From positions 1-57,247 of the forward strand of contig SSEV01000016.1 of the NCBI GenBank assembly GCA_008015095.1: a DNA stretch of 57,247 nucleotides, given 5' to 3'. The notes under the pieces were generated by a model. That model saw only the letters and a program-made list of their open reading frames with translations. It did not search any database and was not told the origin of the DNA. The translations under genes were made by a program, and so were the position numbers. Positions within the stretch are counted from its first letter, which is position 1. Every line of letters begins with the position of its first letter. Positions 1-57,247 of this stretch are shown in pieces. The stretch is from Lysobacteraceae bacterium (GTDB lineage: Bacteria; Pseudomonadota; Gammaproteobacteria; Xanthomonadales; Xanthomonadaceae).

Positions 1-213
1 GCCGTAGTCCTCGACCTTGCCTTGTTCGTCTGGCCAGTTGTAGGTCAACTCGATCTCGGCCTCGGGGCTGTCGGGCGCAGCCAGAAACACCAAGCTGAAG
101 CGGCCTTGCGGCACTTCCTTGCGCCGTACTTCGCGCAGACCGAGGCCATCGCAATAGAAACGCAACGACGCATCCAGATCGCGGACGCGGACCATGGTAT
201 GGAGATATTTCAT
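1..213 (-). CDS. gloA: Glyoxalase/VOC-family protein, probably lactoylglutathione lyase (partial)
   Basis: Reverse translation from the ATG at 213 gives a protein starting MKYLHTMVRVRDLDASLRFY, followed by GLGLREVRRKE and AEIELTYNW. This is the N-terminal half of a vicinal-oxygen-chelate fold. H5 and the Glu of the IELTYNW strand correspond to metal ligands of glyoxalase I, which isomerises the methylglyoxal-glutathione hemithioacetal to S-lactoylglutathione. Only 71 codons are in the window; the C-terminal half lies off the left edge. The ORF track lists only the antisense shadow here. Family assignment is firm; GloA rather than another VOC enzyme is likely but not proven by half a protein. 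Confidence 0.85.
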   Translation of the reverse strand, partial: MKYLHTMVRVRDLDASLRFYCDGLGLREVRRKEVPQGRFSLVFLAAPDSPEAEIELTYNWPDEQGKVEDYG

Positions 214-325
214 GCAGATTTGTCCTTGCGACGGTGGAAATTCAGACATTACGCTCGGAACAGCGGCCCTCCCGCACGCGGTCGCCATGACTCATGGCCG
301 CGCAACATCGCACCACGCTCACGTG

Positions 326-1150
326 TCATGTCCCATCAAGGAACAGATCCGGCAACGGCTTCTTCGATGGATCGACCGCATAGGCATCGAAGTCGATCAC
401 GCCTGCGGCCGTCAACACGTCGTCGTCGATCAGGAAGCGGCCATGGAACCCCGCAGCCTCGCGCACCAGTACTGCATGCGCGGCATCGGCCATGATTTCG
501 GGCTTGCGGCAATGGCCGGGCTCCACCCCAGGGATCATGTTGATCGCGTCGGTCGCGATGACGGTTCGCGGCCAGAGCGCATTCACCGCCACCCCCTGCG
601 GACCGAATTCAGCGGCCAATCCCAGGGTGATAAAGCTCATGCCCATCTTGGCCAGGGTATAACCGGTATGCGGCCCCCACCACTTCGAATCCAGGTTCGG
701 GGGCGGAGCCAAGGTAAGGATGTGCGGATTGGGCGATTGCAGCAGATGCGGCAAACAGGCTTGGGCGCAGAGGAAACTGCCGCGCGCGTTGACCTGTTGC
801 ATCAGGTCGAAGCGTTTCATCGGCGTGTCCAGCGTCCCGCGCAGCCAGATCGCGCTGGCGTTATTGATCAGGATGTCGATTCCGCCGAAAGCGTCGACGG
901 TCGCGGCGACCGCAGCGCGGACGTCGTCTTCCTCGCGCACGTCGCATTTCAGGGCCAAGGCATGCCCGCCTGCCGCTTCCACGGCTTCGGCTGCACTGTG
1001 GATGGTGCCGGGCAGTTTGGGATTGGGAACGGCGGACTTGGCTGCGATCGCGACATTGGCGCCGTCGCGCGCGGCGCGCAGGGCGATTGCGAGGCCGATG
1101 CCACGCGAAGCGCCGGTGATGAAAAGGGTTTTTCCAGCAAGCGTGTTCAC
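326..1150 (-). CDS. SDR-family oxidoreductase (HSDL2-like)
   Basis: A 274-residue short-chain dehydrogenase. It has the NAD(P)-binding TGASRGIG motif near the N-terminus, the NNAS motif in the middle and the catalytic YTLAK pair (YxxxK). The insert after GANVAIAAKSA and the NPHILTLAPPPNL segment recall the HSDL2-like subgroup, which often carries the label short-chain dehydrogenase without a known substrate. The ORF track opens at a TTG at 1171 with in-frame ATGs at 1168 and 1162. I prefer the GTG at 1150 because GGAGG lies 5 nt upstream of it and the protein then begins NTLAGKTLFITG, as is usual for the family. Probably cytosolic; physiological substrate unknown. Confidence 0.85.
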   Translation of the reverse strand: MNTLAGKTLFITGASRGIGLAIALRAARDGANVAIAAKSAVPNPKLPGTIHSAAEAVEAAGGHALALKCDVREEDDVRAAVAATVDAFGGIDILINNASAIWLRGTLDTPMKRFDLMQQVNARGSFLCAQACLPHLLQSPNPHILTLAPPPNLDSKWWGPHTGYTLAKMGMSFITLGLAAEFGPQGVAVNALWPRTVIATDAINMIPGVEPGHCRKPEIMADAAHAVLVREAAGFHGRFLIDDDVLTAAGVIDFDAYAVDPSKKPLPDLFLDGT

Positions 1151-1282
1151 GTATGCCTCCATTGGCATCAATTGGGCGCCGCAAGCGGTGCGGCATGGTC
1201 GGATGCGGCGGAGGCCGAAATGACTCGCCTTCTGTCAGGGCTGACCATCCGCGGCTGCGGAAGGGTGCGCCCAGAGGCGAGG

Positions 1283-1966
1283 TCAGAATTTTGGGCCGCG
1301 GCCTTCATTGTCTTCCCACTTCAATAGCGTCCGGGTGATGAAACGATAGAGCGGCTTGCCGGTCAGGAACCACGCATGGCGCAACCATGACGGATGATTC
1401 AACAGACGCCGTTCGATCGGAGTGAGCGCTTCCGGACAGTAAGTGCGCTTGTGCTTGAGCAGATGGCGCAGGTCTTCGCGGGCAAGCAGGCGCATCCAGG
1501 GGGCACGCGCGCGTCCGCAGACGGCCAGCTGGAAATCGATGATCGCCGGCGTGCCATCGGCGAGCACCAGCCAGTTCGCTTCCTTGGCAAGATCGTTATG
1601 CGTCAATCCACGGCGATGCAGGGCTTGCAGCCGGCGCCTAGCGATCCGGAAGTACGCCAGATCGCCGCGGGGCGGGCGCTGGAACATCACCGCGCCGTCG
1701 AGATAGCTACGATCAAGGCAACGCCCGTCCCAATTCAACAATTGCGGTACGGCATCCGAGCCGGCTACGCGGCACAGGCCGCGCGCTTCGCGTCGCGCCA
1801 GCCACAATGCCGGGAGGCGTCGCCATACCGGCAACCCTCTGAGATCACGGCGCACGAACAGCCGCTCGTGGTCACGCATGAGCATGACGCGGCCGAAAGC
1901 GTCGGCCTTCAGAGATTTCAACTCGACCGGCGCAAAGGTATCGGAGACAGGCTCTGGACTGGTCAT
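1283..1966 (-). CDS. Small protein-kinase-like phosphotransferase
   Basis: A 227-residue protein with a kinase-like C-lobe. HNDLAKEANWLV resembles the catalytic loop (HxDxxxxN) and IIDFQLA occupies the place of DFG. The N-terminus has FVRRDLRG in a region that could supply the nucleotide-binding lysine/arginine, but no clear glycine loop is visible. The arrangement resembles the LPS-core and RIO-like small kinases of xanthomonads, so phosphorylation of a lipid or sugar is as likely as protein phosphorylation. No signal peptide is seen. It follows the SDR gene on the same strand but more than 100 nt apart, so co-transcription is uncertain. Confidence 0.65.
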   Translation of the reverse strand: MTSPEPVSDTFAPVELKSLKADAFGRVMLMRDHERLFVRRDLRGLPVWRRLPALWLARREARGLCRVAGSDAVPQLLNWDGRCLDRSYLDGAVMFQRPPRGDLAYFRIARRRLQALHRRGLTHNDLAKEANWLVLADGTPAIIDFQLAVCGRARAPWMRLLAREDLRHLLKHKRTYCPEALTPIERRLLNHPSWLRHAWFLTGKPLYRFITRTLLKWEDNEGRGPKF

Positions 1967-2275
1967 ACGGATGATTCAATCGCGACGCATCAGTGTAGGA
2001 CCGATCGTGCCGATCCGAATGTTTCGCGCCGCACAGATCGGGGACGAGGGCGGCAAAGACAAAAGCCCCCCGAGGACCGACTCCGGTCATCGGTGCATTC
2101 ATTGAAGCTCTGCGCGGCGATTGCTTCGGATCGACCGCGTCAGATGACAGCGACAGATTGATCGAGCCAGATTGACCGGGCCCCATCGAATGCCTCCGGA
2201 GCGGTGCTCACAGTCAGGCGGACCGACAGGGCGAGGCCACGCGCCCCCGCGAGCCGTGCCTGCCATAATCCGCCG
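1967..2275. other. Intergenic region between divergent genes
   Basis: This 309-base gap separates the minus-strand kinase-like gene from the plus-strand DedA/PAP2 gene, so both promoters should lie here. The ORF calls that cover it (for example the N-terminal 24 codons of the track ORF starting at 2204) are arginine/proline-rich read-through with no family features. I see no convincing -35/-10 pair or hairpin. Confidence 0.5.
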
Positions 2276-4282
2276 ATGAGCAGCACATGGCTGGACAGTA
2301 TCGTGACCTGGATCGGCGCCCACCCTGTGGCGGCCGGCGGTCTGATCTTCCTGATCGCGTTCTGCGATGCGCTGGCGGTCGTCGGCATCGTGGTCCCCGC
2401 GCTGCCGCTGTTGTTCGCCGTAGGCACCTTGATCGGCCTGGGCCATCTGGACGGCGCTTATGCGCTCACATGCGCCGCGTTGGGCGCATTCGGCGGCGAC
2501 GCATTGAGCTATTGGCTGGGATATCGCTGGGGTCCGGCGATGCGTCAGCACTGGCTGTTCCGCCGTTACCCGCAATTGATCGATCGCGGCGAGAATCTGT
2601 TTCGTCGGCACGGCAGCAAAGGCATCGTCATCGCCCGTTTCGTGGGCGCGGTGCGGCCATTCGTTCCCGCCGTCGCCGGCATGTTGCGGATGCCGTTGAA
2701 ACGTTATGCGCCGGCCAGCTTGGCGGCCGCATTGGCATGGGCTGCGGCTTTCCTCGCGCCGGGTTGGATATTCGGCGCGTCTTACGATGCGGTTGCGGCT
2801 GTGGCGGACCGTCTGGCTCTGGTGCTGCTGGCGTTGATCGCTGTCCTGGCGCTGGCGTGGGCGATCGTGCTGTACACCTATCGCTGGTTTGTCGGCCATG
2901 CCGACAGGTTGTTGGCCCGTGCGCTCAAATGGACCCGCGCGCACCCCTATCTCAGCCGGTACGCAGCGCCCCTGATCCATCCCTACCGCCCTGAGTCCGC
3001 ATCACTGGCGATGCTGGCGATCTGTCTGCTCGCGATCGGTTGGGGCTGGTTCGCATTGTTGACCGTGGTGCTGGCGCATGGCGGCCCCCTGACCCTGGAT
3101 ATGCGGGTGCATGCGGCGATGACCGCATTGCGCAACCCGCTGGCTGACCGCCTCCTCGCTGCACTCGCCTCACTAGGCGATATGCAGACCCTGGCGCCGC
3201 CGATGCTGCTCGCACTGACCTGGCTGCTGTGGCGCAAACGGATCGCCGCGGCGTTGCATTGGCTGGCGGCGATCGGCTTCGGATTCATGTTCACCGCCTT
3301 CCTCGGCATGTCGATCGAAATGCCGCAGCCACCGAGCGCAGGCGGAGGGTTCGGCTTTCCCTCGATCCCGGTGACGATGCTGACGATCTGCTTCGGTTTC
3401 TTCGCCGTGCTGATCGCGCGCGAACTCCCGGGGCGGCAACGGGTCTGGCCATACCTATTGGCCGCTGTGGCGGTCGCCCTGCTGGGTTTCGCGCGCCTGT
3501 ATTTCGGCGCGCATTGGTTGAGCGACATCGCAGGCGGCGTACTGTTCGGAATCCTCTGGTTGCTGGTGCTGGGCATCGCCTATCGCCGCCATACCTCGCG
3601 GTCGTTCTGGATGCGCCCTTTGGCGACGATTTTCTACGGTAGCTTCCTGCTGGCCGCGTTGTGGCATACGCCACGGGCCGTGGACCCGCTGCTACAGCGC
3701 TTCTCGACTCCGCCTCCATCGATCGTGCTCGACAGCGACTCCTGGTGGGATGAGGACTGGGCGATATTGCCGGCGCAGCGCGACGAACGCGACGCCAGTC
3801 GCCGCTGGCCGCTCGATCTGCAGATCGCCGGGCCGCTTGCGCCGGTCGAAACGCGCCTGCATGCGCAAGGCTGGCGGACTCAACCGCAAGCGAACTGGAT
3901 CGCCACACTCGGTCTGCTCGACATTCAACGCGCGCCCGCGCGTCAGCCGGTGCTGCCGGCCACGCTCGACGCCGAAGCCGAGACCCTGTTGCTGCGGCTG
4001 CCTGGCGAACAGCGCGATCAGATCCATGTACTGCGGCTGTGGCGCGCCCCGGCAGCGCTCGACGACAACCAGCCTCTATGGCTCGGCACTTCGCAAACGA
4101 TGCGCTTCGTCCGCCCTGTTCCCAGCTTCGGCTTATGGATGCCCGAGCCCGACGACTCGGTTGCGCATGCCCGCGTTCGCAAGGCCTTGTCGATCTTCAG
4201 GAGCAGAGAATCGCCACATCCATCCTCATCCCGCCCGGTGCTGCGCGTGATGAGCGAACGCAGCGTACAACCGCCTCCTTGA
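2276..4282 (+). CDS. DedA-family / PAP2-like / LssY-like membrane fusion protein
   Basis: A 668-residue polytopic membrane protein. Residues ~1-210 form a DedA (SNARE-associated) domain with the family glycine/arginine pattern (GGDALSYWLGYRWG, then RFVGAVRPFVPAVAGM), linked to undecaprenyl-phosphate or lipid flipping in this family. Residues ~235-440 are a PAP2-type domain keeping the third phosphatase motif (ARLYFGAHWLSD, ~405), but motif 1 is absent and the usual PSGH of motif 2 reads FPSIPVTM (~360). The C-terminal ~200 soluble residues resemble the LssY C-terminal region. I start at the ATG at 2276 (MSSTWLD) rather than the track's 2204, since the 24 extra codons look non-coding. Enzymatic phosphatase activity is doubtful. 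Confidence 0.85.
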   Translation: MSSTWLDSIVTWIGAHPVAAGGLIFLIAFCDALAVVGIVVPALPLLFAVGTLIGLGHLDGAYALTCAALGAFGGDALSYWLGYRWGPAMRQHWLFRRYPQLIDRGENLFRRHGSKGIVIARFVGAVRPFVPAVAGMLRMPLKRYAPASLAAALAWAAAFLAPGWIFGASYDAVAAVADRLALVLLALIAVLALAWAIVLYTYRWFVGHADRLLARALKWTRAHPYLSRYAAPLIHPYRPESASLAMLAICLLAIGWGWFALLTVVLAHGGPLTLDMRVHAAMTALRNPLADRLLAALASLGDMQTLAPPMLLALTWLLWRKRIAAALHWLAAIGFGFMFTAFLGMSIEMPQPPSAGGGFGFPSIPVTMLTICFGFFAVLIARELPGRQRVWPYLLAAVAVALLGFARLYFGAHWLSDIAGGVLFGILWLLVLGIAYRRHTSRSFWMRPLATIFYGSFLLAALWHTPRAVDPLLQRFSTPPPSIVLDSDSWWDEDWAILPAQRDERDASRRWPLDLQIAGPLAPVETRLHAQGWRTQPQANWIATLGLLDIQRAPARQPVLPATLDAEAETLLLRLPGEQRDQIHVLRLWRAPAALDDNQPLWLGTSQTMRFVRPVPSFGLWMPEPDDSVAHARVRKALSIFRSRESPHPSSSRPVLRVMSERSVQPPP

Positions 4283-4327
4283 GAGCAGCAGACGCAATCG
4301 GCGCAGGCAGGCCGTTTCGGTAGCTTG

Positions 4328-4913
4328 CTAGGATCCGGCAACCAGCGTCAACAGACTGTCCAAGCGTGCGTGGGGGTCGTGCTCTTGCAACAATGCCTGT
4401 CGCTGCTGCGGCCGCAAAGGCAACAATTCGGCCAAACGCCAACCGACCCAGGCTGCGTCGTCGTAACGATTGGGCGCCGCCCGCGCATGCTCGCCGCCGA
4501 CCCGATCCAGAATCCGCTGCAGCACGATGGCGAGCACTGCGTGCTGCGGACGCAGTTCATCGTCGGGGTCAGGGTCGCACCACTCGACCTCGCCGATCAC
4601 CAAGCCATGACTGCGCACACGCGTACGCTGCACATGGAAGCGCCGCGCCCCGCGCAGGCGTAACGCCAGCAGACCATCCTCGGTATTGCCAAAATCCTCG
4701 ATCAACGCTTCGGTGCCGAATGCCGCGGGCGTCGCTGGCGCCGCCGACCTCTTCTCCGGCGAGGATCAGACAGACGCCAAAACCTAGGCCACGACGGCCG
4801 CAATCGCGAACCAGGTCCAGATAACGGGTCTCGAAGACTCTCAAGCCCAACACCGCCCCGGGAACGAGCACGCTATGCAGCGGAAACAGCGGTAGGGGTT
4901 CGGTGTCGGCCAT
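4328..4913 (-). pseudogene. LON substrate-binding-domain protein, interrupted by a frameshift
   Basis: Two overlapping minus-strand ORFs together make one protein. The N-terminal part (from 4913) reads PLFPLHSVLVPGAVLGLRVFE and RYLDLVRDC, diagnostic of the LON N-terminal (PUA-like) domain. The C-terminal part (ORF ending at 4328) continues with EALIEDFGNTEDG. The frames join at about 4735-4745, where removing one base from GGCGGCGCC restores a continuous 195-codon frame through GAPATPAAFG. The total length then fits stand-alone LON-domain proteins (~190-200 residues). This is either a real pseudogene or a single-base sequencing error in a GC run. The function of such stand-alone LON-domain proteins is unknown. 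Confidence 0.8.
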
Positions 4914-5020
4914 ATCGGCATTCTATGTCGGCCGATCACAGCCGGCGGGAAGAAAAAACGACGAAAGGGCAAGCCGTCACCTCACCGGAATGCTTGCCGA
5001 AGGAGCGAGCCGCCGAAGCC

Positions 5021-6412
5021 TCATTCCAAAGCGGCGAGGAACCGCCGCGGCGCGCCGTCGAAACCGCCGTTGGACATGAACACGACGTGGTCGCCATCGC
5101 GCGTCAGCGCGCGCAAAGTCGCGATCAACGAGTCGGAGGTCGGCGCGGTGCGCGACTCGCCGCGCACCCGCGCCATCACTTTCGCGGCATCCCAGGACAA
5201 TTCCGGTCGATGCAGGAATACCACGGCATCAGCCACATCCAACGACGGCGCCAAGGCGTCCGCGTGCGCGCCGAGTCGCATCGAATTGCTGCGCGGCTCC
5301 ATCGCGACCACGATCCGCGCTGCGCCCACTTTCGCGCGCAGGCCTTCGAGCGTGGTACGGATCGCGGTGGGGTGATGCGCGAAATCGTCGTAGACAGTAA
5401 TGCCGTGCGCGGCGCCCAGCACTTCGAGACGGCGTTTGACGCTGCGGAATTCCGCTAGCGCAGGAATCACCATCGCCGGCTCGACACCAACCGCGTTGCA
5501 AGCGGCCAACGCAGCCAGACCGTTCAGGACGTTGTGCAGGCCGAGCATCGGCCAGCGCACGTCGCCGACATGCACGCCCGCGCGGAACACCGCGAACGCA
5601 CTGCCATCGGCCGCGGCGCCGTCACCATGGATCAGCCGTGCGCCCCAGTGGAAAGCGTCGTCAGCCATGCCCTCACGCAGCAAACCGAAGCGTTCGACTG
5701 GGGTCCAGCAGCCCATGGCCAACACTTCGTCAAGCCTGGCATCCTCCCCGTTGACGATGAGCCGGCCGCGTCCGGGCACCGTGCGCACGAGGTGATGGAA
5801 CTGGCGCTGGATCGCAGCCACATCCGGGAAAATGTCGGCGTGGTCGTATTCGAGATTGTTGAGGATGGCCACCAGCGGCCGGTAATGCACGAACTTGCTG
5901 CGCTTGTCGAAGAACGCGGTGTCGTATTCATCAGCTTCGACCACGAACTCGCGGCCCGTGCCGAGGCGCGCCGAGACGCCGAAATCTTCGGCCACGCCAC
6001 CGATCAGGAATCCGGGATCGCGCCCGGCGCGATCGAGCAGGAAACTGAGGATCGTCGTAGTCGTGGTTTTGCCGTGCGTGCCCGCCACCGCCAGCGTATC
6101 GCGCCCGGGCAGCACATACTCGCGCAGCCACGCCGCACCCGAGGTGTAATGCAAGCCGCGGTCGAGCACGTATTCCACCGCCGGATTCCCGCGCGAGAGC
6201 GCGTTGCCGATCACGATCTCGTCGCAGTCGGCGGAGATGTTCTCCGGCCGGTACCCCTGACGCAGGGCGATGCCCAGGTTCTCGAGTTGCGTGGACATCG
6301 GCGGATAGACCGACTGGTCGCAACCCTCGACCGTGTGTCCTTGCTCTCGCGCTAATGCGGCGACGCCGCCCATGAAGGTGCCGCAGATACCGAGGATGTG
6401 GAGTTTGCTCAT
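5021..6412 (-). CDS. mpl: UDP-N-acetylmuramate:L-Ala-gamma-D-Glu-meso-DAP ligase
   Basis: A 463-residue Mur-ligase-family enzyme of the expected Mpl length. It begins MSKLHILGICGTFMGG, the Mpl signature that differs from MurC. It carries the ATP-binding loop GTHGKTTTTT at ~112, EADEYDTAFFDKRSKF in the central domain and DFAHHPTAI in the C-terminal domain. Mpl attaches recycled murein tripeptide to UDP-MurNAc in the cytosol, so this is peptidoglycan recycling. The gene is divergent from the S1 protease gene with ~177 nt between starts. All family motifs look intact. Confidence 0.95.
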   Translation of the reverse strand: MSKLHILGICGTFMGGVAALAREQGHTVEGCDQSVYPPMSTQLENLGIALRQGYRPENISADCDEIVIGNALSRGNPAVEYVLDRGLHYTSGAAWLREYVLPGRDTLAVAGTHGKTTTTTILSFLLDRAGRDPGFLIGGVAEDFGVSARLGTGREFVVEADEYDTAFFDKRSKFVHYRPLVAILNNLEYDHADIFPDVAAIQRQFHHLVRTVPGRGRLIVNGEDARLDEVLAMGCWTPVERFGLLREGMADDAFHWGARLIHGDGAAADGSAFAVFRAGVHVGDVRWPMLGLHNVLNGLAALAACNAVGVEPAMVIPALAEFRSVKRRLEVLGAAHGITVYDDFAHHPTAIRTTLEGLRAKVGAARIVVAMEPRSNSMRLGAHADALAPSLDVADAVVFLHRPELSWDAAKVMARVRGESRTAPTSDSLIATLRALTRDGDHVVFMSNGGFDGAPRRFLAALE

Positions 6413-6520
6413 GACGGAATTGTCGCCGATTTTCGCTTCCGGTTTGCCCCACGCGTTGTGCGGCGCAAACCCGTGCTAGTGTCCAACCCGGTCTTCTCCC
6501 CGCCCCAGGCCACGGAGTAA

Positions 6521-7789
<1,269 letters not shown>

Positions 7790-7856
7790 TATCGGGGATG
7801 CAAGCCATGCGCATACGATCCAGGGCGCGCGCAGCCACGCGCGACCGACAGGTCGA

Positions 7857-7890
7857 CGAAGAACGCCCCTCACGGGTCGTTCTTCGTTTA
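7857..7890. terminator. Hairpin terminator, likely for the protease gene
   Basis: CGAAGAACG pairs perfectly with CGTTCTTCG across a 12-base loop that itself contains CCC/GGG complementarity, and is followed by TTTA. It lies ~70 nt after the protease stop. The stem is symmetric, so it could act on either strand. Confidence 0.6.
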
Positions 7891-7908
7891 CGGCTTAGCA
7901 AGCGGTGG

Positions 7909-7934
7909 AAAAGCGCACTTCCTGTGCGTTTTTT
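7909..7934. terminator. Rho-independent terminator, bidirectional
   Basis: CGCAC-TTCCT-GTGCG is followed directly by six T residues and preceded by four A residues, so the stem extends through A-T pairs. The T tract fits a plus-strand terminator for the protease gene. The A tract gives an equivalent U tract for transcripts running in the other direction out of adk. Confidence 0.75.
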
Positions 7935-8114
7935 CAATTCGCGAGTCCGGCACATGCCCGGACTCGATAGCGACATCGCATCGCAGTGGCGCCGGGATCG
8001 ACCGCTTTCGGGCCGCGACCACATTGGCAAAGGCCTTCATCACGGCAACGCCGCATAGCGCGGGATCGGCGATCGCGCAAGCGGGCACGTACGGCTACGC
8101 AGAATGCGCGCAGG

Positions 8115-8693
8115 TCACCCCACGTCCACGCCCGTAGCGATCGCCTCCACGATCCGCGTGAACACTTCGTCCATCGACCCTTCCCCGTCGACCACCTTCA
8201 ACATGCCGTGCTGACGGTAGTAATCGATCACCGGAGCGGTCTGTTCGTCGTAGATGCGCAGACGATTGCGCACCGATTCGGGATTGTCGTCGGCGCGGCC
8301 TTCGGCCTGCGCACGGCCGGCCAAGCGCGCGACCAGCTTCTCGGTGTCGACTTCCAGTTGCAACGCATGGTCCATCGGCTGGCCAATACGGGCGAGCAGT
8401 TTGCCCAGTGCGTCGGCCTGGGCGAGGTTACGCGGATAGCCATCGAGAATGAAACCGTCGTTGGTGTCGGGACGCGAGAGCCTGTCTTCGAGCATGCCGA
8501 GCAGGATCTCATCCGATACCAGATCCCCGCGGGCCATGATCTCCTTGGCCTGCAGGCCGAGCGCGCTGCCCGCGGCGACTTCCGCGCGGAGCAGATCTCC
8601 GGTCGAAATATGCGGGACTTGCAGATGCTCTTTCAGCCGTACCGCCTGTGTGCCTTTGCCCGATCCTGGGGCGCCGAGAAGAACCAATCGCAT
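8115..8693 (-). CDS. adk: Adenylate kinase
   Basis: A 192-residue nucleotide kinase that interconverts ATP + AMP and 2 ADP. It shows the P-loop GAPGSGKGT (8-16), ISTGDLLR in the AMP-binding region, DGYPRN and the short LID segment RLAGRAQAEGRADDN. It is the short form, lacking the long zinc-type LID insertion of ~215-residue enzymes. It is cytosolic and divergent from the phosphofructokinase gene with ~124 nt between starts, which must hold both promoters. No defects are seen. Confidence 0.97.
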   Translation of the reverse strand: MRLVLLGAPGSGKGTQAVRLKEHLQVPHISTGDLLRAEVAAGSALGLQAKEIMARGDLVSDEILLGMLEDRLSRPDTNDGFILDGYPRNLAQADALGKLLARIGQPMDHALQLEVDTEKLVARLAGRAQAEGRADDNPESVRNRLRIYDEQTAPVIDYYRQHGMLKVVDGEGSMDEVFTRIVEAIATGVDVG

Positions 8694-8817
8694 CGCATGC
8701 TCCTGAAAGGGAATCCGACTGCCGCGGGGTTACACTGCTCCGCGATACAGGCCTGCCAGCTTAACCGCATCCAGGCCATGCCCCAACCCATCCCCGCCTC
8801 AGACAATCGTCGCCCCC

Positions 8818-10074
8818 ATGCGCCCAGGAAACCTACTCTATGCCCAGTCCGGCGGTGTGACCGCCGTTATCAACGCCACCGCTTCGGCGGTCATCACGGA
8901 AGCCCGCGCCCGCAAGATCAAGGTGTTGGCGGCGCGCAACGGCATCCTCGGCGCCCTGCGCGAGGAGTTGATCGACACCTCACGGGAGTCGGCGGCGGCG
9001 ATCCGCGCACTGGCCCATACGCCTGGCGGAGCGTTCGGCTCCTGCCGGGTCAAACTCAAATCCGTAGAACAGGATCGGGCCCGCTACGAGCGCCTGCTCG
9101 AAGTGCTCCGCGCCCACGACGTCCGTTATTTCCTCTACAACGGCGGCAACGATTCGGCCGATACCGCGCTGAAAGTATCGAAACTGGCGGCCGAATTCGG
9201 TTACCCCCTGACCTGCATCGGGGTACCCAAGACCGTCGACAACGATCTGGCTGTGACCGATTGCTGCCCGGGTTTCGGCTCGGCGGCGAAGTACACCGCA
9301 GTCTCCGTGCGCGAAGCGGCTCTGGACGTGGCCGCCATGTCCGAAACCTCGACCAAGGTTTTCGTCTACGAAGCGATGGGGCGGCATGCCGGGTGGCTGT
9401 CTGCGGCGGCGGGCCTGGCCGGAAAGGGGCCTGACGAAGCGCCCCATCTGATCCTGTTCCCGGAGCGCCCCTACGATGAAGCCGATTTCCTGGTCCGGGT
9501 GAAGAAAATCGTGGATCGGGTGGGCTATTGCGTGGTCGTGGCTTCGGAAGGCATTCGCACGGCCGAGGGCAAATTCGTCGCCGATGCCGGCGCTGGCAAA
9601 GACGCGTTCGGGCATACCCAGCTCGGCGGCGTCGCCTCGTTCCTGGCCGGCCGGGTCAAAGACGCGCTTGGACTGAAAGTGCATTGGACCCTGCCCGACT
9701 ACCTGCAGCGCTCGGCGCGGCATCTGGCCTCGAAAACCGACGTGGATCATGCGATGGCGGTGGGGACGGCCGCGGTCCGACAGGCGCTCTCGGGCGCGAA
9801 TGCGACGATTCCGGTGATCAAACGCGTGTCCCAAGCGCCCTACCGATGGAAGATCGAGAGCGCACCGCTGGAAAAGGTCGCGAACCACGAGAAAACGATG
9901 CCGGCGAATTTCCTCCGCAAAGACGGTTACGGCATCACCCAGGCCGCTCGCGACTACCTCGAACCCCTGATCCGGGGCGAGGCTCCGCCACCTTATGGCC
10001 GTGACGGCATGCCGAAGTACTGCACGCTGAAGAACACGCTGGTGAAGAAAAAGCTCCCTCCGTGGCAAGGCTGA
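8818..10074 (+). CDS. pfp: 6-phosphofructokinase, pyrophosphate-dependent type
   Basis: A 418-residue PFK-family enzyme that phosphorylates fructose 6-phosphate. The donor-site motif reads NGGNDS (~108-113) rather than the GGDGS of ATP enzymes. The Asp in the second variable position is the known mark of PPi dependence. PKTVDNDL (catalytic) and EAMGRHAGW (substrate binding) are present. A PPi enzyme makes this glycolytic step reversible, a trait reported in xanthomonads that rely on Entner-Doudoroff metabolism. It is divergent from adk. The 3' side opens into a 513-base gap holding a repeat element. Confidence 0.92.
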   Translation: MRPGNLLYAQSGGVTAVINATASAVITEARARKIKVLAARNGILGALREELIDTSRESAAAIRALAHTPGGAFGSCRVKLKSVEQDRARYERLLEVLRAHDVRYFLYNGGNDSADTALKVSKLAAEFGYPLTCIGVPKTVDNDLAVTDCCPGFGSAAKYTAVSVREAALDVAAMSETSTKVFVYEAMGRHAGWLSAAAGLAGKGPDEAPHLILFPERPYDEADFLVRVKKIVDRVGYCVVVASEGIRTAEGKFVADAGAGKDAFGHTQLGGVASFLAGRVKDALGLKVHWTLPDYLQRSARHLASKTDVDHAMAVGTAAVRQALSGANATIPVIKRVSQAPYRWKIESAPLEKVANHEKTMPANFLRKDGYGITQAARDYLEPLIRGEAPPPYGRDGMPKYCTLKNTLVKKKLPPWQG

Positions 10075-10587
10075 GGAGCGCCCCGCGCACTGGCGCACAA
10101 CACGTCGCATGTGTCCGTACGAGGAGGCAACGGAGGCGTAAGCAGTTCGCCTGTATGCCCCCTCGAAGCACCCGCGCGCGCCTGCACGAAGAACCGCTCA
10201 AGGCGTGAACCGCGCGCGGAACCAATTGGGTCGATTGGCCTCAAATACCGTGCAAAGCCGTTAAACTACCCGTGCCTCCATAGCGGTCCGCATACCTCTC
10301 TCACAGAGGCGCCATGCTCAACCGGTGATCTAGCAGGTTGTTGAAAACAGCCTGCTGGCGCAGCCAAGGGCGGCTGCGACGACGAAGCAAGCGCGCAAGC
10401 GATTGATTCGTCGGGAACAAATCCGGACATGCGCCGGGCTTGCGACTTGAAATTTGACCTGGATGGTCGAATTTCAACACCCTGCTAGGGGGCCGGCGCG
10501 CCGGGACGAGCGGCCGCATGCCGCATCACCCGTACCGGGCGGCTCCATGACGGGGCAAACGGGTTTCCGGAATCACCAGGGGGCTGA
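10075..10587. other. Long intergenic region upstream of the EPS export operon
   Basis: These 513 bases contain no credible gene. The distal part holds the inverted-repeat element at 10330-10488 (listed separately). The last ~100 bases before 10588 should carry the operon promoter or leader: an AGGGGG Shine-Dalgarno lies 4 nt before the ATG. I see no clear sigma-70 boxes in the very GC-rich leader. Confidence 0.5.
10330..10488 (+). repeat. MITE-like element with terminal inverted repeats (copy A)
   Basis: The left end CTAGCAGGTTGTTGAAA and the reverse complement of the right end (CTAGCAGGGTGTTGAAA) match at 16 of 17 positions, enclosing ~160 bp with no ORF. Inside is a CGCAGCC/GGCTGCG hairpin and a core (AAGCGATTGATTCG followed by TCCGGACATG) shared with four other places in this window. 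The outermost CTAG is palindromic, so a target duplication cannot be told from the repeat. The structure suggests a non-autonomous mobile element, but no transposase is present in the window. Confidence 0.7.
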
Positions 10588-11214
10588 ATGCGATCGTTGT
10601 TGTGCGTTTGGATCATGTGCCTGTCGCTGATCATCACCGGCTGCGCGACGAGCGGCGGCGCGGTCGCGGACGCCCCACCCGCCCAAACGGATGAAACCCA
10701 GGCGGTCGACGCATACAAAATCGGGGTCGACGATCAGGTCCAGGTCACGGTCTGGCGGAACCCCGAATTGGGCATCACCGTCCCCGTGCGCCCGGACGGC
10801 ATGATTTCCGTCCCTCTGATCGGCGATGTCCTCGCCGGTGGCCGCACTCCGCCGGAAGTCGCCAAGGATATTCAGGAAAAGCTCTCCGTCTACGCGCGTG
10901 AACCGCAGGTCGCGGTGATCCTGACCGAACTGCGCAGCCATGAATATCTTTCGCGGGTCCGGGTCACCGGCGCGGTACGGCAGCCGGTCTCGGTGCCCTT
11001 TCGCCCGGGCATGACCGTGCTCGACGCGGTGCTCGCCGCAGGCGGGCTGACTGAATTCGCTGCGGCCGATCGCGCGGAATTGCACCGCAAAGCCGCAGAC
11101 GCTGCGCAGACCTACCAAGTCAAGCTCGATCGGATCCTCAATCGCGGCGATCTGAGCACCAACTATCAGGTCGCCCCCGGCGATGTCATCACCGTGCCGG
11201 AGCGCGCGTTCTGA
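10588..11214 (+). CDS. Polysaccharide export lipoprotein (Wza-like)
   Basis: A 208-residue outer-membrane export protein. The signal peptide ends in a lipobox (LIITGC), so it should be lipidated. The body has a poly_export domain (YKIGVDDQVQVTVWRNPEL, then VRPDGMISVPLIGDVLAGG) and SLBB-type segments (VTGAVRQPV ... GMTVLDAVLAAGGLTEF). The family forms the outer-membrane channel for EPS. It is shorter than Wza and matches, from memory, the PEP-CTERM/XrtA-associated export subtype (TIGR03027-like). It is the first gene of the operon, and its stop overlaps the start of the chain-length gene by 1 nt. Confidence 0.9.
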   Translation: MRSLLCVWIMCLSLIITGCATSGGAVADAPPAQTDETQAVDAYKIGVDDQVQVTVWRNPELGITVPVRPDGMISVPLIGDVLAGGRTPPEVAKDIQEKLSVYAREPQVAVILTELRSHEYLSRVRVTGAVRQPVSVPFRPGMTVLDAVLAAGGLTEFAAADRAELHRKAADAAQTYQVKLDRILNRGDLSTNYQVAPGDVITVPERAF

Positions 11215-12803
11215 TGCGCCCCGAGCCGTTGCCCGTACGTCGCACCGCCGCGCCTTCGCGCGCGCCCGCTCCGTCAGGCCCGTCGCTGGTCGAACTGGTG
11301 CCGATCCTGTTGCAGGAAGCGCGCCGCTATCAGGTCGTGCTGGCCTCGATTTTCGCAGTGATCGCGTTGATCGCGCTGGTCGCCGGGCTGTTCCTGTTGC
11401 CGCGCAAATACAGCGTCTCGACATCGGTGCTGGCCCAGGAAAGCGACATCATCGAACCCTTGCTCGAAGGGCGCGCGGTGTCGACCGAAGCGGTCGATCG
11501 CGCGGGGCTGGCGCGACAGGTGGTCTTCGGGCGCAAGGTGATGGACGAGATCCTGCAACGCGGCGGCTGGATGGAAGACAAACCCTCGCCTGCGATGCAG
11601 GAGCGTTTGATCGAACAGATCCGCGAACGCACCAGGATCACCAATGCGCGCGAGAACCTGGTTCAGATCACCTATCACGACAGCGAGCCCGAACGCGCGT
11701 TCCGGGTCACCCAGGCGATGGCAGAACTGCTGATCGAGGAAAGCCTGGCCGCGAAGGAAAGGGAAAGCACGTCCGCCTACGAATTCATCGACAGGCAGGT
11801 GCGCGGCTACCACGGCAAGCTCACCGACGCCGAGGAAAACCTACAGACCTATCGTTCCGCCAATGTCGATGCGCAGCCCGGCAGCGCGACCGACGCCACC
11901 ACCCGAATCAGCGCACTGCGGACCCAGGTGGAGCAGACCCGGATGTCGCTGATGGAGCAGCGTTCGCGCGAAAGCGCGCTGGTCGCGCAATTGTCGGGCG
12001 AATCGTCGGTAACCGCGGTACAGACCCGCGAGAGTTTGTATCGCACCCAGTTGATCGAATTGCAGAACCAACTCGACACGCTCTTGCTGAGTTACACCGA
12101 CAAGCATCCGGACGTGGTCCGCGTCCGTCATCAGATGGACGACATCGAGACCGCGATGCGTCAGGAGGAACAGCGCCGCAGCCAACCCGGTCAGCAGAAC
12201 GCCCCGACCGACGCGCGAGCGAACCCACTGTATCAGGAACTTCGCAGCCGCCTGGCGGAAGTGCGCCGCGAGATCGCCGCGACCCAGTCGCGGATGGCCG
12301 CTTCGCAGACTCTGCTTGATGGCGAACTCGAACGCAGCCGGCGGATCGCGGCGTCCGAGAACGAATTGGCCGAATTGACCCGCGACTACGAAGTCAATCG
12401 CGAAAGCTACCAGGACATGCTGCGTCGGCGCGAAAGCGCGCGCGTTTCGATGCAGCTCGATCGCGAACGCCGCGGCCTGACCATGCGCGTGCAGGATCCC
12501 GCGCAGATGCCATTGCGTCCGAGCGGATTGAGCTTCACCCATTTCGCGCTCGGCGGTCTGGCCGCCGCCGCCGCCGTGCCGTTCGGATTGCTGTTCCTGT
12601 TCGCTCGCTTCGACCCCCGCATCCGCTCACCGCGACAGATCGAGCGCCTCGGCGGACAGGCGTTGCTGACCGTCGTTCCGGCCTACCGCACCTCGCGCGA
12701 CCGCCGCCGCGAGCTGATGCGCATGGCCTTGAGCGCATCGATCCTCTGCGTGGTGATCCTGGCCTATGCCTTGGTCTACGGCTTCCGGAAGATGCACGGA
12801 TGA
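11214..12803 (+). CDS. Polysaccharide chain-length determinant (Wzz/GumC-like)
   Basis: A 529-residue inner-membrane polysaccharide co-polymerase. It has an N-terminal membrane helix after ~45 residues (VVLASIFAVIALIALVAGLF), a long periplasmic coiled-coil region (~60-400) with repeated TRISALRTQVEQTR-type heptads, and a second helix pair at the C-terminus (HFALGGLAAAAAVPFG, then SILCVVILAYALVYG). It resembles the XrtA-system chain-length protein (TIGR03007-like, from memory). It should set EPS chain length and bridge to the outer-membrane exporter. Its end overlaps the next gene by 4 nt (ATGA), implying translational coupling. Confidence 0.9.
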   Translation: MRPEPLPVRRTAAPSRAPAPSGPSLVELVPILLQEARRYQVVLASIFAVIALIALVAGLFLLPRKYSVSTSVLAQESDIIEPLLEGRAVSTEAVDRAGLARQVVFGRKVMDEILQRGGWMEDKPSPAMQERLIEQIRERTRITNARENLVQITYHDSEPERAFRVTQAMAELLIEESLAAKERESTSAYEFIDRQVRGYHGKLTDAEENLQTYRSANVDAQPGSATDATTRISALRTQVEQTRMSLMEQRSRESALVAQLSGESSVTAVQTRESLYRTQLIELQNQLDTLLLSYTDKHPDVVRVRHQMDDIETAMRQEEQRRSQPGQQNAPTDARANPLYQELRSRLAEVRREIAATQSRMAASQTLLDGELERSRRIAASENELAELTRDYEVNRESYQDMLRRRESARVSMQLDRERRGLTMRVQDPAQMPLRPSGLSFTHFALGGLAAAAAVPFGLLFLFARFDPRIRSPRQIERLGGQALLTVVPAYRTSRDRRRELMRMALSASILCVVILAYALVYGFRKMHG

Positions 12804-13573
12804 ACGGCGAGAACGATCCGCATCGGCACGACGAAGCGCATACCGGGACGGCCGAGGCGGAAAGCGCGCGCGCGCAACCGATGACCCGGCTGCGGCAGGA
12901 ACAAGCGCTGACCACGCGGCAGCTTGAGGAACGTCGGCTGATCCACCGCCACGAATCGATGCGCGAGCACGCCGACGCTTTCCGCGAACTACGCACGCGG
13001 TTGCTCTCGGTCGGCGCGGGGCCGGGCAGCGAAGGTCGCAATTTCGTCACTCTGGTCGCGCCGGTGCAGCATGGCAGCGGCGGCAGCTACGTCGCACGCA
13101 ATCTCGCCACCGCCTTCGCTTTCGACGAAAGCAAGCAGGCGTTGCTGATCGATTGCGACGCCACGCATCCGACCCAGGGCCCGGCGCTGCAGGTGGAAGC
13201 CGAGCATGGCGGGCTAATCGACTACCTCGAAAACGAAACGCTGCCGCTCGCCGAGATCGTCTATCCCACCGGGGTGCCGCGGCTGCATCTGACCCCCAGT
13301 GGCCGCATCCGCGAAACACCAGGCGAATCCTTCAGCTCGTTCAGGATGCGTGCGATGATCGATTCGCTACGCGCGCATCACGCCAATCGGCACCTGATCC
13401 TCGATGGCCCGCCGGTGCAAGGCTCGCCCGACGCGCGCATCCTGTCCGATCTCGCCGATCTGGTGGTGCTGGTGGTCGGTTACGGCCGGGTCACCACTGA
13501 AGCGATCGAAAAAGCGGTGGCCTCTTTCCCGCCGGAGAAATTCGCCGGCATCGTGTTCAACCGACGGCCATGA
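12800..13573 (+). CDS. CpsD/tyrosine-autokinase-like protein with degenerate Walker A
   Basis: A 257-residue ParA/MinD-fold protein in the position of the BY-kinase of EPS loci. Walker A' (LLIDCDATHP, ~113-122) and the switch-like LILDGPPVQGSPD are present. The P-loop, however, reads VQHGSGGSYVARNLA (~90), without the lysine of the GKT/GKS motif. There is no C-terminal tyrosine cluster. ATP binding or autophosphorylation is therefore doubtful, and it may act as a structural or regulatory partner of the upstream chain-length protein. The start overlaps that gene by 4 nt. Resemblance to the XrtA-associated family (TIGR03018) is from memory. Confidence 0.8.
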   Translation: MNGENDPHRHDEAHTGTAEAESARAQPMTRLRQEQALTTRQLEERRLIHRHESMREHADAFRELRTRLLSVGAGPGSEGRNFVTLVAPVQHGSGGSYVARNLATAFAFDESKQALLIDCDATHPTQGPALQVEAEHGGLIDYLENETLPLAEIVYPTGVPRLHLTPSGRIRETPGESFSSFRMRAMIDSLRAHHANRHLILDGPPVQGSPDARILSDLADLVVLVVGYGRVTTEAIEKAVASFPPEKFAGIVFNRRP

Positions 13574-13600
13574 CCACGACGCGTCACAGGAGCGGATGAG

Positions 13601-14944
13601 ATGTCCGCCCGCCTGCCGAATGCCGATCGCGCGCCGCGCGGACGCCGTCATTGGGTGTTGAGTGGTGTCTTTCTCGCTGCGTTCCTGCCCGGGACGGCGC
13701 AGGCGCTGCGCGTGAACTACAACATCGATTTCACCACGGAACGCAACGACAATCTGCTGGCCACCCCGCAAGACGAGATCGGCATGACCGTGCTCCGTCC
13801 GGGCATCGGCTTCGAAGTGAGCCACGATTCCTCGGCATTGCAACTCGACCTGAGCGGACGCACCGAATACCGCCGTTACGGCGATGACCGCTTCAACAAT
13901 ACCGTCGACGCGAACCTGAGTGGACGGCTGAACTGGATATTGGTTCCGGAACGGCTGAGCTTCAGCGCCTCCGACAGCCTGACGCTGCAACCGATCGATA
14001 CGCTGGAACCGGATGCGCCCGGCAATCGCCAACAGGTCAACGTCCTGTCCGCGGGGCCGACGCTGTTCTTCGAACTGGCGCCCTCATGGCGCGGCATCGC
14101 CGAACTTCGCTACGTCCGCAGCGCGGCCGAAATCACCGACCAGTTCAACTCCGCGCGTTACGACACCGCGCTACGCACGGTGAAGTCGCTGAGCGAGACC
14201 AGCCAGATCGCGCTCAATCTGCAGGCACAGCGCGTGGACTTCGAGGACGACGTGATCGCGCGCGATTACGATCGCGTCGATCTGTTCGCGCGCTATTCGC
14301 GCACGCTGGCCCGGTTCGATCTCGGTCTGGACATCGGTTATTCGCGCCTGGATTACCGCAGCCCGCTGGAAGGCTTCGTCGATGCGCGCGCCGACCCGCT
14401 GGTCCGCGCCGACTTCGCATGGCGGCCGAACGACAGCCATCGTTTCAGCGCGCGCCTGAGCAGCGTGTTCTCCGATGTCTCGACCGACGCGTTGAGCGCG
14501 ATCTCGCCTGACGCCGGCCTTCCCGGCGAAGTCGACACCGGCGACACCGTGATCAACGCATCGCCCTTCCTCGAACGCCGGCTCGACACCGAGTACGTGC
14601 ACACCGCTACGCGCTGGACATTCGAGATTTCCCCCTATCTGACCCGGCTGCGTTACAACGAGACCGATCAGTTCGATCAGAACGGCTACGGCAGCGGTTT
14701 CGATTTCAGCTGGCGCGTGCGCGAGAACCTGCAATTGGGCGGCAACGCGTCGATAACCCGCAACCGCTATCTGCGCCTGGATCGACAAGATGAGACCAAG
14801 CGCGTTTCGACCTATCTGCGCTACGACCGTTCGCGACACTGGAGCGGCACGCTGACGCTTTCGCGCTACGAGCGCAGCAGCAGTTCGGCGGCGGATGCGA
14901 GCCAGAACATCCTGACCCTGACCATCAGCTACAACAACCGGTGA
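13601..14944 (+). CDS. Outer-membrane beta-barrel protein of the EPS operon
   Basis: A 447-residue secreted protein. After a signal peptide (VLSGVFLAAFLPGTAQA) come alternating beta-strand patterns with many aromatic and charged residues (TERNDNLLATPQDE, RLSFSASDSLTLQP, LFARYSRTLARFDLGLD) and an aromatic/basic C-terminal strand (NILTLTISYNNR). This suits an outer-membrane barrel, and the family recalled is the PEP-CTERM-system-associated outer-membrane protein (TIGR03016-like). It probably assists passage of the polymer through the outer membrane. It lies 27 nt after the CpsD-like gene and ends 4 nt before the next start. Confidence 0.8.
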   Translation: MSARLPNADRAPRGRRHWVLSGVFLAAFLPGTAQALRVNYNIDFTTERNDNLLATPQDEIGMTVLRPGIGFEVSHDSSALQLDLSGRTEYRRYGDDRFNNTVDANLSGRLNWILVPERLSFSASDSLTLQPIDTLEPDAPGNRQQVNVLSAGPTLFFELAPSWRGIAELRYVRSAAEITDQFNSARYDTALRTVKSLSETSQIALNLQAQRVDFEDDVIARDYDRVDLFARYSRTLARFDLGLDIGYSRLDYRSPLEGFVDARADPLVRADFAWRPNDSHRFSARLSSVFSDVSTDALSAISPDAGLPGEVDTGDTVINASPFLERRLDTEYVHTATRWTFEISPYLTRLRYNETDQFDQNGYGSGFDFSWRVRENLQLGGNASITRNRYLRLDRQDETKRVSTYLRYDRSRHWSGTLTLSRYERSSSSAADASQNILTLTISYNNR

Positions 14945-14948
14945 CGCC

Positions 14949-16865
14949 GTGAACGCCCGATCGTTTGCCCATTCCGATGTCGTCAATGCGAACGCCACGC
15001 ACACATCGCGCATTCGGGCCTGGGGGCTGCTCATCGCATTGGGCTCCGTATTGACCGCGGCCTGCGGACAGCAAGGCGCGGTCGCGGCCGGACCAGAAAT
15101 CGGCGCGAACACCCCCAGCAACCGCACGGCCAAGGCCGCGCCCGAGACGCGCAAGGCGCTGGCGCCGATCCAACCCGGCATTCCGCTCGATCTGAGTTAT
15201 GTCGATCGCAAGTCCCCTGCTTTCGCGCGCTTCAAGACCTGGGTCGACAGCGCCGTCGCCGGCCAGCCCGGCTATGCCTTCTCCGCTTACGACGCAGCGC
15301 TGCTCTATCGCCTCAACGGGCAACAGAAGTACTGCGATCTCGCGGTCAAAATGATCGAGAAGGAAGTCGCCGATGCCGAAGCGGCGATCGCCGAAGGCCG
15401 TGCGCCCGAGATCGCCGGCGACTCCTATCTCGAAGTGGGTCCGCGCATCGCCGCACTGTCGATGACATTGGACAGTTGCAAAGCGCAGATCGACCAAGCC
15501 AGGCGCGAACGTTGGTCGGCGTTCGCCGAACAGGCGGTCTGGAACGTCTGGCATCACTTGCGCGCCCATTGGGGCGGACGTCCGCGGCCCTGGACCGGCT
15601 GGTCGGTCGACAACCCGGGCAATAACTACTACTACAGCTTCGTCGAGGCCACGCTCTACTGGGCCCTGGTCAGTGGCAGCGACGAATGGATGCGCTTCCT
15701 CAATGAGGAAAAGATTCCGCCGCTGATCGCGTATTTCGCTGATTTGCGCGGCGGCGGCAGCCTGGAGGGCACCGGTTACGGAGCCGCGCATATGCGTCTG
15801 TTCGCACTGTACCGGCTGTGGCGCGACGCCACCGGCGAAGACATCGCCAACGCGAGCCCACATGTGGGCGACACCATCGCATATTGGGTGCACGCCACGG
15901 TGCCGGCGCTGGACCGCTTCGCGCCGATCGGAGATCAGTCGCGCAATTCAATGCCCGAACTCTACGACTACCACCGTCGCCTCGTATTGGAAGCGCGCGC
16001 GCTGAGTAAAGACCCTCAGGCCCAGGCGCTGGCTTCATGGTGGCTGCATCGTATTTCAGTGCCGAAGATGAGCAATGGCTTCAACACCCTGCACGATCTG
16101 TTGCCCGCGGGCGAGAAGGACGCTCCGCCGCCCGTCGCGCTGTTTCATCACGCGGTCGGCACCGGGCATCTGTTCGCACGCAGCGGCTGGGACCGCGACG
16201 CGATGTGGCTGGCCTTCGTGGCCGGCCCTTACAACGAGAGCCACGCGCATCAGGAACAAGGCGGCTTCACGCTCTTCGCGGGTGACTGGCTGAGCGTAAC
16301 CGGCAATGTCTGGAGCCACAGCGGCATCCAGCAAGGCACCGAGACCCATAACGTGCTGCGTTTCGAGCGCGCGGAGCCGATCGAGCGGCAATGCCACGCG
16401 CCGCAGAACGAACGCATCGTGCATCAATGCGTGCCGACAGTGTCGTCGATGCGGGTGACGCCAGGCGCGAATGGCGCCCTGACCGTCGAGGCCGATCTCG
16501 GCGGCGCCTATGGCGAAGACTCCGCGGTGAGAAGCTGGCGGCGCACCCTCGAATTCGGCGGGCGTCGCTTGCGCATCAGCGATCGGTATCGCATCGCCGG
16601 CGACACCCGGGCGATCTTCCAACTGCTGCTGCCGGTCGCCCCCCGCATCGACGGTCATCAGGCCCGCGCCGGCAACTTACGGGTGAAGGTCGTCTCGCCC
16701 GCCGACGCCCGCATGGATGTGGTTGAACTGCGCAGCCTGGATCCCGCCGAATTCAGGAATGGCTGGCGGCTCGACATCAGCGGCCCGGACTCGGCCACAA
16801 TCGCCCAGAAAAAAACTGAAAAATCAGGCGATTACGTTATCGAACTCGATGAAATCAAAAACTGA
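14949..16865 (+). CDS. Heparinase II/III-family lyase, lipoprotein (paralog 1)
   Basis: A 638-residue predicted polysaccharide lyase. GTG start; the signal peptide ends in a lipobox (GSVLTAAC), so lipidation and periplasmic or outer-membrane location are likely. An alpha/alpha-toroid region (~60-390: FKTWVDSAVAGQPGYAFSAYDAALLYR, PGNNYYYSF, GSLEGTGYG, YDYHRRLVLEA) precedes the beta-sandwich heparinase II/III domain (ESHAHQEQGGFTLF, SHSGIQQGTETHN). Family members cleave uronate-containing polysaccharides by beta-elimination using Tyr/His. The position inside the export operon suggests trimming or clearing of the EPS rather than catabolism. A close paralog follows. Confidence 0.85.
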   Translation: MNARSFAHSDVVNANATHTSRIRAWGLLIALGSVLTAACGQQGAVAAGPEIGANTPSNRTAKAAPETRKALAPIQPGIPLDLSYVDRKSPAFARFKTWVDSAVAGQPGYAFSAYDAALLYRLNGQQKYCDLAVKMIEKEVADAEAAIAEGRAPEIAGDSYLEVGPRIAALSMTLDSCKAQIDQARRERWSAFAEQAVWNVWHHLRAHWGGRPRPWTGWSVDNPGNNYYYSFVEATLYWALVSGSDEWMRFLNEEKIPPLIAYFADLRGGGSLEGTGYGAAHMRLFALYRLWRDATGEDIANASPHVGDTIAYWVHATVPALDRFAPIGDQSRNSMPELYDYHRRLVLEARALSKDPQAQALASWWLHRISVPKMSNGFNTLHDLLPAGEKDAPPPVALFHHAVGTGHLFARSGWDRDAMWLAFVAGPYNESHAHQEQGGFTLFAGDWLSVTGNVWSHSGIQQGTETHNVLRFERAEPIERQCHAPQNERIVHQCVPTVSSMRVTPGANGALTVEADLGGAYGEDSAVRSWRRTLEFGGRRLRISDRYRIAGDTRAIFQLLLPVAPRIDGHQARAGNLRVKVVSPADARMDVVELRSLDPAEFRNGWRLDISGPDSATIAQKKTEKSGDYVIELDEIKN

Positions 16866-17109
16866 ACACCGGCTAACCACATGGATCCATCGCACCTGCG
16901 ATCGATGCCGGCTATTCATTTTTCCGCACCCGCACACATAACCCGACCGTAACCGCTTTCTATACTGCCCCGGTCGTACTGCAGCGCATCACGCTGTGGT
17001 CGGCTGGTCGGGCCCGATCCAGGTCGGCTCCTAACCATTGCGCGGCACTTCTCGATCAGGACAGGGGAGCGCAACAGGGGGCGCATTGTTCGAACACGCT
17101 CGCAACGGA

Positions 17110-19077
17110 ATGCGACATAACAACCGAATTCACTCTATGGATCAGATCGACCGCACCCCGACCGCACACGGCAAGCCCCCCCATCCGCGCCTTCGCTATA
17201 CCCCTACTTTGCTGGCGGTCGCCATTCTTGCGGCTGCGGGAATCGCCGCGGCGGGCCCTGGCAGACTGATCCGCGAGTTCAAGACACTGGAATTCAAGAT
17301 CCGCTCGGTCGAAATCGAAGCGCCGAGCGCGGAACGCCGGGCTCTGATCGCGGAAGCACGATCCGCCGCACGCACGCTCACCGGGCGCACGCGCTCGACC
17401 TCGCGATCCTCCGCGCGCGTGCTCGGCGAGATCCCGATGAATCTGACGTATGTCGACACCGCGCGCACCAGCTATTCGCGCTTCCGCACCTGGGTCGACA
17501 ACGCCGTCAACGGCAGTCCGGGCTACGCTTACGAGGCCCGCGATTCCGCGCTGATGTACCGCATCACCCGCGACGCGAAATACTGCACGCACGCCCTGAA
17601 CATGGTCGAACAGCAGGTGACGCAGGCCGAGACCGCGATCGCCGCCAACCAAAACCCCGCGGTCGCCGGCGACTCCTATCTCGAAGTCGGCCCGATGATC
17701 GCCGATCTGGCCTACACCTACGATTCCTGTTTTTCGCGACTGACCGCCAGCCAGCGCACGCGTTGGTCAGCCTATGCGGAACAAGCGATCTGGAACGTAT
17801 GGAACTATCAGAGCGCCCGCTGGGGTACCCGCTCCGCGCCGTGGAGCGGCTGGTCGGTGAACAATCCAGGCAACAACTATCACTACAGTTTCATCGAAGC
17901 GACGATGACCTGGGCGCTGGCCTCGCGCAGCCAGACCTGGATGAGTTTCCTGCAAACCGACAAGTTGCCCAAGCTTGAAGCCTACTACCGCGCGATGCCG
18001 ACCGGTGGCAGCCTCGAAGGCACCGGTTACGGCACCGCGCAGATGCGCCTGTTCGAGCTGTACCGGATATGGAAAGACGCCACGGGCATCGATCTGGCCA
18101 ACGCCAACCCGCACGCCACCAACACTATCCGCTACTGGACCCATGCCACGGTGCCGACCCTGGACCGTTTCGCGCCGATTGGCGATCAGTCGCGCAACTC
18201 CGTGCCGGAACTGTACGACTACCATCGCCGTCTCGTGCTCGAAGCGCGCCATCTGGCCAGTGAACCCGCGGTGCACAGTATCGCCAGTTGGTGGTTGAAC
18301 AACATCAACATCCAGCAGATGTCGCAAGGCGCGAACTTCCGCTACGACCTGCTGCCCCCCGGCAGCGGAGGCCAACCGCCGTCCGAATTGCACTACCACG
18401 GTTCCGGAACCGGACATCTGTTCGCACGCAGCGGCTGGGATCGCAACGCGATGTGGCTGTCCTACGTCACCGGCACCTATAACGAAAGCCACGCGCACCA
18501 GGACCAGGGCGCCTTCACCCTATTCGCCCGCGACTGGCTGGCGGTGACCGAAAACATCTGGAGCCATAGCGGCATCCAGCAGGGCACCGAAGTACATAAC
18601 ATGATGCGTTTCGAGCGCAGCAACACCACGGCCACGCAATGCACCTCGCCCGCGAACGATCGCATCGTGCATCAGTGCGCCGACACCGTCTCGACGGTGA
18701 CGGTCACGCCTGGCGCCAACGGCGCGCTAACCGTGGTGTCGAACCTGACTCCGGCCTATCGCAACAATCCCGCGCTGACCAGCTGGACGCGCCGTCTCGA
18801 TTTCGCCGCGCGCAAACTCACCGTGCGCGACAACTTCGTGCTCGGCTCGGGGACCACTGCTTTCTTCCAGGTCCAGGTGCCGGTGCAACCCACGGTCAGC
18901 GGCAACACCATCACCGCGGGCAATCTGCGTATCCGCGTACTCGAACCGGCCGCGCCAACGATCACGTTGCGCAACTGGGCCACGGTCAACGCCAGTGAGT
19001 TCACCAAGGGCTGGCGGGTCGACATCGGCGGCGGGACCACCACTTACCTGGTGGAGCTGAACGAAGTCACGCCCTGA
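17110..19077 (+). CDS. Heparinase II/III-family lyase (paralog 2)
   Basis: A 655-residue paralog of the preceding lyase, sharing nearly every block: MNLTYVDTARTSYSRFRTWV, GDSYLEVGPMIADLAYTYDSC, SVNNPGNNYHYSF, GSLEGTGYGTAQMRLFELYR, DYHRRLVLEARHLAS, NESHAHQDQGAFTLF. It has no lipobox; LLAVAILAAAGIAAAG should be a signal peptide or anchor. The track's TTG at 17038 is unlikely; ATGs at 17110 and 17137 are both possible and neither has a strong ribosome site. It lies 244 nt after paralog 1, so it may have its own promoter. It ends before a perfect 13-bp hairpin. Confidence 0.85.
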   Translation: MRHNNRIHSMDQIDRTPTAHGKPPHPRLRYTPTLLAVAILAAAGIAAAGPGRLIREFKTLEFKIRSVEIEAPSAERRALIAEARSAARTLTGRTRSTSRSSARVLGEIPMNLTYVDTARTSYSRFRTWVDNAVNGSPGYAYEARDSALMYRITRDAKYCTHALNMVEQQVTQAETAIAANQNPAVAGDSYLEVGPMIADLAYTYDSCFSRLTASQRTRWSAYAEQAIWNVWNYQSARWGTRSAPWSGWSVNNPGNNYHYSFIEATMTWALASRSQTWMSFLQTDKLPKLEAYYRAMPTGGSLEGTGYGTAQMRLFELYRIWKDATGIDLANANPHATNTIRYWTHATVPTLDRFAPIGDQSRNSVPELYDYHRRLVLEARHLASEPAVHSIASWWLNNINIQQMSQGANFRYDLLPPGSGGQPPSELHYHGSGTGHLFARSGWDRNAMWLSYVTGTYNESHAHQDQGAFTLFARDWLAVTENIWSHSGIQQGTEVHNMMRFERSNTTATQCTSPANDRIVHQCADTVSTVTVTPGANGALTVVSNLTPAYRNNPALTSWTRRLDFAARKLTVRDNFVLGSGTTAFFQVQVPVQPTVSGNTITAGNLRIRVLEPAAPTITLRNWATVNASEFTKGWRVDIGGGTTTYLVELNEVTP

Positions 19078-19084
19078 ACTGCGA

Positions 19085-19121
19085 GTTCCGCATGGCGCTC
19101 CGTGAACACGCCATGCGGAAC
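19085..19121. terminator. Perfect 13-bp hairpin after the lyase pair
   Basis: GTTCCGCATGGCG pairs perfectly with CGCCATGCGGAAC over an 11-base loop, starting 8 nt after the stop of the second lyase gene. No T tract follows, so it may be a Rho-aided terminator or an mRNA 3'-end stabiliser rather than an intrinsic terminator. Confidence 0.6.
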
Positions 19122-19195
19122 CGTCGCATACGCATCCGTCCGTCTGCAGGCGCGGCCGGACGCACGGCATCGCCATTTTGACCGATCATGCGCAC

Positions 19196-19330
19196 AGAAG
19201 GCCGTTGAAAACAGCCCGCCAACACAGCCGCGGATGACTGCGACAACGATGCAGAAGCAAACGCGCAGGCGGTTGATTCGCCGCGAGCGAATCCTGACAC
19301 CCGCCTGACCTGCGACTTGACTGCACCGGC
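19196..19330 (+). repeat. Degraded copy B of the MITE-like element
   Basis: It begins AGAAGGCCGTTGAAAACAGCCCGCC, matching the left end of the element at 10330, and carries the same core order (AGAAGCAAACGCGCAGGCGGTTGATTCG, then CGAATCC and TGCGACTTGA). The right inverted repeat is not recognisable, so the copy is decayed. Same orientation as copy A. Confidence 0.6.
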
Positions 19331-19555
19331 AGAACCGATGCGGGCAACAGCGCAGCCCCCAGAAGCGGTCGGCTTTGCATCGGTTCGATCCAAACTTGGG
19401 CGGTCCAGGGCGCGGCCGGCGACCTGGCCAGCCGGCCTGCCCGCAGTCGATCCGGCGTAATGTAAGGCGGGCATCTACGAATGCCCTTCGGCGGCCGAAG
19501 CGCTTGAGCGATCGGCGTGCATCGACATCGATATCCACCTTCAAGGACGCATGCA

Positions 19556-20734
19556 ATGAAGACTTCTTGCCTCAAAACAATCCGCGCCGCACGAATCGTT
19601 CGCACCAGCCCGCATCAAGCCTCATCGGCGCTGTCGGCGCTGTGCATACTCGCCATGTTGGGCGCCTGCGGCACCGCTGACGCCGCCACTTCCTATTTCG
19701 GCTGGGTCACAACCAGTACGACGGACGCATACGTCAATCGATGCGCTGTTGATCCGGTCAACAGCATCAGCACCCTGCCGACCAATCCGACGTATGTGAT
19801 GGCCTATCGCAGCGGGTCGGACACTTGCAGCAACTTCGCCCCCACGACCGGTAACGGCATGGTCCATCGGCAGGGCATCCAGCGCCTGACCATCGGCGGG
19901 CAGAACTATCTATTGGTCACCATGTCGACCAACAATGGCGTCCGCCCCGGATTTGAAGTGATCCGGCTCGGTTCACGGACAGGCACCACCGGCTTGCTCG
20001 GCGGGAATGTCATCCCGCATCAATATCCCTCATGCGCCGATGCGGTGGCCCGCTACCAGGCGGACGACACAGGACGTGACCACGCCGGCGGTTTCCAGGT
20101 CAGCGGCGAATACGCCATCGTGCCGCTGGAGCGGATCAACGACAGCATGCTCGCCGGCTTTCGCACCGCTCAGCTGAGCGCCCCAAGCACGCCTTCCTGG
20201 AGCCCGATGGTCACGCGCCAGCGCAGCCAGACCACGAACGCCGGCGCTGCGGGGATGACGCGCCTGTCCAATGGCTTGTTCATGGCGATGGTATTCGGCA
20301 ACAACTCGGACGACGTCGAAGTCTTCGTCTCATCCTCCACGAGCCTGCCTGGGCATAACGGCAGCACTTCGACCTGGGTTTCGATGGCCAGTGCAAACAC
20401 CCCGTTTGGCGGCGGTAATTACCAAGGGCTGCAACTCATCACCAAATGCGACGGGCAGTTGTATGTCGCGGGCACGCACAAGGACATCAACACCGACTGG
20501 GTGGATTTGTGGCGTGTCGATTTGAACCCCAGCTACGTACCGACCTTCGTCAAGGTCGCCAACCGCCACATGTATTGCAGCACCTCCAACACCGGGAATA
20601 CGCGCTATTGCGACTTCCAGGCCGGCGCGGGCACCTATGTCAACGGCACCGGCGGCCTCCACCTCTACGGCGTCGAACATTACAACGACGGCGTGTCGGG
20701 AACGACGCGCGTCGTCAAGGTGCGCGAGTTCTGA
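19556..20734 (+). CDS. Secreted protein of unknown function, possibly beta-propeller
   Basis: A 392-residue exported protein I do not recognise. The signal region LCILAMLGACGTADA could be a lipoprotein signal (LGAC) or be cleaved after ADAA. The body has spaced strand-like blocks (IQRLTIGGQNYLLVTMS, GEYAIVPLERI, MTRLSNGLFMAMVFG, LQLITKCDGQLYVAGTH, GTGGLHLYGVEHY) and six or more cysteines, suggesting a disulfide-stabilised beta-propeller. The ATG at 19556 has AAGGA 8 nt upstream; the track start at 19517 is not supported. It follows the lyases on the same strand, so a role in EPS binding or turnover is possible but is only inferred from position. Confidence 0.75.
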   Translation: MKTSCLKTIRAARIVRTSPHQASSALSALCILAMLGACGTADAATSYFGWVTTSTTDAYVNRCAVDPVNSISTLPTNPTYVMAYRSGSDTCSNFAPTTGNGMVHRQGIQRLTIGGQNYLLVTMSTNNGVRPGFEVIRLGSRTGTTGLLGGNVIPHQYPSCADAVARYQADDTGRDHAGGFQVSGEYAIVPLERINDSMLAGFRTAQLSAPSTPSWSPMVTRQRSQTTNAGAAGMTRLSNGLFMAMVFGNNSDDVEVFVSSSTSLPGHNGSTSTWVSMASANTPFGGGNYQGLQLITKCDGQLYVAGTHKDINTDWVDLWRVDLNPSYVPTFVKVANRHMYCSTSNTGNTRYCDFQAGAGTYVNGTGGLHLYGVEHYNDGVSGTTRVVKVREF

Positions 20735-20743
20735 GTGGGAACC

Positions 20744-20774
20744 AGGGGCAGCGGTGGACGTCTTCCCTGCCCCT
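20744..20774. terminator. Hairpin between convergent genes
   Basis: AGGGGCAG pairs with CTGCCCCT across a 15-base loop just after the stop of the secreted-protein gene. It lies between that gene and the convergent YdeI-like gene, so it may stop transcripts from both sides. Only a short T-rich stretch follows. Confidence 0.5.
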
Positions 20775-20775
20775 C

Positions 20776-21327
20776 TTAGTCCGCCGCCTTCGGCGCGCGG
20801 AAAGACTTGCTGTAATAGCCCGACGAGTCGAAACAGCATACGCGCCGCTTCCCGGAAGCCAGCATGCCGCAGGCATCGGCGACCCGCTGCGCCCGGGTCT
20901 TGGCCTGTTTGGCGGACACGATCCAGTGGATCCAATCCAGACGCGCGATCGTCGTCGTCTCGTTCCAGCCGGCCCGCGCCTCGGCAGCAGCCGCCAGGGC
21001 GGTCTGCAGATCCGACGGAACGTCAGGCTCGGGTTCCTGCGCAACAGGCGCGATCTCGAACATGGCGAGATCACCGATATCGACGCCCGCGGCTGCGAGC
21101 AGATCTTGATCCAACCGCAACCAGTGACTCAACTGGCCATCGGGTTCGAGCGTCGCCAGACAGCGATGACCGTTGATGCCGACCTCCACCGTCGTTCTGC
21201 CTCGACGCGGAAGCTTCGCGCTCACCTCCTTGGGCAGAACGACGAACGCCCACCTGGCTTCACCGCCAGGTTCCGCTGGGCGAAGCAGTGTCGCTTTGAA
21301 TCGTGAGGTCTTCGCGGTGACGGCCAT
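20776..21327 (-). CDS. DUF1905 / YdeI-OmpD-associated-like protein
   Basis: A 183-residue two-domain protein. The N-terminal part (FKATLLRPAEPGGEARWAFV, LPRRGRTTVEVGINGHRC) is DUF1905-like and the C-terminal part (WIHWIVSAKQAKTRAQRVADACGMLASGKRRVC) is the YdeI/OmdA domain. The biochemical role is unknown; YdeI homologues have been tied to peptide resistance, but that does not carry over automatically. I chose the ATG at 21327 (MAVTAKTSRF), where the domain begins, over the track's upstream start. No signal peptide; probably cytosolic. It is unrelated to the EPS genes on either side. Confidence 0.8.
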   Translation of the reverse strand: MAVTAKTSRFKATLLRPAEPGGEARWAFVVLPKEVSAKLPRRGRTTVEVGINGHRCLATLEPDGQLSHWLRLDQDLLAAAGVDIGDLAMFEIAPVAQEPEPDVPSDLQTALAAAAEARAGWNETTTIARLDWIHWIVSAKQAKTRAQRVADACGMLASGKRRVCCFDSSGYYSKSFRAPKAAD

Positions 21328-21416
21328 GACGGGGCTGCCTACAAACGCTTCTGTCGCCGATATCGCACCATGCGGCGGAACGGCGCTGAGCATAGCGCAA
21401 GGCGGCGACGCCTGTG

Positions 21417-21472
21417 TGGATACAGCGGCCTGGATACAGCGATCTGGATGTCGTGGCCTGGATGTCGCGGCC
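21417..21472. repeat. Four imperfect 14-bp tandem repeats
   Basis: Units TGGATACAGCGGCC, TGGATACAGCGATC, TGGATGTCGTGGCC and TGGATGTCGCGGCC lie head to tail, followed by a partial fifth unit CGGATAGG. They are upstream of the YdeI-like gene, in non-coding sequence. No function is evident. Confidence 0.75.
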
Positions 21473-21538
21473 CGGATAGGCTACGGTTTCAAAAAAGCCG
21501 AACCGGGGCCCGCGTAGCTCAGAGGCGTATGGCCAAAC

Positions 21539-21817
21539 CTACGCCCGGCTATCGAAATTGACGCCGCATCCGGGGCAGAAATCGGGCTTGTGCATGCTGC
21601 TCAAGACTTGCCCAAGCCGTGCCCCGCACATTGGGCATTTCACGAAGAACAGGATGTAGAGAACCGAGCCAGCAAAACCGATGAACGGGATGGAGAACCA
21701 TGCCGGGTTGATACTGTTTTTGAAGAAAAACAGGCAGCCTGCAAGAACAAGCCAGCACCCGAAAGCGACGGCGCGGGCCTTGAACATCTGAGATTTGAGT
21801 TGGTCGCGTATTGTCAT
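21539..21817 (-). CDS. Small membrane protein with C-terminal zinc ribbon
   Basis: A 92-residue protein with two membrane segments (AFGCWLVLAGCLFFF and FIGFAGSVLYILFFV) followed by CPMCGARLG ... FCPGCGVNF, a four-cysteine zinc-ribbon pattern facing the cytosol by the positive-inside rule. No function can be assigned. The ORF has an ATG start and normal codon use, so it is probably real. It stands alone between the YdeI-like gene and another small membrane protein on the same strand. Confidence 0.7.
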   Translation of the reverse strand: MTIRDQLKSQMFKARAVAFGCWLVLAGCLFFFKNSINPAWFSIPFIGFAGSVLYILFFVKCPMCGARLGQVLSSMHKPDFCPGCGVNFDSRA

Positions 21818-21886
21818 AGTGCAAGCCGGATGATGAGTAGATCCCGGAATGAGGCGCCCGGACCGGGTGGCGAATCGGCTACGTCG

Positions 21887-22480
21887 TCAGAAGCTGGCGC
21901 GAACCGCCATGCTGTTCACGAAACAGCGAGCCGCATGGAGACGGCGAGTCAAAAAACGACCCGCGTGGTCGCTTTTCAAGGCCGTCCCGGAATTCTGGGC
22001 CTGCCCTTCGATACTCGTCAATTCCGTGCCGCATACGCAGAGAAAACGGACAAGATCGGCGAACATTCGGCTGCACGCGAGGCCTTGCGAGATCAAGCGA
22101 CACCGCCAAAACCGCCAGCCTCTATAGCCCGTATAGAGCAGTCCCGCCATAAACAAGAATCCGAAGATCAGCTTGTTGCACCGGGCCAACCATAGCGGCA
22201 GGTAGATGTTGAAGTTGTCCTCTCGCTCGTCCGTATAGCGGCCCGCAAGATCCGTCAGCGGGCAGCGCCGCCGGTTGATCAGCAGCACGAGCACTTCGAA
22301 GAGCACGAGCACTTCGAAGAGCACGAGCACTTCGAAGAGCACGACCCCGGCGAAAACAGCGGCTGCCTCAAACCAACCAAAATGCGCCGCAACGGGAACG
22401 GCGAGAATGCACACCACGAAGAACGCCCATACCACTGTGTAGATGAGTTTGATCGCCGCGAGCGCGGGGCCCTTGCGCAT
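21887..22480 (-). CDS. Membrane protein of unknown function with in-frame LFEVLV repeats
   Basis: A 197-residue protein. The start chosen is the ATG at 22480 (MRKGPALAA), which has GGGAGGG upstream. Membrane segments are IYTVVWAFFVVCILAVPVAA, FEAAAVFAGVVLFEVLVL, a repeated stretch, and NKLIFGFLFMAGLLYTGY. Three copies of an 18-bp unit give VLFEVL repeats directly before LINRRRCPLTDLAGRYTDER. The block CPLTDLA ... YLPLWLAR resembles small xanthomonad membrane proteins whose function I do not know. The last ~60 residues after WRFWRCR look unlike a membrane protein and could be a frameshifted or extended tail. Confidence 0.6.
   Translation of the reverse strand: MRKGPALAAIKLIYTVVWAFFVVCILAVPVAAHFGWFEAAAVFAGVVLFEVLVLFEVLVLFEVLVLLINRRRCPLTDLAGRYTDEREDNFNIYLPLWLARCNKLIFGFLFMAGLLYTGYRGWRFWRCRLISQGLACSRMFADLVRFLCVCGTELTSIEGQAQNSGTALKSDHAGRFLTRRLHAARCFVNSMAVRASF
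22279..22344. repeat. 18-bp minisatellite inside a membrane-protein gene
   Basis: GCACGAGCACTTCGAAGA repeats three times head to tail (plus a partial unit) with no mismatch. Eighteen bases keep the frame, so copy changes lengthen or shorten the encoded hydrophobic segment by six residues. Confidence 0.85.
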
Positions 22481-22663
22481 CGGACCATCCCTCCCGGCCT
22501 GACACGAGGACTCTATCCGGATGTTTTCGGCTGCCGCAGAAGCGCTTCGGCAGGAAACGCCATCCTGCTGTGGGATTAGCGCCAAACACGGCGGATTGAC
22601 GCGCAAACATCGCTGCGGTTTTTGGCGATCGACACTCTTTGCTGACGGGCCTCAAGACCCACC

Positions 22664-23479
22664 CTATGCTCGCTTCATCACGGCATGGGCGGCGTAATGG
22701 GCGAAGTACCAGCTCGCGCGGAATGGATCGAGACCCTCGACCTTGCGATAGATATCCCATTGCCAACGCGCGGCCTTGCGCTTGTCGGCGGAGAGCGAAC
22801 CGGTGCGCACCAGATAATCGGCCAGCGGCGCATCCTCGGGCACTCGGCGGGCGATGCCGGCGCGACGCACCATTTGCAGCCAGAACACGTAGTCCTCATG
22901 GCCGATCTTGCGGAAGCGCCCATCGCCGAGGGCGCGGTCGTACATGCCGGTGAGATTGCCGATTCGATTGCTCTTGAGCATATCGGCATAACTGGCCTGC
23001 AGCGGCGGTCGCACGAGCGACAAGGTATTGCCGGCTTCGTCGAAACGGCGATAACCGGTGTAGCTGACCAAGGTGCCGGTGACGGCCATGTGCGCGAGCT
23101 GGCGTTCGATTTTCTGCGGCGCCCAGCGATCATCGCTGTCGAGAAAAGCGATGTGCGTCCCCGTCGCCGCTTCGATGCCGGCGTTGCGCGCCGCGGCCAC
23201 GCCGCCGTTCTGCGCCATGCGGATCGGCGCCACGCAAGCCTCGCGCGCCGCTGCTTCGCGGATCATTTCCCAGGTCGCATCGCGTGAGCAGTCGTCGATC
23301 ACCAGCAGTTCGATGTCGGCATAGGTCTGCGCGAACACCGACTCCATCGACGCCTGCAGCGTCGCTGCGGCGTTGTAGGCCGGCATGATCACGCTGACTC
23401 GCGGCGCGCTCATGGCGCGCGCGTCGGAAAAGTGCGGGTCGCGCGCGGGAACGGCGCCCGCTTCGGCTGAGGATGTCAT
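22664..23479 (-). CDS. Glycosyltransferase family 2
   Basis: A 271-residue GT-A glycosyltransferase that transfers a sugar from a nucleotide donor to the growing lipid-linked repeat unit. It shows VSVIMPAYNAAATLQASMES, the donor-binding IDDCSRD, the DXD-like FLDSDDRW and the late EDYVFWLQM motif. There is no membrane segment; it is probably peripheral to the inner membrane. The track ORF starts ~100 codons upstream inside the neighbour. I start at the ATG at 23479, whose ATGA overlaps the stop of the upstream gene by 4 nt, so the two are likely translationally coupled. Substrate unknown. It ends the minus-strand block. Confidence 0.88.
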   Translation of the reverse strand: MTSSAEAGAVPARDPHFSDARAMSAPRVSVIMPAYNAAATLQASMESVFAQTYADIELLVIDDCSRDATWEMIREAAAREACVAPIRMAQNGGVAAARNAGIEAATGTHIAFLDSDDRWAPQKIERQLAHMAVTGTLVSYTGYRRFDEAGNTLSLVRPPLQASYADMLKSNRIGNLTGMYDRALGDGRFRKIGHEDYVFWLQMVRRAGIARRVPEDAPLADYLVRTGSLSADKRKAARWQWDIYRKVEGLDPFRASWYFAHYAAHAVMKRA

Positions 23480-24672
23480 GCCGGCTGCGCCTTTCGCGCG
23501 CCAGCCCACGACGACTTGGGTGGCGGCAACAGGTAGTCGCGATAGCGGCCAGGGTCGCCGGTCTCGCCAGCCTCGGCGGCCTTGATGATGTTGTAGGCTT
23601 CGCGCGCGGTCACGTAGTGCAGAACATGCCGCCGGCCATCGTTGTAGGCGCTTTCGAGATAACGATGCATGGCGTCGACGGGTTCGCCGAGCAACGTATC
23701 GATATCGTGCTCCTGGGTGCCATGGGTGTGGATCTTCACGAACACCCACTCCGGCCTCCCTTCGACATGAATTCCGGTTTTCACCCACAGGTCGACGCGG
23801 GCCTGCGTCGGCGGGCAGTTCTTGCGTACGTCTGCGTTCTCGATGCTCGGAACCAGGCCTTTCTTGCGTTCGCGCCAGTTGATGCCGATCGGTCCCTGCA
23901 CGATCATCAGATCGCCGCTTGCGCCGACGCCGACCTTCACCGGAGTGCCGCTATCGTGCGACTTCGGCGCCTGCGGATCATCGGTGGCGTAGTAGATGCG
24001 GTTGACGGCAGCGGTCTGGGTATCGCTGGGCGCGGACGGCAAGGTGAAATCGGCGTAGCAGCCCAATTCGCGCAGCAGGATCAGTTCGTTATTCAGTCCG
24101 CACCAGCGGCCGTCGGCGCGCGAATTGTCCAGGCACCAATTGCCATGGATGAAGCCGAAGCGCAATTCGCCGCTGTCAGGGTCGCGCGGCAGCGCGCCGT
24201 GTTTGTCGTGGAGAGTGCGGCAGAACCGTGCGATCGAAGCGCGGAAATTCTGCTCGGTATCGTTGTCGTGGTGCAGATGCACTTCGATCTCGCCGAAACC
24301 GTCGGCGCACAGTGCTGCCAGCTTGTCGAGATGCTCCTCGGCGTATTCCTCTTCCGGATAGAAAAAGCTGTGCTGCGGTGGCCTGCCGTCGGCATCGCGA
24401 TGCCGCGAGGCCATGGCTCGGTATTCGGCGCACCAGCGATCGACGCGACGACGCTGCGTAGCGAGGTCGCCGCCCTTCCACATCGGCTCGAAATGGTCGA
24501 CGAAGCAGAACATCACATGCACCGGACCATCCGTGGCCTTGGGCGGACTGCGACGCAGATAGTCGCGCCACCAGAGGTGGATATTGCGCTTGCGCACCAC
24601 GCGCGACAGCAACGCGAGGCAGACGCCGCCAAGCGCGAAGATCAATACGATCGCCAACGCGAGCATGGGCAT
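23476..24672 (-). CDS. Membrane-anchored protein with polysaccharide-deacetylase-like barrel
   Basis: A 398-residue protein with an N-terminal membrane helix (LALAIVLIFALGGVCLALL) and a large soluble domain. Motifs recall the NodB/GH57-type barrel: VMFCFVDHFEP, SFFYPEEEYAEEHLDKL, EIEVHLHHDNDT, FGFIHGNWCLDNS, GCYADFTLPSAPSDTQ. Histidine and aspartate placement suggests a metal site, but the classical TFDDG motif is absent. It may be an atypical deacetylase or hydrolase acting on EPS. I start at the ATG at 24672 (AAGGGG 8 nt upstream) rather than the track's TTG at 24702. It overlaps the GT2 gene by 4 nt. Function is inferred from fold-like motifs and location. Confidence 0.65.
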   Translation of the reverse strand: MPMLALAIVLIFALGGVCLALLSRVVRKRNIHLWWRDYLRRSPPKATDGPVHVMFCFVDHFEPMWKGGDLATQRRRVDRWCAEYRAMASRHRDADGRPPQHSFFYPEEEYAEEHLDKLAALCADGFGEIEVHLHHDNDTEQNFRASIARFCRTLHDKHGALPRDPDSGELRFGFIHGNWCLDNSRADGRWCGLNNELILLRELGCYADFTLPSAPSDTQTAAVNRIYYATDDPQAPKSHDSGTPVKVGVGASGDLMIVQGPIGINWRERKKGLVPSIENADVRKNCPPTQARVDLWVKTGIHVEGRPEWVFVKIHTHGTQEHDIDTLLGEPVDAMHRYLESAYNDGRRHVLHYVTAREAYNIIKAAEAGETGDPGRYRDYLLPPPKSSWAGARKAQPA

Positions 24673-24813
24673 TCCCGACGCCCCTTCCGTGACCGCGTTC
24701 AATCCGGACTCCCGTCATCCCGAACGTTATTTATTCGCGCCGCATTCATTCGCATATCCTCCGATCCGTATGCTCCCCGCGCCGCATATGGCCACCGCAT
24801 CCCGAACCGCATT

Positions 24814-25452
24814 TCAATCGCCCCTCGGCAGCGTTTCGAAGGAAAAGCCCGCGGCCGCCCACTCCGGCAGCATCGTTTCCAGCACCCGTATCGAAAGATC
24901 GCTGTCGTCGTGCAACAGCAAGATCTCACCCGCGCGCGGCGGATAGCGGCGCGCCGAGGCGATCAATTCGGCCGCCGGCCGCCGGCTGTAATCAAGGCTG
25001 TCGTAGGACCAATACGCGATCCGGCGCCCATTGCGGACGCAATCGAACAGCATCGGACGCGGCATCACCCCGCGTGGCGGGCGAAAATCGTGGCGGCTGC
25101 GGCCATCGAATCCGGTCAACAGCTTGTCGGTTCTATCGATCTCTTCGCGCTGCGCGGCCAGATCCAGACGCTCGAATTGCGGATGACTCCAGGAATGGTT
25201 GCCGAGGTCGTGGCCTTCGCGCACGATCCGCGAGACGAGATCCGGGTACCGCTCCGCCTGTTGTCCGATCAGGAAGAACGTCGCGCGCGCACGATGCTTG
25301 GCCAGCAGATCGAGCAGCGTCGGCGTGTGCTCGGGATGCGGGCCGTCGTCGAAGGTGAGGTGCATACGGCGGCCGGTGCGCGAACCGCGGGTCATCACCC
25401 ATCCGTTCGGCAGCCAGCGCAGAACCTGTAGTTTTTTCGGGTGCGGCGTCAT
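24814..25452 (-). CDS. NodB-type polysaccharide deacetylase
   Basis: A 212-residue compact NodB domain. All five motifs are seen: MT1 HLTFDDGPHPEHT, MT2 GNHSWSHPQF, MT3 RPPRGVM, the YWSYDSLDY segment and MT5 LLLHDD. It should remove N- or O-acetyl groups from a glycan using a His/His/Asp metal centre. No clear signal peptide is present (MTPHPKKLQVLRW), so it may act on lipid-linked intermediates in the cytosol. The ATG at 25452 is preferred over the track's 25494. It lies between the previous gene and the GT4 gene in the minus-strand EPS block. Confidence 0.88.
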   Translation of the reverse strand: MTPHPKKLQVLRWLPNGWVMTRGSRTGRRMHLTFDDGPHPEHTPTLLDLLAKHRARATFFLIGQQAERYPDLVSRIVREGHDLGNHSWSHPQFERLDLAAQREEIDRTDKLLTGFDGRSRHDFRPPRGVMPRPMLFDCVRNGRRIAYWSYDSLDYSRRPAAELIASARRYPPRAGEILLLHDDSDLSIRVLETMLPEWAAAGFSFETLPRGD

Positions 25453-25570
25453 CGTATTCCGTGATCTGAGGAGTCCTGGCCGATACGTCCGCATCGGGAT
25501 GGATCGGGATGCATATGAATCGCGAGCGGCATCGGTGCGGCGGCTCGGTCTCTGGCCGAATCAGGCATGG

Positions 25571-26698
25571 TCATGCGCTGGCCTCACCCCGATACAGAGC
25601 GTCGTAACGACGCGCCATGGTCGCGATCGACGCCTCGCGCAGCGCCCACTCGCGGCTGGCGGCCCCCATGCGCATTGTCTCTGCGGGATCGTCGATCAAG
25701 GCCTGCATCGCGATGGAAAACGCCTCGGCCGCACCCGACGGCACGACTTTGCCGTTACGCCCGTCGACCACGATCTCGCGGTTGCCGCCGACGTCGGTCG
25801 CGACGATCGGCAGGCCGCTGGCGCAGGCTTCAAGCAGGGCCATCGAATAGCCTTCGCTTTTCGAGGACAACGCGAACAGATCGAAGCCGGGCAGCAATCG
25901 GCGGACATCATCGCGGTCGCCGAGAAAACGCACTGCCGTTCCGATGCCCAATGCGGAAACCTCGGCTTCCAGCGCAGCGCGCAACGGGCCATCGCCCACC
26001 AGCACCAGAGCGGTATCCGCGCGTTCGGCGTGCAAGCGGGCGAACGCACGCAACAACATCGATTGGTCCTTGACCGGGTTGAGCCTGCCGACCGTGCCGA
26101 TCAGACGCGTCTGCGCGGCGAAGCCCAGGATCGAACGCAGCGCCGCCCGCGTCTGCGCATCCGCGGGCGAGAAACGATCGATCCGAATCCCGTTGGGCAC
26201 CGCAGTCAGCGCCTCGCGTGGGCGCACGCCCTGCGCGGCGAAGCGCTGCCGCGCCGCCTCGCATACCGCCGCAACGCGGTGGGTGCGCGACATGGCGCGC
26301 CGATACAGCCATTCGCCGCGGCTGCGCGGCTTCGTCGCGCCCATCCCGTGGCGGGTGTTGATCACCCGCATCGGCGGCAAACCGAAAGCCGCGAGTACCG
26401 CGTGATAATGCGCATTGGCGTTGTGCGTATGCAACACCGCGCCAGGGGCTGCGCGTAACCATGCGCGCAGGCGGCGCAGCGCCGAGAAGTCCGCGCCGCC
26501 GCGTTTTTCGCAGGCTCGCACCTCGATGCCGGCGGAGGTCAATTCGGACGCCAGCGCTCCGGTTTCGTACAGACAGGCCACGCGGCAACGATGGCCAGCT
26601 TCGCGCTGGGCCAAGGCCAGATCGATCACCATGCGCTCCAGGCCGCCGCGTTCGAGATTCTCGACCACGTGCGAGATGTGCAGCGTCGTCGCGCTCAT
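25571..26698 (-). CDS. Glycosyltransferase family 4
   Basis: A 375-residue GT-B glycosyltransferase. The N-terminal domain has the glycine-rich ENLERGGLERMVIDLA; the C-terminal domain has GTVGRLNPVKDQSMLLRAF, LVGDGPLRAALEAE and the EX7E motif SKSEGYSMALLEACASGLPIV. It retains the usual donor-site residues. Its start overlaps the stop of the PaaK-like gene by 4 nt (ATGA), so it belongs to the same coupled cluster. Linkage and donor cannot be told from sequence. Confidence 0.9.
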   Translation of the reverse strand: MSATTLHISHVVENLERGGLERMVIDLALAQREAGHRCRVACLYETGALASELTSAGIEVRACEKRGGADFSALRRLRAWLRAAPGAVLHTHNANAHYHAVLAAFGLPPMRVINTRHGMGATKPRSRGEWLYRRAMSRTHRVAAVCEAARQRFAAQGVRPREALTAVPNGIRIDRFSPADAQTRAALRSILGFAAQTRLIGTVGRLNPVKDQSMLLRAFARLHAERADTALVLVGDGPLRAALEAEVSALGIGTAVRFLGDRDDVRRLLPGFDLFALSSKSEGYSMALLEACASGLPIVATDVGGNREIVVDGRNGKVVPSGAAEAFSIAMQALIDDPAETMRMGAASREWALREASIATMARRYDALYRGEASA

Positions 26699-28053
26699 GC
26701 CGGCAACTCGCAGACGGTGACCCGGCGTTTGCCGCTCGCAGTCAGGGCGATGGCGTCGACAGTTTCGAATTCGATCGCGACATCATCGCCCGCGACCTTA
26801 CGGATGCCATCGACGATCACGGCATGAACCGACGGATCGTAATTCGTATCCGGCACCAGGCGCACAAGCAGGACATCATGCTCGCGCTGGACCACCTGAT
26901 ACTGTTTCACGCCGGTGACCGGCAGGAATACGTAGACGATGTATTCGCCTGGCACCAACCGCCCGTCGCGCAGGCGCAACGCATCGAGCTTGCGCCCGTC
27001 CACCTTCGCCAGCTTCGGCAGCGTGCGACCGCAGCTGCAGGCCGCGGCGCCCGGCGTGCCCAGGTCGCCATTGGCGTAACGCATCAAGGGCATGCCGTAG
27101 TTGTGCAGGTCGGTGATGATCAGTTCCGAAGGACCGTTCGCATCGGCGCCGGGCAAGGGGCCGAATTCGACATGGAGATGATCGATGTTCAGATGCAGGC
27201 CGTCGTGCGCTTCGCATTCGGAAGCGACCAGCATGAATTCGCGGCAGCCGTAGGTGTCGAAAGCCGGCGCGCCGAACACGCGCCGCAACACGTCGCGCTG
27301 ATGCGGATGCAGGGATTCTGCGGCCCCGAGCAGGCGTTGCGGATGGTGGATGCCGTAGCCGTTGCGCTCGATCCACTGCGCCAGTTCCACCAGCGGCCCG
27401 ACGTAGGCGATGATGGTTTCGGGTTTGAAGCGGTTGATGGCGGCCGCGTACTCGGCCATCCGCTGCTCGTTCATGTCGAATGCGTTGAGCATGCTGCGGT
27501 TGAAGGCCGCGTGATACAGGCGGTCCTTGAACAACGCGAACCCGGCGGGCGCCGCGACCGGCGCACCCCACAAATATGTCGTGCGCTGACCGAGATGCGC
27601 GCCGGCCCAGGCATAGCCGCGAAACATCACCGCGATCCGACGCTCGTAGCTCTCGCGGGTATAGCCGAAACGCAACGGCTCGCCGGTCGAGCCGCCGGTG
27701 GCCTTGAAATACAAATGGTCGCGGAACGCGGGGGCAATCATCGCTTCGGCGCGGGCGCGGATCAGCGGCTTGGTCAGCACCGGCAGGCGCGCATAGTCTT
27801 CGCGGCTGCGGATCTCGTCCGGCGAGCCGAGGCCCGCTTCGCCCCACCATTCGCGGTACAGCGGCACCTGCTCCCAACAATGCGCGATCAGCGCCTTGAG
27901 CTTGCGCCATTGCAGCGCCGCCAATTCGTCCGCGGAACGCCACTGCTGCGATTCGTACTCGCGCAGGTAGCGCAAAGTGTCGCGGCGGCGCAGGCCGGAT
28001 TCGTACGCCGGATAGAGCACGCGGCGGAACAACGGTTCGTAAAGATCCTTCAT
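26695..28053 (-). CDS. PaaK-like adenylate-forming enzyme (phenylacetate-CoA ligase family)
   Basis: A 452-residue member of the ANL/PaaK-like family. The P-loop is FKATGGSTGEPLRFGY, followed by NYGMPLMRYANGDLG (A5/A8-like) and a C-terminal domain ending KVAGDDVAIEFETVD ... ALTASGKRR. CapK-type relatives are common in polysaccharide loci, where the substrate is unknown; they may activate an acid for glycan acylation. CSCGRTLPKL adds a Cys pair that could bind metal. The track ORF runs ~170 codons into the upstream gene; I start at the ATG at 28053, which overlaps the flippase stop (TAATG). The reaction is inferred, not shown. Confidence 0.82.
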   Translation of the reverse strand: MKDLYEPLFRRVLYPAYESGLRRRDTLRYLREYESQQWRSADELAALQWRKLKALIAHCWEQVPLYREWWGEAGLGSPDEIRSREDYARLPVLTKPLIRARAEAMIAPAFRDHLYFKATGGSTGEPLRFGYTRESYERRIAVMFRGYAWAGAHLGQRTTYLWGAPVAAPAGFALFKDRLYHAAFNRSMLNAFDMNEQRMAEYAAAINRFKPETIIAYVGPLVELAQWIERNGYGIHHPQRLLGAAESLHPHQRDVLRRVFGAPAFDTYGCREFMLVASECEAHDGLHLNIDHLHVEFGPLPGADANGPSELIITDLHNYGMPLMRYANGDLGTPGAAACSCGRTLPKLAKVDGRKLDALRLRDGRLVPGEYIVYVFLPVTGVKQYQVVQREHDVLLVRLVPDTNYDPSVHAVIVDGIRKVAGDDVAIEFETVDAIALTASGKRRVTVCELPA

Positions 28054-29600
28054 TACGGCGCCTCCACGCGCAAACGCGCCCAATCCAGCAACCGCGTACC
28101 GAAGCGCGGATATCCTTTCAACAGACGTTGATGGAGATGTCGCATATAGTCGATGTCGTTCGCGGTCCAACAGCGCAGCCAAAGCGTCAGCGGCAGATAC
28201 AAGGTCGCGCCGAGCATGGCGCCGACCGCGATTTCGGCCAGCGGCGGCAGATGGTGGTGAACCAGAAGCAGCGGGCAGGCGGCGATCGCGCTCGCCAGGA
28301 TCGTGCGCGATAACCGTCCCCAATCCAGGCTGGCGCCGCTTTCGCGGATCGCCAGCGCCGTGTAGGTGAAGGCGTTCACCAGCGACACCACCGCGAATGC
28401 GATCAGCGCACCGCGCAGCCCGTCGAAATGGATCAGCACCGCATCGAGGGTGATCTTCAGCACGCCGCAGACCATCAGCAGCAACAGCACGGCGCGCTGG
28501 CGGTCGGCGCTGATCAGCAGGCTGGAACCCGCTTGCGCGGAAGCGGTCAATGCGGCGCCGGCGAGACACACCGAGAAAGCGATCGAAGCCTCCTCGTATT
28601 CATGCCCATAAAGCAGATCAACCAGCGGATCGGACAACACGATGCCGAAAGCGACCAGCGGCGCCGCCAGCAGCATCAAGTAGGCGGTCGAAGCGGCGTA
28701 ACGATACCCGGCGACCTCGCGGCCCTGGCTGAGCGCGTTGGCCATCATCGGCAGCAGCAAGGCGCCGAACACGCCTGGCACCAGCGCCGCTGCGCCGCTG
28801 GCGAGCTGATAACCGACCTTGAACTGCCCGGCCGCGTGCGAGTCGGCATAGGCGTTGAGGAACAGAATCTCGATCTCGCTGGCGGCGATGAAACCGACGG
28901 TGACGATCAACGTGCTGTAAAGCATCTGCCGGCGCACCCGCGGCACCAGTTCGGGCGGCAACGCCGGAAGATTCTCGCCAGGCGGCAGCAGCTTCTCGAC
29001 CTGGGAACGCGACATTCCGTAGAACATCACGCCTGAAACCAGGAAGACCAGCAACAACCACTCCACCGGCAAATCGAGCAACCAGACCGCGGCCACCATC
29101 GCCAGGTTCACCGGCGTGGACACCAGGGCGACCATCGCGTTGATCCGGAAATCCTCAAGGCCCTTGGCGATGCCGATGTTGAACATGTAACCGGCGCGCA
29201 ACGCGACCGCCAGCGCCAGGAAGGCGAACAGCATGCCGTGATGGAAACCTGGCGCGACATGACTGCCGGCCAACCACAGCGCCAGCCCGCCGATCACGAT
29301 CACGATCGCGAGAAACCCGCGCTGCGCGCGGCGCAAATAGGCGACCAGAGGACGCACCTGGCTTTCGCGGTCGGCGCCGCGCAGTTCGGCGACGAACTTG
29401 ATCGCCGCGCTCGCCGTGCCGGAATTGACCGCGGCCACGCCCATGCCGACCAGCCAGATCACCGCACTGTAGGCGCCGAAGCCTTCCGGTCCCAGATGCC
29501 GGGCGATGATGATCGAGGTCAGCATGCCAAGCGCGAATTCGGTGTACATCGCCACCGACGAGAACATGGTGTTGCGGAGCGTGCGCGCGCGAAGATTCAT
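28053..29600 (-). CDS. wzx: Polysaccharide flippase (Wzx/MOP family)
   Basis: A 515-residue protein with about 12-14 membrane segments and the MOP-family N-terminus NTMFSSVAMYTEFALGMLTSIIIARHLGPEGFGAYSAV. Members move lipid-linked repeat units across the inner membrane. The C-terminus is a short basic cytosolic tail. The track ORF starts further upstream in the ligase gene; the ATG at 29600 overlaps that gene's stop by 4 nt. A flippase next to a Wzy-like protein, a Wzz-like protein and a Wza-like exporter makes a Wzx/Wzy-dependent route the best reading of the locus. Confidence 0.9.
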   Translation of the reverse strand: MNLRARTLRNTMFSSVAMYTEFALGMLTSIIIARHLGPEGFGAYSAVIWLVGMGVAAVNSGTASAAIKFVAELRGADRESQVRPLVAYLRRAQRGFLAIVIVIGGLALWLAGSHVAPGFHHGMLFAFLALAVALRAGYMFNIGIAKGLEDFRINAMVALVSTPVNLAMVAAVWLLDLPVEWLLLVFLVSGVMFYGMSRSQVEKLLPPGENLPALPPELVPRVRRQMLYSTLIVTVGFIAASEIEILFLNAYADSHAAGQFKVGYQLASGAAALVPGVFGALLLPMMANALSQGREVAGYRYAASTAYLMLLAAPLVAFGIVLSDPLVDLLYGHEYEEASIAFSVCLAGAALTASAQAGSSLLISADRQRAVLLLLMVCGVLKITLDAVLIHFDGLRGALIAFAVVSLVNAFTYTALAIRESGASLDWGRLSRTILASAIAACPLLLVHHHLPPLAEIAVGAMLGATLYLPLTLWLRCWTANDIDYMRHLHQRLLKGYPRFGTRLLDWARLRVEAP

Positions 29601-30931
29601 TGCATCACCAGCAGGATCTTCACGACCACGTAAAGGCCGATCGCACCGCCGACGCCGACGATCGGCCAGATGATCGCTTCCTGCGACAGGGAAAACTCCG
29701 GAAGTTGCGGCGCATACTGACGCATGTTGGTGTAATGCGCCACCACGAGCGCCGCCAGAAGGTACAGGATCACCACATAGCTGCGGCTGAGGAAGAACGC
29801 GCAGATGAAGAATCCGGCGAGTGACAGCAGCAGCGTGAGCGAGATCTTCCGCCCCTCTTCGATCACCTCCTGCTGCGCGGCGAATTCCTCGATCTCGGCC
29901 GCAGCCTCCGCATCGCCGTCGGCCGCGGCGGCTTCCAGGTCTTCGGGCCAATCTTCGTGGACGAGGTGCTCGCGCGAAGCCGCCCACATCATCCGGAAGC
30001 AATAGATCACGAACGCCAGCCATAGAGTGAAACCGATGATGCCGGTCTCGGCCAGGATGAGCACGAAGGAATTGTGCGCAGTGAGATGGTGATAGTCCGA
30101 ATACATATCCGGTCCGACGCCCAGGATCGGGTGCTCACGGAACATCTGCAGTCCCTCGTACCAGGAGTCGACACGCCCCTGCGCCGAGGCTTCCTCGACA
30201 TCGATCTCGCTGAAACGGGACGGTAACGCCAGCAACGCGCCAGCGCCCATCAGCCCGAGCACGCCAGCCACGACGACACCGCGGGTCTGCCAGATGTAAA
30301 TGCCCATCGTGGCGAGCATGCCCAGCAGCGAGCCGCGCGAATCGGTGAGATAGACCCCATACACCAGGATCCCCGCGACGATCCGCCAGAACAGCCGTTT
30401 CAATCCGGAGACGCGACTGCTGAGATAGACCGCCATCGGCACGCATGCGACGAACAACAGGCCCAGGTCGTTCGGATCGTTGAAGATGCCGACGTACTGG
30501 ATGCGTGTGCCCTGTGACAACTCCATGCCGGTCCAGCCCAACCCGGTCTGCTTCTGCTCGATCCCGTGGAGCGACAGCACCGCCGCGCAAACCGAGAACA
30601 GCGCCATCATCTTCAGCACCCGCTCGCGACGATCGATCCCGTTGGCGAAGACCACGAACGCCAGCACCACCGGCGCGAACTTCTCGAACTGTTTGATCGC
30701 CCCGCCGGCCCAGCCGTTGAAGACGTGCGACACCATCAGCACGAACAGGAACACCAGCATGATCGGATACTGCGGCGCCTCGAAATTCTTGCGCGGGGAC
30801 AGCATCCAGAATCCGGCGGCGATCAGCAACGCGATCGGCTGCAGCGGCAGACCGATACTGTCGATCAGTTGCGGATAATCCTGTGGTCGGATCAACACCA
30901 ACAGCAGGTAGACGATCATCGCCGTGAACAT
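29597..30931 (-). CDS. O-antigen ligase / Wzy-like polymerase
   Basis: A 444-residue polytopic protein with ~11 membrane segments and the Wzy_C core: NDPNDLGLLFVACVPMA, TDSRGSLLGML, a large periplasmic loop with GRVDSWYEGLQMFREHPILGVGPDMYSDYHHLTAHNSF, then ETGIIGFTLW. A cytosolic, acidic insert (EDLEAAAADGDAEAAAEIEEFAAQQEV) lies near the C-terminus. From memory it resembles the exosortase-A-associated putative ligase family (TIGR03097). It could polymerise repeat units or join glycan to an acceptor. It sits 9 nt after the deacetylase gene and overlaps the flippase by 4 nt. Confidence 0.85.
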   Translation of the reverse strand: MFTAMIVYLLLVLIRPQDYPQLIDSIGLPLQPIALLIAAGFWMLSPRKNFEAPQYPIMLVFLFVLMVSHVFNGWAGGAIKQFEKFAPVVLAFVVFANGIDRRERVLKMMALFSVCAAVLSLHGIEQKQTGLGWTGMELSQGTRIQYVGIFNDPNDLGLLFVACVPMAVYLSSRVSGLKRLFWRIVAGILVYGVYLTDSRGSLLGMLATMGIYIWQTRGVVVAGVLGLMGAGALLALPSRFSEIDVEEASAQGRVDSWYEGLQMFREHPILGVGPDMYSDYHHLTAHNSFVLILAETGIIGFTLWLAFVIYCFRMMWAASREHLVHEDWPEDLEAAAADGDAEAAAEIEEFAAQQEVIEEGRKISLTLLLSLAGFFICAFFLSRSYVVILYLLAALVVAHYTNMRQYAPQLPEFSLSQEAIIWPIVGVGGAIGLYVVVKILLVMQ

Positions 30932-30940
30932 GAGGTCCGC

Positions 30941-32098
30941 TCATCCGGTCCGATAGCGCGAGCGGTAGCAGAACACTTCAGGCAACGCCAGCATGGCTTC
31001 GAACCAGTCGCGATCCATCTTGCGTTCGATCGGCAGCCGGCGCATCTCGAAACGGGTATCGGCCGCCAGGGCTTCCGGCGCCGCGATATAGCTGCAGGCC
31101 ATGCGATAACCGGCCTCGCGCACCGCAGCGATTTCACGCCCGTTGTAGGCGTCCGGGCCACCGACCGGATAGGACATCACCTGCACGCGGTCGCCCAGCG
31201 CCTGTTCGAGCACGCGCTTCGACCCGAAAATCTCCTCCCGCATCAGCGCTTCAGGCAGCTTGGCCAGCATTCTGTGCTCGGCGCCGTGGGTGCCGATCTC
31301 CATGCCGCCACGATGCATTTCGCGCAAATGGTTCCAGGTCATCGGCTGGCAGTCGGGATGCCCCGCGGAGGAAGGCAGTCCCCATTCGGTCTCCAGCCGC
31401 GCAATCAGCGCCTGTTGCGCCAAGGCATCGAGCGTCTTGATGCGGTCCAGCAGCATCGAAGCGAGCGAACGGCGCTCATCGAGGCCTTCAGGCAATGCCC
31501 AATCGATGCCGAGTTCGGGCACCTGAAGGCGCTGACTCGCCGTGACGCAGAGCATATAGACCAGCCAGTCGTAGGCGTAGGGACGGCCGCTTTCGATATG
31601 CCCGGTGGACACGAAGAACATCGCCGACATGCCCAGATCGTGCAGGATCGGATAGGCGATGCGGTAATTGTCGTCGTAGCCATCGTCGAAGGTGATCAGC
31701 ACCGCGCCGCGCGGAATCGGACGGCCACGTTCGAGCGCGTCGGCGACCTCATCGAAACGCATCGGAGCGAATTTGCGTTTGACCGTCTGCAATTGCTCGC
31801 GAAACGCCTCGGCGGACGCGCTGATCAATTCGAGATCGAAACGGAAATCCGAGGGTTCGGCCGATGGGAGCACCCGGTGATAGGCCAGAACGCGCACATC
31901 GCGCCGATAGAGGCCGCGCGCGAGCCGGATCAGGGGCAACAACCCGGCGCTGCGGCAGGCGCGAGCCAGACGCGGCCTGCGCCCGGGGGAATGCGCATCC
32001 GCATGCCTCCCGTGAAAGGGCGTCCGTCCCGCACCACCGATGTCGTGATCCGCCCCTGTCACTGCCTCAGGCCCCCCTGGGTTTGTTGATAGCGACAC
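30941..32098 (-). CDS. Polysaccharide deacetylase-family protein
   Basis: A 385-residue NodB-family protein of a larger type than the gene at 24814. It has VLAYHRVLP, the metal-binding ITFDDGYDDNYRIAYPIL, a ~100-residue insert, GGMEIGTHGAEHRMLAKL and YPVGGPDAYN. The basic N-terminus (~50 residues) is poorly conserved, with a GTG start at 32098 and no ATG before MRFDEV, so the true start is uncertain. It is the first gene of the minus-strand block and lies beyond the repeat at 32123. Probably acts on EPS or its lipid-linked precursor. Confidence 0.85.
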   Translation of the reverse strand: MSLSTNPGGPEAVTGADHDIGGAGRTPFHGRHADAHSPGRRPRLARACRSAGLLPLIRLARGLYRRDVRVLAYHRVLPSAEPSDFRFDLELISASAEAFREQLQTVKRKFAPMRFDEVADALERGRPIPRGAVLITFDDGYDDNYRIAYPILHDLGMSAMFFVSTGHIESGRPYAYDWLVYMLCVTASQRLQVPELGIDWALPEGLDERRSLASMLLDRIKTLDALAQQALIARLETEWGLPSSAGHPDCQPMTWNHLREMHRGGMEIGTHGAEHRMLAKLPEALMREEIFGSKRVLEQALGDRVQVMSYPVGGPDAYNGREIAAVREAGYRMACSYIAAPEALAADTRFEMRRLPIERKMDRDWFEAMLALPEVFCYRSRYRTG

Positions 32099-32122
32099 TA
32101 AACCAGTCCCTCCCGGACTTAT

Positions 32123-32242
32123 GTTCAGTGGTCGCGAACCCGAAGTGAATTCGTGCTCGCTCCCGCCGAATCAATTACTTGCGCAATTGATTCGCACCGG
32201 CATATCCCTACGCCGCGGCAACGCTGCTTTTTCAGCGCTGCC
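32123..32242 (+). repeat. Palindromic repeat, copy D
   Basis: It contains the 28-base palindrome CGAATCAATTACTTGCGCAATTGATTCG (32167-32194), the string GGCATATCCCTACGCCGCGGCAACGCTG, and a hairpin GGCAACGCTG/CAGCGCTGCC around a T-rich loop (32217-32242). The same order and much of the sequence recur at 49170-49291. The left end is diverged. It lies between divergent genes (deacetylase and J-domain protein). Confidence 0.7.
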
Positions 32243-32348
32243 TCAAACGCGATTTCCGGCCCGGCCCGGCCGAGGCCGCCAAGACTTGCGTCTGGAGGCC
32301 AAAAACTGCTCCACTTCGAGATTCGCACACGCATTTCGACACAAGGAT

Positions 32349-33155
32349 ATGGCCGAGGACACCGATTTCGCAGCGCTGTATCGCGAGCTCGGGATCGATG
32401 CGAGCTGCACCCTGACCGAGCTTCGCCACGCTTACCGACGGCGTGTGGCGAAACTGCATCCGGACCAGGGCGGGGATGCAGAGGATACCGGACGATTGCA
32501 ACGATTGAACCGTTTGCAGGCGGCGGCGATCGATTTCCATCGCCGCTATGGGCGTCTTCCGGGCAGCGCGCCCGGGACGGTCATCCGCACGACCCTGTCT
32601 TCGACGACTGCGCCCCCCCCTCCTGGCGCCCTGACTGGCGCCGCGCCCCGGTCTGCGGAGCGCTCCCCGGCCAATGCGATCGATCATGCCGAGGCGCGAG
32701 CCAGGGGACGATTCGACGATCCATCCGAGCATCTCTCGGTTCGTCGATCCGCGCCTTCTGCGCACACGGCCCCCACGGAGCCGGTCGAATTTGGCAGAAT
32801 GCCGCGCTATTTCGTCGCGGTGGCGTTGATCGCGATGTTCGTGCTCGCATGGCGCGCCGCGGGTTTCGGCCAGACGGTCGTCGGCGAAGCGCCAAGCACC
32901 GGGATGGAGCCTTCCCTGCCACCGCAGACCGCCAAGGTCATCGCCACGGGGATGGGGAAGCAGGCGGTGCTGGATATTCAGGGGGAACCGTTGGAGATGG
33001 AAGCCTTGCGCTGGAACTACGGCCCGTCGTGGGTGGAATTTCGCTGCGACAAGGTCGTGGACTGGTACAGCTCGCCGCTGCAGCCGCTGGCGGTCGCATT
33101 CGAAAGAGGAGCGGCGGCCGGCACGGTCGCGCCCCACGATGCGCCCTGCCAATGA
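32349..33155 (+). CDS. Membrane-anchored J-domain protein
   Basis: A 268-residue protein. Residues ~7-65 form a J domain (LYRELGIDASCTLTELRHAYRRRVAKLHPDQGG) with the essential HPD. A low-complexity linker follows, then one membrane helix (YFVAVALIAMFVLAWRAAGF, ~155-175) and a ~90-residue domain with GMGKQAVLDIQGEPLEME and an FRCDKVVDWY segment. There is no G/F or zinc domain. It may recruit DnaK to the membrane near the EPS machinery, but its client is unknown. The ATG at 32349 is chosen over the track's 32121; AAGGA lies just upstream, closer than usual. Confidence 0.75.
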   Translation: MAEDTDFAALYRELGIDASCTLTELRHAYRRRVAKLHPDQGGDAEDTGRLQRLNRLQAAAIDFHRRYGRLPGSAPGTVIRTTLSSTTAPPPPGALTGAAPRSAERSPANAIDHAEARARGRFDDPSEHLSVRRSAPSAHTAPTEPVEFGRMPRYFVAVALIAMFVLAWRAAGFGQTVVGEAPSTGMEPSLPPQTAKVIATGMGKQAVLDIQGEPLEMEALRWNYGPSWVEFRCDKVVDWYSSPLQPLAVAFERGAAAGTVAPHDAPCQ

Positions 33156-33177
33156 ACGCAGGCGGACGGAGCGGACC

Positions 33178-33792
33178 ATGCCTCTGAACAGAACCATCGC
33201 CTTGCTGCGCAAGGCACGGCGCAGACTGTGGATGAAATACGCGCTGCGCGGCGTGGGCGGCAGCGACAATTTCGAGCGGCTGGATCTGGCCTATACGGTC
33301 GAAGACCCCTGGAACATGGCATCGGATCTCGAACGCGCGCGCTTCGAAGCCACTAACCGCGTGATCGAACGGGCTTTCGGCAATGTCGGTTCGCTGCTCG
33401 AACTCGGCTGCGGCGAAGGTCATCAGACCGAATATTTCGCCAAGCTCAGCGATCGTCAATACGGCGTCGACGTCAGTGCGCAAGCCATCGACCGGGCGCG
33501 CAAGCGACTGCCGCAAGCCGAATTCGCCGCCACCGATGTTTTCGGTCAGCCCTGGGGCGATCAGGCCAAGCGCTTCGATCTGGTCACCGCCTGCGAAGTG
33601 CTCTATTACCTCAGCGAACCGGCCAAGACCATCGCGCAGATGCGTCATCTCGGCCGCAATGGGCTGATCACGTTCTTCGCGCCCGCCTGCGGCCGTATCG
33701 GGCCGCATCTTGACGCCATCCCTGGCGTGCGCCGCGACTGGATCTATCACGGCGGCACCGCTTGGCTGGTGGGATGGTGGCGCGATGAGTGA
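33178..33792 (+). CDS. Class I SAM-dependent methyltransferase
   Basis: A 204-residue methyltransferase with motif I SLLELGCGEGHQTEYFAKL, acidic motif II YGVDVSAQAIDRARKRLP and motif IV RFDLVTACEVLYYL. It resembles NodS-type and other small glycan methyltransferases. GGAG sits 6 nt before the ATG at 33178, which I prefer to the track's 33139. Its stop overlaps the start of the next glycosyltransferase by 8 nt, tying it to EPS assembly. O- or N-methylation of a sugar is the likely role; the acceptor is unknown. Confidence 0.85.
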   Translation: MPLNRTIALLRKARRRLWMKYALRGVGGSDNFERLDLAYTVEDPWNMASDLERARFEATNRVIERAFGNVGSLLELGCGEGHQTEYFAKLSDRQYGVDVSAQAIDRARKRLPQAEFAATDVFGQPWGDQAKRFDLVTACEVLYYLSEPAKTIAQMRHLGRNGLITFFAPACGRIGPHLDAIPGVRRDWIYHGGTAWLVGWWRDE

Positions 33793-34981
33793 GCCGGCGG
33801 CGTCGCCACTCTCAGGCTGCGGCGTCGTCTATTTCGGCAACGACTGGCATGCGGAGAATCGCACCAGCAGCCATCACGTCGCGGTGCGTTTGGCGCGCAC
33901 GTTGCCGGTGCTGTACGTGGACTCGCCCGGCATGCGCGCGCCTAACGCATCCGGTCGCGACATCAAACGCGCGGTGCGCAAGCTGCTGGCGGCGCTGAAA
34001 CCACCTCAGCGCTTGGCAGACCAACTCTGGCACTGCACGGTGCCGCAGTTGCCGTTCCGCCGGCTGCCCGGCGTCGAGGCCTTCAATCGGGTGTTCGGCC
34101 GCTGGGCGGTGCGCCGCGCATTGCGCCTGGCCGGCATCGGCAAGCGGATTTCCTGGTTCGTGGTGCCGCACCCGGGCTTTCTGGCCGGTCGGCTCGGCGA
34201 ATCCTTGTGCGTGTACTACTGCATCGACGATTACGCCGCGCACCCTGGCGTCGACGCCGAACGCATCGCGCGCAGCGATCTGGAACTGAGCCAGCGCGCG
34301 GATCTGCTGTTCGTCGCGCCGCCGGCGCTGGTCGAAGCCAAACGCGCGCTCAATCCCCGTACGATATTCTCGCCGCACGGCGTCGACGCCGATCTGTTCG
34401 GCAAGGCCCAGGATCCTGCTACGGCAATCCCGGACTCGGCGCGCGCGCTGCCCGGCCCGGTCATCGGCTACATCGGCTCGATCCACGAATGGATCGACGT
34501 GCCGCTGATCGAATGGCTCGCCGCGCAGCGGCCGCAATGGAGTTTCCTGTTGGTCGGGCATGCCCATGTCGCGGTGGAGGGTCTGCGCGCACTGCCCAAC
34601 GTGCATCTGGTCGGGCCACAGCCCTATGCCTCGCTACCGCAGTGGGCCAAGGCCTTCGACGCCACGATCATTCCGTACCGGCTCAATCGTCAGGTTGCGA
34701 ACGCGAATCCGCTGAAACTGCGTGAATATCTCGCCGCAGGCAAACCGGTGGTGAGCGTTCGCAATCCGGAAATCGAGAAGTTCGCCGCCTGGGTCCGCAT
34801 CGCCGACGATCGCGAGCAATTCCTCGCCGGTCTGGACGCAGCGGTCGTCGACAACGCGCCGGACGCCATCGCGCAACGCATCGCCGCCGTCGCCGACCAG
34901 ACTTGGGACGCCCGGGCCGAAGCCGTGCTCGCGCAGGTGGCCGGATATCTTTCATCGCATTCGCATCAGGCGTCTCCATGA
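33785..34981 (+). CDS. Glycosyltransferase (GT4-like, GT-B fold)
   Basis: A 398-residue GT-B protein. The N-terminal domain (GVVYFGNDWHAENRTSSHHVAVRLAR) and the C-terminal domain (GPVIGYIGSIHEWIDVPLIEWLA, LVGHAHVAVEGLRALPNVHLVG, KLREYLAAGKPVVSV) match the family seen in XrtA-type loci as a glycosyltransferase family 1/4 protein. The usual EX7E motif is weak: the segment reads NANPLKLREYLAAG. It overlaps the methyltransferase (8 nt) and the following fusion gene (ATGA, 4 nt). Confidence 0.85.
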   Translation: MSEPAASPLSGCGVVYFGNDWHAENRTSSHHVAVRLARTLPVLYVDSPGMRAPNASGRDIKRAVRKLLAALKPPQRLADQLWHCTVPQLPFRRLPGVEAFNRVFGRWAVRRALRLAGIGKRISWFVVPHPGFLAGRLGESLCVYYCIDDYAAHPGVDAERIARSDLELSQRADLLFVAPPALVEAKRALNPRTIFSPHGVDADLFGKAQDPATAIPDSARALPGPVIGYIGSIHEWIDVPLIEWLAAQRPQWSFLLVGHAHVAVEGLRALPNVHLVGPQPYASLPQWAKAFDATIIPYRLNRQVANANPLKLREYLAAGKPVVSVRNPEIEKFAAWVRIADDREQFLAGLDAAVVDNAPDAIAQRIAAVADQTWDARAEAVLAQVAGYLSSHSHQASP

Positions 34982-37047
34982 CTTCTCCCGCTTCCACCAA
35001 ACTGCGCGTCGCCGTGGTCGGCGCCGGCTATGTCGCCACGCATCATCTCTCTGCGCTGTCGCGTCTGGATTTCGTCGAGATCGTCGGCCTGTGCGACAGC
35101 AACCCGCAAGCCGCGCAAGCGCTCGCACAGCGTTTCAGCATTGGCGCCGTCGGCGCCCGGCTGGCCGATCTGGCCCAAACGCGGCCGGACATGGTCTACG
35201 TGCTGACTCCGCCCGCATCGCACGCCGCATTGGCGATCGAAGCGATGGAGATGGGGTGCCATGTCCTGGTCGAGAAGCCGATCGCCGACAGCGTCGCCGA
35301 GTGCGAGGCGATGCTGGCCAAGGCCAAAGCGACCGGCCGACGCCTGGGCGTCAATCATTCCGACCTCTTCGACCCGGTGGTGATGCGCGCGCTCGACGCC
35401 GTGCGTTCGGGTCGGATCGGCGAGGTGCGTTCGGTGGACATCGTGCGCAACTCGGAGTATCCGCCCTATGCCGGCGGACCGCTGCCGGGCATGGTCGCGC
35501 AGGGGTCGTACCCGTTCCGCGATCTCGGGGTGCACGGTCTGTACACCATCGAAGCTTTCCTCGGCACGATCGGCCGCGTCGACGTGCAATATCAATCGAG
35601 CGGCAACGACCCGAACCTGGCCTTCGACGAATGGCAGGCGCAGGCGCATGGCGAGCGCGGCATCGGCCGCCTGTTGCTGTCGTGGAACGCGCGTCCGATG
35701 GAGAACCGCCTGATCGTGCGCGGCACCCGCGGCATCATCGAAGCGGATCGCTTCACCCAGATCTGCCGGATCCATCGCGTGCTCCCTGGACCGAAGTTCA
35801 TCGGCATCCTGCTCAACACATTCTTCAGCGCGGCCAAGGACGTCTTCCGCATTCCGCTCAACGTGCTGCGCTTCGCCACCGGGCGCCTGAAGCCGTCGCC
35901 CGGCATCCAGCTCGGCGCCGAAGCTTTCGCGCGCGCAGTGCGCGCCGGCGAGGAGCCGCCATTCGGCGCCGAAGACGGCTTGCGCATCGCGCGCATGCTC
36001 GACCCGCTGTGCGCCGCACCCGATCGCGAGCGCACGCAGGAACTGGCCGCGCGCTATGCGGCGCTTCCGCCAGCCGATGCATTGGTCACTGGCGCGGCGG
36101 GTTTCCTCGGCCGCGCGTTGGTGTCGGCACTGCGCGCACGCGGACTGACCGTCCGCGTGCTGGTGCGCCGACCGGTAAAGGCCTATCGCGAAGATCCCGA
36201 CATCCAATGCGTCATCGGCGACCTGGGCGATCCGCAGATCGTCGACCACGCCGTGGCCGGCGCGGGCACGGTGTATCACGTCGGCGCGGCGATGCGCGGC
36301 GGACCGCGCGATTTCGAGGCCGGCACGACCTGGGGCACGCGCAACGTGATCGCCGCCTGTCGTCGTCACGGATCGCGGCGTCTGGTCTACGTCAGTTCGA
36401 TGAGCGTCTACGACCATGCCGGTCGCGGCAAACACGAAGTGCTGACCGAAAATTACCGCTTCGAGCCGTATCCGCAATGGCGCGGCGCTTACACCCAGAC
36501 CAAACTCACCGCGGAGCAAGAGGTCTCGGCCGCGATCGCCAAAGGCCTGCCCGCAGTGATCCTGCGCCCGGGACAGATCTTCGGGCCAGGGGCCGAACAG
36601 GTCACGCCGAACGGCACCATCGCGCTCGCCGGCCGCTGGCTGGCCATCGGCGATGGCCGCCAGCCGCTGCCGCTGATCTACCGCGACGATGTCGTCGACG
36701 CGCTGATCCTGGCTTCGGAATCGCCCGATGCGGTCGGCGGGATCTTCAACGTCGTCGATACCGACAGCGTCAGCCGCGACGAATATCTGCGCCGATGCAA
36801 GCGCAGGCTCGGCACGGATCTGCGTCTGTTGCGCGTGCCAGGCTGGATCTTCATGGGTCTCGCGCTGGGCGTGGAAGTGCTCGGCAAATTGCTCAAGCGC
36901 GACGTGCCGCTGACGCGCTACCGGGTGCGTTCACTGCGACCGTTGAGCAATTTCGATACCAGCGCCGCGCGTCAGCGCCTGGGATGGACGCCACGCATCG
37001 GCGTGCGCGCAGGGCTGGATCGCACCTTCGGCGCGAATGAAGGCTGA
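34978..37047 (+). CDS. Gfo/Idh/MocA oxidoreductase fused to an SDR epimerase/dehydratase
   Basis: A 689-residue two-enzyme fusion. Residues ~8-360 are a Gfo/Idh/MocA oxidoreductase: VAVVGAGYVATHHLSAL binds NAD(P), EKPIADS carries the family lysine (~99) and DLGVHGLYTIEAFLG holds the catalytic-site His. From ~365 a second Rossmann domain begins (ALVTGAAGFLGRALVSAL), with SSMSVYDHA and AYTQTKLTAE giving the YxxxK pair (~503). Both halves look intact. Together they could oxidise and then rearrange a sugar nucleotide or a sugar on a carrier. I start at 34978 (ATGA overlap). It is the last gene of this block. Confidence 0.9.
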   Translation: MTSPASTKLRVAVVGAGYVATHHLSALSRLDFVEIVGLCDSNPQAAQALAQRFSIGAVGARLADLAQTRPDMVYVLTPPASHAALAIEAMEMGCHVLVEKPIADSVAECEAMLAKAKATGRRLGVNHSDLFDPVVMRALDAVRSGRIGEVRSVDIVRNSEYPPYAGGPLPGMVAQGSYPFRDLGVHGLYTIEAFLGTIGRVDVQYQSSGNDPNLAFDEWQAQAHGERGIGRLLLSWNARPMENRLIVRGTRGIIEADRFTQICRIHRVLPGPKFIGILLNTFFSAAKDVFRIPLNVLRFATGRLKPSPGIQLGAEAFARAVRAGEEPPFGAEDGLRIARMLDPLCAAPDRERTQELAARYAALPPADALVTGAAGFLGRALVSALRARGLTVRVLVRRPVKAYREDPDIQCVIGDLGDPQIVDHAVAGAGTVYHVGAAMRGGPRDFEAGTTWGTRNVIAACRRHGSRRLVYVSSMSVYDHAGRGKHEVLTENYRFEPYPQWRGAYTQTKLTAEQEVSAAIAKGLPAVILRPGQIFGPGAEQVTPNGTIALAGRWLAIGDGRQPLPLIYRDDVVDALILASESPDAVGGIFNVVDTDSVSRDEYLRRCKRRLGTDLRLLRVPGWIFMGLALGVEVLGKLLKRDVPLTRYRVRSLRPLSNFDTSAARQRLGWTPRIGVRAGLDRTFGANEG

Positions 37048-37142
37048 GCGTCGACCAAGATTCTGCTTCGCTCGTTCGACTTCGCCAATCTCGCTGCGGA
37101 TTGCTACGAACCCATGGCGTTCGGGTATCGCGCGCCTCTCGA

Positions 37143-37988
37143 TCAAGGCTTGCGCGCGAGCACTCTTTGCCAAGGGCTGGCGATTGCAGCCAGCGGCGCG
37201 GCCCAGGCGAGGCGCCCATAGCGTGGATGCAGGCGCAGGCGCTCGCGCACCATCGATTCGACCTGGCAACCGGCGAACATGCGTTTCAACGCAGCGGTGG
37301 AACTGGACCAGGGATACCCCTGCTTGCGCCGCCAGTCGCCGAGCCAGCGCCGCGAATGATATTCGCGCATGCGCAACGGATTGGGTGTGGCCAGATAGAC
37401 ATGGCCTCCGCTGCGGGTGACCCGCAAGAGTTCGGCGACGAACGCGCGGCGCGCCGCATCGGTACTGATGAATTCGAGCACAGACACGCAAGTGACCAGA
37501 TCGAAATGGCCATCCGGGAAAGGCAGTCTTTGCCCCGCGGGCACATGCTCGAAACGCGCGCGTTCCGGCATAAGACCATAACCGAGGGAGCGAATCCGAC
37601 CCGCCTCAACCGCTTCGGCGCTGGCGTCGATTCCCACCACCTCATCGGGAGCGAGGCCCGACAGGGCCAGGGCCACGGTCGTGCCGCCGGTGCCGCAGCC
37701 TGCATCGAGAATTCGGGTTGCCGCGCCCAGGCGTCGCACTAGCGGGGCGCACAGGCTGGTCGCATGCATTTCGACCCGGGTCAGCTCACGCTGCAGGAAA
37801 CGTTCGGACACGCCCTGCGACAGGGCTGCGTCATATTCGCCCGTACCGTCGGAATCATGAATATCGCGCGACGCAGCGCCGCGCAGCACCGATTCGACGA
37901 ATTGCGACCGAAAAGGCTCGCGCATCGTCGGTCCCTCTGAAGACATCGCACTCTCCATCCCGCTCGCTGCCGCCACGGCTTCGCTCAT
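37143..37988 (-). CDS. Class I SAM-dependent methyltransferase
   Basis: A 281-residue methyltransferase: motif I RILDAGCGTGGTTVALA, VGIDASAEAVEAG, then FDLVTCVSVLEFI and the C-terminal GGHVYLATPNPLRMREYHSRRWLGDW typical of Methyltransf_11/23 sugar or quinone methylases. AGGGA lies 7 nt before the ATG at 37988 (MSEAVAAAS), so I shorten the track ORF. It lies convergent to the fusion gene and downstream of the acyltransferase on the same strand. Acceptor unknown; EPS modification is inferred from location. Confidence 0.82.
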   Translation of the reverse strand: MSEAVAAASGMESAMSSEGPTMREPFRSQFVESVLRGAASRDIHDSDGTGEYDAALSQGVSERFLQRELTRVEMHATSLCAPLVRRLGAATRILDAGCGTGGTTVALALSGLAPDEVVGIDASAEAVEAGRIRSLGYGLMPERARFEHVPAGQRLPFPDGHFDLVTCVSVLEFISTDAARRAFVAELLRVTRSGGHVYLATPNPLRMREYHSRRWLGDWRRKQGYPWSSSTAALKRMFAGCQVESMVRERLRLHPRYGRLAWAAPLAAIASPWQRVLARKP

Positions 37989-38126
37989 GATCTTCCCTGT
38001 CCCGCATATCCCCAATGTCGCGGCCACGGACGGGCCGCCCCTATTGATTTCGACCGGCAACCTGTCTTCAACATCCTGCCCGTTCGCGGCGATTCTACTA
38101 TGCTGCGGCGCGACTACGAGGCGGCT

Positions 38127-39164
38127 CTACGGCGAGGCGGCGGCCTCGCGCCTTTTCCACCAGGCCCGGATCGCGCGCATCGCAGGACGTTCCACCGTCC
38201 AGGTCAGCAGCGTGGCCAGCCCCAGCGCCACGGCCAGCGCCACCAGCACCGCTCCCCAACTGTGCAGCCCCATGCGCTCCAGACGATTGATCAGCGCAAA
38301 ACCGATCGCCTGGTGCAGCAGGTACAGCGAATACGAAATCGCCCCGAAAAAGGCGAACACCGGCCGATCGAGCCAACGCAGCCAACCGGCGATGAAGATC
38401 GCGAAGATCGCACTGCAGATCAGCGCCACCAGCAGATAGATCGGTTGTTTGGCGATACCGATCGCGGCCAGGCTGAGCGCGATCATCGCCAGATTCAACG
38501 GCAACTCGCCTGGCCTGTCCTTGCGTGTGTAGATCCGATAGAACAGGATCCCAAGCGCGAAGAACGGGACATGCAACAGAATCAACAGCTCGCGTGCGGT
38601 ATACGAGAAATGGGCTTGGCGCTGCTCGGCTAGGCCATAGATCACCGCGAGCGCCAACCACGCGCCAATGATCCAATGAATCCGGCGCAACTGCCCGAAT
38701 ACGAACCACGCCAGCATCTGCGCATAGAAGAACAATTCGACTTCGAGCGTCCAGTACGACCCATCCAGAGATTCCGGCCCGAGCATTTGCTGGATCATGG
38801 TCAGATTCACCAGCAAATCCGACAACGGCAGCCGCTGTTGCGGCATGCCGATGGTATAGACCACCGTCGCCGTCAGCGCCAATGCGACCCAATACGCCGG
38901 AAACAACCGCGAGAAGCGCGACATCGCGAAATCCATCGCATTGCGGGTCCGCTCAAGGGTCATAAAGATCACGAAACCGCTGATCAGGAAGAACAGATGC
39001 ACCCCATAGTTCCCGGCCGGGAACCCGAACCCGAGCGGATTCCTGTGACCGATCTGCTGATCGTAGAAGGTCGTGTAATGAAACAACATGACGGCCAGCG
39101 CGGCCAAGCCGCGCAACGCATCCAATTCGATCACACGCTGATTTGCGCGCGCGGCCTGCTCCAC
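38127..39164 (-). CDS. AT3-family acyltransferase (OafA/YrhL-like)
   Basis: A 345-residue membrane O-acyltransferase with ~10 membrane segments. It has the family hallmarks ELDALRGLAALAVMLFHY (with the essential His), SRFSRLFPAYW, SYWTLEVELFFY and ISYSLYLLHQAIGF. Such proteins transfer acetyl or other acyl groups to periplasmic or lipid-linked glycans. There is no SGNH domain. A GTG at 39164 is the start. It is divergent from the GT4 gene with ~120 nt between starts. A deacetylase-rich locus plus an acyltransferase suggests controlled acylation of the polymer. Confidence 0.9.
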   Translation of the reverse strand: MEQAARANQRVIELDALRGLAALAVMLFHYTTFYDQQIGHRNPLGFGFPAGNYGVHLFFLISGFVIFMTLERTRNAMDFAMSRFSRLFPAYWVALALTATVVYTIGMPQQRLPLSDLLVNLTMIQQMLGPESLDGSYWTLEVELFFYAQMLAWFVFGQLRRIHWIIGAWLALAVIYGLAEQRQAHFSYTARELLILLHVPFFALGILFYRIYTRKDRPGELPLNLAMIALSLAAIGIAKQPIYLLVALICSAIFAIFIAGWLRWLDRPVFAFFGAISYSLYLLHQAIGFALINRLERMGLHSWGAVLVALAVALGLATLLTWTVERPAMRAIRAWWKRREAAASP

Positions 39165-39287
39165 ACCCGATCCCCTTGTCGTTCAACTTTATGATTTTGG
39201 GCTTATTATTACGCGTTTTACCGCGGACCGGGGCCAGCGGAGCCATTCCCTGCCTTTTTGAGACTCCACACGCAGAATCGGACCGAT

Positions 39288-40469
39288 ATGCGCATCCTGG
39301 TCGTAACCTCGCAATTTCCGATTGTCGGCGAACCCAATCGCGGCCGACCGATCCATCAGACCGTCCGCGAACTGTCGAAACTCGCCGATGTCCGCGTGCT
39401 CAGTCCCGTCGCCCAATATCCTAGCTGGGCGACTCCTCGCAGTTATCTGTTCCGTGCTGCGGACCCTGGTTTTTTGGTGCCCGGCTGCGATACGCGTTAC
39501 GTGACCTATCCCGCCCTGCCGATGATCAGTCGCCCGTTCAACGGCTGGCTGTGCGCCGGCGCCTTGCATGCGCCGCTGCGCGAATTCGCTCCGGATGTCG
39601 TGCTGTCCTACTGGCTTTACCCGGATGCGTTCGGCGCGATGCGATCAGCCGCGCGCGCGCGGCTGCCGCTGGTGGTGGGTGCGAGAGGCTCAGACCTGCG
39701 CGTGCGCGATGCAGTCAGCCGCCGCCTGACCCGTCCGGTCGTACAGAACGCGCAACGGGTGCTCGTCGTCAGCGAAGATCTCGGCCGGGTCGCAGTCGCG
39801 GCTTACGCCGCCGATGCCGCACGCATCCGAGTGATCTCGAATGGCTGCGACGCATCGATCTTCCATCCGCGCAATCGCGGCGATGCGCGTGATGCGCTGG
39901 GTATCGATACGAAAACCGAACTGGTGACCTACGTCGGTCGTCTGGTGCCCGAGAAAGGCCTGCGCGAACTGCTCGATGCGATGCGCATGTTGGCGGCTGA
40001 ACGCCCGGATCTTCAGATGGCGTTCGTCGGCGAAGGCCCCATGCGCGGCGAACTGGAAGCGCGCATCGCTGCCGATCCGGCGTTGCGCGTGCGCCTGGTC
40101 GGCGCGCAGGGGCCGATGCAGGTCGCCGAATGGATGGCGGCTTCCGATCTGGTGACGCTGCCCAGCTATTCGGAAGGGCATCCGAACGTGCTGGTCGAGG
40201 CACTGGCCTGCGGCCGACCGGTGGTGGCGACGCCAGTCGGCGGCATCCCCGAGGTGGTGGATGCCACGACCGGCGTCATGATCGCGGCCCGGGATCCGCA
40301 AGCGCTGGCGGCGGGCTTGCGTGAAGCGCTCTCCAGGCACTGGGATGCCGCCGCCTTAGCGCGGCGATTCTCGCGCGGCTGGGATCAGGTCGCACGCGAT
40401 ACGCTGCAGGCCTGCGAAGAGGCGCGCGCGGAGTTCGTTGGCGCTATCCGCAACGCGGAGGCCGCATGA
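39288..40469 (+). CDS. Glycosyltransferase family 4
   Basis: A 393-residue GT-B enzyme with ILVVTSQFPIVGEPNRG and VVLSYWLYPDAFGAM in the N-lobe. The C-lobe has VTYVGRLVPEKGLRELLDAM, FVGEGPMRGELEA and the EX7E motif in SEGHPNVLVEALACGRPVVATPVGGIPEVV. It is the first gene of a plus-strand run leading into the amidotransferase ~100 nt downstream. I use the ATG at 39288 instead of the TTG at 39258. Donor sugar unknown. Confidence 0.92.
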   Translation: MRILVVTSQFPIVGEPNRGRPIHQTVRELSKLADVRVLSPVAQYPSWATPRSYLFRAADPGFLVPGCDTRYVTYPALPMISRPFNGWLCAGALHAPLREFAPDVVLSYWLYPDAFGAMRSAARARLPLVVGARGSDLRVRDAVSRRLTRPVVQNAQRVLVVSEDLGRVAVAAYAADAARIRVISNGCDASIFHPRNRGDARDALGIDTKTELVTYVGRLVPEKGLRELLDAMRMLAAERPDLQMAFVGEGPMRGELEARIAADPALRVRLVGAQGPMQVAEWMAASDLVTLPSYSEGHPNVLVEALACGRPVVATPVGGIPEVVDATTGVMIAARDPQALAAGLREALSRHWDAAALARRFSRGWDQVARDTLQACEEARAEFVGAIRNAEAA

Positions 40470-40568
40470 ACTTGCCGCGCCCCCCGCAAGATTGGCAGCA
40501 TGACCGGGCTTTTTCCGTTGTGACGACCATCGGTCCCGGGGCGGGACCACGACAGGGGGCTTGATCAC

Positions 40569-42563
40569 GTGTGCGGTATCGCCGGTTTCTGCGGAACAGA
40601 TGTCGTTCCGGACAATGCGCATCCGCTGCTGCAGCGGATGATCCGCACGCTCGCCCATCGCGGTCCCGATGGCTACGGCTTCCATGCCGACACAGGTATC
40701 GGCCTCGCGCACGCGCGGCTGTCGATCATCGACCTGAGCACCGGCGATCAACCGATCCATAATCCGCGGCGCACGGTCTGGACCGTGTTCAACGGCGAAA
40801 TCTTCAATTACGTCGAACTGCGCCGCGAACTCGAAGCGGAAGGCCGCACGTTTTACACCCGTTCCGACACCGAAGTGATCGTGCACTTGTACGATCGCGA
40901 CGGCGATCGTTTCGTCGAACATCTCAACGGCCAATTCGCGATCGCGCTCTGGGACGGCGAACGTCGACGCCTGGTGCTGGCCCGCGATCGCGCCGGTATT
41001 CGTCCGCTGTATCTGGCGCGCGACGACGACCGGCTCTGGTTCGCGTCGGAAGTCAAAGCCCTGCTCGCGGCGCTGCCGCAGCGCGCCACGATCGATACAG
41101 TCGGATTGGCCGAGACCTTCAGCACATGGTCTCCGATCGAACCGCATACTTTGTATCGCGGCATCGACAGCCTGCCGCCCGGACATCTGCTGACGATCGA
41201 GGCCGACGGACGCGAACAGTTGCGCCGTTACTGGGACTGGACGTTTCCCGACGCGGCGGACACCGCGCCCGCACGCTTCCCGCTGAGCGTGGAGGCGGCG
41301 ACGACCGAGTTGCGTGAGTTGCTGATCGACGCGGTGCGGCTGCAATTGCGCGCCGACGTTCCGGTCGGCGCCTATCTCAGCGGCGGCCTCGATTCATCGG
41401 GCATCGTCGCCATGATCCGCGGCTTTACCGACACCCCGGTGCGCACCTTCTCGGTCGCGTTCGAAGACGGCGAATTCGACGAGAGCGAACACCAGCAGGC
41501 GATGGTGCGTCATCTGGGCACAGACCACACCACCCTGCGCTGCGGCCGGCGCGCTATCGGCGAAGCGTTCCCGCGACTGATCCGACACACCGAAACACCG
41601 GTGCTGCGGACGGCGCCTGTCCCGCTGATGCTGCTTTCCGGCAGCGTGCGCGAGCATGGCTACAAGGTCGTGCTGACCGGCGAAGGCGCAGACGAGGTCT
41701 TCGGCGGCTACGACCTGTTCAAGGAAGCCAAGGTGCGCCGGTTCTGGGCGCGGCAACCGCAATCCAAACTGCGGCCACGCCTGCTGGAGCGGCTCTATGG
41801 CTATCTGCCCAATTCGCCGGTGCGTAACCCGGCCTTCGCGCAGTCGTTCTTCGGTCAGGGCATGGAGCATATGCGACGCCCCATCTTCGCTCATGCGCCA
41901 CGCTGGATCACTTCGCAACGCGCCCTCGGCCTGTTGTCGTCCGAGCTGCGCGCGGAGCTCGGCGACTGGGATGTGTTCGCTCGATTCGAGGCCACGCTGC
42001 CCCAGGACATCGGCGGCTGGAGCCCGCTGGCGCAGGACCAGTATGTCGAGGCCAAGTCGTTGCTTGCGGGCTATCTGCTGTCCTCGCAAGGCGACCGGGT
42101 CGCAATGGCGAATTCGATCGAAGGCCGCTTCCCGTATCTCGACCATCGCGTGATCGAATTCGCCAACCGGCTGCCGCCAAGCTACAAAATCCGTGGACTC
42201 ACCGAAAAATACCTGCTCCGCCGCGCGTTGGCCGATCTATTGCCGCAGGACATCGTCACCCGCACCAAACAGCCCTATCGCGCGCCCGACAGCGCCAGCT
42301 TCTTTTTCGATGGGCAGCCTCTGGATTACGTCGCGGACCTGATGAGCGCCGAACGCATCCGCGCAGCGGGCTACTTCGATGCGGCGGCGGTAGGCCGCTT
42401 GTTCGAGAAATGCCGCGCCGGACGCGCCGCCGGGTTTGCCGACAACCAGGCCTTCGTCGGCGTGCTCTCTACCATGCTGGTGCACGAGATGCTGCGCAAC
42501 GGCGCATTCGCCCGCGAGTCCGCCGTTCCATCGGCTTCGGCCGCACCAGCCGCTGCCATCTGA
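40569..42563 (+). CDS. asnB: Asparagine-synthase-type amidotransferase (glutamine-hydrolysing)
   Basis: A 664-residue class II amidotransferase. GTG start, so Met/Cys is MCGIAGFCG with the nucleophile Cys2; the glutaminase domain shows AHRGPDGYG and FNGEIFNYVELR. The synthetase domain has the PP-loop SGGLDSSGIV (~274), GEGADEVFGGYDLF and EGRFPYLDHRV. The gene resembles the amidotransferase of XrtA-type EPS loci (TIGR03108-like, from memory). It may supply ammonia for amidating a sugar acid or a carrier-bound acid instead of making asparagine. AGGGGG lies ~12 nt before the start. It is followed by a methyltransferase. Confidence 0.9.
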   Translation: MCGIAGFCGTDVVPDNAHPLLQRMIRTLAHRGPDGYGFHADTGIGLAHARLSIIDLSTGDQPIHNPRRTVWTVFNGEIFNYVELRRELEAEGRTFYTRSDTEVIVHLYDRDGDRFVEHLNGQFAIALWDGERRRLVLARDRAGIRPLYLARDDDRLWFASEVKALLAALPQRATIDTVGLAETFSTWSPIEPHTLYRGIDSLPPGHLLTIEADGREQLRRYWDWTFPDAADTAPARFPLSVEAATTELRELLIDAVRLQLRADVPVGAYLSGGLDSSGIVAMIRGFTDTPVRTFSVAFEDGEFDESEHQQAMVRHLGTDHTTLRCGRRAIGEAFPRLIRHTETPVLRTAPVPLMLLSGSVREHGYKVVLTGEGADEVFGGYDLFKEAKVRRFWARQPQSKLRPRLLERLYGYLPNSPVRNPAFAQSFFGQGMEHMRRPIFAHAPRWITSQRALGLLSSELRAELGDWDVFARFEATLPQDIGGWSPLAQDQYVEAKSLLAGYLLSSQGDRVAMANSIEGRFPYLDHRVIEFANRLPPSYKIRGLTEKYLLRRALADLLPQDIVTRTKQPYRAPDSASFFFDGQPLDYVADLMSAERIRAAGYFDAAAVGRLFEKCRAGRAAGFADNQAFVGVLSTMLVHEMLRNGAFARESAVPSASAAPAAAI

Positions 42564-42582
42564 CCTCAGGACATCGAACCGC

Positions 42583-43512
42583 ATGCATTGGCGCATCAAA
42601 GGCGTATTGCAGAAGATCCTCGGCGTGATGCCCTACGGGCATGCGTTGCACTACCGTCTGCAACGCAACTACGGCGGCATGCGCGACATCCGCCGCGAAT
42701 GCACGATGAAGATCGACGACTGGGCGATCATGGCCGAGCACTTGCGCGATGCGGGCCAGCGCATTCCCGGTGCGCGGCTGGCGGAAATCGGCACCGGCTG
42801 GTACCCGACACTGCCTTTGGCCTGCTATCTCGGCGGAGCCTCGGAAGTGCATACCTTCGATTTGAACCGCCTCATCAAGCCCGAACTGGTGGCCCGTTGC
42901 ATCGAAGTCCTCGGCGAGCAACTGCCGCGGATCGCCGAAGTCAGTGGAGCGGATGCGTCATCCGTGCACGCGCGCTACCGACGTCTGCAGGCCGCAACCG
43001 ACACTTCGGACCTCACTCGCCTGAGCGATGGCGTGATCCGGTATCACGCCCCCATCGATTTCACCGCCTCCGGCCTGCCAGACGCTGCAGTCGATGTCGT
43101 GTTCTCGAACAGCGTGCTCGAACACGTCCCGCCCGAGGTCGTGCGCCCGATCTACAACGCGGCGATGCGTCTGCTCGCGCCTGGCGGACTGATGTTCCAT
43201 TCGGTGAATTGCGGCGATCACTACGCCTATATCGACCCTACAATCCACCAGTTGCACTACCTCCGATTCTCGGACGCGCAATGGAAATTCTGGAACAACG
43301 CATTCCTTTATCAGAACCGTCTGCGTGCGCACGTTTTCGTCGACGCCGCCCGCGACGCCGGCTTCGAGATCGCGCTTGACACATCGAACCCGCGCCCCGA
43401 ACGGCTGAAGCAGCTCGCAGAAATGCCCGTGCACGCCCAATTCGCGCACATCCCCCCAGAAAAACTGTGTCTGAGCACGGTGGATTTCATCGGACGCAAG
43501 CCGACCGTCTGA
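42583..43512 (+). CDS. SAM-dependent methyltransferase
   Basis: A 309-residue protein with a weak but clear class I fold: LAEIGTGWYPTLPLACYLGG (motif I), TFDLNRLIKPELV (motif II) and VVFSNSVLEHVPPEVV followed by LAPGGLMFHSVNC (motif IV onward). The N-terminus has GVMPYGHALHYRLQRNYGGMRDI, often seen in glycan-locus methyltransferases. It lies ~20 nt after the amidotransferase stop and starts at the ATG at 42583, so it is probably co-transcribed with it. Function inferred; the substrate is not predictable. Confidence 0.78.
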   Translation: MHWRIKGVLQKILGVMPYGHALHYRLQRNYGGMRDIRRECTMKIDDWAIMAEHLRDAGQRIPGARLAEIGTGWYPTLPLACYLGGASEVHTFDLNRLIKPELVARCIEVLGEQLPRIAEVSGADASSVHARYRRLQAATDTSDLTRLSDGVIRYHAPIDFTASGLPDAAVDVVFSNSVLEHVPPEVVRPIYNAAMRLLAPGGLMFHSVNCGDHYAYIDPTIHQLHYLRFSDAQWKFWNNAFLYQNRLRAHVFVDAARDAGFEIALDTSNPRPERLKQLAEMPVHAQFAHIPPEKLCLSTVDFIGRKPTV

Positions 43513-43764
43513 TCACCCGCAGCGAGCCGGCGGCCCAAGGGCGAAACCGCCATTTACGGCTTCTGACTCAAACCTCGGAGTCTGCAATCTCGTCCGTCTA
43601 TCGGGTTTTTCGGATTTTCGGCAAACGCGCCCTATCGCAAACGAAGATCGTGCATCACCTATAAAAAGCAGGGGCGGAAATTGGTTGGGCCTGACCGGAT
43701 AGCGCAGAAGGTCCGGCGGCCCTGACCGGAACGCGATCAGGACTCCAGGATCAATCTTTCACGA

Positions 43765-44973
43765 TCATTCGGATTGCGTCGCCGGCTGTGCGGGACGCAG
43801 TCGCATCAACTTGCCCTCATCCTCGTCCACCAGCAGCCAGATCGATCCGTCGGGGCCTTCGCGCACGTCGCGGATACGCAAGCCGCGATCGGCGATCAGG
43901 CGCTCTTCGTGCACGATGCGATCGCCGTCGAGTTCCAGTCGGATCAACGCATGCCCAGCCAGCGCGCCGACGAAGAGATTGCCCTCCCACTCCGGAAAGG
44001 CCTTGCCGCTGTAGAACAACATGCCGCTCACGGCGGGCGAGACTTCCCACACGTGATGCGGCGGCTCCATGCCCGCTGCGGATTTGCCGACCGATCCGGG
44101 GACTGCAGATCCGCTGTAATCGCGGCCATGGGTAATCACCGGCCATCCGTAGTTGCGGCCGGGCTCCGGAATATTCAATTCGTCGCCGCCCATCGGGCCG
44201 TGCTCGCTGGTCCAGAGCTTGCGCGTAACCGGATGCAACGCAGCCCCCTGCATGTTGCGGTGACCGTACGACCAGATTTCAGGACGCACGCCCCTGCGCT
44301 TGACGAAAGGATTGTCTTCGGGAATACGGCCATCCGGCCAGATCCGCACCAGCTTGCCCTGCAATTTGTCCAGTTCCTGCGCGGTCGGCGCGACTCTGTT
44401 CTCGCCCTGCGTCACGAACAGATGGCCTGCATCGTCGAACACAAGCCGGGAACCGACGTGCGTGCCGCTGGAAAGTTTGGGTTCCTGACTGTAGATCACG
44501 TCGACATCGCGCAACGCATCGCCTTCGAGTCGCGCCCGCGCGACCGCGGTGCCGGCCTTGTTGCCACGAAAATTCGGTTCCGCGAAAGAGAAATAGACCT
44601 GATTGTCCGTGCCGAATTGCGGCGAGAGCACGATATCCAACAATCCGGCCTGCCCGTCGACGAAGATCGCAGGTAACCCGGCGATCGGGTCGGACACACT
44701 GCCATCGACGCCGATCCGGCGCAGTCTGCCGGGCCGTTCGCTCACCAGCATCGCCCCATCCGGCAGAAAGGCCAGGGACCACGGTCGCTCCAGCCCGGTC
44801 ACGACCTCCATGAGTTCGAAGCGAGCTTTTTCGGACGCGAGCGCGACCGCTTGGGCACCCGCCACCGTACGAGGTGGTTCGGCCGGGGGCGTCGGAGCTT
44901 GCCGGCAACCGGCGGATATGCCCGCCCCGACAAGGAGCAAAGCTGAAAACAGCGCCTTTCTGCGATTTTTCAT
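43765..44973 (-). CDS. PQQ-dependent sugar dehydrogenase (soluble aldose type), lipoprotein
   Basis: A 402-residue six-bladed propeller of the glucose/sorbosone dehydrogenase family. The signal peptide ends in a lipobox (GAGISAGC). Family motifs are GLERPWSLAFLPDGAMLVSERPGRLR, GLLDIVLSPQF, YFSFAEPN, GSRLVFDDAGHLFVTQGEN, YGHRNMQGAALHP and WTSEHGPMGGDELN. It likely oxidises aldoses in the periplasm using PQQ and Ca2+. No PQQ-synthesis genes are visible in the window. It is divergent from the acyl-carrier operon (~151 nt between starts). Probably unrelated to EPS synthesis. Confidence 0.9.
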   Translation of the reverse strand: MKNRRKALFSALLLVGAGISAGCRQAPTPPAEPPRTVAGAQAVALASEKARFELMEVVTGLERPWSLAFLPDGAMLVSERPGRLRRIGVDGSVSDPIAGLPAIFVDGQAGLLDIVLSPQFGTDNQVYFSFAEPNFRGNKAGTAVARARLEGDALRDVDVIYSQEPKLSSGTHVGSRLVFDDAGHLFVTQGENRVAPTAQELDKLQGKLVRIWPDGRIPEDNPFVKRRGVRPEIWSYGHRNMQGAALHPVTRKLWTSEHGPMGGDELNIPEPGRNYGWPVITHGRDYSGSAVPGSVGKSAAGMEPPHHVWEVSPAVSGMLFYSGKAFPEWEGNLFVGALAGHALIRLELDGDRIVHEERLIADRGLRIRDVREGPDGSIWLLVDEDEGKLMRLRPAQPATQSE

Positions 44974-45124
44974 AGGGTCAAGTCTTTCGGCTACCGTGCC
45001 TGGAACGCTATCCTATCGGTTTATGCAACACCGTCGAGCGCCGCCCCCGGCGGCCGTCCGCCGCGCTCTCGTTGGCCGCGGACCGGTGGCTTTTGCGTTC
45101 ACAGCTTCGACTCGGGGGACCGGT

Positions 45125-45373
45125 ATGCAACAGCGACAGCGCATCAAACAGTATCTGCTTCAGAACTTTCTTTTCTCTAACGACGAAAGCGCGCTCAAAG
45201 ATGACGCCTCGCTGATCCGCGGCGGCATTCTCGATTCGACCGGCATCTACGAACTCATCATGCATCTGGAGGAAGAGTTCAAGATCTCGATCGCCCCGGA
45301 AGAGATGATTCCCGAGAATTTCGACACGATCGAAGCGGTGGACCGCTTCGTCTCGCGCAAACTCGCGGGGTGA
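45125..45373 (+). CDS. Acyl carrier protein
   Basis: An 82-residue, four-helix carrier protein with the phosphopantetheine attachment serine in GGILDSTGI and acidic helix II (ELIMHLEEEFKI). It follows GGGGGACCGGT just before the ATG at 45125. It is not the primary FabF-type ACP: the motif DSTG replaces DSLD. Such ACPs sit beside AMP-forming ligases in XrtA-type EPS loci. Its stop (TGA) overlaps the GTG of the next gene by 4 nt, so it is the leader of a coupled four-gene operon. Confidence 0.9.
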   Translation: MQQRQRIKQYLLQNFLFSNDESALKDDASLIRGGILDSTGIYELIMHLEEEFKISIAPEEMIPENFDTIEAVDRFVSRKLAG

Positions 45374-46926
45374 GCGAGGGCGGCATGTCCTCCTCTGCGA
45401 CTCAAGTTCCGGCGCCGATTTCGGTCCCAGCCCGGGTCGCCGCGATCGCGAACCGCGAACCGCAGCGCATCGCCATCGTCGCCAACGAGCGACGCATCAG
45501 TTATGGCGAGCTGTGGGCGGAGTCGGTCGCGTTCGCGCGCGCGCTTCGCGCACGCGGCCTACGTGCGGGCGATCGCGTCGCGATCTTGCTGCCGAACCGG
45601 ATCGAAGCGGTGGTCGCCTGTTACGGTTGCTGGCTGGCGGGCGGGATCGTCGCGGCGCTGAACGCGCAGGCCAAATCCCGCGATTTCAGCGCATGGCTCG
45701 CGCATTGCGACGCCGCTCACGTCGTCTACGAGTCCACCCATGTCGACGCGGCGGATGCAGTCGCTCATTTGCCCGCGGAAGTCGTGCGCTGGCCGATCGA
45801 TCCGCAGCACGGTCTCGACACAGTCCCCGTCACGGAAGTAGGAGCGCACGACGGCATCGACGGCGTCATGCTCGATCACGATGCGCTGATCCTGTACACC
45901 TCGGGGACTACCGGCGCGCCCAAAGGCGTGACCCTGACCCACCGCAATCTGATCGCGAACGCGGAAGCGGTCGTGCGTTACCTCGAACTGGACGAGCGCG
46001 ACAGCGTGCTCTCGATCCTGGCCTTCTACTATGCTTATGGCGCATCGGTACTGCACACGCATCTGATCGTCGGCGCGCGGATCGTGCTTGCGCCCAACTT
46101 GTTATTTCCGCACCTGCTGATGGACGCGATCGCGCGCGAACGCATCAGCGGATTCTCCGGCGTACCCTCGACCTTCGCGCTGCTGCTGGAGAGGGTGAAA
46201 CTTGCCGATTACGACCTCTCCTCGCTCCGCTATCTCACCCAGGCCGGCGGCGCGATGGGTCGCGGCCTGACCCAGCGCCTGCGCGCCGCGCTGCCGAATC
46301 CGCAGCTGTTCGTGATGTACGGTCAGACCGAAGCGACCTCGCGCCTTACTTGGTTGCCGCCGCAACGGTTGGACGAAAAACTAGGCTCGGTCGGCATTCC
46401 GATCGATGGCGTGCGCCTGCGTATCGTGCATGAGAACGGCGCCGAAGCCGCCATCGGCGATATCGGTGAGGTCTGGGCCAGCGGCGCCAATGTGATGCGC
46501 GGCTATTGGGACAACGCCGAGGCCACGGCCACGGTAATACGTGACGGCTGGTTGCGCACCGGCGATATGGGCCACCTCGACGCCGACGGTTTCCTATGGC
46601 TGGCCGGTCGGCGCAGCGACATGATCAAGACCGGGGCGCACCGCGTGCACCCGAGCGATATCGAAGAGGCGATCGCGGAAATGCCCGGCGTCAGCGAGGT
46701 CGCTGTCGTCGGCGTCGATGACGATATGCTCGGCCAGGTGGTGAAAGCCTTCGTGGTCGCCCCCGGGCTTCCGCCCAACAGCGAGAACATGATCAAAGCC
46801 CATTGCCGGGAACGGCTGGCCAGCTACAAGATTCCCCGCGATATCGAATTTGTCAGCGCACTCCCGCGCACCGCTTCCGGCAAGGTTCGCCGCGCCGCCC
46901 TCCTCGACCCAACGACTACCGCATGA
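45370..46926 (+). CDS. AMP-forming acyl/amino-acyl-ACP ligase
   Basis: A 518-residue ANL-family enzyme. It shows the P-loop LYTSGTTGAPKGVTLTH, FVMYGQTEATSRLTWLP (A5), the A7 motif LRTGDMGHLDADGFLWL, GRRSDMIKTGAHRVHP (A8) and the catalytic lysine segment RTASGKVRR (A10). It probably adenylates a carboxylic acid and loads it onto the adjacent ACP. It resembles the XrtA-system-associated acyl-CoA ligase (TIGR03098-like, from memory). GTG at 45370 overlaps the ACP stop; an ATG at 45385 with GAGGG is an alternative. The acid substrate is unknown. Confidence 0.88.
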   Translation: MSEGGMSSSATQVPAPISVPARVAAIANREPQRIAIVANERRISYGELWAESVAFARALRARGLRAGDRVAILLPNRIEAVVACYGCWLAGGIVAALNAQAKSRDFSAWLAHCDAAHVVYESTHVDAADAVAHLPAEVVRWPIDPQHGLDTVPVTEVGAHDGIDGVMLDHDALILYTSGTTGAPKGVTLTHRNLIANAEAVVRYLELDERDSVLSILAFYYAYGASVLHTHLIVGARIVLAPNLLFPHLLMDAIARERISGFSGVPSTFALLLERVKLADYDLSSLRYLTQAGGAMGRGLTQRLRAALPNPQLFVMYGQTEATSRLTWLPPQRLDEKLGSVGIPIDGVRLRIVHENGAEAAIGDIGEVWASGANVMRGYWDNAEATATVIRDGWLRTGDMGHLDADGFLWLAGRRSDMIKTGAHRVHPSDIEEAIAEMPGVSEVAVVGVDDDMLGQVVKAFVVAPGLPPNSENMIKAHCRERLASYKIPRDIEFVSALPRTASGKVRRAALLDPTTTA

Positions 46927-47924
46927 ACGCCGACCGCAAACCTCTCGACTGGAACGTCCTCGATCTCGACTACGCACAGGAAGCCGACCGCATCGCCGCG
47001 CGACTGCGCGAGATCACTGCGCGACAACTGCACCGACGCGGACTGGTCGTCGCCATTTCAGGCGGCATCGACAGCTCGGCCAGCGTATCGTTGGCGGTGC
47101 GGGCCCTGGGGCCAGAACGCGTGTTCGGCCTGATCCTCCCCGAGCGCGATTCTTCCGACGACAGCGCGGCGCGCGCCAATATTCTGGCGGCGCACCTGGG
47201 CATCCGCACCGAAACCGTCGATATCGCGCCTGCGCTGGAGGCCATCGGTTGCTATCGCGCGCGCGATGCGGCGGTGCGTAACGCGCTGCCCGAATACGGC
47301 GACGGCTGGAAATTCAAGATCGTGATCGACGGCGGCATCGAAGGCCGGTTCAATCGATTCCGTCTGATCGCCGAAGCGCCTGACGGCGCCCAACATGACC
47401 GCGACCTGGCCCTCGCCGACTACCTCACCATCGTCGCCGCCACGAATTTCAAGCAGCGCATCCGCAAGACGCTCGAATACTTTCACGCCGACCGACTCAA
47501 TTACGCCGTGGTCGGCACGCCGAACCGGCTGGAATACGATCAAGGATTCTTCGTCAAGAACGGCGACGGTTCTGCCGATGTCAAACCGATCGCGCATCTG
47601 TACAAATCCCAGGTGTATGGCATGACCCGTCATCTCGGCCTGCCCGAGCGCGTCTGCGCCGCAGTGCCGACCACCGACACCTACAGCCTCAGCCAGGGGC
47701 AGGACGAGTTCTATTTCGCCTTGCCCTATCGCGAAATGGATCTGGCGGTGTACGCGCTCAACCACGGTTATACGGCGGCGGAACTCGCTGCGGCCCTGAG
47801 CATCGACGAAACCCGCGCCAACGCCATCTACGACGATATCCGCAACAAACGACGCACGACCAAGTACCTGCATCTACCGCCGGTGCTGGTGGTCGACGTG
47901 CCAGAGCCGCACCGCGACGCATGA
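46923..47924 (+). CDS. NAD-synthase-like ATP-pyrophosphatase (stand-alone ligase domain)
   Basis: A 333-residue NadE-family protein lacking the N-terminal glutaminase of the larger NAD synthases. The PP-loop is VAISGGIDSSASVSLA; LPERDSSDDSAARANILAAHLGI, GTPNRLEYDQGFFVKNGDGSADV, KSQVYGMTRHLGLPERV and SQGQDEFYFALPY match the NAD synthase core. The variant motifs and a central insert (EYGDGWKFKIVIDGGIEGRFNRF) suggest a changed substrate. Like NadE it should adenylate a carboxylate and amidate it with ammonia. Lying between an ACP ligase and a GNAT, it may amidate a carrier-bound or sugar acid. ATGA overlaps at both ends. Confidence 0.8.
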   Translation: MNADRKPLDWNVLDLDYAQEADRIAARLREITARQLHRRGLVVAISGGIDSSASVSLAVRALGPERVFGLILPERDSSDDSAARANILAAHLGIRTETVDIAPALEAIGCYRARDAAVRNALPEYGDGWKFKIVIDGGIEGRFNRFRLIAEAPDGAQHDRDLALADYLTIVAATNFKQRIRKTLEYFHADRLNYAVVGTPNRLEYDQGFFVKNGDGSADVKPIAHLYKSQVYGMTRHLGLPERVCAAVPTTDTYSLSQGQDEFYFALPYREMDLAVYALNHGYTAAELAAALSIDETRANAIYDDIRNKRRTTKYLHLPPVLVVDVPEPHRDA

Positions 47925-48979
47925 GCGCCACGGAGGGCCCGCAGTACCGGGTACGCGATGGCGATATCGCGCGTGACCGCGAGGCGGTGCTCGCGGTGTG
48001 GCGCGGCAATCTCGGCCAGGATGCGCGCATGGCGCGCAAGTACGACTGGTTTTATGGTCGCGCGCCCTCCGGCGCGCCACTGCTGCAGTTGCTCGAACAC
48101 GAGGCAGGCGCGGCGCCGGTCGGCGTCTGCGCTGCGGGGCGCAGACGGATGTCGCATCGGGGTCAGCCACTGTGCGCCGGCGTGTTGGTCGATCTGGCCG
48201 TCGCTCCCGATCACCGCTCGCTCGGACCGGCCTTGATGTTGCAACAAGGCCTGTTCGCCGCCGGCAAGCGTGAACTCGATCTGCTCTACGGTTTCCCCAA
48301 TCCGAAAGCCGCTCCGGTGTTCAAACGCATCGGCTATCGCAAATTCGCCGATATGACCCGCTATGCGCGCGTGGTGCGGCATGCGAGTTACGCGCGCAGA
48401 CGACTAGCCGAAAAATTGCCGGCGCCACTGGCTGCGGCGATGGCCGCTATGGCCGGCCCCGCGATCGATTTGCTCAAGCGGCTCGACGATGCGCGACGTT
48501 GGCCAGCTGCGCGTCGCTATCGCGTCGAATGGCACGAGCGCGCGCCCGACATCGAATCCCTCTGGCGCGATTCGGCGAAACCCGACGCTTTGACCGCTGT
48601 TCGCGACGCCGCATATCTGCGTTGGCGCTTCGACGAGGCCCCGGATGCGCGATTCCGTCACTTGCTGTTGCGCGATGGCGACACTTCCTGCGCGTGGTTC
48701 GCAACCACGCACGACGATCACACACTACAGGTCCATGATTTCTGGACGCTTGACGGCGCGACCCCGGCGCCCGAGATCATCGCCGCGCTCCTGCGCGCCG
48801 CCTACGCGATGGGCCATGCGACGGTTTCGCTGGAACTGGCGACTAGCGCGCAACGGCTGCAGCCATGGCTGACGCTCGGATTCAGCGACCGCGGACAACG
48901 CCCGTTATTCGGCTATTGGGCGCAGATCGCGGACGGCTCGCCCGACCTGCATATCGTCTCGGCCGACGAGGACGAATAG
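47921..48979 (+). CDS. GNAT-family N-acetyltransferase
   Basis: A 352-residue protein with a GNAT fold at the N-terminus (VLVDLAVAPDHRSLGPALMLQQGL corresponds to the motif A strand-helix; YGFPNPKAAPVFKRIGYRKF is a motif B-like segment). A second half with AAYLRWRFDEAPDARFRHLLLRDG and HDFWTLDG resembles another GNAT-like domain, so it may be a duplicated acetyltransferase. It is the last gene of the operon (4-nt overlap upstream). It may transfer an acyl group from the ACP to an amino sugar; this is inference from location. Confidence 0.75.
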   Translation: MSATEGPQYRVRDGDIARDREAVLAVWRGNLGQDARMARKYDWFYGRAPSGAPLLQLLEHEAGAAPVGVCAAGRRRMSHRGQPLCAGVLVDLAVAPDHRSLGPALMLQQGLFAAGKRELDLLYGFPNPKAAPVFKRIGYRKFADMTRYARVVRHASYARRRLAEKLPAPLAAAMAAMAGPAIDLLKRLDDARRWPAARRYRVEWHERAPDIESLWRDSAKPDALTAVRDAAYLRWRFDEAPDARFRHLLLRDGDTSCAWFATTHDDHTLQVHDFWTLDGATPAPEIIAALLRAAYAMGHATVSLELATSAQRLQPWLTLGFSDRGQRPLFGYWAQIADGSPDLHIVSADEDE

Positions 48980-49031
48980 GCTGAGATCTAAGCAAGGTCT
49001 GAACAACACGCCCTGGTGTTATTCGGACGTT

Positions 49032-49058
49032 GCAGACTCGGGCCAAGCCCGAGTCTGC
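49032..49058. terminator. Perfect 12-bp hairpin after the ACP operon
   Basis: GCAGACTCGGGC pairs perfectly with GCCCGAGTCTGC across a 3-base loop, ~50 nt after the GNAT stop. It is followed by TCCCGCGGGA and lacks a T tract, so it may be a Rho-aided terminator or an mRNA stabiliser. The AACAACACGCCCTGGTGTT hairpin just before it is weaker. Confidence 0.55.
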
Positions 49059-49169
49059 TCCCGCGGGATCACCCTCCATGTTGCGCGGTACTTTCTGAGT
49101 CGTTCAGAGGGCCCTGAAAATACGCCGGAAGAGATCTGTTGGGCGCCTAGTGTGGGGTCTCAGAAATAA

Positions 49170-49291
49170 GGCAACACTGAGCAAGTCCGACATGAATTCG
49201 GACTTGCTCTCGCCGAATCAATCACTTGCGTGATTGATTCGCGGGCGGCATATCCCTGCGCCGCGGCAACGCTGACTTTTGCAGTGTTGCC
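49170..49291 (+). repeat. Palindromic repeat element with perfect terminal inverted repeats (copy E)
   Basis: GGCAACACTG at 49170-49179 is the exact reverse complement of CAGTGTTGCC at 49282-49291. Inside are a 10-bp perfect stem (GCAAGTCCGA/TCGGACTTGC), a 12-bp perfect stem (CGAATCAATCAC/GTGATTGATTCG) and the string GGCATATCCCTGCGCCGCGGCAACGCTG. The ~122-bp unit has no ORF. Copy D at 32123-32242 shares the internal order. Part of the core also matches, in reverse orientation, the element at 10330. Confidence 0.75.
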
Positions 49292-49444
49292 GTAAGCATG
49301 CGAAATAGGCTGCTGATAAATCCGAGTTTTGCTACTTCGGCGGGCAGAAAAACACATCGCGGACTTTTGAAACGCCACGCCAGGACAGTACGCTCGCAGC
49401 GGCCGAAAGCGTCTCAAACAGACACTGCGCATTCGGCCGATTCT

Positions 49445-50476
49445 TCAGCACGACAAGCGCCGCACAGGCCGCCGAAACAAATACCACGCCAACCAGTCAG
49501 CACGAAAACGTCCTCGCGCATCAGTGACGGTGTCGGTTTCGAAACCGGTCCTGCCGAGCAGCCACTCCGGTCGTTCGCCGACCGCATTCAATACCGGCAC
49601 GCTGGTGAACACCAGTTCGTAGCCGCTCTCGCGCGCACGCACGGCGATTTCGCCATCGTAAGCGCCGTGCGGGAAGGACATCGTCCGGCAGGCCGATGTC
49701 GCATCGTCGGCGGGCAAACCCAGCATCGCTCGCAATGCCGCTTGCGCGCCGCCAAGCTCCGCGTCGAGATCTTCGGCCCTCGTCATCGCCACGTGGCTTT
49801 TGCCGTGAAGCCCCAATTCGATTCCGCCGGTGCGCAATCGCGGCAGATCCTCGACATCGACCATATGCCGCATGCCATCGTCGAGGGCTTCGGCATGTGC
49901 CTGCAGCGCGGTTTTGCGTCGCTCCGGAGACATCTGCTCCAATGCGGCGATCAATTGACGCAGACCGGCGATGCCATGATCAGGCGCATGTCCGCCCCCC
50001 TGCGCAACGACGCCCGCCGCCAAGGCTTCGACCGACAAATGCCCGCGTCGCCAGGCAGCGATAATCCGCTCCTGAAAGAATGGTTGCCCCGCGCCTACCG
50101 CATCGGCGGCGACGAACATCACCGCGGGCAATCCGGTGCGGCGCAACGCCGGCAACGCATAGTCGAGATTGTCCAGCCAACCGTCATCGAAACTGATCAA
50201 CAGCGCACGTGGAGGCAGGCTGCCGCCGGAACGGCGCGCCCGCACCACGTCGTCCAGCGAAACCACGTGGTAATGCTTGCTGAAGAAATCCAGGGAACGG
50301 GCGAACAGGCCCTCGGTGATCGTGTAGTCGGGATCGCAGCCCGACCAGCGCGGATCGTCCGGGCGGAGGGTGCGATGGAACATCACCACCGTTAAACTAT
50401 CCGCATTGCGCAGACGGTGGTACAGACCGAGTACGCCGCTGGCATACAGGCACTTTCTGGCGAAATCCTTGAGCAT
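49445..50476 (-). CDS. Polysaccharide deacetylase-family protein
   Basis: A 343-residue NodB-type protein: LTVVMFHRTLRPDDP, LLISFDDGWLDNLDYALPAL (motif 1), IELGLHGKSHVAMTRAE (motif 2 with HxxxH-like spacing) and FPHGAYD. It is the fourth deacetylase-like gene of the locus and differs in architecture from the others. Its start (ATG at 50476) overlaps head-to-head with the start of the divergent GT2 gene. No signal peptide is evident. EPS de-N-acetylation is the likely role, with the metal-binding residues apparently intact. Confidence 0.87.
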   Translation of the reverse strand: MLKDFARKCLYASGVLGLYHRLRNADSLTVVMFHRTLRPDDPRWSGCDPDYTITEGLFARSLDFFSKHYHVVSLDDVVRARRSGGSLPPRALLISFDDGWLDNLDYALPALRRTGLPAVMFVAADAVGAGQPFFQERIIAAWRRGHLSVEALAAGVVAQGGGHAPDHGIAGLRQLIAALEQMSPERRKTALQAHAEALDDGMRHMVDVEDLPRLRTGGIELGLHGKSHVAMTRAEDLDAELGGAQAALRAMLGLPADDATSACRTMSFPHGAYDGEIAVRARESGYELVFTSVPVLNAVGERPEWLLGRTGFETDTVTDARGRFRADWLAWYLFRRPVRRLSC

Positions 50477-51389
50477 GGCGCACGCGATCGGAATTTCCGC
50501 AATTATACCGACCTACAACCGGCGGGAGCTGGTGCAATGCGCCATCGATTCGGCGCTCGCCCAGACTTGCCCGGTCGACGAGATCATCGTGGTCGACGAT
50601 GGCTCCACGGACGGCACCGAGGATGCCCTGGCCGCACGTTATGGCGGCCGCATCCGCTATCACCGCCAGCAAAATGCCGGAGTTTCGGCCGCGCGCAACG
50701 CTGGCATGCGCCTGGCCCGCGGTCGCTATATCGCACTGCTCGACAGCGACGACCTGTGGTTGCCGGACAAAACCCGGCTTCAGCGCGAATGGCTCGATGC
50801 GCACCCCGATTTCGGCATGGTGCTATGCGACGTCGAGCGTATCGAGGCCGACGGCACGCCGATCAATGTCTTCCGTCGGCGCGATGTGCTCAAAGAGGAC
50901 GGCTGGGCGCTGCAATGGCTGCTCGCAAATCCGTCCCTGGTGCCGGCCTCGGCGATGTTCCGCCGCGAAGTGTTCGAGACCAGCGGAGGGTTCGATCCGT
51001 CGCTGCGCACCGCCGAAGATATCGACTTCCATCTGCGTGTGGCGAAAACCTGGCGGATCGGCGTCGTCGAACAATCGCTGGTCAAGGCCATGCGCGGCCA
51101 TGACGGTTTGTCGGCCGAATCCAGCACATACGACGATTACGTGAAAGTGGTCGAGCGCGCCGCGGCCGATGCCGAAGGGGTCGTCGACGAAGCCCTGCGC
51201 CGCCATGCATTGAGCGTGATCTACGCACGCAACGCGCGTGGCATGGCGATCCGTCGCCGTTGGCGCGATGCATGGCGCCTCGCGTGCGCCGCCTGGAGCT
51301 ATGCGCAAAACGCGACGCAGAAGCGCGAATTACTCGGGCTGATCCCGTTTTCCGCGAAACGCATCCTTAGCGGCTGGTTGCGGCGCTGA
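50475..51389 (+). CDS. Glycosyltransferase family 2
   Basis: A 304-residue GT-A enzyme: ISAIIPTYNRRELVQCAIDSAL, IIVVDDGSTDGTEDAL, the DXD-like ALLDSDDLWLPDKT, and TAEDIDFHLRVAKTW in the acceptor region. A C-terminal basic amphipathic stretch may bind the membrane. The track ORF starts 35 codons earlier, opposite the divergent deacetylase; I use the ATG at 50475. Its start codon overlaps the divergent start codon. It is convergent with the sugar transferase gene. Confidence 0.9.
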   Translation: MAHAIGISAIIPTYNRRELVQCAIDSALAQTCPVDEIIVVDDGSTDGTEDALAARYGGRIRYHRQQNAGVSAARNAGMRLARGRYIALLDSDDLWLPDKTRLQREWLDAHPDFGMVLCDVERIEADGTPINVFRRRDVLKEDGWALQWLLANPSLVPASAMFRREVFETSGGFDPSLRTAEDIDFHLRVAKTWRIGVVEQSLVKAMRGHDGLSAESSTYDDYVKVVERAAADAEGVVDEALRRHALSVIYARNARGMAIRRRWRDAWRLACAAWSYAQNATQKRELLGLIPFSAKRILSGWLRR

Positions 51390-51397
51390 CGAAACGA

Positions 51398-51426
51398 CCG
51401 CGGCGGAGGGGACATACCCGCCGCGG
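51398..51426. terminator. GC-rich hairpin between convergent genes
   Basis: CCGCGGCGG pairs with CCGCCGCGG across an 11-base loop, 8 nt after the GT2 stop and 51 nt from the stop of the convergent sugar transferase gene. No T tract is present. Confidence 0.45.
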
Positions 51427-51477
51427 GTATCGCGTCCTAATGATTCCGAATCTGACTGCTCAACGTGGACGGTTGGT

Positions 51478-52872
51478 TCAGCGCGCGCCACGCCCGAACA
51501 GGACAACTTCGACCGTCTGCAGCATGATCATCAGATCGAACAGGAGGCCATGGTTCTTGACATAGAACAGGTCAAATTTCAACTTCTCGTTGGCGTCGCG
51601 CACCGACGCTCCATACGGGTAGCGCAACTGCGCCCAACCTGTCAGGCCCGGCTTCACCGAATGGCGCACGCCGTAATAGCGCACTTCGTTGTTGAGCATT
51701 TCCACAAATTGGGGACGCTCCGGACGCGGGCCGACAAAGCTCATTTCGCCCTTCAGCACGAGGAACAACTGCGGCAGTTCGTCGAGCCGGGTCTTGCGGA
51801 TGAACTTGCCGACGCGCGTGGTGCGGTCGTCGTTCTGCTGCGCCCAGACCGCTTTGCCGTCGCTTTCCGCATCGACCCGCATGCTGCGGAATTTCACCAT
51901 CTCGAAGTGCCGGCCATGTTCGCCGACACGGGTCTGCCGATACAGCACCGGCCCCGGCGATTCCAGGCGCACCGCAAGGGCAACCAGCAACATCGCCGGC
52001 CAACTCACGACCAGCAACGCGATCGCCGCCAGCAGGTCGAAGAAGCGCTTGGTCAACCGGCGCGGGGTCGAATAATCGAATTCGCCGGAAAACACCAGCC
52101 AGGACGGATCGGCGATGCTCAGCTGCACCATCCCGGCCTCGCGCTCGAAAAAGCTCGACAAATCGGTGACCAGCACACCCTGCTGCACGCAGACGAGCAT
52201 CTGCTCCATCGGCATGCCGCCACGACGCTCGTCCGGCGCGATCACGATTTCGTCGACATCCATCCGCTCGGCGATCTGGCTGATGGTTTCCCCGCTATTG
52301 ATCAACAACTCATCGTCGACCACGATTGGCTGGTTCGGCACCGGCACGAAACCGAGGATATTGAACGATTGGCGATCGCTTTTGCGGCGCAGGCGCGTAT
52401 TGATCAGATTGGCCTTCTCGCCCGCGCCATAGATCAGCACGCGCTGCTTGAGCATCGTCGCGGCGGACAGATGCAACACCAGCAGGCGCACGAGCAGAAT
52501 CGCACAGAACCCGATACTCAATGCCAGCGCCAACACGCCGCGCCCGATGTAGGTTTGCGGCACTGCGTAGTAGATGACCAGCAACGCGACGCCGCCGAAC
52601 ATGAAAGATACCGACAGCCTCAGCAGGAAGTCGATCTTGCGATGGCGCACGTAGGCCTGATACAGGCCGAAGGCGAGCATCGACCCGGTGACGCACAGCG
52701 CTACGAGCAACGCCCGCGGCAGAATTCCGCCGACGAAGGAATCGAACGCCGAAAGATCGTTCAAATATCGCAGTCGCGCCGCGCCCAGTACCGACAAAAC
52801 GACTACGGCCATTTCGATCAGCCACAGGCCTCGTAACGCGTGTTTCTGCCTGCTCGCTCGAATCGTCTTCAT
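51478..52872 (-). CDS. Polyprenyl-phosphate sugar phosphotransferase (EpsB/WcaJ-like)
   Basis: A 464-residue initiating enzyme with four N-terminal membrane helices (GLWLIEMAVVVLSVLGAARL and following), a CoA-binding-like domain (RVLIYGAGEKANLINTRL) and a C-terminal bacterial sugar transferase: KRFFDLLAAIALLVVSW, SPGPVLYRQTRVGEHGRHFEMVKFRSM, KTRLDELPQLFLVLKGEMSFVGPRPE and VKPGLTGWAQLRY. It should put the first sugar-phosphate on undecaprenyl phosphate and so start the repeat unit. The track ORF is too long; the ATG at 52872 has AGGGGG upstream. It resembles the XrtA-associated EpsB family (TIGR03013-like, from memory). Confidence 0.92.
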   Translation of the reverse strand: MKTIRASRQKHALRGLWLIEMAVVVLSVLGAARLRYLNDLSAFDSFVGGILPRALLVALCVTGSMLAFGLYQAYVRHRKIDFLLRLSVSFMFGGVALLVIYYAVPQTYIGRGVLALALSIGFCAILLVRLLVLHLSAATMLKQRVLIYGAGEKANLINTRLRRKSDRQSFNILGFVPVPNQPIVVDDELLINSGETISQIAERMDVDEIVIAPDERRGGMPMEQMLVCVQQGVLVTDLSSFFEREAGMVQLSIADPSWLVFSGEFDYSTPRRLTKRFFDLLAAIALLVVSWPAMLLVALAVRLESPGPVLYRQTRVGEHGRHFEMVKFRSMRVDAESDGKAVWAQQNDDRTTRVGKFIRKTRLDELPQLFLVLKGEMSFVGPRPERPQFVEMLNNEVRYYGVRHSVKPGLTGWAQLRYPYGASVRDANEKLKFDLFYVKNHGLLFDLMIMLQTVEVVLFGRGAR

Positions 52873-53074
52873 TGCATCCCCCTGATGCTTTACCAAACCC
52901 GCCATGCCGGAATCAGGCACGACACTTCCTTGTCCAGCCCGCGAAAGCGAAGCCGAACTGCGATAGGCGCTCTGCACATTCCCCCTGTGCCGATGGCGGC
53001 CCTGCCGATCGGGATCCTTGGTCACTGCCTTTTGAGTGCGCCAATCCCGCCGTACCAGATCATTGTAGCGAACG

Positions 53075-53089
53075 TTTCGTGACACGAAA
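53075..53089. promoter_or_regulatory. Perfect inverted repeat TTTCGTGACACGAAA
   Basis: A 7-bp perfect palindrome with a single central base. Position (upstream of the EPS sugar transferase gene) and symmetry suit a transcription-factor site, but no regulator for it can be named. Confidence 0.35.
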
Positions 53090-53352
53090 TACGGACAATT
53101 CCGCCAGTTAGCGATCGCGATCGAAGCCATGTCGCAATTGTTGCGATCTCATAACCCGATTCATCGATGGATGATTGCCGCATTGGAGACGGGTTCCGAC
53201 ACGCCTTGTCAGGTTCCGACCATACGCGACCATAATGACGCCTCGCGCGATACCCGATATGCAACGCGGAGTTGAAAATTTCTGACGCGCGATGGATATG
53301 CGGAGCCGTTTTCCGCACAAACTTTCCGACGAACGGTCGTTTTAGATCGTCA

Positions 53353-53386
53353 TAGACAATTTTTTCTAGACAAACGTTTCTAGATC
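53353..53386. promoter_or_regulatory. Candidate BlaI operator region
   Basis: TAGACAA occurs twice (about 53353 and 53367), and TCTAGACAAACGTTTCTAGA contains two TCTAGA palindromes around an AAACGTTT core. It ends ~40 nt upstream of the blaI-like ATG at 53424, where an autoregulatory BlaI/MecI site would be expected. Known BlaI operators are also ACA/TGT-type palindromes; the match is only by general form. Confidence 0.4.
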
Positions 53387-53423
53387 GGCTAGGCTGCAGC
53401 TATTCTCGATAGCGCCCGCCCAG

Positions 53424-53813
53424 ATGCCCGGCAAATCCCGCAAATTGCCCAAACCCACGCCGGCTGAACTCGATCTGCTGCGCCTGTTGTGGCGGCTTGG
53501 CCCCAGTACGGTCAAGCAAGTGCACGAGGCGCAGCTGCAGGAAAGACCGGGCGCGACCTACGCCACCGTACTGCGCCAATTGCAGATCATGCATGGCAAA
53601 GGCCTGCTCAGCCGCGACGAGCGCCTGCGTTCACATGTCTATGCGGCTGTCCAGGCGCAGGACGCGTTGCAAACCAGTCTGCTCGGAGATCTGATTCACA
53701 AAGCCTTCTCCGGCTCAGGCAAAGATCTGGTCATGGCGGCTTTGCGCGGCCATGTGAGCGAAGAAGAGCGCGCGGAGATCCAGCGCTTCCTGGAGGAGAC
53801 CAGCGATGAATGA
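53424..53813 (+). CDS. BlaI/MecI/CopY-family transcriptional repressor
   Basis: A 129-residue winged-helix repressor: PTPAELDLLRLLWRLGPSTVKQVHEAQ (helix-turn-helix entry), TYATVLRQLQIMHGKGLL and a C-terminal dimerisation region ending SEEERAEIQRFLEET. It should repress its own operon with the M56 peptidase that follows (8-nt overlap) until the sensor signals. No beta-lactamase is next to it, so its targets may be envelope-stress genes. The ATG at 53424 has no clear Shine-Dalgarno, so a short leader is possible. Confidence 0.92.
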   Translation: MPGKSRKLPKPTPAELDLLRLLWRLGPSTVKQVHEAQLQERPGATYATVLRQLQIMHGKGLLSRDERLRSHVYAAVQAQDALQTSLLGDLIHKAFSGSGKDLVMAALRGHVSEEERAEIQRFLEETSDE

Positions 53814-55542
53814 CGCTATCGAAACATTGGGCTCGGTACTGCTGCATTTCCTCTGGCAAGGTGCCGCCATCGCCCTCTCCGCATGGCTTGCTCTACGGCT
53901 GCTGCGCCAGGCGCGGCCTCAGGCGCGATACGCCGTTCTGTGCGCGGCGATGTCCGCCTGTCTGCTCGCCCCCGTGATCTCGTTGTGGCGGGCCTTGGCG
54001 GTACCGATGGCGACCCGATCGCCATGGGACCAAGTTACGCGACTGCCATGGACGGATGTTTTATCGCCCGCATCGAACGTAGTGCCGGCGGGACCGTGGC
54101 CGCCCGAGGTTCTGCCCTGGGTTGTTGCGATCTGGACCGTCGGGGCAGCTGTCATGTTGCTGCGGATCGTCAGCGGCCTGCGCTGGGTCAGACGCGTGCG
54201 CCACGAGGCCGGCCGCTCGGTCCCTGATGGTTGGCAAGCGCGATTCGACGCGCTGGCCCGTCGTTTCGGCCTGGACCGGCTGCCACTCAGAATAGGGCCG
54301 GATGGCGAAGGCCCGATGACCATCGGCGTGTGGCGCCCGGTGGTGCTGGTGCCGGCCGCTCTATTCGCGAATATGCCGGTCGAATTGCTCGAAGCCCTGC
54401 TCGCGCACGAGTTGGCTCACATTCGGCGGCACGATTACCTGATCAATCTGCTTCAACGCATCACCGAAGCCCTGCTGTTCTATCACCCCGCGATCTGGTG
54501 GCTGTCGCGGCGACTGACGATCGAACGCGAGCTGATCGCCGACCGTCTCGCCGCGGACGCACTGGGCGAGCCGCGCAAGCTGGCGCTCGCACTCAGTCAG
54601 CTGGATCGTCTGCAGTTGTCCACCATCCCCCATCTCGCGCAGACCGCGCACGGAGGTTCGCTGATGTCCCGTATTGAAGCCCTGGTTCGCCCCGGCCGTC
54701 TTTCAGGCGGCGGTCTTGTGCTGTTCCCGGTGATCGGATTACTCGCAGTGGGGGTCGCTTTCTATGTCTATGCGGACGCGAAGCGCACACCGATCATACC
54801 GATCGTAGGGCATGCGGCCGCGCTGCCCGAATCGGTCGGGCCTGGCCCCGATGCGATCGCGATGACGGACAGCGTGGAAGAGGACGGCATCGAAAGCAGC
54901 GATGAAGATTTCATCCGCTTCCGCCATCAGGGCGGCACCTATGTGGTGCGCGATCCGGCGATCTTGGCGCGTGTCAAGCGAGAAGAGGCCACCGCCGAAG
55001 CCTACACCGCACAAGTGCGAGCGCTCGAAGCGGAAATGCAGGCGCAAAGCGAACGGATCGAAGCGATCGGACACGGCATGGGCGCCGCCCGTCCCGAACA
55101 TATGGACCAGACTCCGGCAATGCGCGAAGCCGTCGAAAAGCTCGAAGCGCTCGCACGGCAACAGGCCGAACTCGCCGAGCAGCACGCGATGCAGGCGAAC
55201 CACGCGTCGGGCTCGGAAGCCAAGGTCGCCGAGCAGACCCGCGAACTCGAAGCCATGGACCGCAAGATGCAAGCACTGGATGTACAGATCCAGCAACAGC
55301 AGTCGATCGTGGAACAACAAAGCGCGCAGATGGCGGCGCGAATGGATGCGATGGGCGATGAAATCGAGCGCGCGACGAAACCGATGGAAGAACTTGCCCG
55401 GAAAATGGATGTCCTCGCAATCAAGCAGCAGCAAGCCTACGCGCAAGCGGATCAGCGCATCCGTACCATGCTCGAACAGGCCATACGCGACGGAAAGGCC
55501 CAGCCGGCAGACGCATCATCGCCGTCATCGAAGAAGGATTGA
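53806..55542 (+). CDS. M56-family metallopeptidase, BlaR1-like without penicillin-sensing domain
   Basis: A 578-residue membrane peptidase. The N-terminal half has several membrane helices and the zinc site HELAHIRRHD (~200) with ERELIADRLAADAL downstream as the likely third ligand region. A further membrane helix (LVLFPVIGLLAVGVAFYVY) is followed by a ~230-residue periplasmic tail that is Gln/Glu/Met-rich and predicted coiled coil (~385-560). The penicillin-binding domain of BlaR1/MecR1 is absent, so the signal is not a beta-lactam bound that way. It probably cleaves or relieves the adjacent BlaI-like repressor. Confidence 0.9.
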   Translation: MNDAIETLGSVLLHFLWQGAAIALSAWLALRLLRQARPQARYAVLCAAMSACLLAPVISLWRALAVPMATRSPWDQVTRLPWTDVLSPASNVVPAGPWPPEVLPWVVAIWTVGAAVMLLRIVSGLRWVRRVRHEAGRSVPDGWQARFDALARRFGLDRLPLRIGPDGEGPMTIGVWRPVVLVPAALFANMPVELLEALLAHELAHIRRHDYLINLLQRITEALLFYHPAIWWLSRRLTIERELIADRLAADALGEPRKLALALSQLDRLQLSTIPHLAQTAHGGSLMSRIEALVRPGRLSGGGLVLFPVIGLLAVGVAFYVYADAKRTPIIPIVGHAAALPESVGPGPDAIAMTDSVEEDGIESSDEDFIRFRHQGGTYVVRDPAILARVKREEATAEAYTAQVRALEAEMQAQSERIEAIGHGMGAARPEHMDQTPAMREAVEKLEALARQQAELAEQHAMQANHASGSEAKVAEQTRELEAMDRKMQALDVQIQQQQSIVEQQSAQMAARMDAMGDEIERATKPMEELARKMDVLAIKQQQAYAQADQRIRTMLEQAIRDGKAQPADASSPSSKKD

Positions 55543-55558
55543 TTCCGACGGGCAGGTC

Positions 55559-55592
55559 AGCGGAAGATCGGGCATCCAATCGATCTTCCGCT
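55559..55592. terminator. Perfect 12-bp hairpin after the blaI-blaR1-like operon
   Basis: AGCGGAAGATCG pairs perfectly with CGATCTTCCGCT across a 10-base loop, 16 nt after the peptidase stop. Only AGATCT follows, with no long T tract; it is still the likeliest operon end. Confidence 0.6.
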
Positions 55593-55668
55593 AGATCTCC
55601 CGGGCGACCTTTCACGAGACCGCCGCCCGCGTGTAGAACAGCGGCTCACTGGCGAGACCCCTGTGCGT

Positions 55669-56010
55669 TCAAGCCTTGCGCAGGAAACACGTCTTCAGCA
55701 CCAGGCCTTTGATCTTCTCGGAATGGCCTTCGATATGCTCATGGTCGCCGTCGACTAGGCGGATGTTCCTGATCAGGGCGCCTTGCTTCAACGGGATCGA
55801 AGCCCCCTTCACTTTCAGATCCTTGATCACGACCACGCTGTCCCCGTCCATTAGCGGATTACCGTTGCAGTCGCGAACGGTTACGGACGTTGCGGTCGCC
55901 GACGCGACCTCTTCGATCCACTCATGCCCGCAGTCGGCGCAGACGATGCGGCCGTCGTCTTCATAGGTATTGAGCAAGGTGCATTGCGGGCAGGCGGGAA
56001 AGGTCGGCAT
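55669..56010 (-). CDS. yjdM: PhnA/YjdM-family zinc-ribbon protein
   Basis: A 113-residue protein starting MPTFPACPQC. The N-terminal zinc ribbon (CPQCTLLNTYEDDGRIVCADCGHEW) and C-terminal PhnA domain (VRDCNGNPLMDGDSVVVIKDLKVKG) match YjdM. Despite the old name it has no proven role in phosphonate use. It is cytosolic and unlinked to the EPS genes. The ATG at 56010 replaces the track's 56025. Confidence 0.93.
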   Translation of the reverse strand: MPTFPACPQCTLLNTYEDDGRIVCADCGHEWIEEVASATATSVTVRDCNGNPLMDGDSVVVIKDLKVKGASIPLKQGALIRNIRLVDGDHEHIEGHSEKIKGLVLKTCFLRKA

Positions 56011-56089
56011 CGGTGTGAGCAGCAATCAGGGGCCCGGATTATCGCCGGGAATACGCACGACGCATACCCGACGTCTCGGGCAACCTCCG

Positions 56090-56200
56090 TAGCAGGCCGT
56101 TGAAAAACCGCCTGCTCGCGCAGCCATTGATGGCTGCGCCGAGGAAGCAAGCGCGTCAGCAATGGATGCGTCGCGAGCGAGTCCGGACATGGATCCGGAA
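56090..56200 (+). repeat. Partial copy C of the MITE-like element
   Basis: It begins TAGCAGGCCGTTGAAAAACCGCCTGCT, like the left end of the element at 10330. It has a perfect CGCAGCCAT/ATGGCTGCG hairpin and the shared core (GAAGCAAGCGCG ... AGTCCGGACATG). The right inverted repeat is missing, so the copy is truncated just before the DUF2189 gene. Confidence 0.6.
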
Positions 56201-56213
56201 TGGAACCGCGCGC

Positions 56214-57014
56214 TCAGTCGAGCGTTGGCCATTCGCCCGGATTGAGCGTTTCGCGGTATCCGTGCCAAGCCGCATAGGCCAGCCACGGCATCACCAAGGC
56301 CAAGCCCAGAAACGCGGTCGCGAAGCCGATCGCGGTCAGCACCACGATGATTGCTGCCCATAGCGCCATCACCGCTTTGTTGCGGAGCACCGCATTCACG
56401 CTGGAAATGCCCGCGGTGATCATATCCACATCACGGTCGGCGATCATGGGCAGGGAGAATGCCGCGACCGCGAACGTCAATGCGGCGAACAGCGAGCCGA
56501 CCGCGGAGCCGATCGCCAGAAATTCGAGCAGCGTACGCATATCGTCTTCCTGGACCGGGAAAAACGCGCCGACCATCATGCCGGCACGCGACCACAGCAA
56601 GACGATGACACCTTGAACGATCGCGAATACGCCGGCCTGTCCGGCAACGCGACGTGCAAGCAGGAACGAATCCGACAAGGCCGGGCGGCGCCCGCGTTCG
56701 AGCGCGCGACTGACGCAGTAGAGACCGACGCAGATCAGGGGCGCAACGAACACGAAACCCGACAACAGCGTGGCGAGCAGGGCGAAGCGACCCAGCTTCC
56801 AAGCCAGCAGCGACACCATCAGGCTGATCATGACGATCGCCGTACCGAACATCAGCGACAGCGCGGGCGTCGCGCGCAGATCGCGCCAGCCCGCGCGCAA
56901 CCAGCGCCAGGGCGCGCCAAAGCCCAACATGGCGCAAGGCACAACGAAGGGACGCGCCGCTTCAACGGGCGGATCGGCAGCAGTGTCAGAGTTTTGCACA
57001 GGCGGCTCGTCCAC
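56214..57014 (-). CDS. DUF2189 membrane protein
   Basis: A 266-residue protein with six predicted membrane segments (TPALSLMFGTAIVMISLMVSLLAW, LATLLSGFVFVAPLICVGLYCVSRALERG and later ones). It ends with a conserved motif, AYAAWHGYRETLN. The architecture fits the DUF2189 family, which is common in alpha- and gammaproteobacteria and has no assigned function. The start is a GTG at 57014 with GGGAG upstream. It is preceded on the other strand by a possible new gene at the window edge. Confidence 0.85.
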   Translation of the reverse strand: MDEPPVQNSDTAADPPVEAARPFVVPCAMLGFGAPWRWLRAGWRDLRATPALSLMFGTAIVMISLMVSLLAWKLGRFALLATLLSGFVFVAPLICVGLYCVSRALERGRRPALSDSFLLARRVAGQAGVFAIVQGVIVLLWSRAGMMVGAFFPVQEDDMRTLLEFLAIGSAVGSLFAALTFAVAAFSLPMIADRDVDMITAGISSVNAVLRNKAVMALWAAIIVVLTAIGFATAFLGLALVMPWLAYAAWHGYRETLNPGEWPTLD

Positions 57015-57247
57015 GTCCCATCTCCCTCACGGCGGATCGCGGTCACGATAGCCTGAGGCGACTCGCCGCGCCATTGGTCCCGAAACCGGAAGCGCGTGCT
57101 AGCGTCTGCTTGGGAGCCGACGCCCGCCGTTACGGCAACGGATGCCGAGCGCGCGGCTTCATGGCACGATGCGGGTCAGTCCCGCCCGCCCTCGCCCGAC
57201 ATGGCCGACCAGCGCGAAGCAGATCCCTCTTGCGAACACGACCCGCA
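57015..57247. other. Right-edge region with possible start of a plus-strand gene
   Basis: The stretch is mostly unassigned. From an ATG at 57201 a frame (MADQREADPSCEHDP) is open to the window edge, 47 bases away, and would be divergent from the DUF2189 gene. Too little is present to name it, and a chance ORF is not excluded. Confidence 0.3.

Follow-up and report, generated by a model that had tools for sequence, protein, structure and literature searches.

A widespread AsnB, carrier protein, AMP-ligase and NadE-like gene cassette, found in an exopolysaccharide locus of a Lysobacteraceae bacterium, that may build carboxamide acyl groups

The window analysed here is the whole 57,247-nucleotide contig SSEV01000016.1 of a Lysobacteraceae bacterium (assembly GCA_008015095.1). 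Four genes recognised there by a sequence-only reading were confirmed at their coordinates as open reading frames of the same strand with matching families or fold. The first gene (45125..45373, + strand) encodes an acyl or peptidyl carrier protein (ACP; PF00550). The phosphopantetheine-bearing Ser38 in its DSTG motif (codon 45236-45238) is at least 95% conserved among 102 sequences, and its closest solved structures are free-standing peptidyl and D-alanyl carriers. The second gene (45385..46926, +) encodes an AMP-forming acyl ligase (PF00501 and PF13193), in which the ATP loop is kept and Lys505 is at least 95% conserved. The best-matching families of this protein belong to the acyl/aryl-CoA ligase class. 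In one alignment it reads FYYAYG in place of FSFDGS, and the Asp with which amino-acid-activating domains hold the alpha-amino group is missing. The third gene (46923..47924, +) encodes a NadE-like protein of the NF002048 subfamily (PF02540), a putative ammonia-dependent amide ligase, and the fourth (47921..48979, +) a putative tandem-GNAT N-acyltransferase.

All three junctions between these genes had been read as 4-nt overlaps, which is true of two of them. The ATGA overlap of the ligase and NadE-like genes is retained in 13 of 14 close relatives, and the ATGA overlap of the NadE-like and GNAT genes is also real, with a spacing in relatives that ranges from -4 to about +10 nt. The GTGA overlap of the ACP and ligase genes is present in the sequence here (GTG at 45370) but in none of the 14 relatives. 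In 12 of these the nearest ligase start lies 3-15 nt past the ACP stop (11 ATG, 1 GTG), which matches ATG 45385. Judged from the relatives, the ligase thus probably starts at ATG 45385, and the overlap would be the product of an erroneous start. A promoter scan returned no promoters, and a terminator scan gave no excess over shuffled sequences.

An AsnB-type glutamine-dependent amidotransferase gene (40569..42563, +) is located 2.56 kb upstream, in agreement with the distance of about 2.6 kb given earlier. Its product scores 505.9 bits against TIGR01536 (cut-off 267). Both Cys2 and the synthetase loop S271-S277 (SGGLDSS; SGG-DSS) are at least 95% conserved among 84 sequences. A class I methyltransferase gene (42583..43512, +; PF08241) lies between asnB and the ACP operon; it is present in 8 of 80 named loci, all of them from close relatives. 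It is followed by a glucose/sorbosone dehydrogenase-like gene that points the other way (43765..44973, -; PF07995, 445 bits). Since this gene intervenes, asnB is outside the operon in the window.

The NadE-like protein exceeds the cut-off of NF002048 (459.6 bits against 313). Its predicted structure (pLDDT 85.6) is nearest to the fold of NAD synthetase. It shares the ATP loop with ammonia-dependent NadE and differs from it in an insertion of 45-50 residues (at residues ~109-170) with invariant W129 and K132, in a loop reading PTTDT instead of PSAGL, and in its cassette context. The catalytic motifs of the NadE-like protein and of AsnB are intact. Each of the 20 other carriers examined, like the genome of the window, encodes a separate NadE. 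This disfavours a housekeeping role, and the NadE-like protein is probably not the housekeeping NAD synthetase.

The last protein showed no family match above cut-off in profile searches; NCBIfam, including the FemAB family TIGR03019, gave no match. Its predicted structure (pLDDT 94.5) consists of two GNAT domains that span the whole chain. It aligns with Eis-type and N-myristoyltransferase structures with Z scores of 19-21 over 277-314 residues (rmsd 3.1-6.1), although the identity is only 8-14%. The acidic C-terminus, with invariant D349 and D351, aligns with the chain ends of these structures. Judging from the model, the protein looks like a tandem-GNAT N-acyltransferase, so that the structure matches support the earlier assignment.

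Search for co-occurrence across genomes showed that the gene set recurs. Seventy-five NadE-like loci had 6 kb or more of sequence on each side; in 66 of them the genes for AsnB, ACP, AMP-ligase and the NadE-like protein all lie within 6 kb. The four core genes are found in several rearranged orders in alpha-, beta- and gammaproteobacteria and in Myxococcota. Because the set recurs in distant phyla, its grouping is not due to chance. The conserved unit is larger than the four-gene operon and has the AsnB-type amidotransferase as a core partner. Earlier regarded as a possible supplier of ammonia, this enzyme is not merely a supplier but a partner with an intact synthetase site of its own. A GNAT-family (tandem-GNAT) or FemAB acyltransferase gene is found near 51 of the 75 loci (FemAB, TIGR03019, near four); at the remaining 24 no GNAT or FemAB gene was found. 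The alphaproteobacterial relatives of the GNAT gene are located immediately upstream of asnB. A PrmC/HemK-type (amide-N) methyltransferase gene is nearby in 18 of the 75 loci. The two amide-forming enzyme families and this recurrent methyltransferase support the amidation of a carboxylate proposed in the sequence-only reading, as far as amide chemistry is concerned. A literature search for the combination of NadE-like protein, ACP and AsnB returned no description of it. The exopolysaccharide (EPS) papers found, on Zoogloea, Aquincola, Janthinobacterium and Rubrivivax, note that asparagine synthases occur in EPS or floc loci, without mentioning the full set.

In Lysobacteraceae the set lies amid glycosyltransferase, polysaccharide deacetylase and TIGR03013 sugar transferase genes, the last scoring over its cut-off in the window, and its order is constant inside a large EPS locus in many genomes. 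In Shinella the cassette adjoins glycosyltransferase and EPS-transport genes. In Sinorhizobium meliloti, Mesorhizobium ciceri and Nitratireductor it forms an operon by itself, away from polysaccharide genes, and in Sinorhizobium and Mesorhizobium it stands alone on plasmids. The cassette is therefore not restricted to EPS loci. The XrtA/PEP-CTERM loci (TIGR03098, TIGR03108, TIGR03099, TIGR03019) have a ligase, an ACP and an amidotransferase related to those of the window, and the EPS genes close by are related too; they carry a decarboxylase (TIGR03099) where the window has the NadE-like gene. The label of an XrtA-type locus had to be abandoned. No exosortase (PF09721) was found in the window's own genome, which is 75% complete, and the ligase (TIGR03098, 362.2 bits, cut-off 592.35; still its best family match) and the amidotransferase (TIGR03108, 435.8 bits, cut-off 816.9) both fall below the XrtA-family cut-offs. 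Exosortase is also missing from 14 of 20 other carrier genomes. A linked XrtA-type PLP decarboxylase was considered and rejected: it scored over cut-off in only one of 18 carriers, where it lies on the contig of the cassette but has no cassette genes around it.

The S. meliloti megaplasmid pSymB carries the cassette in the order asnB-ACP-ligase-nadE, outside an EPS locus, with identities to the window proteins of 52% (AsnB), 37% (ACP), 35% (ligase) and 54% (NadE-like). GNAT-like and HemK-type genes are situated about 10 kb away. The cassette ligase was the only match of a PF00501 search on pSymB, and hence the only AMP-ligase there. A PF00550 search missed the weak cassette ACP and returned two other carriers, at 677.6 and 633.2 kb, neither with an adjoining AMP-ligase. 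By this elimination, the published pair SMb20650 (ligase) and SMb20651 (ACP) is almost certainly the pSymB cassette. According to the passages of PMC7232532 on this pair, which refer to Ramos-Vega et al. 2009, SMb20651 forms a holo-ACP that is then acylated by SMb20650. The same passages report its acylation in E. coli and the inability of SMb20650 to substitute for FadD in growth on oleate. Together with the conserved Ser38 and Lys505, the holo-ACP formation and acylation reported for S. meliloti support the carrier-bound route proposed earlier.

We propose, with a probability of about 0.48, that the cassette makes a carrier-bound carboxamide acyl group and passes it to an amine. The core catalytic motifs are kept and the four genes stand together in 66 of 75 loci. 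The ACP would be converted to the holo form by a phosphopantetheinyl transferase, of which the window's genome has two genes. Adenylation by the ligase would then activate a carboxylic acid, which is unlikely to be an alpha-amino acid, for loading on the carrier; these two steps correspond to those shown in S. meliloti. We infer that AsnB, using glutamine, and the NadE-like enzyme, using ammonia, would next each turn an ATP-activated carboxylate into an amide, if amidation indeed comes at this point. In some lineages the PrmC-type enzyme may methylate the amide nitrogen. The tandem GNAT would finally pass the carrier-held acyl group on to a primary amine; in the window this would most likely be an EPS amino sugar. 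A similar transfer is known from the perosamine tetronylation of Vibrio cholerae O1, where an ACP, a ligase and an acyltransferase encoded in the O-antigen locus deliver a carrier-held acid to an amino sugar. To our knowledge, no AsnB or NadE-like enzyme belongs to that gene set. Against our proposal, the rhizobial operon can stand alone, no GNAT or FemAB gene was found near 24 of the 75 loci, and a second amide-forming enzyme would seem superfluous if there were not two carboxylates or two substrates to amidate.

It is conceivable, though we consider it unlikely, that the product is a free small molecule such as an amide-type osmolyte, a signal or a natural product, and that the position in EPS loci is incidental or secondary. 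The stand-alone rhizobial operons favour such a product, as does the score of AsnB, under cut-off, against the N-acetylglutaminylglutamine amidotransferase family; the fixed gene order inside the EPS locus of many Lysobacteraceae genomes and the neighbourhood in Shinella speak against it. Loading of a fatty acid, followed by lipid-type N-acylation to give an N-acyl amine or a lipid-decorated glycan, appears improbable. It would suit the class of the ligase, the likeness of the GNAT to N-myristoyltransferase and the acylation of SMb20651 in E. coli, but it leaves two amide-forming enzymes and the PrmC-like methyltransferase without a role, and SMb20650 is reported not to replace FadD.

The resemblance of the ACP to peptidyl and D-alanyl carriers and the FemAB genes near four of the loci would fit a line of the Dlt or pyrrolyl type, with an amino acid as the cargo of the ligase and transfer of the aminoacyl group by the GNAT or FemAB protein. 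The missing alpha-amino-binding Asp, seen in one alignment, and the acyl/aryl ligase families render such a line highly improbable. We give least credence to the NadE-like protein being a true second NAD synthetase that came into the locus by accident: the 'NAD(+) synthase' family score and the NadE fold agree with it, but the separate NadE of every carrier tested, the invariant insertion residues and PTTDT loop, and the association with AsnB, ACP and ligase in different phyla do not.

More tentatively than the carboxamide proposal itself, we suggest that three ATP-dependent carboxylate activators, the AMP-ligase, AsnB and a neofunctionalised NadE, are arranged around one carrier to produce a carboxamide or N-methylcarboxamide acyl group, in a system that would be undescribed and yet widespread on rhizobial plasmids and in the EPS loci of many Proteobacteria. 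Databases label its members separately and misleadingly as asparagine synthase, acyl carrier protein, acyl-CoA ligase, NAD(+) synthase and hypothetical protein, where one conserved pathway appears to be present. The acyl carrier protein of the model symbiont S. meliloti, long an orphan, gains a set of partners and a testable chemistry. The cassette predicts a NadE homologue that has lost NAD synthesis and, in many soil and EPS-forming bacteria, a decoration or metabolite that carries an amide.

The region 45125-48979 of the window contains four open reading frames on the same strand, which encode an ACP of 82 aa, an AMP-forming ligase of 513 or 518 aa, a NadE-like protein of 333 aa and a GNAT protein of 352 aa. 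The family search with the 352-aa protein gave no match above the cut-off. The sequence-only reading had described three 4-nt overlaps between these genes. The ATGA overlaps at 46923 and 47921 are present in the sequence, as is GTGA at 45370 at the ACP/ligase junction. The latter overlap was found in none of 14 close relatives; in 12 of them the nearest start codon for the ligase is found 3-15 nt past the ACP stop, and ATG at 45385 is its counterpart in the window. The first overlap is therefore probably wrong. The ligase/NadE-like overlap is retained in 13 of the 14 relatives, and the NadE-like/GNAT spacing is variable.

The NadE-like protein occurs full-length in 15 of 59 neighbourhood genomes, the source genome included. 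Across the phylum the figure is 15 of 398 genomes, and at least 578 relatives came up when named genomes were searched with a profile. The co-occurrence of the genes was checked in those 75 loci where the NadE-like gene has at least 6 kb of sequence on either side. AsnB, ACP and ligase genes lie within 6 kb of it in 66 of these loci, which are not independent since many belong to Lysobacteraceae, and a GNAT-family or FemAB gene does so in 51. The gene order differs by lineage and the gene set is constant: most loci show AsnB-ACP-ligase-NadE, several Burkholderiales AsnB-ligase-ACP-NadE and one Mesorhizobium NadE-AsnB-ligase-ACP, and in some other lineages the genes are divergently arranged. 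The AsnB-type amidotransferase (40569-42563 in the window), earlier viewed as a potential ammonia supplier, therefore belongs to the core of the cassette. In the window it is split from the other cassette genes by an opposite-strand glucose/sorbosone dehydrogenase gene (PF07995). The remaining genes of the EPS locus are common mainly to near relatives. Two loci, L053 and L066 (G250:C81), carry a single in-frame TAG in the NadE-like gene of an otherwise complete cassette, either a pseudogene or a sequencing error. The cassette is plasmid-borne in L173, L181 and L185, with transposase genes within 10 kb in the first two, so it may be transferred between strains.

Over 84-102 sequences, conservation reaches at least 95% at the serine of the ACP motif DSTG, at the ATP loop and catalytic lysine of the ligase, and at Cys2 and SGGLDSS of AsnB. 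In one alignment the ligase lacks a counterpart of the Asp by which amino-acid-activating domains bind the alpha-amino group; its acid is therefore probably not an alpha-amino acid. The closest structures to the predicted NadE-like model are ammonia-dependent NAD synthetases. The P-loop is almost invariant in the alignment. In contrast to the aligned NAD synthetases, the protein has PTTDT in place of PSAGL and a 45-50-residue insertion (about 109-170), modelled with strands and containing invariant W129 and K132. An additional NadE is present in the source genome and in all 20 other carriers tested. Along its entire chain the GNAT model (pLDDT 94.5) matches Eis-type and N-myristoyltransferase (NMT) tandem GNATs, with Z scores of 19-21. 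In Eis and NMT the chain end bears the catalytic carboxylate, and the invariant acidic C-terminus of the GNAT model aligns with these chain ends. Hypothetical proteins encoded directly upstream of asnB in Shinella, Roseateles, a Mesorhizobium and Nitratireductor form one family, a distant branch of the window GNAT (hhalign 90%, E 1.7e-6, 296 columns). Where the full set of five genes is present (40 loci), the proteins share a median identity with those of the window of 80% (NadE-like), 75% (AsnB), 60% (ACP), 59% (ligase) and 49% (GNAT). This gradient would suit an amide-forming core that stays constant while acid and acceptor vary more, but it is no more than suggestive.

PrmC methylates the glutamine side-chain amide nitrogen. 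Of the 75 loci, 18 carry a PrmC/HemK-type methyltransferase gene within or next to the cassette, and such a gene also adjoins the operon in M. ciceri; this recurrence supports an amide product independently, if circumstantially. In four Luteimonas loci (L099, L100, L103 and L106, about 6.8-8.0 kb) a PrmC-like gene occupies the usual ligase position between the ACP and NadE-like genes, and the ligase was not found within 6 kb. In L046 and L047 (about 5.3-16.6 kb) the main cassette is flanked by an additional ACP gene adjoining a PrmC-like gene and by an additional ligase-ACP pair, its ligase 35% identical to that of the window, as if two acids were loaded. In S. meliloti (L171, 25389-27334) overlapping GNAT-like and HemK-type methyltransferase genes, about 10 kb from the operon and adjoining a gene annotated as lipopolysaccharide biosynthesis, are a possible split-off part of the pathway.

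The sole AMP-ligase gene of S. meliloti 1021 pSymB (1452018-1453106) lies within the cassette, so the pSymB ligase/ACP pair SMb20650/SMb20651 is, by elimination, that of the cassette. According to PMC7232532, which cites doi 10.1099/mic.0.022079-0, the pair is cotranscribed, AcpS converts SMb20651 to holo-ACP, SMb20651 is acylated on SMb20650 co-expression in E. coli, and SMb20650 does not substitute for FadD in growth on oleate. In a relative the ACP is thus both phosphopantetheinylated and loaded by its ligase, contrary to one of the outcomes that the sequence-only reading had named as refuting it.

The placement of the locus among XrtA-type (exosortase A/PEP-CTERM) loci was not borne out. 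No exosortase turned up in the source genome (75% complete) or in 14 of the 20 other carriers examined, the window ligase and amidotransferase score below the cut-offs of the XrtA families, and an XrtA-type decarboxylase exceeds its cut-off in just one of 18 carriers. At 51478-52869 the window does encode an XrtA-type sugar transferase (TIGR03013) above cut-off. Elsewhere in the window, two similar adjacent ORFs of the EPS locus (14949-19077; 638 and 679 aa) resemble a tandem pair of polysaccharide-lyase or heparinase-type paralogues, and two overlapping genes adjoining the locus (53424-55542) encode, as judged from sequence only, putative BlaI/MecI-type repressor-like and BlaR1-type M56 peptidase-like proteins.

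The cassette is best read as a carrier-protein-based, amide-forming and N-acylating system. Holo-ACP formation and loading have been shown in the S. meliloti relative only; we infer amidation, transfer, and the identities of acid and acceptor. No description of the cassette as a whole was found in the literature searched, which covered few subscription papers, and it seems to be undescribed. It forms a stand-alone operon in S. meliloti, M. ciceri and Nitratireductor, and adjoins glycosyltransferase genes and an EPS transport gene in Shinella. In the window the cassette most likely decorates an amino sugar of the EPS, and its product may have uses in more than one context.
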